Positions 1 through 34,518 of a stretch of DNA of 34,518 nt are shown here, piece by piece. The notes beneath the pieces are model-generated. The model was not told where the DNA came from and searched no databases. It was given only the letters and a program-made list of their open reading frames with translations. Within the stretch, counting starts at the first letter, position 1, and the number at the start of each line of letters is the position of its first letter. Location: the IMG/VR virus record IMGVR_UViG_3300009496_000029, positions 1 through 34,518 of that record; one strand, given 5' to 3'. Position numbers and translations under genes: made by a program. The stretch is from a virus.

Positions 1-3000
1 AACACTGTTATTACTTGTGTATGGTGCCGCACCGTATTGTGTTTCCCACCACGCAGGTTTTTCTGCAAAGCCTAACATTTCCCATGGTGCTATGTTTGGT
101 TGTGATGAACCATAATAGTATTGGTATATGCCTCTCCAATAACCTTGATCGATTGGAGTGTTAGTTAATTTGTTGCCTGATTGATAATAGTTAAAACTAA
201 ACTCATCTGAACTTGTGTATTGTTGGTCTTTATAATTAATTCTGTTTTGTCCAGCCCAACTTAAGAATCGTGGAGTGTACATTTTAATCCAGTCAGGATT
301 GCTGTAACTAGATTCTCTAAAGAATCCAGGTAAGATTTCATATGCTTCAATAGGAACAATTGTACTTAACTTGAGGTTGTTATAGATTCGAGTTTCAAAT
401 TCTAATAGTGCTTGATCTCTAAAATCAGTAAGTCCTGTTTCTGGAGTATAGTTAAGTGTATACAAAGATGTATACGAACCATCATGTCCTTTCAACATAT
501 ATGTTGGCACTTTGTAATTAGGATCTAAAACAACACCTGGAATAAACGCTGGGTATGTACCTAACTTAGTTGGAGTATTAGGAACAAACGAACCATATGT
601 TTGATTATACTCTTTGATTGTTATGATGTCTTCGGATATCAATCCCAATGTTACTGTCAACGATGGCTCTGTTGAAGATACTGTGTAGTCTACGCCAGTT
701 GTTAATTGAGTTGTTGTTGTTACACCAGACTCTGTTCGTGTTAGATAAACTAATACACTGCTATAGTTTGCTTTTGTAAAATCATATATTTTACTTAATG
801 GATAAATTGCTTCTGATAAAGCATTTGCAAACGTATAAGATGTTGACTTAAACGGAGACTGTGATGGTAACATGTCAGACCAGAAGAATGAATCACCTTC
901 TGATTTTGCTTGTGTAATTGTTTCTAATGCAGTATCTAATATAACTGAAGGATTAAATCTTTGTTCAAATTCAGTGTTGTTAACTGTCTGTACTATAAGT
1001 TGTTTGTATTTGACATATTGCTCAGAGTTATATTGTAATGCATCAAAGATATTATATTCTGATTTACGTAAGAACGTTCCTGGCAAAACAAGTGATGCAG
1101 AATTCTGAATAATAGATGTACCATAAGGAACCATGTTCCCTAAGTCTCTGTAGTTGTTAGCACCAAACATAACACCAGTAGTATTAGCATTATTAATAAA
1201 TGTATCTTGGTACTGTCTTCTAATATCTCCTAAGGCCGCTTCTTGTAATGATTCGTTGAACGGGTTGTTGCTTAAATTAATAGGTATGCTATAATAAGCA
1301 GTTTTACTAACTTGTTTGCTTAACAATAAAATTTGTATAGGTGTATCAATTAATGGAGCAGTATTCAATGTAACTGTGGTTGTTTTATCAGTTGACGAGA
1401 GTGTGTACTCAGTTGGCAATTGATAAACATTGTTTACATAAACTTGTACACGAGGCCAGTTACTGTAGTCTTCTGCTATTACTGAAACGTCACACGTAAA
1501 CTCGGCTGTGGACCCTGTTGTATATTCTAGTTCAAAGATTTGATATTGAACTGAGGGGGCAACTGCTGTTTGCCAGCCTAATTTACGTGTTTTCGTTGTA
1601 CGTGCAGAATAATCATACACGTAACCTGTATTGACTAATTGAGTAACTGGACTTGTGCCTGTTACATAATTAAATGTATCGACATTAAGAGATACATCAA
1701 AGCTAATATCACCTAAGTTAGCAATATCAGAATATCTAACTGGGAAGCCAAGTACTGCATCGTTTTGTCCAGCGCCTTGACCATATGCAAAGAGTTTATT
1801 ACCTAAGAATGATGTACCTTGATAAATTGTAGCATCTCCAAATGAGATTCCATTGTTATCAAAAATATCAAACAGTGGTGCTTGATTAACTTTTAACTTT
1901 TGTTGTCCTTCTTCCCAGTTTGTGCCATCGTACCAGAATGTAGAACCTTGATTATAAAATCCACGAAGAGAAACAGTCTGGTTGTCAACTAATACAGGAG
2001 AATCTTCTGATTCAGATAATGTAATAACAAGACTAGAAGATACTGATGTCTTTGAGAATCCAACAACATAAATTTTATCTTTAACAATTGGGTTTGTGTC
2101 TGCTGTAAAAACAATTCTAGCACCAGAGAACAATTCATAATTGTTTACTGTAGTATCACTACCAACAATAGATGCTACGCTTGTGCCTACAAATGTTTCA
2201 TTTGGTTCCCAAGACACTGTTATAATAGTATTAAGTCCACTGACTTCTATGGCAGTGATCGTTGTGTTGTTTGGCAACAAGTTTGTAGAGTCAGTTACAT
2301 ATTGTGCAACTTGAAACGGTGCTACAATATCAGTAGTAGCAATTGTAATTGTTGTCGTTGTTGCCGCGGTAGCAGGTGCTATTGTTGCAGTATAATTAGT
2401 GTATGATTCAATGTCAGGATAATATTGTTGCTGATTTGCAACTTGTGCAAATGCATTTGTTGTTCGTGTATCAATAAAATCTACTGGTGCCTTTGCAACT
2501 GTACCTGAATCAAATAGTTTTAAGTTTGGATAGAACTCAACAATAGGTCGTTTTGCTTTATTTGTACCTGTTGCAAAAACAGTACTAATGCTTGGATCAT
2601 TGTTATATGTTGCAGATGCATTAATAACATCAATGTGGAACCATCTGTTAGAACGTGACCATGCGTTATTATTAATTGCACCTCTGTTGATTGTAAGATA
2701 ATCTTCATCGATAGGTATAAACAATTCAACATCGAAGTTACCAATGGAGTAGTTTAACGTATCGTAGGGAATAAATTCAGTTCCAGTAAAATCTTCTGGC
2801 ACAATTAAGTCTGTAGTTGGAATAAGTTGTATTGATTCTCCTACACCCTCAACATAATATTCACCAGACAAATAACTAGTCGGTATAACATCTCCGTCAA
2901 ACTGAACTTTTAATCCGTTTGTAAAGACCACGCCATTTGTTGATTCAAATGTTTTGTGTCCGATAATATCTTCGTCAACATCTAATGTGTTTGTTAAGTT

Positions 3001-4515
3001 ACTGTCAATTAATCTTATTGCACCAACTTTGTTTGCATTTGTGCCGTCTTGGTAGTATAATGTATCTAGTACTGCTGATAGATAAGGAATTTGTAAAATA
3101 GTTCCTGCTTCATTTCTATAGAAAGTTAAGCCTATGTAATCGGTGCCAAATACTGCTGTAATTTTTTCTTCTGTTGGTATAACGCCAGCTGGTATCAGAC
3201 GAATAGTAGGATCATCAGACGTTCCAACATATTGAATTGTGTAAAAGTTTTCACTAACGTTTGTATAGAAGCCTTCTTCAAAAAGACCTTCGTTAATGTT
3301 TGCAGTCATTGTTCCTGTTTCAGCACTGAGTACTATTTCAGGTCCGTTCAATGTGTCTGATAATTTAAATGATGTTGCATCGACAATTTCTTTTACATAA
3401 TAAATTGTATTAACATCTAAGCCACCTAATAACGGATCACTTGCAGGTATTGCTTCAAACGTAACTGTTTGATTAACAATTAAATCTTCAGTTGTGCCAG
3501 ATGTAACAACTGAATTCGTTGTTGTTTCTGTGATTGCTAATGTTACTGGTGCAACAAGTTCTGGTGTTGTTAAGTTTACATCATAGTTTGCTCCATTCTC
3601 ATCAAAGAATGATTGAACAAATCCTACTTCTGTTGGTTCTCCTGTATCATAGAACATAACAGTAAGATTGTCAAGCGATGTTACTCCATCAATGTTACCT
3701 ATTTCAGATAGAGTTTTTCCATTGATTTCTGAGAACAATGTAGTGCTAACAACATCAACTAAGTTATTGCCCGGAAACAATAAATCATTTTGTGCATCTC
3801 TGTTTGGTACTGTAAAGTTTACGTACCCCTGCGTTGCACCGTTATTACTAACGCCTAATACTTGTCTAGTGTTTTGGTTGCCGTCTAATCCAGTTACTCC
3901 TGGTACACCTTGAATCCAAAATTGAGTTTCTTGGTTGACTGCAAATCTATATGAGCCACCACGTAACAATGTTAGTGTAGGATTGTTTGTTCCTGTTGCT
4001 GAACCCAATGCTTTAATATTATATGCATTTGGAGTATCTGTTACTATGTAATCAGATGTTGAAAAGACTGTTGCTGATGCTACAGTGACTACTGGTGGTC
4101 CATTTGGGATCCAGTAATACTGGTTAAAATTAATTAGTTTATCTAAGTCTGTGAATGAGTCCCAAGAATAAATCTCACTTGTAAAAAGTCTATCATTATC
4201 TTCAGTAACGCCATTACGTAATTTAAGGGCATCTAACATGCCAGGGTAAGTAATAAAGTCTTTAGCAACTGTTTCGTTTTTCTTTAAGAAAACGACACTA
4301 GGATCTAATTGATAATCTGTACGAGTCTTAGTAGGCTCTGTAACATAATTGTTTTTAGCATTGATTCCATAGCCAAACTTACTTCCAACATAGCCTTGTA
4401 GTTGTTCAGTAACCGGAGGGTTTACTAACTGATCAAGTGTTGCTCCCAAGAATTGGGCATTAGTATCAGTTTGAAATATCTCTGGTAAGAAATCAAGTGT
4501 TCTAATTTTTGCCAT
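1..4515 (-). CDS. Giant virion structural protein in the gp7 position (partial, C-terminus outside window)
   Basis: The reading frame runs from an ATG at 4515 (MAKIRTLDFLPEIF...) to the window edge without a stop, so at least 1505 residues are present and the end is missing. It starts 18 bases after the gp6 stop, in the place that gene 7 (baseplate wedge) holds after gene 6 in T4. I cannot align it to T4 gp7 by eye. The sequence is rich in Thr, Ser, Asn and Val and poor in Cys, as expected for a beta-rich virion protein. It contains stretches of the type 'NTIYYVKEIVDATSFKLS' (about residues 380-400), a pattern that recurs in large structural proteins of T4-like marine phages. An 'INFNQYYWIPNGPP' segment lies near residue 125. 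A weak AAGGA lies about 16 bases before the ATG. A virion or baseplate role is inferred from position and composition; an adsorption-related structural protein is an alternative. Confidence 0.7.
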   Translation of the reverse strand, partial: MAKIRTLDFLPEIFQTDTNAQFLGATLDQLVNPPVTEQLQGYVGSKFGYGINAKNNYVTEPTKTRTDYQLDPSVVFLKKNETVAKDFITYPGMLDALKLRNGVTEDNDRLFTSEIYSWDSFTDLDKLINFNQYYWIPNGPPVVTVASATVFSTSDYIVTDTPNAYNIKALGSATGTNNPTLTLLRGGSYRFAVNQETQFWIQGVPGVTGLDGNQNTRQVLGVSNNGATQGYVNFTVPNRDAQNDLLFPGNNLVDVVSTTLFSEINGKTLSEIGNIDGVTSLDNLTVMFYDTGEPTEVGFVQSFFDENGANYDVNLTTPELVAPVTLAITETTTNSVVTSGTTEDLIVNQTVTFEAIPASDPLLGGLDVNTIYYVKEIVDATSFKLSDTLNGPEIVLSAETGTMTANINEGLFEEGFYTNVSENFYTIQYVGTSDDPTIRLIPAGVIPTEEKITAVFGTDYIGLTFYRNEAGTILQIPYLSAVLDTLYYQDGTNANKVGAIRLIDSNLTNTLDVDEDIIGHKTFESTNGVVFTNGLKVQFDGDVIPTSYLSGEYYVEGVGESIQLIPTTDLIVPEDFTGTEFIPYDTLNYSIGNFDVELFIPIDEDYLTINRGAINNNAWSRSNRWFHIDVINASATYNNDPSISTVFATGTNKAKRPIVEFYPNLKLFDSGTVAKAPVDFIDTRTTNAFAQVANQQQYYPDIESYTNYTATIAPATAATTTTITIATTDIVAPFQVAQYVTDSTNLLPNNTTITAIEVSGLNTIITVSWEPNETFVGTSVASIVGSDTTVNNYELFSGARIVFTADTNPIVKDKIYVVGFSKTSVSSSLVITLSESEDSPVLVDNQTVSLRGFYNQGSTFWYDGTNWEEGQQKLKVNQAPLFDIFDNNGISFGDATIYQGTSFLGNKLFAYGQGAGQNDAVLGFPVRYSDIANLGDISFDVSLNVDTFNYVTGTSPVTQLVNTGYVYDYSARTTKTRKLGWQTAVAPSVQYQIFELEYTTGSTAEFTCDVSVIAEDYSNWPRVQVYVNNVYQLPTEYTLSSTDKTTTVTLNTAPLIDTPIQILLLSKQVSKTAYYSIPINLSNNPFNESLQEAALGDIRRQYQDTFINNANTTGVMFGANNYRDLGNMVPYGTSIIQNSASLVLPGTFLRKSEYNIFDALQYNSEQYVKYKQLIVQTVNNTEFEQRFNPSVILDTALETITQAKSEGDSFFWSDMLPSQSPFKSTSYTFANALSEAIYPLSKIYDFTKANYSSVLVYLTRTESGVTTTTQLTTGVDYTVSSTEPSLTVTLGLISEDIITIKEYNQTYGSFVPNTPTKLGTYPAFIPGVVLDPNYKVPTYMLKGHDGSYTSLYTLNYTPETGLTDFRDQALLEFETRIYNNLKLSTIVPIEAYEILPGFFRESSYSNPDWIKMYTPRFLSWAGQNRINYKDQQYTSSDEFSFNYYQSGNKLTNTPIDQGYWRGIYQYYYGSSQPNIAPWEMLGFAEKPAWWETQYGAAPYTSNNSV

Positions 4516-4533
4516 GCTAGTTTAATCTTATCC

Positions 4534-7500
4534 TTATGACTGCAATGTTGCAGGAGTTAGTGCCGATACTACGACAACATCAGATGTTGTGGCCGCATTG
4601 ACAAAAATTTCGTATGGTCTGCATTTAATTTCGTATAAGTCTCCAAATAGTTTTTCAGGATCATTTGATACTAGTACAGCAGAAGATATAAGTTCATTTG
4701 TTTTTTCATGTAAGTATGCACTTAATTCTGAGAAGAAGAATGTATCTCCAAAGTTCCAATAGTTAATACTAAAATAAGTATCCATAGCCGCAAGTACAGC
4801 ACTTCGTATTTCACTGTCACTTGCATTTGTTGTGCTAGATTTAATAACTTTAATAGTTGCTCTCAATGCTGGATCTGCTTTCGCTCCAAACAACGGTTTG
4901 AATGTTACACTATTTAATATGACTGAATCCGATAACATTTTAAAATCTTGTATTTTGCTATATGCAGTTTCTAGTTCATTCAACGTTGGTTGTTGTGGTT
5001 TTACAACTGTGTTCGTAGTATCATTAATCCAATTTGTATATGCAGTATAATATGCTTGAGTTACAAGATACAAATCAATAATGTTTGTAGTTGCTGGATC
5101 AATTCTAGTTGTGTTATTAGCATTATGTCTATACTGATAAGACAAGCCCTGTCTACCTTCTTTTACTGAGAAATCAAGTTGAGGAGTCAACACATAAAAA
5201 GGTGTTGTTACTGTAGGATCTTGTATTGTTTTGTAAAAGACATTATCAGTGTATGCATAGAATAATTGCCCAACTGGGAACTCATACTTAACAACTTCAA
5301 CTTGTGTCTTTGTTGCATAAGTGTAAATTATATCTGTGCTAGGAATAATTACTTGACGTGTCAAGTTAATAGGGTCTACAGTTGTTTGGAAGAATGTGTA
5401 GACACCAATGTTTGCACCATCGTTGACATAGCCTGTGATGTCATTAAAGAAGTCTGGGTTTAGAATTAATTGACCATTGTTAACATCAGTTGCCGCAACT
5501 TCAACTTGGAAGTCATTTACATAACCATCTGATTCAACAGTCTGTCCTAAGATATTAACTTTAGTATCTGCACCTAATGCTGTTGTAGAACCAAATGTTG
5601 TGTTGATACCTAACATGTTAATAAAGTCTTGTATAACTTTACCTGTAAAAGGATCATATACTAATTCATTCTTACTAAAAGTAAATCGTGTATCAGCAAC
5701 ACTGCCAAAGTAATAAGTAAGTGATCTGTATGTTATTGTATAACGATTGTTTCCTAAACTAGTAAACTTAACAAAGTAATTAGTTGCTGTAGGCGCGCCA
5801 ATTGACCAACGTTCTTGGTTGATCAATAATGAATTATTAAAGATTAAAGTAAAGTCTTGTTGTAATTCAATTTTAAGAATTGCTTCTTGTATTACAGGAG
5901 ATGATAAAGAATTATCAAAGACAGGAATAATTTCTGTCAGTGTAACACCGTCTGGGATATAACCATTTACGATAACAGGTCCTGTGCCGTTAGCAAATGT
6001 TCCTTGTCCAGTGTTTGATCCATCACCAACTATGTTTAATATAGTTGACCAGATATATGTCTTCTCGCCGCCTGTTGGGATACCTGCAACTAAACGATTA
6101 TTGCTATCAAAGTAAAAGCCAATTGGAGCAGATAGTTTTACTATTGATCCTTTTGTTACATACTTTGCATTAGATGTAGTAAATGTTCCTAACACTGCTG
6201 GAGTTTCTACTGAACTTGTTTCTGAGTAGAAGTATCCACTTTGTTGTGTTGAGTCAACCGAACTAGACTTCCAATATAATACTGGACTACCTGCATCTGG
6301 ATATGCATAACGTGTGTAGTTTTGAATGTAGTACTGATTAGCACGATTTAAGGCTAATACAGATGCTAAGTCATCAGTAAAGAATTGAATGATGTCACTT
6401 GTGTTTGTTACAGTTAAAGATAAGAAGCCATCAGTGCTGTCCTGATATAATGCTCCGTCATCTCCAAAAGAGTTTGAACTTGAATACTTGCCTGTTGGGT
6501 CAAGTAAGTCTAAGTTTTTAGAAACACCAATAGAACTTCTGTTAACTGCTTTAGATTTAATAATAGAGTTATAAAGAGTATAAGGGAAGTTTGTGTAATC
6601 TTCACCATTGACCATACGATTCTGTGTGTAGTATCTTGTAGGTGCTCTTTGTTTAATTTCAGAAATAGGCTCTCTTACTTGTGCTGTTGAGATTGTAGTA
6701 GGCAACTGTAAGTTTATAGTTAGTGTTTCTGTTGTTCCCTTTCTGCTAATGTATGATATAGCAACAGAGATGCCATTCATTTCAGAAGGACTGATTGAAT
6801 AAGTTAATGCGTTACTAGATCGTACATATGCTCTAAAGTTACCAATTGGTATCTCAGAGAAAACACCATCGCCAAATGTATATGAGACTTGATCGTTAAA
6901 TCTGGAGTCTACAGAGAATATAGTTCTGTCTGATGTTTCTGTTTGCAAGTATGCATCAGAGTATACATTTTCAACTTGTTTCCATGGAGTTGATGTGCCG
7001 TCTGTGTTACGTTTATATAACCATGTATCAGTATTATTAATACCAGTGATATTAATATCTTCTGATTGGTTTGATATTTTTTGTTGATAATTAAAATCGT
7101 AGTACTCTAATGTTCCTTGTTTAAAGTAGAACATGAAACCTGTGTTTGGTGAGCCAAAACCCAATCTATCATTTCTATATAATAAATTAAGTTTGCCGCT
7201 AGGTGCAGGTGGTATCTCATAGACATAATTAGAATCAAGTGATGTTCCACTAACTAGTTCAAAGTTCATAGATTGTCCGTCGATGACAGACGTAAAGGGA
7301 ACAATTGGTAAACTAGTTTCTGGTATTCTAATAGAATACTCACTAGTCTGTACATCTAAAATATCTGATGAGTTTGCTGGTCTACCAATGCGTTGCGTAT
7401 CAACTAAGGACGCATTGATAATAGTATTCATTTGCTCTAACCAGTTTTGATTAGAAGGATCGTTCCATAATACAGGAACATTGCTTAGATTAAGTCCATT

Positions 7501-7896
7501 GACATCAGTTAAATTTTCTGTTGTTCGTATGCCAGATATTTTTATAAAACCATTTGCACATGTGTTTCTTTTTGGTGTATAACTTACTAAGTTGGCTAAT
7601 TTAACAACTGAGTCTCTACGTTCAGCAGTATCAATAAAGTTCTCACGTGCGTTTAGATCGTTTCTGAACGCTAGTCCTTGTCCCATGAACGACATAACAT
7701 CAAGTAGAGCAATAAACTCTGAACTTTCTATGTAATCATTATATGTTTCAGGATAGTACAGACGTAGGTAATCGATCATACTCTTACGAAGTGTTTCGTA
7801 ATCATAACTTCTAAAGTCGGCTTCACGGAAAGTCTGGTAGATTGCCTTCCAGTCGTTTACTCCGAATAATCCTGATTGCCTTGAACTTGTAGCCAT
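4534..7896 (-). CDS. gp6: Baseplate wedge protein gp6 (enlarged)
   Basis: 1120 residues. The N-terminus (about residues 10-160, with DYETLRKSMIDYLRLYYPE and a LLDVMSFMGQGLAFRNDLNA segment) is the typical start of T4-type gp6, the wedge protein whose dimers form the inner ring of the baseplate. The C-terminal 150 residues (FKPLFGAKADPALRATIK, then YFSINYWNFGDTFFFSEL) match the baseplate J-like core of the family. T4 gp6 has about 660 residues, so this copy is much longer; the extra length lies mostly in a Thr/Ser/Asn-rich middle part (about 230-900). The gene follows gp25, as in many T4-like phages, across a 56-base gap holding a late-promoter-like GATAAATA. AGAGAGAGAT precedes the ATG. The identification is strong for both ends and inferred for the middle. 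Confidence 0.92.
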   Translation of the reverse strand: MATSSRQSGLFGVNDWKAIYQTFREADFRSYDYETLRKSMIDYLRLYYPETYNDYIESSEFIALLDVMSFMGQGLAFRNDLNARENFIDTAERRDSVVKLANLVSYTPKRNTCANGFIKISGIRTTENLTDVNGLNLSNVPVLWNDPSNQNWLEQMNTIINASLVDTQRIGRPANSSDILDVQTSEYSIRIPETSLPIVPFTSVIDGQSMNFELVSGTSLDSNYVYEIPPAPSGKLNLLYRNDRLGFGSPNTGFMFYFKQGTLEYYDFNYQQKISNQSEDINITGINNTDTWLYKRNTDGTSTPWKQVENVYSDAYLQTETSDRTIFSVDSRFNDQVSYTFGDGVFSEIPIGNFRAYVRSSNALTYSISPSEMNGISVAISYISRKGTTETLTINLQLPTTISTAQVREPISEIKQRAPTRYYTQNRMVNGEDYTNFPYTLYNSIIKSKAVNRSSIGVSKNLDLLDPTGKYSSSNSFGDDGALYQDSTDGFLSLTVTNTSDIIQFFTDDLASVLALNRANQYYIQNYTRYAYPDAGSPVLYWKSSSVDSTQQSGYFYSETSSVETPAVLGTFTTSNAKYVTKGSIVKLSAPIGFYFDSNNRLVAGIPTGGEKTYIWSTILNIVGDGSNTGQGTFANGTGPVIVNGYIPDGVTLTEIIPVFDNSLSSPVIQEAILKIELQQDFTLIFNNSLLINQERWSIGAPTATNYFVKFTSLGNNRYTITYRSLTYYFGSVADTRFTFSKNELVYDPFTGKVIQDFINMLGINTTFGSTTALGADTKVNILGQTVESDGYVNDFQVEVAATDVNNGQLILNPDFFNDITGYVNDGANIGVYTFFQTTVDPINLTRQVIIPSTDIIYTYATKTQVEVVKYEFPVGQLFYAYTDNVFYKTIQDPTVTTPFYVLTPQLDFSVKEGRQGLSYQYRHNANNTTRIDPATTNIIDLYLVTQAYYTAYTNWINDTTNTVVKPQQPTLNELETAYSKIQDFKMLSDSVILNSVTFKPLFGAKADPALRATIKVIKSSTTNASDSEIRSAVLAAMDTYFSINYWNFGDTFFFSELSAYLHEKTNELISSAVLVSNDPEKLFGDLYEIKCRPYEIFVNAATTSDVVVVSALTPATLQS

Positions 7897-7916
7897 ATAT
7901 CTCTCTCTGTTAGATA

Positions 7917-7924
7917 TATTTATC
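7917..7924 (-). promoter_or_regulatory. Late-promoter-like element GATAAATA before gp6
   Basis: Reads GATAAATA on the minus strand, one mismatch from the T4 late promoter TATAAATA recognised by gp55-RNA polymerase, 20 bases before the gp6 ATG in the gp25-gp6 gap. It is part of a longer block (7913-7937: CGGTTTTTA, four bases, GATAAATATATC) that recurs almost exactly upstream of gp48 at 16663-16688. The recurrence in two intergenic gaps in the same orientation relative to a late gene makes a promoter role likely. Confidence 0.6.
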
Positions 7925-7952
7925 TTTTTAAAAACCGGGTATTTTTAAGATG

Positions 7953-8408
7953 TTATTGGGTTACAATAGAGGCTGAGTTTGACTGATTATCGAAGAATAA
8001 ATTCAAATCTCCAGCATTATTAAAGGGTGTTACGGCTAATTCCATCTGTACTAGAATGCCATTTTCTCTTGTATATGCTCTGATTCTGTTCACATTGAGT
8101 CTAGGATCTTGTGCTACTACTCTTTGCAATTCATTTTCAAGTTGTTGAGTGACATCTCGTGTATTTGGATCAAATACAAAGTCCCAAAGTCTTGTTCCGT
8201 AGGCTGGTTGACCAACTTTCTCACCCTTACGAATGTTGAGAGCATTGACTAAATCCTGTATAACTAATTCTGCATCAGTTAACCTATACTTTTTGCCATA
8301 CACAAGCGGATTTTTAATTAAATCTCCAGTGTTGTCGATTCCACCGATTTCATTTACAGTTCTCGGCTTCTCTGCGTTTATTGTTGAAAATCCTACATAT
8401 GTTGGCAT
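7953..8408 (-). CDS. gp25: Baseplate wedge protein gp25
   Basis: 151 residues; T4 gp25 has 132. It carries the signature of the gp25/GPW family (Pfam GPW_gp25): about residues 58-95 read IRKGEKVGQPAYGTRLWDFVF, followed by an amphipathic helix and ARDPRLNV-like 'AQDPRLNVNRIRAY'. This small protein is a conserved sheath-initiating part of contractile tail baseplates. It lies between the Hint-domain gene and gp6. TATAAATA (8414-8421, minus strand) sits only 5 bases before the ATG, with AGGA just upstream of it, so either the AGGA is a distant ribosome site or the AT motif is fortuitous. The family assignment is firm. Confidence 0.93.
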   Translation of the reverse strand: MPTYVGFSTINAEKPRTVNEIGGIDNTGDLIKNPLVYGKKYRLTDAELVIQDLVNALNIRKGEKVGQPAYGTRLWDFVFDPNTRDVTQQLENELQRVVAQDPRLNVNRIRAYTRENGILVQMELAVTPFNNAGDLNLFFDNQSNSASIVTQ

Positions 8409-8413
8409 AATAC

Positions 8414-8421
8414 TATTTATA
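8414..8421 (-). promoter_or_regulatory. TATAAATA motif directly before gp25
   Basis: An exact copy of the T4 late promoter core on the minus strand, in the 15-base gap between the 691-aa gene and gp25. The spacing to the gp25 ATG (5 bases) would put a transcript start at or inside the first codons, so it may be fortuitous in an AT-rich gap, or may serve gp6 or a leaderless gp25 message. Confidence 0.3.
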
Positions 8422-8423
8422 TC

Positions 8424-10499
8424 CTATTTTTTATCGAATTGTAGTCCGTCAGTTGGCACTGAACCGATATTGTGATGAAGTACATAAGCATCAGATTGTT
8501 CGCCTGCCCAGAATGCATTATCTCCTGCATTAATAACAGCAACAAATTGTTCGTCTATACTTTCAACTGACACAACTTCGTCCCAGAATTCACCGTCAAC
8601 TGTCTTACATAGAATTTGTTTGTTTAACAAATCTGGTGCATCAACAAACTCTAACTCTTTTGTAAAGATTGGAGCAGTTGTAGAACACTTCAATGAAATG
8701 CCTTGAGATGTTTCTATGCGAACACATGGTTGTAATTCTACCATGTTAAACACAACTGTTCCAATATATGTATTTAGTTCGTCATCTGCTGTATTCAAAG
8801 AGATACTATTTCCTGGTTGCAACATGTAAGCCTGTTTAACTTCTTTGCCATTGAATGAAGCAGTTTCTACTAATGGTATATAACTTTCTAATACAACACA
8901 GCCTCCGCCGCCTCCCCCTGGAGGTGTTGGTGGTGGCAGATCAGGGCCAGCGACTGCTTCTACTGTATTTTCTTCAATCACTTCCTCAGGTGGTACTTGT
9001 ATAGGCGGATCTTCTTCCGGGGGATCAGGAATTTTTTCGCCACCAAACGTAAGTCCACTGTCATTGTTATCGCCAGTGCTGTCAGCAAATGTGTTGACTA
9101 CTACTCCGTTACCATAGTCTGCAAATGAGAAGTTTGTTTCACCAGATAATGCATTTTGATTCGTACTTGTTTGTGCGGTGACAGACACTTGACCATTCTC
9201 TAATCCAGCGTTTGATGCTATTGTCTGAGATGCAATTAATTCTGCTAAGTCATCTGCAGGATTAGGTGGTGGTGTTGGTAAAACTACTGGCTTGCCAGGA
9301 ACATAGTCTTCTTTAAACTCAAATCCAATATCAGACATTGTTTTATAAAGTTTTCCTGCCCCAATCTGTTTAGCAGTAACTTCTAATCGTAACTGTGCAA
9401 TTCTTGCTAGTTCTTGTGCTATTCTAGGATCACTTGGATCTGGGAATTCTATTGACAAGTCTGGCGGATTACCATATGCATTAATTTGTCTTTCTAAGTA
9501 TGCAATATCATCAAGTGTTTTTTCATATTCTTTTTCTGCTTGATTAAAATTAAATTGATTACGAGAAAGATCAAGTGCCTGATTACGTAAATCAGATAGA
9601 GGGCCACCAAATGAACCAGTCGGCAGAGTGGATCCTATAATAGTAGGCCTTGGTATAATAGGGTTGCCTAATACTTGATCAATTTGCTTTGTTATACCAG
9701 AACGATCAAATGTATTAAATGCAACAGTTGGTAATTTGATTGTTGATCCACCGCCTGTTGTTAAAGATGATAAAGCAGATTGTAGTTGTGCTTGTACACC
9801 TGAAGGCAAACCACTTAGTAATTTGTTTGTCAGACCGCCGCCTGATGGGTCTAAACCACCTGCTATCGCATCTGGAAGAGCACCTGAAGGAAATGGATTT
9901 GAGGCTCCTTTAAATGCTTTTTCTGCCAAATCTACTGCGACTGTACTAACATCACTTAGTCCAGGAGCGGCAAGATTTTGTGCACCAGAAAGATTGTTTA
10001 CAATTGCTGTTGCTGTTCTTGCTCCGCCTGGTAATCCACCTAAACCACTTGCAATAGAAGCGGCCTCAGCCGCTTGTGATCCTGACCCTATTAACTTTGC
10101 TACACCAGGCAGTTTTCCTTGTTGTGCTAATTGACTAATACTTCCGCCACCGGCATTTGAACTATTTTTTATATTCTGAATTTGTCGTGTTAATTCTGCT
10201 GTAGTACCTGTATTTTTTTGTGCAACCATCAGAGTTATTTCATTTAATGATTTTATTTCTGTTAGGTTTTGTGGGACATTAGCCGTCATTGGTACAAAAG
10301 ATTTTTTAATAGCGGCAAATCCTGCGGCTGATACTCCTCGTGATAGAGACACGGCATCTTCATAGCCAGGCACTTGTGATATAGAATTTAATGCTTTTGC
10401 TACACCACCAGTTGCTCCAGTTGTTGTAGAGGCAAGTAAGGAGGCACTACTTCCCTGATTAATTTTGTTGTATATATCCTGTTTAGTGAACCTAGGCAT
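8424..10499 (-). CDS. Baseplate-associated protein with C-terminal Hint-like (intein/hedgehog-type) domain
   Basis: 691 residues, between the gp5 spike gene and gp25. Residues 1-300 are rich in Gly, Ser and Ala. About 305-405 look like a coiled coil (NFNQAEKEYEKTLDDIAYLERQ). Then comes a Pro-rich linker ending in six Gly at about 528-533. From Cys534 to Asn677 the sequence reads like a Hint domain: Cys534 directly after the Gly run, a TSQGISLKCSTTAPI segment (about 597-611) where block B (TPxHP) should be, and a final YVLHHN (His676-Asn677), the classical His-Asn end of self-splicing or self-cleaving Hint domains. Only 14 residues follow. The block-B His is Ala609. A good GGGAG ribosome site lies before the ATG. 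The protein is probably a tail/hub component; whether it self-cleaves is open. The Hint call rests on motifs seen, not on a search. Confidence 0.65.
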   Translation of the reverse strand: MPRFTKQDIYNKINQGSSASLLASTTTGATGGVAKALNSISQVPGYEDAVSLSRGVSAAGFAAIKKSFVPMTANVPQNLTEIKSLNEITLMVAQKNTGTTAELTRQIQNIKNSSNAGGGSISQLAQQGKLPGVAKLIGSGSQAAEAASIASGLGGLPGGARTATAIVNNLSGAQNLAAPGLSDVSTVAVDLAEKAFKGASNPFPSGALPDAIAGGLDPSGGGLTNKLLSGLPSGVQAQLQSALSSLTTGGGSTIKLPTVAFNTFDRSGITKQIDQVLGNPIIPRPTIIGSTLPTGSFGGPLSDLRNQALDLSRNQFNFNQAEKEYEKTLDDIAYLERQINAYGNPPDLSIEFPDPSDPRIAQELARIAQLRLEVTAKQIGAGKLYKTMSDIGFEFKEDYVPGKPVVLPTPPPNPADDLAELIASQTIASNAGLENGQVSVTAQTSTNQNALSGETNFSFADYGNGVVVNTFADSTGDNNDSGLTFGGEKIPDPPEEDPPIQVPPEEVIEENTVEAVAGPDLPPPTPPGGGGGGCVVLESYIPLVETASFNGKEVKQAYMLQPGNSISLNTADDELNTYIGTVVFNMVELQPCVRIETSQGISLKCSTTAPIFTKELEFVDAPDLLNKQILCKTVDGEFWDEVVSVESIDEQFVAVINAGDNAFWAGEQSDAYVLHHNIGSVPTDGLQFDKK

Positions 10500-10528
10500 T
10501 GAGAGACTCCCAAATGGTAGTATAATTA

Positions 10529-12646
10529 TTAAATATCAACATTTCGCTCTGACTCCTGCATTATGAACATTGTATTAGCAATTGATTCTGTTAACGTATT
10601 GCCTGCGGATTGACCAGCATTGACAATTCCTGACAATGAATTTGACGCTTCCTTGCCTGTAATTACCCCTGATTGAGTCAACAATGTTTGTGATTTTTGT
10701 AGATTAGTTGTAACAGACTGTGCTTGTGCTGTGTTCGATGCTACTAATTTATCTAATGATGATGCACCAAACTTTCCAGTAAACGCTGATGTTGGCATTG
10801 ATTTTTGTACTGACCTTAAAGCCGTAGTATCTGAAATTAATGTATTAACCATTGTGTCGGCGCCTGGTTTAAGCACTCCGCCTTGTACTAACTGACTTGG
10901 GCTTTGACCGAATGCGCCAACTAATATTTCTCTAGGTTGACTAGTCCCTGCTCCACCTATAATCGCACTTCCAGTTGTCAATGGATTGGCGGCATTTACA
11001 GGGTTATTGTCTGCTACAGTTTTAGCAGTGTCAATCGCTATACTTGCAAGTATTGCAGTTGATGTGTTTTTATCTATTGCTTTACTAGAATTTGGCACTT
11101 CAGGTATCGATGCGGCCGATGCATTAGAAACACCTTGAGCACCTGTTCCTTCAACTGCACCTGCTTTATTCGTGGCAGCCAATCTAGTACTAGGACTTGC
11201 AGGCAATGCATCATCTGCATCTAATTTAATTTCAACATCAACTCCCTGTCCGGCCGCTAACCACGGTGCATGAGCAGGTGCCCTTGATGTAATACTTAAG
11301 AGTTTGCCCGGTGCCGCTGACCAACCTGTTTGTTTATCAAACAATGTTTCTGGGTGTGCTATTAGTGTTGGTGGTTCAACAACATCAGGTGCTACTGGAC
11401 TAGAACCAGAATTAAGGTTTACTTTACTACCTTCAACAAATGTTTCTGCTGAACTTTTAATAGAAGCGGCCGCTGTAGATTCTAATGCTACACTTTTGTC
11501 TGCTTTAATTAATACACTAGAAAGAGAATATAATTTATAATCTGTACCTGCTCTTTGTGTTGTTTCTTTTTCTGAATTAAGTTTTAAATTCTCTGTAGCA
11601 TTAATACTAATTTCTTTACCGTGAAGATTTAAGTTATTATCTGCATGTAAGTTAAGATCGCCTTGTGTACGTAAATTAATTGAGTTAGCTCCATAGATGT
11701 CAACTGTTCCTTCTTTGCCTAATTCAATATATGATTGTCCATTAGAATGTAAGATCATTAATACTTGACCGTCATCACTCATTAAGATTTGATGGCCTAA
11801 TGCTGTACGCAATCTAATTAATTGATCTCTACCAACGATGTCTCCATCGTCCATAACGATTGAATGTCCGCCACGTCTTGCTACAACTTGTAATGTTTCT
11901 GGCTTTTCTGTGTTTAAGTTTGATGCAATATCTTCGTCTGTGAAACCACCTGAATAGATAGGTCTGCCTGGACTACTCACACCCCAACCTACTCTACTTA
12001 TAGATTCTCTAGTAGCACTTGAACTGATAGGGCCTCTGATTCTATCTCGTAATATACCTTGTTGTTGCATGATAGCCGCTGTGTAACTATGAACAGGCTT
12101 AGGCTGATTTAAGTAATCGTTTCCATCTGCGGCATTTTTGTCATTTGTGTTCATGCTAGTAACTGGCAGTACAGAAGCTCCACCATAAGATTGTGCCTCG
12201 CCTTCGTTTGGAACAATATTATCTGATGAACCAATTGCAGGAACCATATTCATATATTCAGGTCGAGCAACCATACCAAGATAGAAGCCATAGTTAGGGT
12301 CACCGTTGACAAAAACAACAAGTACTTCTGATCCTATATCAGGAGGAGAGTTCCATTGTCCATATGCACTTGGATTACTCGTATACGTGCCTGTACCATT
12401 ATTGTCTGCTTGTCCTTCAACATGACCAAAGAAACTACTAAGTCTGTTAACTGTTATCCATGAGTCACTGCCTGTTGCATCTTGTTTAAAAGAGTCACTG
12501 GGAAATACTTCTAATCTGCCGGCGTTAGTAGGGTCGATATTACTCATCACAGTACATAGCATTGCAGTTTCATTAACTGCGGCTATACCTGCTCCTGGTT
12601 TATTCTTTTTTAATTGTCCCCTAGGTTTCCATGTATTACGTGGCAT
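10529..12646 (-). CDS. gp5: Baseplate spike protein gp5-like (OB-fold plus beta-helix, no lysozyme domain)
   Basis: 705 residues. The N-terminus (about 25-135) is the gp5 OB-fold: 'VMSNIDPTNAGRLEVFPSD', then PPDIGSEVLVVFVNGDPNYGFYLG. About 255-420 show repetitive short beta strands ending in a row of hydrophilic repeats (INLRTQGDLNLHADNNLNLH, then ISINATENLKLN), as in the triple-stranded beta-helix needle of gp5. Between them no lysozyme domain with its Glu-Asp-Thr catalytic set is seen, unlike T4 gp5 but like many marine T4-like phages. The last 280 residues are Ala/Ser/Thr-rich and low in complexity. The protein should form the central membrane-puncturing spike below the hub. Its ATG overlaps the stop of the preceding gene in TAATG, which points to translational coupling. 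Confidence 0.88.
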   Translation of the reverse strand: MPRNTWKPRGQLKKNKPGAGIAAVNETAMLCTVMSNIDPTNAGRLEVFPSDSFKQDATGSDSWITVNRLSSFFGHVEGQADNNGTGTYTSNPSAYGQWNSPPDIGSEVLVVFVNGDPNYGFYLGMVARPEYMNMVPAIGSSDNIVPNEGEAQSYGGASVLPVTSMNTNDKNAADGNDYLNQPKPVHSYTAAIMQQQGILRDRIRGPISSSATRESISRVGWGVSSPGRPIYSGGFTDEDIASNLNTEKPETLQVVARRGGHSIVMDDGDIVGRDQLIRLRTALGHQILMSDDGQVLMILHSNGQSYIELGKEGTVDIYGANSINLRTQGDLNLHADNNLNLHGKEISINATENLKLNSEKETTQRAGTDYKLYSLSSVLIKADKSVALESTAAASIKSSAETFVEGSKVNLNSGSSPVAPDVVEPPTLIAHPETLFDKQTGWSAAPGKLLSITSRAPAHAPWLAAGQGVDVEIKLDADDALPASPSTRLAATNKAGAVEGTGAQGVSNASAASIPEVPNSSKAIDKNTSTAILASIAIDTAKTVADNNPVNAANPLTTGSAIIGGAGTSQPREILVGAFGQSPSQLVQGGVLKPGADTMVNTLISDTTALRSVQKSMPTSAFTGKFGASSLDKLVASNTAQAQSVTTNLQKSQTLLTQSGVITGKEASNSLSGIVNAGQSAGNTLTESIANTMFIMQESERNVDI

Positions 12647-14853
12647 TATCCGTCCTCTCTTCCGTCATCATCAGGATCACCTGAGTCAGAACCATTGTTA
12701 TCATCATTAGCACTAGCACCGTTTGTACCATTACCTGTTTGATCGCCAGCGGCTGGTGAGCCATCGCCAGCGGATTCACTTCTTAGTCCTGCAGGATCAA
12801 ATGTCGAAGAATTACTACCTTCATTACCGCCACTTAATAAAGAGCCATCTGACCCATTCTCTCGGTTTGCGTCTGTTGCAGACGTATCAGAATTGGGGAA
12901 GGTGTTAATGACACAATCTAAATTTTGTGTAAACGTACCGTTTTTAAACATGCTTTTAATATTAACAACTTGATAACTTACACCTTCGACTATGTTAGCA
13001 ATGTTGTCTGGATACTCCCAAAACAATATATTATCATTTAGTTCTAATACCCCGGTGCTTTCATCATAATCAACTGCTTCTTTAAAGTTGATCTCCATAA
13101 ATACTTGCCCACCATTAGCATTTACATTAAATCCGTTTGTTCCATAAAATCTATTATATACACTTTCTACACTACTTGTTTGATCCTGCACAATAAAATC
13201 AGGGTCGCCTAAAATTGTTACAGACGCTGTGCCATAATCTGCTGGAGAGTATAAACTAGTTACATAAGAGTTTTGTGCTTCATTACCTTTTGCAAGTTTT
13301 CCTAGTTTTGGTCCGTCTTGTCCTTGTCCTGGGATATTGCTTGTATCAGTATCTCCTCCTGTTGAAGCAGTTTGATTTATACTGGCCTGTGCTTCTGCCG
13401 TTGTTTTACCTAACACTACATTATAATATAAATTATCAAGTGTTTGTTCATATTTTAATACTTCAGAATTTTCTCCTGTGTACCAATAGTTATATCGTTT
13501 GTGAGGTCCATAATAATTCATGCCTGGGTTTACATATGAAGCAGTTATCACAGGCGTTTGATATGTTTCAATTACATATACTGTGTGATATCCCCAATCT
13601 GATGTTGCAGGATCCCATTGGGCTTTACTAATTTGAGGCGTAACATGATACCAGCCTATAGTTCCGTTTGCCGCTGGAGCATTACCTTGATTATCTTTTT
13701 TCTCTTTGTCTGGAGTAAGAGACGTGTTATATAATACTGTCATAGCATCACGTAGATATGTACTCTGTTTGATTAAATCATCAAATATTTCTAATATTGC
13801 GGAATCTCTTGCATATGTGATTTGACGTTGATCACTATCAGGAACAGAAGTCACTTCTTGTGCAATGGTTGCTTCTTGTGCATTTTTTGCATCAGACCCT
13901 TTCCATTTAAATTTATCAACATCTTCGGGTGTTATTAATTTACCCTCTCTAAGTTTATCTACACCATCGCCTACAAACTTAACTTCAAATGTGTTTGGAA
14001 CTGTTATTGCTCCATTATCTCTAAGTTTAAGTTGTTCTTTTGACATTCCGTCCATCAATTTAGTCATTGCATCTTCAACTGTATTTGCTGTTAACTTTAC
14101 TGGGTACGGGACTCTTCCTCGTTTAACACCAAAAGATAATGTAGGTGCTATAGCGGCCGCTGTAACTTTATAAGTAACAATCTTACCGTCGATTTTAAAA
14201 TCAATTTGACTTATAACAATGTCGTGGTACACTTGAAACAAATTTTTATCATCGTTTCCTGTTGCTCCAGAATTGTTAGGGTCAATTGACACACCTGAAA
14301 CAGGAGTACCATTAATATCATATCCAAGAAATGAAACACCTAATATAAAAAACTGTTTTGTTGGGTTACGGACTGTGCCTTTTGCATAGCCAAGATTAGA
14401 ACCGTATTGTTGTAGTTGCTCAGATGCATCTTTTAGTTTATTAATAAATGAAAATCCATACGGTTCAGTAACAGTAAAAGTAAGTTCTGATACATTAGTT
14501 GCTGAGCCTGATGCTTTGCCTGAGACCATTTGACTTATTTCTAAATTATCTAAATAATAATCAAAATGAAATCCTGGTGCTCTGTTCTCTGTGTTGTTGT
14601 TTATGCCGCCGCTTTGTGCTACAAGAAATGCGCCGCCTCCTCCATTTGTTTGGAGTGCATCAATATTAGTTCTGCCTGAAGCAGTAAATGCATCATATGC
14701 ATCTGGTGTAATCATATATAAAGAAAGTTGATAATTGCTTGATGCTAAATCTGCTAAAGGATTCGTTAATCGTCTACCTGGTCTCGCCGCAGACCCTGAT
14801 GCCGTTTGGGAAGCGGTAGAGTTGTTCATGTCATCATTATCTTGGTTCGGCAT
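12646..14853 (-). CDS. Putative baseplate hub protein (gp27-like position)
   Basis: 735 residues, lying directly before the gp5 spike gene and coupled to it by a TAATG overlap, as gp27 partners gp5 in T4 hubs. After a low-complexity N-terminus, residues 30-75 read 'TNPLADLASSNYQLSLYMITPDAY', and about 105-165 'LEISQMVSGKASGSATNVSELTFTVTEPYGFSFINKL', a beta-rich segment typical of tube/hub domains. A Trp/Tyr-rich middle part (GWYHVTPQISKAQWDP, then NYYGPHKRYNYWYTGEN) lies at about 410-490. The last 90 residues are Gly, Ser, Asn and Asp-rich and acidic. I cannot align it directly to T4 gp27, so the hub role is inferred from position, coupling and general character. Other structural roles in the central baseplate are possible. 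Confidence 0.6.
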   Translation of the reverse strand: MPNQDNDDMNNSTASQTASGSAARPGRRLTNPLADLASSNYQLSLYMITPDAYDAFTASGRTNIDALQTNGGGGAFLVAQSGGINNNTENRAPGFHFDYYLDNLEISQMVSGKASGSATNVSELTFTVTEPYGFSFINKLKDASEQLQQYGSNLGYAKGTVRNPTKQFFILGVSFLGYDINGTPVSGVSIDPNNSGATGNDDKNLFQVYHDIVISQIDFKIDGKIVTYKVTAAAIAPTLSFGVKRGRVPYPVKLTANTVEDAMTKLMDGMSKEQLKLRDNGAITVPNTFEVKFVGDGVDKLREGKLITPEDVDKFKWKGSDAKNAQEATIAQEVTSVPDSDQRQITYARDSAILEIFDDLIKQSTYLRDAMTVLYNTSLTPDKEKKDNQGNAPAANGTIGWYHVTPQISKAQWDPATSDWGYHTVYVIETYQTPVITASYVNPGMNYYGPHKRYNYWYTGENSEVLKYEQTLDNLYYNVVLGKTTAEAQASINQTASTGGDTDTSNIPGQGQDGPKLGKLAKGNEAQNSYVTSLYSPADYGTASVTILGDPDFIVQDQTSSVESVYNRFYGTNGFNVNANGGQVFMEINFKEAVDYDESTGVLELNDNILFWEYPDNIANIVEGVSYQVVNIKSMFKNGTFTQNLDCVINTFPNSDTSATDANRENGSDGSLLSGGNEGSNSSTFDPAGLRSESAGDGSPAAGDQTGNGTNGASANDDNNGSDSGDPDDDGREDG

Positions 14854-15167
14854 TATATTCCAAGTACTCTACGTAATGTGTCTAGCCTAGGCACAAATAT
14901 TGTTATACCTGCTGTAAAATTAAAATAAGGATCTGGTCCCAATTGATTAGGGTTTCTAGCCGCAAATACCCACCACAGTTTAGGATCTTCATATAAATGT
15001 TGTGCTAGTAAGTCAGGTCTAAATTCGTACTGCATAGTAACAACGAATGTAGCATCTCCTGGATCTCTAGGTATAGGTCTGTTTTTCATAACATCTAAGA
15101 ATTCTTTATCAAAGACTCCTGTTTGAAAATAAGGACTTGTTCTAGGATATAAACTATTGTTAGCCAT
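14853..15167 (-). CDS. gp53: Baseplate wedge protein gp53
   Basis: 104 residues from the ATG at 15167, which overlaps the gp48 stop in TAATG. A TTG two codons further upstream is less likely because the neighbouring genes use the same TAATG coupling. The core 'RPDLLAQHLYEDPKLWWVFAARNPNQ' followed by DPYFNFTAGITIFVP is the typical gp53 motif (LysM-like end with FxxGxxIxVP). T4 gp53 has about 196 residues, and the short form is usual in marine T4-like phages. In T4 gp53 bridges neighbouring baseplate wedges around the hub. The next gene starts inside its stop codon. Confidence 0.88.
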   Translation of the reverse strand: MANNSLYPRTSPYFQTGVFDKEFLDVMKNRPIPRDPGDATFVVTMQYEFRPDLLAQHLYEDPKLWWVFAARNPNQLGPDPYFNFTAGITIFVPRLDTLRRVLGI

Positions 15168-16600
15168 TACCAAATACCTCCACCTGGGCGTTTGCTACCC
15201 TGATTAAGTTTTCCTTGTGCGTATTCAGAAAGACTGAATTTAGAACTGATCTGATTTCTGCTAATAATCGGAATACATTGAATCGACATAGTTATTTTTG
15301 TAGGCACATATGTAATCTCATCTGATATAGCAGTTTGAAAGTTTGGCGGTGGTGCGCCTCCACCTGGTGTGAGTTGTCCACCTACTAGATTGGGTGCGGC
15401 TGTCGTATCATCTGATGAGTTAGTTGCTTTAATATAGTCAACATCTGCTGGTAAATTATAAGTAAAATTTGTTATTGCTAACGGGTGTCCTTCAAACTGA
15501 AATGCTCCCATACCATATAAGAACGCTAACGGGGGAGGAGTTCCATTCTTAGGACTCTCGTCTTGTCCATAAAACATTTTAGTCATTGATCTGAAGAAGT
15601 GAATACATGCTAGTAGATAATTTGCTTCTTTCGTGTCTTGTGCTGTGAAAGTACAGCCAATCGTTACTGTATCGACTGAACTAGCTGTGTATTGATTGAT
15701 TTTAAAATTCGAATGCACAGGTGATGTACTATCATATGAGGCCGCATACGTAACATTAACTGTAGGCGTGTACGGAAATATAACTCCATCTGTATCTATC
15801 AGCGGGGCTAAAATGCCAGCCCCAGCAGGATTTTTATACAAATATTCTGACCGTGGACCCAAACTAAGTCTGACTCTCCAATCGTTGCCTCCAGGTGCTG
15901 ACCCTTCTGCTGATGTGAGTTCGGACACTTCTGCTGGTGTTATACTTACTCCACTACCTGCAGTAGTTCCAGTGCCAACATCAGCTCCTGTTTCGGCATC
16001 AGCATTTTCTTCTTGTGTTGCAGGTGTATCTGTATCTGGGACTGCTGGTGGAGTTTCTACTGGTACTGGTACTGCTTCAGGCTCATCAGGTGCGGGTGTA
16101 TCTGTATCTGGAACTGTTGGTGGAGTTTCTACTGGTTCTGGTACTGCTTCAGGCTCATCAGGTGCGGGTGTATCTGTATCTGGAACAGTTGGTGGAGTTT
16201 CTACTGGTTCTGGTACTGCTTCAGGCTCATCGGCGGTCGGTTCTTCAGCAACTACTTCAGGTTCTGTCCTCTGAGCGGCTAGGTTTGCTTCTATTTTTGC
16301 TTGTCTACATGCTTCGGTTGCGGCGAATACAGCATTTACTCGATCTATTACATCTTGCTTGGACTTTGGCCCCGAAGTGCTGTTTGCGTTAACCAGGCCG
16401 ACGAGGTATGCGTTTGTGGCCAGTAATTTTCTACCAAACAACTTTCCGTTGATTCTGATTTGACCGACGGCTTCTCCTTCTAAATTATCAGCCTTTTTGA
16501 GGGTAGATTCAATATGGATACTGGCACCACCGAGACTAGTGAAGTCTTCGTAATAATAACACTCTGTACCGTTGCCATCCGGATACTGTTGTATCGGCAT
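15167..16600 (-). CDS. gp48: Baseplate tail-tube cap protein gp48-like with Pro/Glu/Asp-rich repeats
   Basis: 477 residues, first gene of the minus-strand baseplate operon. Residues 1-100 form one conserved part (YYYEDFTSLGGASIHIES). Residues 118-235 are a low-complexity Pro/Glu/Thr/Asp linker holding three 24-residue repeats. The C-terminal part (about 238-477) has RVRLSLGPRSEYLYK, GVIFPYTPTVNVTYAASYD, a DTVTIGCTFTAQDTKEANYLL stretch and HFFRSMTKMFYGQD, a pattern I recognise from marine T4-like proteins annotated gp48, the baseplate-tail tube junction (cap) protein. An AGGA lies 8 bases before the ATG. The order gp48-gp53-hub-gp5 supports a central baseplate role. The exact number gp48 rather than gp54 is less certain than the family. 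Confidence 0.72.
   Translation of the reverse strand: MPIQQYPDGNGTECYYYEDFTSLGGASIHIESTLKKADNLEGEAVGQIRINGKLFGRKLLATNAYLVGLVNANSTSGPKSKQDVIDRVNAVFAATEACRQAKIEANLAAQRTEPEVVAEEPTADEPEAVPEPVETPPTVPDTDTPAPDEPEAVPEPVETPPTVPDTDTPAPDEPEAVPVPVETPPAVPDTDTPATQEENADAETGADVGTGTTAGSGVSITPAEVSELTSAEGSAPGGNDWRVRLSLGPRSEYLYKNPAGAGILAPLIDTDGVIFPYTPTVNVTYAASYDSTSPVHSNFKINQYTASSVDTVTIGCTFTAQDTKEANYLLACIHFFRSMTKMFYGQDESPKNGTPPPLAFLYGMGAFQFEGHPLAITNFTYNLPADVDYIKATNSSDDTTAAPNLVGGQLTPGGGAPPPNFQTAISDEITYVPTKITMSIQCIPIISRNQISSKFSLSEYAQGKLNQGSKRPGGGIW
16023..16238 (-). repeat. Three tandem 72-bp repeats inside gp48
   Basis: The unit starting GGTGTATCTGTATCTGG on the plus strand recurs at 16023, 16095 and 16167, a period of exactly 72 bases. 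It encodes, on the minus strand, three 24-residue units containing VETPPTVPDTDTPAPDEPEA. The copies differ at only a few positions, and the last one decays at its end near 16231. The multiple-of-three period keeps the frame. The repeats form a flexible acidic linker between two folded parts of gp48. Confidence 0.93.
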
Positions 16601-16643
16601 TATGTGTTCCTCTTGATGTTTATCATAACCATATTTTCCCTTG

Positions 16644-16651
16644 TATAAATA
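16644..16651 (+). promoter_or_regulatory. Late promoter TATAAATA upstream of gp55
   Basis: An exact T4 late promoter core on the plus strand, 110 bases before the gp55 ATG. It faces the minus-strand site at 16667-16674. If used, the late sigma factor would promote its own gene. Confidence 0.5.
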
Positions 16652-16662
16652 GCAGTCTACAT

Positions 16663-16688
16663 GATATATTTATCGTTGCTAAAAACCG
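16663..16688 (-). promoter_or_regulatory. Late-promoter-like element before gp48
   Basis: On the minus strand: CGGTTTTTA, five bases, GATAAATATATC, with the core GATAAATA at 16667-16674, about 66 bases before the gp48 ATG. The same two blocks, separated by four instead of five bases, precede gp6. This is the likely late promoter of the gp48-gp53-hub-gp5 operon. Confidence 0.62.
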
Positions 16689-16708
16689 CTAAATTTTACC
16701 CGTAATTG

Positions 16709-16737
16709 TTGCATTCGTAAAGCAATTCGTGTACTAT
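16709..16737 (+). promoter_or_regulatory. Sigma70-type promoter for gp55
   Basis: TTGCAT (16709-16714) and TACTAT (16732-16737) are separated by 17 bases, each close to the bacterial -35 and -10 boxes. The gp55 ATG follows 24 bases later behind TAGGAG. A host-type promoter fits the need to make the late sigma factor before late transcription begins. Confidence 0.5.
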
Positions 16738-16761
16738 ACAGGCTAACCAATAGGAGTTTCA

Positions 16762-17700
16762 ATGCCCATACCACAGAAAAAACCAGTCAATTATTTAAAC
16801 AACAAGGATATTCTAAAAGAAATTCATAAGAGCAAAACATCGTATTGTTCTTATACAAAGAATGAATATCATCAATACGATGGTATTATCGATACCCCAG
16901 ACATGCCACTAGAAAAAAGTCTAGCATTTGCTATCAAGCCTACACAAATCAAAGAAGCAAAGTTAATGAAGTCTCTTAGACTATCACAAGAGCAAGGGCT
17001 AACTGGTCAAAGAAAAATAGATCCAAAAACAATTGAAACTGATGGTTTAATCTTTAGAGTAATGACTTGGGACCACATTCCTATGTCGCAAAAGCAACCT
17101 CGTAAAGTTGTTAAGAAAAAGAAAGCAATAGAAATTATTGACTTTGATGATGATAATTCATCTGAAGATTCATTTGCTGATTTAGAAGATAAGAAAACAA
17201 AAGCGGCAGTTGATGATATGGTTCATTCTAAAGTAAACTTTCCCCCATTTCAACATTATCGTTTAGATGCTAACACCATGACTTTAACTTTAGTTGGTAA
17301 ATCTCATTGGAAAGGTGGTATGAAGACTGGTTCTTTCACTGCTACCAATGGTGCATTAACTGACAAACTAGCACGTATGTATATCATGTTATGTGAAAAG
17401 TATGCTATGAAGTATAACTGGCGTGGTTACACTTACAATGATGAAATGCGTAACTCTGCTATCTTACAGTTGACATATGTCGGCTTGCGATTCAATGAAG
17501 CAAAGTCTGCTAACCCTTTCGCATACTATACTGCGGCAATCACTAACAGTTTCTGTAGAGTACTCAACTCTGAGAAACGTAATCAAAATATCAGAGATGA
17601 TATCCTCGAAATGAATGGACTCAATCCTTCTTTCTCTCGTCAAATGAAAGACTATAATGGTCTAGGGTACGAAAAACCCACCGAAACATACTCTGAGTAG
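16762..17700 (+). CDS. gp55: Late-transcription sigma factor gp55 with N-terminal extension
   Basis: 312 residues. The C-terminal half (about 155-312) matches T4-type gp55, the small sigma factor that directs host RNA polymerase to TATAAATA late promoters. 'ALTDKLARMYIMLCEKYAMKYNWRGYTYNDEMRNSAI' followed by NPFAYYTAAITNSFCRVLNSEKR corresponds to sigma region 2, the core-binding and -10-recognising part. T4 gp55 has 185 residues; here about 110 extra N-terminal residues (NYLNNKDILKEIHKSKTSYC, then YDGIIDTPD) form a separate domain, joined by a Lys-rich then Asp/Glu-rich linker at about 113-150. GGAG lies 7 bases before the ATG. A terminator follows the stop. The C-terminal clamp-binding motif of T4 gp55 is not obvious. 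Confidence 0.87.
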   Translation: MPIPQKKPVNYLNNKDILKEIHKSKTSYCSYTKNEYHQYDGIIDTPDMPLEKSLAFAIKPTQIKEAKLMKSLRLSQEQGLTGQRKIDPKTIETDGLIFRVMTWDHIPMSQKQPRKVVKKKKAIEIIDFDDDNSSEDSFADLEDKKTKAAVDDMVHSKVNFPPFQHYRLDANTMTLTLVGKSHWKGGMKTGSFTATNGALTDKLARMYIMLCEKYAMKYNWRGYTYNDEMRNSAILQLTYVGLRFNEAKSANPFAYYTAAITNSFCRVLNSEKRNQNIRDDILEMNGLNPSFSRQMKDYNGLGYEKPTETYSE

Positions 17701-17719
17701 TATTAAATCAATTTGGGCA

Positions 17720-17746
17720 AACAAGGCTTCCAAAAGTCTTGTTTTT
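17720..17746 (+). terminator. Rho-independent terminator after gp55
   Basis: AACAAGGCTT (17720-17729), loop CCAA, AAGTCTTGTT (17734-17743): a 10-bp stem with one G-T pair, running into TTTTT at 17742-17746. It lies 20 bases after the gp55 stop and separates gp55 from the gp47 operon. Confidence 0.8.
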
Positions 17747-17767
17747 GTCCTTTACCTATTGTATAAT
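17739..17767 (+). promoter_or_regulatory. Sigma70-type promoter for the gp47-gp46 operon
   Basis: A perfect TATAAT (17762-17767) lies 28 bases before the chosen gp47 ATG. A weak -35 (TTGTTT, 17739-17744) sits 17 bases upstream and overlaps the terminator arm. A host-type promoter fits early or middle expression of recombination genes. Confidence 0.5.
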
Positions 17768-17795
17768 AGTAGTTATACATTAATGGATGGTGCTT

Positions 17796-18812
17796 ATGAC
17801 AAATCTTTTTAAGAAGGCCGCAGTCTTTACGGACATACATTTCGGCTTAAAAAGTAATAGTTTACAACACAATGAAGATTGTAAAAACTTTGTTGATTGG
17901 TTTATTGAGAAATCACTAGCAGAAGGCTGTGAGACTTGTTTCTTTTTGGGAGACTGGAATCATCATCGTGCCTCAATCAACATGCATACTTTACAGTACG
18001 GCTTGAATGCGTTAGAGAAACTTAATGATGCATTTGAGAAAGTCTACTTCATTACAGGTAACCACGATCTTTATTACAGAGACAAACGAGACATTCACTC
18101 AGTTGAGTGGGCAAAGCATCTTAAGAACGTAGTTGTAGTCGATCACTTTGTTGAAGAAGGCGATTGTGTTATTGCTCCATGGTTATGTGGTGATGATTAT
18201 AAACTGCTCAAACAAAAGAAAGGCAAATATCTTTTTGCTCACTTAGAACTCCCTCACTTCTACATGAATGCTATGATAGAAATGCCTGATCATGGTGAGG
18301 CAAACACTGATCACTTAGGACACTTTGATAAAGTATTCACTGGACATTTTCACAAACGTCAAGCAAGAAAGAATGTTTGGTATATGGGCAATGCATTCCC
18401 GCATAACTATGCAGATGCAGGTGATGATGCTAGAGGTATGATGGTACTAGAATGGGATAAAGAACCCGAGTTTCATTCATGGCCTGATCAACCTGTATAT
18501 AGAGTTTACAAACTAAGTGAAGTATTAGAGAACCCAAAAGGTTTATTAATTAAAAATGCTCATGTTCGGGTACACTTAGATATTGATATCTCGTATGAAG
18601 AATCTAATTACATTAGAGAACAGTTAATACCAGAGTATGGCCTAAGAGAAATGTCATTGCTTCCAGTTAAGAACGAGGAACATTCACAAGACTTAGCACC
18701 AGGTGAGATATCGTTTGAGAGTGTGGATAACATTATCATTGATCAAATTAAAAACATAGAATCAGAATTTTATGACAAAAGTATACTGCTAGGAATCTAT
18801 CAGTCTATATGA
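17796..18812 (+). CDS. gp47: Recombination endonuclease subunit gp47 (SbcD/Mre11-like)
   Basis: 338 residues from the ATG at 17796, the start chosen because GGATGG lies just upstream; an in-frame ATG at 17787 would add three residues but lacks a ribosome site. The calcineurin-like phosphodiesterase motifs are in order: FTDIHFG (Asp13, His15), LGDWNHH (Asp53), TGNHD (Asn89, His90), FAHLE (His149) and GHFHKR (His184, His186). T4 gp47 has 339 residues. With gp46 it forms the Mre11/Rad50-type complex that trims DNA ends for recombination-dependent replication. It is the first gene of an operon; its stop overlaps the next start in ATGA. All metal-binding residues appear intact. Confidence 0.95.
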   Translation: MTNLFKKAAVFTDIHFGLKSNSLQHNEDCKNFVDWFIEKSLAEGCETCFFLGDWNHHRASINMHTLQYGLNALEKLNDAFEKVYFITGNHDLYYRDKRDIHSVEWAKHLKNVVVVDHFVEEGDCVIAPWLCGDDYKLLKQKKGKYLFAHLELPHFYMNAMIEMPDHGEANTDHLGHFDKVFTGHFHKRQARKNVWYMGNAFPHNYADAGDDARGMMVLEWDKEPEFHSWPDQPVYRVYKLSEVLENPKGLLIKNAHVRVHLDIDISYEESNYIREQLIPEYGLREMSLLPVKNEEHSQDLAPGEISFESVDNIIIDQIKNIESEFYDKSILLGIYQSI

Positions 18813-19486
18813 TCCATTACCGACATCTGGGTTATCCGAAATCTGGCACCAACTGGCTTTGGTCGCAATTCATGGAACATCCAGAGGTAGATGGTAAGTT
18901 AAGTACGCATTACAAAGAGTTTGATGGTACATCGTTAGAACATTATCAGAATACATATAACAAGTTCAAGGTATCTGTCAACTTACACACTCACATATTC
19001 AATGGCGACTATGTTGAAGGACATTATGCCACGCCTAAAGAAATACATAATCATGCTACACATCTTGGTCTAAGTTTCCGAAATCCATATGAAGTTTTAA
19101 ATTCATTATACAATATGGAAAAGAATCGAAATCCTAACTTTAAAGACACACCCGATCAGTATACCAAATTAGTTGCTAACACAAAGATATACATGTATAC
19201 TGATACAAAGAAGATTTTTAATTACTGGGAAGACTGCAAGTTACCTATAAATTATACATTTTATGATGATTTGTGTGCTGACCCAAAACAATACATGTAT
19301 GATTTATGTGATTATATTGGAATTGGTAAATTTTATAATGGTAATATGAACAGGAAGTTTCAAACTACAATGAACAATCCACTCGTGTTTGACGATACAA
19401 GTGCAATACAATTTATTAACGAAGGTATATCTATTATCGAAGATCACACTAAACGTGATCTATCTTCATGGAAAAGGGCAACTTAA
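18809..19486 (+). CDS. Sulfotransferase-like protein inserted between gp47 and gp46
   Basis: 225 residues. The N-terminus reads HLGYPKSGTNWLWSQF (Pro10-Lys11-Ser12-Gly13-Thr14), the 5'-phosphosulfate-binding loop of PAPS-dependent sulfotransferases (usually PKSGTTWL). LSFRNPYEVLNSLY (about 88-101) matches the 3'-phosphate-binding motif, with Arg91 and Ser99 eight residues apart, the spacing seen in classical enzymes. The protein is about 50 residues shorter than typical cytosolic sulfotransferases, and no signal peptide is seen. The likely role is sulfation of a small molecule, glycan or protein; the acceptor is unknown. Its ATG overlaps the gp47 stop (ATGA), and gp46 begins 6 bases after its stop, so it is translated within the recombination operon. 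A non-sulfotransferase P-loop fold member cannot be excluded. Confidence 0.72.
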   Translation: MIHYRHLGYPKSGTNWLWSQFMEHPEVDGKLSTHYKEFDGTSLEHYQNTYNKFKVSVNLHTHIFNGDYVEGHYATPKEIHNHATHLGLSFRNPYEVLNSLYNMEKNRNPNFKDTPDQYTKLVANTKIYMYTDTKKIFNYWEDCKLPINYTFYDDLCADPKQYMYDLCDYIGIGKFYNGNMNRKFQTTMNNPLVFDDTSAIQFINEGISIIEDHTKRDLSSWKRAT

Positions 19487-19491
19487 TAACA

Positions 19492-21258
19492 ATGATTACT
19501 CTTAAAAATATAACACTAAGAAATTTCTTAAGTGTTGGTTCTGTAACTCAAGCAGTTAACTTAGATAACCAAGAACTTACTCTTATCTTAGGTGACAATT
19601 TAGACTTGGGTGGTGATGGTGCTAGAAATGGTACTGGCAAGACTACTCTTATTCAAGCAGTTAGTTATGCATTGTATGGTACTGCTCTTAATAACATTAA
19701 AGCAAACAATCTAATCAACAGAACAAACGGCAAAGGCTGTTTAGTTACATTAGAGTTTGAAGCCAATGGTGTTGAGTATCGTATTGAACGTGGTCGTAAG
19801 CCAAATCTATTACGATTCTTTATCAATGGCACAGAAGAAGATGATAACGAAGCACAAGGCGAAAACAAACAAACACAAATAACTATAGAACAAGTTATTG
19901 GTATGTCTCCTACGATGTTTAGAAACATTGTAGCACTTAATACGTACAATTTACCTTTCTTGGCTATGCCTGTAGGGCAACAACGTGATATCATTGAGCA
20001 GTTATTGGGTATTACTTTATTATCAGAAAAAGCAGAGAAGATAAAAGTAATAATCAAAAAGAACAAAGAAGATTTACAAGCAGAAGACTTTAAGATCAAG
20101 GCTATAGAAGAAGCAAACAAACGTGTACTAGAACAAATCGAGTCTCTTAAGAAGAGAGCAAGACTGTGGGACGCAAAGACAGCAGAAGACATCAATACAT
20201 TAAAGAGCAGAGTCAAAACCCTACAAGAACTAGATATCGAAGCAGAATTAACCAATCACGCAGAACTTGCTCTTTATAAACAACGTAAGTCTGCTCATGC
20301 TGATGTAGACTCACAGATACAACGTGCCTTTAGTGATGTTGAAAGAGAGTCTAAGATAATTACTAAGTTAGAAAAAGAACTTAAGGTGTTACAAACTAAC
20401 AAGTGTCACACATGTGGACAAGACTTCCATGATGATTTGCATACTCAAGTATTAACAGATAAAGAAACGTCAGTCAAAGACTCGACCGAACGTGTAGAAG
20501 AATTGGCTGAGTTATGTGTAGAGTTTGAGAAAGCAAAAGAACTGTTAGGGGTAGTCGGTGACAAGCCTATTGTCTTTTACAACAGTGAACAAGAAGCAAT
20601 TGAGCATAGAAGCAAGGTAGAAGGCTTGGTCTCTCAAATAGACAGCAAAGAATTAGATGAAAATCCATACACCGAACAAATTAGTGAAATGGAAAGTCAA
20701 GCAATACAAGAACAAGACTTTGACAGAGTTAACGAATTATCACGTCTAGGAGATCATCAGAAGTTCTTGTTAGACTTGTTAACAAGTAAAGACTCCTTTG
20801 TTCGTAAAAAGATTATTGATCAGAACTTATCTTACTTAAACTCTAGGCTAACAAATTACTTAGACAAGATGGGTCTACCTCATCAAGTTGTGTTCCAAAA
20901 CGATTTAACTGTAGAGATTACAGAATTGGGTAGAGAACTAGACTTTGATAACTTATCTAGGGGAGAACGTAACAGATTAATCTTAGGATTGTCATTTGCA
21001 TTCAGAGATGTATGGGAGAACTTATATGCTCCTATCAACACAATCTTTATCGATGAGTTAATTGACTCAGGCTTAGATACTATAGGTGTAGAGAATGCTA
21101 TGGGTATTCTTAAATCAAAATCTAGGCAGAATGGTAAATCAATTTGGTTAGTGTCACACAGAGAAGAACTAGCAGGACGTGTCCCAAGTGTATTACAAGT
21201 AGTTAAAGAGAACGGATTTACTACATACAACACATCAAGGGAAATGGAAAATCTGTGA
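19492..21258 (+). CDS. gp46: Recombination endonuclease subunit gp46 (SbcC/Rad50-like)
   Basis: 588 residues from the ATG at 19492 (MITLKNITLRNF), which fits family N-termini; an ATG 24 bases upstream lies inside the preceding gene and has no ribosome site. Walker A is GARNGTGKTT (43-52). A coiled coil follows (about 175-430) with the zinc hook CHTC (Cys305, Cys308) at its apex. The C-terminal ATPase half has the signature LSRGER (488-493), Walker B IFIDE (Asp521, Glu522), a D-loop SGLD and His556. T4 gp46 has 560 residues. It drives the gp47 nuclease in DNA end processing and is required for recombination-dependent replication. The stop overlaps the next gene's GTG start. Confidence 0.95.
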   Translation: MITLKNITLRNFLSVGSVTQAVNLDNQELTLILGDNLDLGGDGARNGTGKTTLIQAVSYALYGTALNNIKANNLINRTNGKGCLVTLEFEANGVEYRIERGRKPNLLRFFINGTEEDDNEAQGENKQTQITIEQVIGMSPTMFRNIVALNTYNLPFLAMPVGQQRDIIEQLLGITLLSEKAEKIKVIIKKNKEDLQAEDFKIKAIEEANKRVLEQIESLKKRARLWDAKTAEDINTLKSRVKTLQELDIEAELTNHAELALYKQRKSAHADVDSQIQRAFSDVERESKIITKLEKELKVLQTNKCHTCGQDFHDDLHTQVLTDKETSVKDSTERVEELAELCVEFEKAKELLGVVGDKPIVFYNSEQEAIEHRSKVEGLVSQIDSKELDENPYTEQISEMESQAIQEQDFDRVNELSRLGDHQKFLLDLLTSKDSFVRKKIIDQNLSYLNSRLTNYLDKMGLPHQVVFQNDLTVEITELGRELDFDNLSRGERNRLILGLSFAFRDVWENLYAPINTIFIDELIDSGLDTIGVENAMGILKSKSRQNGKSIWLVSHREELAGRVPSVLQVVKENGFTTYNTSREMENL

Positions 21259-22271
21259 GTCTCGCTCTTTGGCATTGGCATATAGAAGTTAGCAGTAAAT
21301 GCACCCTCAAGTGCCCTAGATGCCCTCGACAAGAGGTTCCTGACACACTAGTCAACACTGAACTTGAGTTGGCATTCTTTACTCGTAATTTTCCACCTGA
21401 TTTTATTACAGAACATGTAGAAAAACTAACATTCTGTGGAGATGATGGCGATCCTATATATGCACGTGACTTTCTACATATTATTAAGTATTTCAAGTCA
21501 GTTAAAAATGACATTGCCATTGTCATTGTGACAAATGGCTCTTATAAGAATGAGGGCTGGTGGAAAGAACTAGCAAGTTTACTTGGGCCCATGGATCAAA
21601 TACACTTTAGTATCGATGGTTGGGACCATGATAGTAACAATGTCTATAGAATCAATTCTAATTGGTCTAGCATCGTTACAGGTGCTTCTATCATCAACGA
21701 TGAGTCAACATGTTACACAGTGTGGGACGCAATAGGCTTCAAGTTTAATGAAGACAAGATAGAAGACATGAAAAACTATGCAAAAGAATTAGGCTTTGAT
21801 GCATTTCAGTTAACCAAGAGTACTAAGTTTGGAAAGATATACGAAGATTCTTATGGGAAAGATGATGCTTTACAACCAAGTGATAATCTGTTATCATCTA
21901 GCCATAGATTTGAAAGAGATGTAACTAAACTAACAGACAAGTTCTTATTAGAACCCTGGATGAAGACAAACATCAGATTGTTTGAGCAAGTTCATATAGT
22001 AGGCAATGAAAAGCCATTATGTCATATAGGCAACAAAGGAACTTATATCAATGCTAAGGGAGAGTTTTATCCCTGCTGTTGGGTCGCAACAAGATACGGA
22101 CACAATAACAAATGGAATGATTTAGGTCAGAAATATAACTTACATGAAAGTAATTTAACCGAAATCATCAAAGACAATTTTTGGAAAACCGAGTTTATAC
22201 ATGGCTCTTACGAATGTCAAACAAAATGCAATGCAAAAATTGTCAATAAAAATTATGCCACCGAGTGGTAA
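21255..22271 (+). CDS. Radical SAM enzyme with SPASM/twitch-like C-terminus
   Basis: 338 residues starting at GTG, which overlaps the gp46 stop (GTGA). The CX3CX2C cluster of radical SAM enzymes is Cys16-Cys20-Cys23 in SSKCTLKCPRCPRQ. The glycine motif is altered to FCGDDGDPIY (60-69). The C-terminal part has Cys256, Cys274-Cys275, Cys321 and Cys325, with CHIGNKGTYINAKGEFYPCCW resembling the auxiliary iron-sulfur region of SPASM or twitch domains. Such enzymes often modify peptides or proteins, or mature cofactors. The substrate cannot be told, and no precursor peptide gene is evident next door. The placement between gp46 and a resolvase-like nuclease is by co-transcription and need not mean a DNA role. 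The radical SAM fold is secure; the function is unknown. Confidence 0.85.
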   Translation: MSLALWHWHIEVSSKCTLKCPRCPRQEVPDTLVNTELELAFFTRNFPPDFITEHVEKLTFCGDDGDPIYARDFLHIIKYFKSVKNDIAIVIVTNGSYKNEGWWKELASLLGPMDQIHFSIDGWDHDSNNVYRINSNWSSIVTGASIINDESTCYTVWDAIGFKFNEDKIEDMKNYAKELGFDAFQLTKSTKFGKIYEDSYGKDDALQPSDNLLSSSHRFERDVTKLTDKFLLEPWMKTNIRLFEQVHIVGNEKPLCHIGNKGTYINAKGEFYPCCWVATRYGHNNKWNDLGQKYNLHESNLTEIIKDNFWKTEFIHGSYECQTKCNAKIVNKNYATEW

Positions 22272-22288
22272 AGAGATAACTATATATT

Positions 22289-22864
22289 ATGCCATCACCT
22301 TCAAAGAATAAAGGATCAGGATACGAACGAGAAATCGCAAAGTATCTAAGTGATCTGTATAAAGAGAGTTTTATACGGGCACCTGGATCAGGTGCATACG
22401 TAGGTGGTAAAAATCAATCTCGTACAGAAATTTTGCATGAAGGACAGATCAGAAGTTTTAAAGGGGACATTGTTCCTGGAGAAAGTTTTGTTAAACTTAA
22501 TGTAGAATGTAAGTTTTACGCAGACTTTCCCTTTCATCAAGTACTTGCAGGTTCATGTAAGCAACTTGATACATGGTTAGATCAATTAATGGACGTAGCC
22601 GATGAAGGCGACTTAAACGTTCTGTTTATGAAGTTTAATCGTAAAGGAAAGTTCGTTTGCTTACCGAGCAAATACACTTGGGTAAGTGATCAATTTATGT
22701 ACTATACTTCAGCAGATCATGCTGATTGGATTATCATAGAACATGATCATTTCTTCAAGTTCAACCATGAAATATTCAAAGCATACTCAGGCAACACAGA
22801 GACCAACTCAAAACTAACAGACACCACGTCAATACAAACTAAAATTACCCCTGTCAACTACTGA
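22289..22864 (+). CDS. PD-(D/E)XK nuclease, Hjc-like Holliday junction resolvase candidate
   Basis: 191 residues, last gene of the recombination operon. KNKGSGYEREIAKYL (Glu13, Glu15) followed by FIRAPGSGAY (28-37), FKGDIVPG (Asp60) and LNVECKFY (Glu73, Lys75) reproduces the order E...R-x-PGSG...D...ExK of archaeal Hjc-type resolvases and related PD-(D/E)XK nucleases. Hjc proteins have about 130-140 residues; the extra C-terminal 60 residues have no recognised domain. Located downstream of gp46/gp47, it could resolve branched replication intermediates, the job done in T4 by the unrelated endonuclease VII (gp49). A weak AAAGAGAT precedes the ATG. A different nuclease specificity is possible. 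Confidence 0.72.
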   Translation: MPSPSKNKGSGYEREIAKYLSDLYKESFIRAPGSGAYVGGKNQSRTEILHEGQIRSFKGDIVPGESFVKLNVECKFYADFPFHQVLAGSCKQLDTWLDQLMDVADEGDLNVLFMKFNRKGKFVCLPSKYTWVSDQFMYYTSADHADWIIIEHDHFFKFNHEIFKAYSGNTETNSKLTDTTSIQTKITPVNY

Positions 22865-23206
22865 TAGGGAAATAGAACGTACATAAGCATAGCCGTAATA
22901 CAATGCTCGGCTCTCCTCGAGGATGCAGAAACCCTGCTGACAGATTTGGAGTAGTGTGTTATACACAACAATACCGAGAGGGCAATCGTCATGGATAGCG
23001 AACCCTCAATGAGTCTATATCTATTTTGATTTGATGATATAGAACATGCGTTGCCGAGATATTACGTTTATTAATGTAATAGGCTCAACTACAACCCAGC
23101 AAACTTTACAGGGCAACCGGTAGCGATCAACTATAGTAACGTAGTAGGTCGGGGATAATCAACGTGGATTGACGGGAGTAATGAGATTACATAACTGAAA
23201 TTTCTG

Positions 23207-23231
23207 TGGTAGTGCTTGAGTAGCACTACCA
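23207..23231. other. Perfect 10-bp inverted repeat with 5-base loop
   Basis: TGGTAGTGCT, loop TGAGT, AGCACTACCA. It is not followed by a T-run on either strand, so it is not a classical terminator. It closes the 3' side of the structured region and may mark the end of an RNA domain. Confidence 0.75.
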
Positions 23232-23298
23232 TGGCTTTCAAAAAGTAATAAGACTTCTAAAGATTACCATTAAGAACTTTTAATTAATCCTTTAGAAA

Positions 23299-23356
23299 TA
23301 AAAACAATTACGATTGAACGGAGTGAAAGAGTAATTAAGTTCTCGTAAGAGAACTT
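23299..23356 (-). terminator. Possible terminator of the gp26-gp51 transcript
   Basis: On the minus strand, 26 bases after the gp51-like stop, comes AAGTTCTC-TTAC-GAGAACTT (23349-23356 with 23337-23344; 8-bp perfect stem, 4-base loop). Next is AATTAC/GTAATT (23331-23336 with 23306-23311), directly followed by GTTTTTATTT. The second stem is only 6 bp with a long loop, so the call is tentative. Confidence 0.35.
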
Positions 23357-23381
23357 CTGAAAAGAACCAATAGAATGAAGT

Positions 23382-23618
23382 TTAGAAAAATGGTAATTGA
23401 GTTTTCTTGGTTGTCTCCATGTGATCTTCTACAATTGACCACATGTCTTTACGTTCCCATTGGGACATATTGAGTATATCTTCATAGGATACACCACCCC
23501 TCATATACCAAGATAGTTCCAAGGCGTTTCGCTTGATTCCCCGAGCATATGCTTCCATGTCATCAATCGACTTCCTTACCTCATCGGGCTGAGATTGTAG
23601 AAGCCTTATACGAAAAAA
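23382..23618 (-). CDS. gp51: gp51-like baseplate hub assembly frame, probably expressed by -1 frameshift from gp26
   Basis: The frame runs from the slippery site in gp26 to a TAA at 23382-23384. It encodes 78 residues after the slip: FFRIRLLQSQPDEVRKSIDD, then MEAYARGIKRNALELSWYMR and GGVSYEDILNMSQWER, ending KKTQLPFF. The WYMRGG...YEDILNMS...ER...METTKK..LPFF pattern is what I recall of small gp51 proteins from marine T4-like phages; T4 gp51 is a hub assembly factor. The first ATG in frame (23556-23558) would give 58 residues, but no ribosome site lies at a usable distance. The frame opens upstream into the end of gp26 at T-TTT-TTC (23612-23618). Expression as a gp26-gp51 fusion (about 354 residues) is inferred. 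Confidence 0.72.
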   Translation of the reverse strand, partial: FFRIRLLQSQPDEVRKSIDDMEAYARGIKRNALELSWYMRGGVSYEDILNMSQWERKDMWSIVEDHMETTKKTQLPFF

Positions 23619-24445
23619 TCAGATGCGTTTAATGAGAATGGTTGTTGGAATGTGTGTCCACATTCTTCTTCGGAACATTTAATATTCAAAGGTTTAATAG
23701 TACTATCTGCCTTCAGTTTAGTATTATAGTCTCTGATTGTTTCATATGTTTTGCTTTCACACTGCTTTAAGAAATCTAAAATATACTTAGTATCTTCAAC
23801 TTTACTTGTAGGCGTTTGAATGTATTCGATTGCTTCACTAAGAATATCTTGTGTTAATACAGTGATTTCTTGTAGTGCCAATGATGTTTGCTTGTTACGT
23901 TCAGTATCATCTTCGATGTCAGCCAAGCCTTTATACTTGATCTGAATATCAAACTGTCCTAAAGCGGCATCATTCATTTCTTTGTATGTTAATGGGTTAA
24001 ACTTGATAGATAAATCAGCAATTTGTAGTACTGTGTCATAGTCACCAGGTTTTAGTGATGTCAACATACCTAATAAGTCAACACCATATGTGCCTAATGC
24101 TTGACATTTAGGACATTCTGTTTCTACATCAACTGAATCTTGTCCACCTGCGGCTTTGATTGCAACTAAAACAGCATCTAAGTCATTACTTAATAGTCTC
24201 CATGGGTCTTTGATATCAGGTATACAACTTTTAATAATCTCAACCATTGCTGATCCATTGAATAAAGCATCTGGTGTCTTTGTGGTTATCTCATCAATTG
24301 CTGTCATCGGATAGACCGGCAATTCTTTGTTATCTGGAAATTCAATAACGTCTTCTGTGTATGATTCTCCGCCTGTAGGTAAATTTAAGAATACCGCAGG
24401 CCTTCTAAAGTATTGTCTTAAGGGATTGTTATCCAATTCGTTCAT
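23606..24445 (-). CDS. gp26: Baseplate hub assembly protein / tail chaperone gp26
   Basis: 279 residues. It has the gp26 layout of marine T4-like phages: an N-terminal part with 'VFLNLPTGGESYTEDVIEFP', then 'LPVYPMTAIDEITTKTPDALFNG', and a split zinc ribbon with ECPKC (Cys111, Cys114) and KCSEEECGH (Cys257, Cys262). T4 gp26 (208 residues) is needed for assembly of the central hub. The last sense codons, GAT TTT TTC GTA TAA, contain a classical slippery heptamer five codons or fewer from the stop, and the -1 frame continues into gp51. The gene lies divergently next to the tape-measure candidate. AGGA lies 9 bases before the ATG. The family call is firm; the frameshift is inferred. Confidence 0.87.
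   Translation of the reverse strand: MNELDNNPLRQYFRRPAVFLNLPTGGESYTEDVIEFPDNKELPVYPMTAIDEITTKTPDALFNGSAMVEIIKSCIPDIKDPWRLLSNDLDAVLVAIKAAGGQDSVDVETECPKCQALGTYGVDLLGMLTSLKPGDYDTVLQIADLSIKFNPLTYKEMNDAALGQFDIQIKYKGLADIEDDTERNKQTSLALQEITVLTQDILSEAIEYIQTPTSKVEDTKYILDFLKQCESKTYETIRDYNTKLKADSTIKPLNIKCSEEECGHTFQQPFSLNASDFFV
23612..23618 (-). promoter_or_regulatory. Slippery heptamer T-TTT-TTC, predicted -1 ribosomal frameshift site
   Basis: In gp26 phase the minus strand reads GAT TTT TTC GTA TAA, matching the X-XXY-YYZ rule with X=T, Y=T, Z=C. A -1 slip changes the last two residues and enters the gp51-like frame. Downstream, GGCT/AGCC with CTC/GAG could form a small hairpin or pseudoknot, but it is weak. 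Confidence 0.65.
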
Positions 24446-24561
24446 TTTTGTTCCTCATATTAATACACCCTATTTTATAAAAACTAAATAGATATGTAAG
24501 TATATTTAGTAACGGCAAAACAGCCTATATAAAATCTTGGTTAAAGGGTAATTAAAGAAAA
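24446..24561. promoter_or_regulatory. Divergent promoter region between gp26 and the tape-measure candidate
   Basis: 116 bases with two ACTAAATA motifs pointing toward each other: plus strand 24483-24490 (72 bases before the tape-measure ATG) and minus strand 24503-24510 (57 bases before the gp26 ATG). Each resembles the T4 late core TATAAATA in its last six bases. The geometry repeats that of the gp48/gp55 region. TATAAAATA (minus strand, near 24472-24480) is another AT-rich candidate for gp26. Confidence 0.5.
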
Positions 24562-27500
24562 ATGTCAGAAGATTTTGATCCAGAAGTATTACGGGAATTA
24601 GAAGAAAATTTCCGGATGATCAGCGCCACAGCAGGCGCCTTGTCTGGTACCTTGGACAAATTAAACGTTGGTGCTGGTGGACAATCACAATCACAACAAC
24701 AAGAAACAAATGCTAGGAATACAAACACCAGTAGTATAAATGCTAGTACAAGAATACAAGAAGCGGCCGCTAAAGCGACTGCTGAAATGGCTGAACGTCA
24801 GAAAAACTTCGCAGAAGCATCAGCCAAATCTACAGATGCCTTAATTGGATTTACTACTGCCATGATCGATGGCAAAGGTAAATTTACAGACTTCAACAAA
24901 GGACTAGGCGATGCAGGTGATGCCGCTTTTGCTCTAGGTAAAAACTTTGGCCCAGTAGGTATGATTATAGGTGGACTCGTTAAGGGTGCCACAATGGCCG
25001 CACAAGAGATGACTCGACTGAGTGATGCTCAAGTCACTCTAACTAAAGATTTACGAGCAATGGGTGGTGTCACAGGTGTATCATCTGATGAGTTATTTAG
25101 ATTAGGAAATGAAGCAGGGATAACAGCAGAGAACTTTGTTAATATTTCCAGAATGGCACAGGATGCTAGTTCAGCATTAACCTCATTAGGCGGAACTTCT
25201 GGTGAAGGTCAAAGACAAATGCTTGAAATGTTCAAGGTCGATAAAAAGACCAGAATGGCATTTGCTAGAACTGGTATCGATTTAGAAGATTTACAAGAAG
25301 GTATGAAAGACTACTTGAAACTACAAGAAGCAAGTGGTTTCCAGTTAGGCAAATCTGACAAAACATCAGCAGAGATACAAAGATCCTCAATGCAATATGT
25401 AACGAACCTACAAGTCTTGTCTGACTTGACAGGTAAACGTATTGCTGAAATCAAAGAAGAACAACAAAGAGTTGCATCTCAATTACGAGAGCAAATGGAA
25501 GTTCGTAGAGTTGAGATAGAAATTTCCAAACTACGAAAAGAAGCCGCGGCAGCCGGCGACCCAGTTGAAAAAGCAAGATTAGAAGGCTTAGCAGAGAACA
25601 TGCAGGCCGAACAAGACATGCGTCAGAAGTTCATGTCAGATGCAACTGCTCAGTTAGGTGCTGAAACTGCTACACAATTAAGTAAAGTAATGCGTACAGG
25701 CGCATTTGACCAAGACTCTGTTGGTTTATCACAATTAGGCATCAATCCAAACGAATTAAAAGAACGATTTGCAGGCATGGACGAAGGCTCTGATGAATAC
25801 AGAGAAGAATTTGCCAAATTCATGGGCGAATTTAAAGAAGGTCAAAATGCCCAAATAGAAAGAATAGGCACTGCCGCCCAGTTTGCTAACGAAGATCAGA
25901 TAAAACGTCTACTTGGTGGAACTGATGAGCAATCATTTAAACTAGCATCTAAGATAGCAGATACTCCTGAAGAGGAAATAGCAAGACAAGCAACAGTCAG
26001 AGATGCACAAGCAGAGAAAATGGCAGGCACTGGCGCAGGCGAAGGCGTGATAAATGCTCAAGTAGCATTGCAAGAAACTCAGAGAGACTTGGCAACATCA
26101 GCCGAACGTGTAATACAAGGACTTAACCCTCTTACTGGCGAAATGAATGCGGCTAAAGTCGCAATGGTGGCATTAACTGCTTCAGCAGGATTAGCATCAT
26201 TAGGTCTTGGCGCAATGTCTGTGGGTGGCCCATTAGGTAAAGCCGCATCAGGCTTGACAGGCATGTTCAAAGGCTTTGGTGGAGGTCTTAAGACAGCAAC
26301 CTCATCATTATCAGGTCTAACTAAAACTTTTGGAAAGGATCTTGGTTCAAGTCTGAAGAGTGCTACAGGTCATTTATCAAAAATAGGACCTGCTCTTAAA
26401 GATATAGGACCTACGTTATCAAAACTAGGACCTCAAGTCACTAAAGCGACTATGGAAGCAGGTAAAACTGCGGCGGCCGCAACTCAGAAAGGACTACAAA
26501 CAGCACTAGGTACAGCAACTGCAAATATGGGTAAAATGTTAGGTGGTGCAGGCATAGGTGCGTTGACAGCAGGTATATTTGAAGTATTTGAATATCAAAA
26601 AGATGCCGCAAAGATTGATGAGGATCTAAAGAAAGGTCTTCTAACCAATGCAGAAGCAGACGAAGCAAAACAAAATGAGATGGGCGAAGGCATAGGTAGT
26701 ACAGCAGGAGCCGCAATCGGCACAGCAATCGGTGTCTTAGGTGGCCCTCTAGGTATGGCGATCGGCGGGTACATCGGAAAAGAATTAGGTGGTTGGATAG
26801 GCAAAAAAGTAACAGAAGATGATAAGCCTGAAGCAAACAGAGAAGACTTAAATGCGGCAAGAAAACTAGACATTTATGATGAAGATAGTTTTGGAAACAG
26901 TGAGATTGACTTTGATAGACTAGAAGAAGCCATGCTAGAAGGGCAACTCAAGCCTGAAATGCTAGAAGCAATGTTCTTAGATAATGACTTGGGTGAAGAA
27001 GATCAAGCCAAACTTGTAGGCATCATGGACGAGTTTAGAGAAGCAGGCCAAGTCTTTGAAATGGACAAAACTGCTAAAGAACGAGAAGAAACGTTAGCAA
27101 AAGAAAAACTAGAACGAGATGAAAAAGAATTAGCAGATAAAAAGAAAAGAAGTGCCGCAATGGCCGCACTTGTCGATAAAGAGTTAGATGATTCTAAAAA
27201 GACAGCAGGTACTAAAGCAGACTTGGCCGCGGCAGAACTTGCACAAAAAGAATTAGCACTCAAGGGCGAAGAAGACATCAATGCTCGTATACGAGAGTTC
27301 GGCTCAGTAATTACTGATAGCGGAGATGTTGCGGCCAAAGCAGTAGCGGATGGCGGAGAAACAATCGGCAAAGATGTTGCTGAAGCTGGTGCAAAAGTAA
27401 CAGAAGGTGGTCCTTCCTTCATGTCATCATTGTTTGACGGCTTACTTAGTGCGATACCCGGTGGAAATCTTCTTAAGAAAGGCATGGATTTCTTCAAAGG

Positions 27501-28572
27501 GAAAGACGAAGTTGAAGAAGAGACTCAACTTACTGAGGCTAAGCCTCAAGTAGCAGGAGATAAAGAAAACGTACTATCAAAAGCAAGTACAATTGCCGAA
27601 GAAATGGCGGGCCCAGCTACAAAAACAGTCAACGGCTTTAAAGTCAGGAAAGTAGCCAGAGACATCAAAACTCAGCCGGTAGACCAAGAGATCAAAACTC
27701 GGCCAGTAGACCAAGAGATCAAAACTCAGCCGGTAGACCAAGAGATCAAAACTCAGCCGGTTACCGATCCCTTTACAAAATTAGCAGACCTTGACAAAGC
27801 ACAAGACAAAGCAGTTCCAGTTGAACTTCCTTTACCAGAACCTTTACCAGAACCTGAAGCTGTTGCTGTTGCTGATGTAAAACCAGAAACAAAAAACCCG
27901 GCGAAAGACTTAGAAATTAAACTCGCAAAAGCTACGGAAGACCTAGCTAAGACTACAAAAACCGTTATTGATCCAAAAGTTGCAGAGACTGTATCCGAAA
28001 CTGATGAAACAACTGAGAATGCGCCAAATTGGATGCAGGCTATGTTTGATTCACTGCCTGAAAACCAGCGCCAGGGAATAGCGGACAATGAGAAGCCCAG
28101 CGGCGGTGCGATGGGTGGTGACACGAGCGATGTACATTGGTCACGTGCATTAAATGCAGGTATTAAACTCAATGCAAAACAAGCGGCCGAATACGCGGCT
28201 CATAATCTAGCTGAATTTAATGCAGAAATGGACGCCGAGTTAGCGACGGCGGCGACAACAGAGAAAGACAATAAACCAAGGAAAGACCAGCTAAACAGAA
28301 AAATAATTGGTGAAGCCGATGGACAACCACCTAAATCGCTAGATGCTAGATCATTATTAGCACAAGACACACCTGAAGATAAAGCAGAAAAGGGTAAATC
28401 AGAGTCAGAAGCAACTGCCGTTAAAAACGATCAGACCTCAGAGATGTTAGATGCTCTAAGAATGATAGCACAGAACGGTTCAGAACAGAATGCAAAACTT
28501 TCTGCAATTGCAGAAGCATCAGAAGCTGGTGTAAATGTGAACAAGAAAATATACGCAAGTACGAATGTTTAA
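24562..28572 (+). CDS. Putative tail tape measure protein
   Basis: 1336 residues, mostly predicted helical and rich in Ala, Glu and Lys. Coiled-coil-like segments lie at about 290-360 (IAEIKEEQQRVASQLREQME) and 770-900. Two Gly/Ala-rich hydrophobic segments occur at about 534-562 (MVALTASAGLASLGLGAMSV) and 707-747 (AAIGTAIGVLGGPLGMAIGG, then a glycine-zipper-like end), typical of tape measure proteins that insert into the host membrane. Residues 1034-1069 are four 9-residue repeats, followed by a Pro/Glu-rich stretch. The neighbour gp26-gp51 is the candidate tail chaperone. T4's tape measure gp29 has 590 residues, so this is long. No clear ribosome site is seen beyond AAAGAAAA. Another large internal virion protein is the main alternative. 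Confidence 0.62.
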   Translation: MSEDFDPEVLRELEENFRMISATAGALSGTLDKLNVGAGGQSQSQQQETNARNTNTSSINASTRIQEAAAKATAEMAERQKNFAEASAKSTDALIGFTTAMIDGKGKFTDFNKGLGDAGDAAFALGKNFGPVGMIIGGLVKGATMAAQEMTRLSDAQVTLTKDLRAMGGVTGVSSDELFRLGNEAGITAENFVNISRMAQDASSALTSLGGTSGEGQRQMLEMFKVDKKTRMAFARTGIDLEDLQEGMKDYLKLQEASGFQLGKSDKTSAEIQRSSMQYVTNLQVLSDLTGKRIAEIKEEQQRVASQLREQMEVRRVEIEISKLRKEAAAAGDPVEKARLEGLAENMQAEQDMRQKFMSDATAQLGAETATQLSKVMRTGAFDQDSVGLSQLGINPNELKERFAGMDEGSDEYREEFAKFMGEFKEGQNAQIERIGTAAQFANEDQIKRLLGGTDEQSFKLASKIADTPEEEIARQATVRDAQAEKMAGTGAGEGVINAQVALQETQRDLATSAERVIQGLNPLTGEMNAAKVAMVALTASAGLASLGLGAMSVGGPLGKAASGLTGMFKGFGGGLKTATSSLSGLTKTFGKDLGSSLKSATGHLSKIGPALKDIGPTLSKLGPQVTKATMEAGKTAAAATQKGLQTALGTATANMGKMLGGAGIGALTAGIFEVFEYQKDAAKIDEDLKKGLLTNAEADEAKQNEMGEGIGSTAGAAIGTAIGVLGGPLGMAIGGYIGKELGGWIGKKVTEDDKPEANREDLNAARKLDIYDEDSFGNSEIDFDRLEEAMLEGQLKPEMLEAMFLDNDLGEEDQAKLVGIMDEFREAGQVFEMDKTAKEREETLAKEKLERDEKELADKKKRSAAMAALVDKELDDSKKTAGTKADLAAAELAQKELALKGEEDINARIREFGSVITDSGDVAAKAVADGGETIGKDVAEAGAKVTEGGPSFMSSLFDGLLSAIPGGNLLKKGMDFFKGKDEVEEETQLTEAKPQVAGDKENVLSKASTIAEEMAGPATKTVNGFKVRKVARDIKTQPVDQEIKTRPVDQEIKTQPVDQEIKTQPVTDPFTKLADLDKAQDKAVPVELPLPEPLPEPEAVAVADVKPETKNPAKDLEIKLAKATEDLAKTTKTVIDPKVAETVSETDETTENAPNWMQAMFDSLPENQRQGIADNEKPSGGAMGGDTSDVHWSRALNAGIKLNAKQAAEYAAHNLAEFNAEMDAELATAATTEKDNKPRKDQLNRKIIGEADGQPPKSLDARSLLAQDTPEDKAEKGKSESEATAVKNDQTSEMLDALRMIAQNGSEQNAKLSAIAEASEAGVNVNKKIYASTNV
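27661..27768 (+). repeat. Four tandem 27-bp repeats in the tape-measure candidate
   Basis: Four copies of a 27-base unit encode DIKTQPVDQ, EIKTRPVDQ, EIKTQPVDQ and EIKTQPVTD. The copies are nearly identical in DNA (ATCAAAACTCAGCCGGTAGA type), showing recent slippage or unequal recombination. They lie at residues 1034-1069 before a Pro/Glu-rich linker. Confidence 0.95.
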
Positions 28573-28579
28573 CTAAATA
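28572..28579 (+). promoter_or_regulatory. Late-promoter-like ACTAAATA before gp20
   Basis: ACTAAATA overlaps the last base of the tape-measure stop and lies 26 bases before the portal ATG, a spacing suitable for a short leader. It is the same 8-mer found twice in the 24446-24561 divergent region. Confidence 0.42.
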
Positions 28580-28605
28580 TATAGTACAATAGAGAAACTA
28601 ATTAA

Positions 28606-30396
28606 ATGTCCTACACAAAGAAATTTTTAAACAAAAGCGGAGTATCAAGCCCAATATCAGGTGGCAATTCTAACTCCGGTGCTTGGAATGGCGCAGAAGA
28701 CGCCAAAGCAGGATACTCTAATACGGACTTTGGTTACAAGAATTATATGAGTAGACTTCCAGAAGTTTACACAGGACACCCAAATAGAATCGAACGATAC
28801 AATCAATATGAGATGATGGATGTCGATGCTGAGATTAACGCATGTTTAGATATTATAGCAGAGTTCAGCACACAACGCAACGATCACAATAAAACACCTT
28901 TCTCATTTGAATATAAAGAAGACCCTACACCACATGAAGTAGACTTGCTGACTAAACAGTTACAGCAATGGTGTAAACTTAACGAGTTTGATACTCGTAT
29001 GTTTAAAATGTTTAGAAACGTAGTGAAATACGGAGATCAAATCTTTGTAAGAGATCCAGAGAATTTCAAACTCTACTGGGTTGACATGGTTAAAGTCATT
29101 AAAGTTATTGTTAATGAGAGTGAAGGTAAACTTCCAGAACAGTATGTTATTAAAGACTTAAACATTAACTTACAGAACTTAACAGTTGCACAAAAAACAA
29201 ACACAGATTTTGCCGCTAATCCAACAACAGGATTAGGTGGTACTGGTGGCGGTGGCGGAGCAGGTGGAGGCGGATATACAGTCCCATCTATGCCATACAA
29301 CACATCAGGTAGTAGATTTACATTAGGACAAGCAGAATCAGCAATCGATTCTAATCATGTTGTTCACTTATCATTAACAGAAGGCTTAGATCGTTTCTGG
29401 CCTTTCGGACAATCTATCTTAGAGAATGTCTTTAAAGTATACAAGCAGAAAGAACTATTAGAAGATGCTATCTTAATCTATCGTGTACAACGTGCGCCAG
29501 AACGTAGAATGTTTAAGATTGATGTAGGTAATATGCCTAGTCACTTAGCAATGGCATTCGTAGACAGAATTAAAAACGAAATACATCAAAGACGTATACC
29601 AAGTATTCATGGTGGAGAATCGCATGTAGATGCTACATACAATCCATTATCAATGAATGAAGATTATTTCTTCCCAGTTACAGCAGAAGGTAGAGGATCA
29701 TCTATCGAAGTTCTCCCAGGTGGACAGAACTTGGGTGAGATTGATGACTTGAAATACTTTAATAACAAATTATCTCGTGGTTTGCGTGTACCTAGTTCAT
29801 ACTTACCCACAGGTCCTGATGACAACACAACACCTCTAAATGACGGACGTGTTGGTACAGCAATGATACAAGAATTTAGATTCAATCAGTACTGTGAAAG
29901 ACTACAGAACTATATCTGTCAGAAACTTGATGAAGAGTTTAAGTTATTTTTACGTTGGAGAGGCTTTAATATTGATACAAGTCTGTTCCAATTACAATTC
30001 AATCCCCCACAAAACTTTGCCGCTTACAGACAAAGTGAATTAGATACTGCAAGAGTATCTACGTTTGCATCAATGGAAGCATTTTCATATATGTCAAAAC
30101 GATTCGCATTAGAAAGATTCTTGGGATTAACTGAAGAAGAAATCAACAGAAACGAAAAACTATGGCAAGAAGAGAACATTGAAAATTCTGGTGATGAGCC
30201 GACTGGATCTGATCTTAGAAACGTAGGAGTCTCAACAGGCGACTTTGATTCTGACATTGATACTAACGATGAAATTGAAGACCAAGAAAACTTAGATGAT
30301 TTCGGTGACTTAGATGTTGCTGGCCCAGTAGGCGGTCAAGCATCAACTGCCGCAGGCTCAGTAGAAGGCGCTGGCGAAGTCGGACCTGTATCATAG
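28606..30396 (+). CDS. gp20: Portal vertex protein gp20
   Basis: 596 residues; T4 gp20 has 524. Diagnostic segments include 'YNQYEMMDVDAEINACLDIIAEFSTQ' (about 65-95), KYGDQIFVRDPE, a LTEGLDRFWPFGQSILENVF stretch, YRVQRAPERRMFKIDVGNMP (about 290-310) and NNKLSRGLRVPSSYLP (about 385-400), the regions used as marine myovirus gp20 markers. Twelve copies form the DNA channel at one capsid vertex, start prohead assembly and dock the terminase. A Gly-rich loop (GGTGGGGGAGGGGY, about 207-222) and an acidic C-terminal tail extend it. A weak GAGA precedes the ATG. The next gene starts on the base after the stop. Confidence 0.96.
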   Translation: MSYTKKFLNKSGVSSPISGGNSNSGAWNGAEDAKAGYSNTDFGYKNYMSRLPEVYTGHPNRIERYNQYEMMDVDAEINACLDIIAEFSTQRNDHNKTPFSFEYKEDPTPHEVDLLTKQLQQWCKLNEFDTRMFKMFRNVVKYGDQIFVRDPENFKLYWVDMVKVIKVIVNESEGKLPEQYVIKDLNINLQNLTVAQKTNTDFAANPTTGLGGTGGGGGAGGGGYTVPSMPYNTSGSRFTLGQAESAIDSNHVVHLSLTEGLDRFWPFGQSILENVFKVYKQKELLEDAILIYRVQRAPERRMFKIDVGNMPSHLAMAFVDRIKNEIHQRRIPSIHGGESHVDATYNPLSMNEDYFFPVTAEGRGSSIEVLPGGQNLGEIDDLKYFNNKLSRGLRVPSSYLPTGPDDNTTPLNDGRVGTAMIQEFRFNQYCERLQNYICQKLDEEFKLFLRWRGFNIDTSLFQLQFNPPQNFAAYRQSELDTARVSTFASMEAFSYMSKRFALERFLGLTEEEINRNEKLWQEENIENSGDEPTGSDLRNVGVSTGDFDSDIDTNDEIEDQENLDDFGDLDVAGPVGGQASTAAGSVEGAGEVGPVS

Positions 30397-31251
30397 GTGA
30401 AAGTAAAACGAATTATTACCTCAGGGTGTAGTTTCGGTGACAAATATACTCCATGGACTTGGCCGCATATACTAGAAAAATACACCAAAGAGATTGATGC
30501 TGATGTGACGTTTGATCATAGAGGTATGGGTCATCAAGGCCAAGAACTCATTCAAAAGAAAACTACAAATGCTATCATGGATGCATTAGACGAAGGGTTT
30601 ACTGCTGATGAAATTGCTGTGCTAGTTTCATGGAGTGGCAATGATCGTAAGACTTGGTACATAACGAACAAAGATTATATTAACGATATCAAAGCATACT
30701 GGAATAAAACTTCCGGAGGCGGTTGGCATGTGCAATTCTGTGATCTTAAAAACAGCAAAGATAATGTTGACATACTACACTATGATAATGACTATGGAAA
30801 GTACACTATACAGTATAATCCAAATGGCGGCTGGTATCATTCTGCGTGGAACCATGCAGAACCAAAATTTATCAATGATTATCTGATGCTTACCGAGCCT
30901 GTCACTGACAGAGGCTATGATAAACATAATATAAATTCGTTACATGTAGCATTAGAAAATATGATAATGCTTCAAAATCTATGTAAATTGCAAGGAATTA
31001 CATTCTATCAACAATACTATATGGATCACACATATAAAGATATTGATGCTAATAAAGACCATGAGATTATTAACTACCTTTATCGACAATTAGATACTGA
31101 CAATCGAGTCTTTCCAGCAATACACGAATATGTTAAGCCGCTAGGGCTAACTATGTCAGATGTAGACGTGCATCCTACAGCAGAAGGACATCAAGTATAC
31201 TTTAATGACATTTTAAAGCCCTTTTTAGATGCAAAAAACTTTTTTGACTAA
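30397..31251 (+). CDS. SGNH/GDSL hydrolase-like protein inserted after the portal gene
   Basis: 284 residues from a GTG that directly follows the portal TAG. The N-terminus ITSGCSFGD (Ser12) fits block I of SGNH hydrolases (usually GDSxT or GCSF), GMGHQG (about 43-48) fits the block II Gly, WSGNDRKTW (Gly81-Asn82-Asp83) fits the block III Asn, and DVHPTAEGH (Asp257, His259) fits the block V catalytic Asp-His. Members are esterases, lipases or carbohydrate O-acyl transferases/esterases. No signal peptide or membrane segment is seen, so it would act in the host cytoplasm or be packed into the virion. T4 has nothing between gene 20 and gene 67. The substrate is unknown. Confidence 0.7.
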   Translation: MKVKRIITSGCSFGDKYTPWTWPHILEKYTKEIDADVTFDHRGMGHQGQELIQKKTTNAIMDALDEGFTADEIAVLVSWSGNDRKTWYITNKDYINDIKAYWNKTSGGGWHVQFCDLKNSKDNVDILHYDNDYGKYTIQYNPNGGWYHSAWNHAEPKFINDYLMLTEPVTDRGYDKHNINSLHVALENMIMLQNLCKLQGITFYQQYYMDHTYKDIDANKDHEIINYLYRQLDTDNRVFPAIHEYVKPLGLTMSDVDVHPTAEGHQVYFNDILKPFLDAKNFFD

Positions 31252-31259
31252 ATACTCTT

Positions 31260-31487
31260 ATGAAATTATTTGAAATGTTTGATGCCGAAGTACCCGGACT
31301 TCAGGACGCAGGTTCTGACAACAGTAAGCCTGTATGGAGAACTTCCAGAAAGACTAAACTTACGTTGAGCCAGATCAGGAAGTTACGTAAGATGTTAGAT
31401 GTTAGAAATTATGAAAAGTCTAAACATTTAGTCAAGGTCAGAAAACAATATAGTGCGCCTGCAGAAGATGCCGCACCAACCTTATAA
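31260..31487 (+). CDS. Small basic protein of the prohead core cluster, unknown function
   Basis: 75 residues: MKLFEMFDAEVPGLQDAGSD, then a basic middle (RTSRKTKLTLSQIRKLRKML) and an Ala/Pro-rich end. It starts 8 bases after the SGNH gene stop, with no clear ribosome site. It sits where T4 has the small prohead core genes 67/68, but it is basic rather than acidic, so I do not equate it with gp67. Small basic proteins in this place occur in marine T4-like phages. A core or capsid-assembly role is inferred from position only. ACTAAATA (31247-31254) lies 5 bases before the ATG but overlaps the preceding stop. Confidence 0.65.
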   Translation: MKLFEMFDAEVPGLQDAGSDNSKPVWRTSRKTKLTLSQIRKLRKMLDVRNYEKSKHLVKVRKQYSAPAEDAAPTL

Positions 31488-31619
31488 TTCCCCCTAAATT
31501 AGAAAAAACTTATATTATTGGCAAAAAACGCAAAAAAGTAGTACTTAAACCTATCTTTTGTGGTATATGCTATAAATAAATCTACAAAGCCATTACTTTA
31601 TTATATCAGGAGAAACTCA
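31488..31619 (+). promoter_or_regulatory. Late promoter TATAAATA and strong ribosome site before the acidic core gene
   Basis: A 132-base gap. TATAAATA at 31571-31578 is an exact T4 late core, 41 bases before the ATG at 31620. AGGAG at 31608-31612 is a strong Shine-Dalgarno 7 bases before that ATG and decides the start over an upstream in-frame alternative start at 31560. It probably begins a transcript for the core-protease-scaffold-capsid genes. Confidence 0.65.
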
Positions 31620-32429
31620 ATGGATAACAAGAAATTTGAAAAGTTAATAGACCTCATTATTAATGAGAATGAAGAACAAGCATCAGAATTGTTCCACGAC
31701 ATTGTTATAGAGAAATCTAAAGCAATTTACGAATCTATCATGGAAGACGAAATGATGGACGATGACGACCTAGACGAAGGCATCGGCGGACAAGTAGGCG
31801 ACCTACTTGACGAGATCAATGCTGAAGAACAAGGCGTTAAAGAAGAAGATGAAATTGATGTAGACTCTGAAGAAGTATTTGACATCGGTGGCGATGACGA
31901 AGAAGTTGAAGGATCAATAGACATCGAAGCGAATTCATCAGACGAAGTTGAAGATGCAGTTATCCGCATTGAAGACAAACTTGATGACTTAATGGCAGAA
32001 TTTGAAGAGATCATGGGCAAAGAAGATGATTTAGAAGACCGTGATGACGAAATGGACGCAGACTTACATGACATCGAAGACGAAGTAGCAGACGCTCCTG
32101 AAGTAGATGTTGATGTAAATGTTGATGACGAAGAATTAGTTGCAGAAGCAATTACACTTCAAAAAGTCACAGCAAAAATGGGCGACAATGGCGAACAAAC
32201 TAGAAGCCCAGTAGACGCAAACTCAGGTCAAAAAGGAATGGACTCACATCCAGTAGACTTTGACAAAGGTAGTGATGAAAAAGGACGTCCTAATCCAACA
32301 GCAAAAGATATTGATGGCGCATCAACCTGGCAGAATCAACCTGGCAAAAATGCTAAAGCACTAAGCGCCGCACCAAAGCCAGTGACTGCACAGGCTTCAG
32401 GTACAAACACTAAATCTGTAATTGACTAG
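31620..32429 (+). CDS. Acidic prohead core protein (gp67/gp68-like)
   Basis: 269 residues from the ATG behind AGGAG. The N-terminus 'KFEKLIDLIINENEEQASELFHDIVIEKSKAIYESIMEDE' resembles the helical start of T4 gp67 ('AARKLFAEAMAARTIDLIKEEK' type), and as in gp67 a strongly acidic part follows (about 41-185, dominated by Asp and Glu). The last 80 residues are less charged (EAITLQKVTAKMGDNG, then PVDANSGQKGMDSHP). T4 gp67 has 80 residues, so this is a much enlarged version or a gp67/68 composite. Located before gp21, it should form part of the scaffold core degraded or trimmed by gp21. The assignment rests on position and composition plus the short N-terminal likeness. Confidence 0.68.
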   Translation: MDNKKFEKLIDLIINENEEQASELFHDIVIEKSKAIYESIMEDEMMDDDDLDEGIGGQVGDLLDEINAEEQGVKEEDEIDVDSEEVFDIGGDDEEVEGSIDIEANSSDEVEDAVIRIEDKLDDLMAEFEEIMGKEDDLEDRDDEMDADLHDIEDEVADAPEVDVDVNVDDEELVAEAITLQKVTAKMGDNGEQTRSPVDANSGQKGMDSHPVDFDKGSDEKGRPNPTAKDIDGASTWQNQPGKNAKALSAAPKPVTAQASGTNTKSVID

Positions 32430-32440
32430 GATTGATATAA

Positions 32441-33079
32441 ATGGCTTTGTATCTTAAAGAACACTTATCGTTCGATCATGCCGAAATCATGGTCGAATCC
32501 GTTAAGGAAGGCGATACAGATTTAAAGACCCTTTTTATGAAGGGCATCTTTATTCAAGGTGGAGTTAAAAACGCAAATGAGCGAGTTTACCCCATTGATG
32601 AAATAGAGACAGCCGTAGAAACACTGAATACTCAGATTAAAGAAGGGAATTCAGTTTTAGGTGAAGTTGACCATCCAGATGATTTAAAAATCAACTTAGA
32701 TCGTGTGTCACACATGATCACTAAGATGTGGATGGATGGACCAAATGGCTACGGCAAATTAAAGATTTTACCAACTCCAATGGGTCAGTTAGTTCAGACC
32801 ATGTTAGAGTCAGGGGTGAAACTCGGTGTATCTAGTAGAGGTAGCGGCAACGTTAACGATATGGATGGTCGAGTCAGTGATTTCGAAATAATCACTGTAG
32901 ACATTGTTGCTCAACCAAGTGCACCAAATGCTTATCCTAAAGCAATATACGAGGGCCTCATGAATATGAAGCACGGACATAAAGTTTTAGAAGTAGCACG
33001 AGAAGCACGAGGCAACAAGAAAGTAGAACGGTATTTGAAAGACGAGATTAATCGTCTGATCAAAGACTTAAAAATATAA
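32441..33079 (+). CDS. gp21: Prohead core protease gp21
   Basis: 212 residues, equal to the T4 enzyme in length. GEVDHPD (His78) and LGVSSRGSG (Ser131/Ser132) carry the catalytic His and Ser of the T4 gp21 family (herpesvirus-type fold), followed by DFEIITVDIVAQPSAPNAYP (Asp154). The enzyme cleaves scaffold and capsid precursors after Glu at (Leu/Ile)-X-Glu sites once the prohead is complete, and removes itself. AGGA lies about 10 bases before the ATG. The gene lies between the acidic core and scaffold genes, as in T4. Confidence 0.95.
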   Translation: MALYLKEHLSFDHAEIMVESVKEGDTDLKTLFMKGIFIQGGVKNANERVYPIDEIETAVETLNTQIKEGNSVLGEVDHPDDLKINLDRVSHMITKMWMDGPNGYGKLKILPTPMGQLVQTMLESGVKLGVSSRGSGNVNDMDGRVSDFEIITVDIVAQPSAPNAYPKAIYEGLMNMKHGHKVLEVAREARGNKKVERYLKDEINRLIKDLKI

Positions 33080-33094
33080 TAGAGGGGAACAAGC

Positions 33095-34204
33095 ATGATA
33101 GATGCTATTAAACCATTAATCGATTCTGGACTCATCAATGAGGATGTCGCAAGTGAATTAAACCTTACTTGGGAAACTAAATTAACTGAAGCCAAGGATC
33201 AAGTTCGTGGTGAACTCAGAAATGAATTCGCACAACGATACGAACACGACAGAAATGTGATGGTAGAAGCCCTTGATAAGATGGTGACTGAATCTCTTTC
33301 AGAGGAAATTAAAGAATTCCATGAAGAGAAGAAAGCTATTAACGAAGACCGCGTAAAAGCGAAATTGAAACTTAAAGAAAGTGCAACGAAATTTAATGAC
33401 TTCATGGTAACTAAGTTAGCAGAAGAAATTAAAGAACTACGTACAGATCGTAAGGTTCAGTTGGAAAACCAAGATAAACTTCAAAAGTTTATTGTTCATG
33501 CATTGGCTAAAGAGATCAAAGAATTTGCTCAGGATAGACAAGCAGTGGTTGAACAACGTGTCAAGTTAGTTGCAGAAGGACGTACACAACTCGAAAAACT
33601 CAAAGCGAAATTCGTTTCCGAGAGTGCTAAGAGAATCAACGTTGCAGTTACATCGAATCTTAAAGGTGAATTATCACAACTGAAAGAAGATATTAAATCC
33701 GCTAGGGAAAATAACTTCGGCAGAAAGATTTTTGAATCATTTGCAGGTGAATTCAGCACAACTTATCTTAATGATAAGGCTGAAACTCGTAAACTAGTTC
33801 AATCATTAAAAGCTAAAGACAAAAAACTAGAAGAATCAGCAGTAAGTTTAGCGAAAGCAAAAGCAATTGTTGAATCAAAAGAACGTGAAGTGAACATTAT
33901 TAAAGAATCTACTCAACGTGAAAAGACTTTAGACAACTTGTTGTCATCTTTGAACAAAGAGAAAGGTCAGGTAATGCGATCTTTATTAGAAAGTGTTCAG
34001 ACGCCTAGGCTGAAGAACGCATTTGATAAGTATTTACCAGCAGTACTGAACGAAGGAAGTAAAGCGAAATCTGAAAAGGCTCCGTTAACTGAATCTGTTC
34101 AAGTAACAGAACAATCTGGTAATAAATCTGCCAAACAAGAACGAGAAGATTACGATGCTGATTCTAGCAACGTAATTGATCTCAAGCGTCTGGCAGGGCT
34201 TTAA
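33095..34204 (+). CDS. gp22: Prohead scaffold protein gp22
   Basis: 369 residues. The N-terminus MIDAIKPLIDSGLINEDVAS, then LNLTWETKLTEAKDQVRGEL, matches marine T4-like gp22. About 50-280 is a long charged coiled coil with repeats of KLAEEIKELRTDRKVQLE type, as needed for a scaffold core. The C-terminus (LESVQTPRLKNAFDKYLPAVL, then a Ser/Glu/Lys tail) is the conserved capsid-contacting end. T4 gp22 has 269 residues. It is degraded by gp21 during head maturation. GAGGGG lies 9 bases before the ATG. Confidence 0.92.
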   Translation: MIDAIKPLIDSGLINEDVASELNLTWETKLTEAKDQVRGELRNEFAQRYEHDRNVMVEALDKMVTESLSEEIKEFHEEKKAINEDRVKAKLKLKESATKFNDFMVTKLAEEIKELRTDRKVQLENQDKLQKFIVHALAKEIKEFAQDRQAVVEQRVKLVAEGRTQLEKLKAKFVSESAKRINVAVTSNLKGELSQLKEDIKSARENNFGRKIFESFAGEFSTTYLNDKAETRKLVQSLKAKDKKLEESAVSLAKAKAIVESKEREVNIIKESTQREKTLDNLLSSLNKEKGQVMRSLLESVQTPRLKNAFDKYLPAVLNEGSKAKSEKAPLTESVQVTEQSGNKSAKQEREDYDADSSNVIDLKRLAGL

Positions 34205-34237
34205 TTAAAACTCGACATTGATTAGGAGAAATAAACC

Positions 34238-34518
34238 ATGTCAAAAGTACTCTTAGAAAGCCGTTGGGGCGAAACCAAAGAAGCTCTGTTAGAAGGCTTA
34301 AAAGGCACTCGCCGCTCAACAATGGGTGTTGTCCTTGAAAACACTCGCAAAGGACTCTTAAATGAGAATGCTACCGCAGGTAGTACCGGAGCAGGAAATA
34401 TTGCTACACTTAACCGTGTAATCTTACCAGTAATCAGAAGGGTTATGCCTACTGTTATTGCTAACGAACTAGTCGGCGTTCAGCCAATGACTGGTCCTGT
34501 TGGACAGATTCACACATT
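34238..34518 (+). CDS. gp23: Major capsid protein gp23 (partial, N-terminus only)
   Basis: The first 93 residues are visible (MSKVLLESRWGETKEALLEG...), and the gene continues beyond the window. ILPVIRRVMPTVIANELVGV followed by QPMTGPVGQIHT is the diagnostic gp23 region used in marine T4-like surveys. AGGAG lies 9 bases before the ATG. The N-terminal leader (about 1-50) would be cut off by gp21; candidate (Leu/Ile)-X-Glu-type sites such as LLE occur in it, but the true one cannot be told. It forms the hexamers of the head shell. Confidence 0.96.
   Translation, partial: MSKVLLESRWGETKEALLEGLKGTRRSTMGVVLENTRKGLLNENATAGSTGAGNIATLNRVILPVIRRVMPTVIANELVGVQPMTGPVGQIHT

Follow-up and report, generated by a model that had tools for sequence, protein, structure and literature searches.

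The Hint domains closest to the one described here are those of class 1 mini-inteins (Ssp DnaB, Npu DnaB, and gp41-1), A-type BILs, BIL2 from the BUBL1 protein of Tetrahymena, and Hedgehog. In inteins, the assisting residues are Thr at B:7, His at B:10, the residues at F:4 and F:13, and His at G:6 (PMC4031507). The block-B histidine (B:10) is the most conserved residue of inteins: a 2014 review listed two inteins without it, and one of these is a pseudogene (PMC4031507). A-type BILs lie in the variable parts of proteins that are themselves not conserved (PMC7765530), and BILs that lack a +1 nucleophile mostly cleave (PMC7664689, PMC4031507). BIL2, which occurs with ubiquitin-like domains, forms an isopeptide bond with a lysine (PMC8616854). 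The phage Hint domains in the reports that we found are inteins of terminases, helicases, and reductases. In the openly accessible papers that we searched, no phage tail or baseplate protein is described as ending in a Hint domain. Here we describe such a family, which was previously unnamed.

We analyzed a stretch of 34,518 nucleotides that makes up a viral record in IMG/VR (IMGVR_UViG_3300009496_000029), and we call this stretch the window. The features in this paragraph, and in the next the gp5-, gp25-, and gp6-like genes and the promoter-like element, are on the minus strand. The domain lies in an open reading frame of 691 amino acids (8424..10499). (An initial annotation of this DNA had the lower bound right but placed the upper bound at 10018, which truncates the N terminus.) Residues 1-527 (8919..10499) are rich in alanine, glycine, and proline; they match no PHROG or Pfam family in profile scans and have zero matches among 50,697 phage records. 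When we checked this region for a ubiquitin-like flank of the BUBL type, the AlphaFold2 model (mean pLDDT of 39) had no confident fold, with a single helical stretch at 316-395. Next come a linker of six glycines (Gly528-Gly533; 8901..8918), directly ahead of the first residue of the Hint domain, and the domain itself (Cys534-Asn677, 144 amino acids; 8469..8900), which ends with the block G residues His675-His676-Asn677 (8469..8477). The protein closes with a tail of 14 residues, IGSVPTDGLQFDKK (8427..8468), which begins with Ile678, ends in Lys-Lys, and is hypervariable between phages. Block B is CSTTAPI (residues 605-611; 8667..8687), with Ala609 (8673-8675) at the B:10 position. These landmarks, and the replacement of the block-B histidine by alanine, are as the initial annotation described them.

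The gene is flanked by components of the baseplate, so the earlier description of its product as hub-adjacent holds. On one side is a gp5-like baseplate hub protein (10529..12646; phrog_13211, E = 2.9e-38; in synteny with GAP32 and PA5oct). On the other side are the element TATAAATA (8414..8421), which we take to resemble the T4 late promoter consensus, a gp25-like baseplate wedge protein (7953..8408; phrog_43, E = 3.3e-9), and a gp6-like baseplate wedge protein (4534..7896; phrog_10646, E = 7.8e-250). This is the gene order of the T4-like jumbo phages GAP32 and PA5oct, which also have homologues of gp55, gp47, and gp46 beyond the block of baseplate genes. In the window, a sulfotransferase-domain protein (18809-19486; PF00685, E = 1.2e-7) is encoded between the gp47- and gp46-like recombination genes, and a Radical-SAM-like protein (21255-22271; PF04055, E = 2.3e-6, just short of the Pfam cut-off) adjoins the gp46-like gene. 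Another virion protein gene (15167-16600) contains three direct repeats of 72 nucleotides (16019-16234; 90-94% identical) that encode a Pro/Glu-rich linker repeat. In many relatives (L024, L026, L098, and L102-L124), gp5 and the 691-residue region form one open reading frame of 1000-1500 amino acids, so the Hint domain here closes a split hub protein, whose end has become a gene of its own. (Within 8424-12646, the two open reading frames are separated by 29 bases and do not share a frame.)

The C-terminal domain almost certainly has a Hint fold, as judged from structure prediction. Given a 33-sequence alignment, AlphaFold2 predicted a Hint fold with a pLDDT of 87.5 and a pTM of 0.83, and the fold takes in the final 158 residues of the protein. 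A Foldseek search with this model gave 53 matches in the PDB with E < 0.001, and the best 50 of the 53 are inteins, BIL domains, or Hedgehog. The first match is BIL2 of BUBL1 (6y75, 6tmm; E = 2.6e-7). In VIA comparisons, the model superimposed on the Ssp DnaB intein (1mi8; Z = 19.6, rmsd 2.1 over 136 residues), Hedgehog (1at0; Z = 17.9, rmsd 2.0 over 132 residues), and a Clostridium BIL (2lwy; Z = 16.7, rmsd 2.1 over 132 residues). So the initial proposal of a Hint domain is borne out by both the model and the structural matches. Similarly, a sequence profile built from seven relatives matched four sequences in all of the PDB, all of them inteins (best E = 0.00085), and these matches place block B on CSTTAPI. 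Inteins led again with a second family profile, which also hit adenovirus penton chains at E of about 0.4; we set these aside as chance matches. Profile scans assigned no Pfam, NCBIfam, or PHROG family to the domain or to 33 relatives. (Weak matches to Pectate_lyase_4 and DUF7242 were limited to single members or fell under the cut-offs.) BFVD contains several similar, uncharacterised viral models.

We then examined conservation. We collected 60 loci from a first scan of IMG/VR and more from a later scan, along with nine phage records and five bacterial contigs. (Two of the nine phage records, with E of 0.5, are matches to Achromobacter rIIB and are probably due to chance.) This gave 66 distinct domain sequences, from IMG/VR, from phages of Xanthomonadaceae, and from a few bacteria. 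In a HMMER alignment of 155 columns, just five hold the same residue in every sequence, namely Cys1, Val2, the block-B serine, the G:6 histidine, and the G:7 asparagine. Four of these five are catalytic positions named for inteins (PMC4031507). Because all 66 domains share Cys1, the block-B serine, and the final His-Asn, the Hint-like motif is not due to chance. In particular, Cys534 is Cys1 and is never replaced; the initial annotation had named a non-conserved Cys534 among the observations that would count against it. The domains are also under purifying selection: dN is well under dS in most pairs (for instance, 0.062 versus 0.55 for L028/L030).

Block B is unusual throughout the family. 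B:7 (Ser606 in the window's protein) is serine in 66 of 66 domains, and B:10 is alanine in 62, threonine in 4, and histidine in none. HMMER aligns CSTTAPI with CSEEHLFPT of gp41-1 and TPTHPFFT of PhoCDC21-1. A caveat is that some of the scan patterns took in block B and favored alanine or threonine there, so the absence of relatives with the histidine is partly ascertainment; no pattern specified Cys1 or the final His-Asn. A tblastn search of phage records, which used no pattern, again found only alanine or threonine at B:10. The F:4 aspartate and the F:13 histidine also appear to be missing, judging from alignments read by eye. As a second nucleophile we considered the B:6 cysteine (of CSTTAP) but rejected it: gp41-1 has a cysteine there too, and XacN1, LucasX, and L085 have valine or alanine. 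Just before the domain, the -1 residue is glycine in 51 of 63 domains, and Gly-Gly occurs among the 10 residues preceding Cys1 in 53 of 63. Just after it, the +1 residue is mostly Val, Leu, Ala, Ile, or Met; serine or threonine is found in just 3 of 63 relatives.

These features set the family apart from each of the described systems. Like class 1 mini-inteins, its members have the fold, Cys1, and the His-Asn end seen in most inteins (and block B of gp41-1 also opens with Cys-Ser, as CSEEH), but they lack the B:10 histidine and a +1 Cys/Ser/Thr, and they do not interrupt the middle of an essential enzyme. The Tko CDC21-1 intein, which naturally lacks the block-B histidine, is similar in keeping the splice-site residues; it differs in that Lys58, outside the motifs, compensates and in having a bulky Leu at -1, where our family mostly has glycine (PMC4031507, PMC6333167). 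We found no conserved counterpart of the compensating lysine in the family. Hedgehog shares the fold and has its Hint domain C-terminal to its cargo, but it relies on the N-S shift alone and attaches cholesterol, whereas our family has an invariant His-Asn. No sterol-recognition region follows the domain: 14 residues follow HHN in the window's protein, and 4-26 do in most relatives. A-type BILs, such as that of Clostridium thermocellum (2lwy), share with the family the fold, the N-terminal cysteine, the C-terminal His-Asn, the lack of a +1 nucleophile, and the location in variable parts of proteins that are not conserved. Unlike A-type BILs, the family has no block-B histidine, sits near the C terminus of phage tail or baseplate proteins, mostly with a tail of 4-26 amino acids, and has sequences that fall outside Pfam, NCBIfam, and PHROGs. 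Because the block-B catalytic histidine is missing, we call the domain BIL-like rather than an A-type BIL.

Our main reading is that this is a histidine-less, A-type-BIL-like, self-processing Hint domain that is exchanged among phage tail and baseplate proteins; we put its probability at about 0.58, with the catalysis inferred from conserved residues. The domain would process itself once, after folding. Asn677 would cyclise with the help of His676 and so free the short tail, and/or Cys534 would attack the carbonyl of Gly533 to give a polyglycine thioester, which water or an amine would resolve. The outcome would be cleavage (a hub protein ending in polyglycine, with the Hint domain released) or ligation to an amine. 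We favor these outcomes over ordinary splicing because there is no Cys/Ser/Thr at +1. Ordinary splicing is unlikely, as the initial annotation had argued from Ile678. Asparagine cyclisation at the C-terminal end is the best-preserved step of the predicted chemistry. The N-terminal half is weaker: in the Ssp DnaB intein, changing the block-B histidine to alanine (H73A) with glycine at -1 abolished the N-S acyl shift, and only bulkier -1 residues rescued it (PMC6333167). By analogy, an N-S acyl shift by our domain is doubtful.

The family-wide loss of the B:10 histidine, together with a -1 residue that is mostly glycine, is evidence against self-processing, and it leads to the main rival: the fold may be catalytically dead and act as a stable cap at the C terminus, or as a binding module, with the hypervariable tail as the part on display. 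The combination that is inert in Ssp DnaB is what this idea predicts. If the domain were purely structural, however, we would not expect Cys1, the B:7 serine, the G:6 histidine, and the G:7 asparagine to be invariant in 66 domains on very different carriers. There is no obvious structural reason to keep a cysteine beside a floppy glycine linker. Since nothing except catalysis readily explains the invariant Cys1, we favor a BIL-like reaction, cleavage or ligation, that is slow or regulated, and we consider a dead fold unlikely, although it deserves serious weight. Overall, the pattern of conserved residues suggests that the domain probably cuts itself, and it may link proteins covalently.

The domain is an exchangeable C-terminal module of virion proteins, bounded by Cys1 and the asparagine. 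It mostly sits behind a glycine linker, at the C terminus of tail and baseplate proteins that are unrelated to each other: the hub/691 protein, a KQSPLG-type protein with no PHROG, VrlC-like proteins (phrog_358), and phrog_15511 proteins. Phage isolates with the domain include DLP_6, LucasX, XacN1, and PhiXhv. (The main text of the XacN1 virion proteomics study does not mention ORF231.) The carriers have close orthologues without the Hint domain, and alleles of the same protein with and without it coexist (L193 and L195, for example). In some pairs of loci, the DNA of the domain is 95-100% identical and the similarity is gone from the first base past the asparagine codon; in several of these pairs, it is also gone upstream of Cys1, except for the glycine codons. 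Because similarity ends at those boundaries, the conserved unit is the interval that corresponds to an intein. Among 28 pairs with at least 93% identity in the domain, the tails are under 50% identical in 6 and the N-terminal flanks are under 60% identical in 6. Identical domains can bear unrelated tails, and L006 and L007 share 210 identical upstream bases and a 99.5% identical domain but have different tails. By eye, the tails vary in length and at all bases, and we rejected a diversity-generating retroelement as their origin. Hypervariable tails and modular swapping recall adhesin tips, and the tail is swapped, not lost; both points fit the dead-fold reading.

Some contigs have other arrangements. 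In jumbo-phage contigs L015, L057, L058, L060, and L019, adjacent genes each have the domain, and in the first four of these the second copy lies between Cys-rich segments (CxxC...C before it, CCYC...PPNCC or similar after it). In L071, a bacterial member (5623-9447), a long RHS-repeat-like region follows the Hint domain instead of a short tail.

The hub gene, where the tail abuts TATAAATA, bears on whether the flanks could be joined. L111, which lacks the domain, ends with GGGNLTWYYDDLSLEWKKK, and L006, which has it, ends with LHHN-IAWHDDLSLEWKKK; their final ten residues and the downstream promoter element are identical. Hub orthologues without the domain end in a Gly-rich linker and a similar short tail. 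These ends would fit A-type BIL splicing, in which asparagine cyclisation frees the amino group of the tail and that group attacks the polyglycine thioester, to leave a mature end of polyglycine and tail; ligation without a +1 nucleophile has been described for A-type BILs (PMC4031507). But this route requires the N-S acyl shift without the B:10 histidine. Also, since L111 and L006 share both their last ten residues and TATAAATA, recombination at the end of the hub gene is likely, and recombination across the promoter can explain the identity of the tails. Alleles of the KQSPLG carrier without the domain have no such tail. We consider this kind of splicing highly unlikely. Similarly, simple insertion of an intein into an existing C terminus fits the hub family (L006 versus L111) but fails for the KQSPLG family.

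Finally, the tails have one feature in common. Among the distinct domains, 58 have tails of up to 30 amino acids, and each of these tails contains at least one lysine. When each 55%-identity cluster is represented by a single sequence, 16 of 16 tails have lysine (P = 8e-8 versus the C termini of other open reading frames of the same length), in a test that was post hoc. The lysine may be at +1, at +2, or near the end, and the terminal Lys-Lys in the window's group could belong to the shared gene end. A lysine of the tail or of a neighboring virion protein might attack the thioester at Gly533 and so cross-link or tag the baseplate. Cross-linking is a testable reading because of the isopeptide chemistry of BIL2 (the closest Foldseek match; PMC8616854), the polyglycine end, and the lysine in every short tail. 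But BIL2 retains and uses its block-B histidine (His69) and has ubiquitin-like flanks, and isopeptide chemistry in our family is putative, with a lysine whose position is not fixed. We view such conjugation as very unlikely. The broader picture drawn from this analogy, of a histidine-less family that would transfer polyglycine thioesters to lysines, cross-link or tag the baseplate without ATP, and be shuffled as a cassette among virion genes, is speculative and rather improbable.

The family is of interest because all of it lacks the block-B histidine yet retains the terminal catalytic residues, in tail and baseplate proteins of phages. If the domain is active, it would represent another route for Hint chemistry and a new kind of baseplate processing or cross-linking, and it might provide compact tags for cleavage or ligation. 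If it is dead, it would be a clear example of a self-cutting domain that was reused as a building block of the virion.
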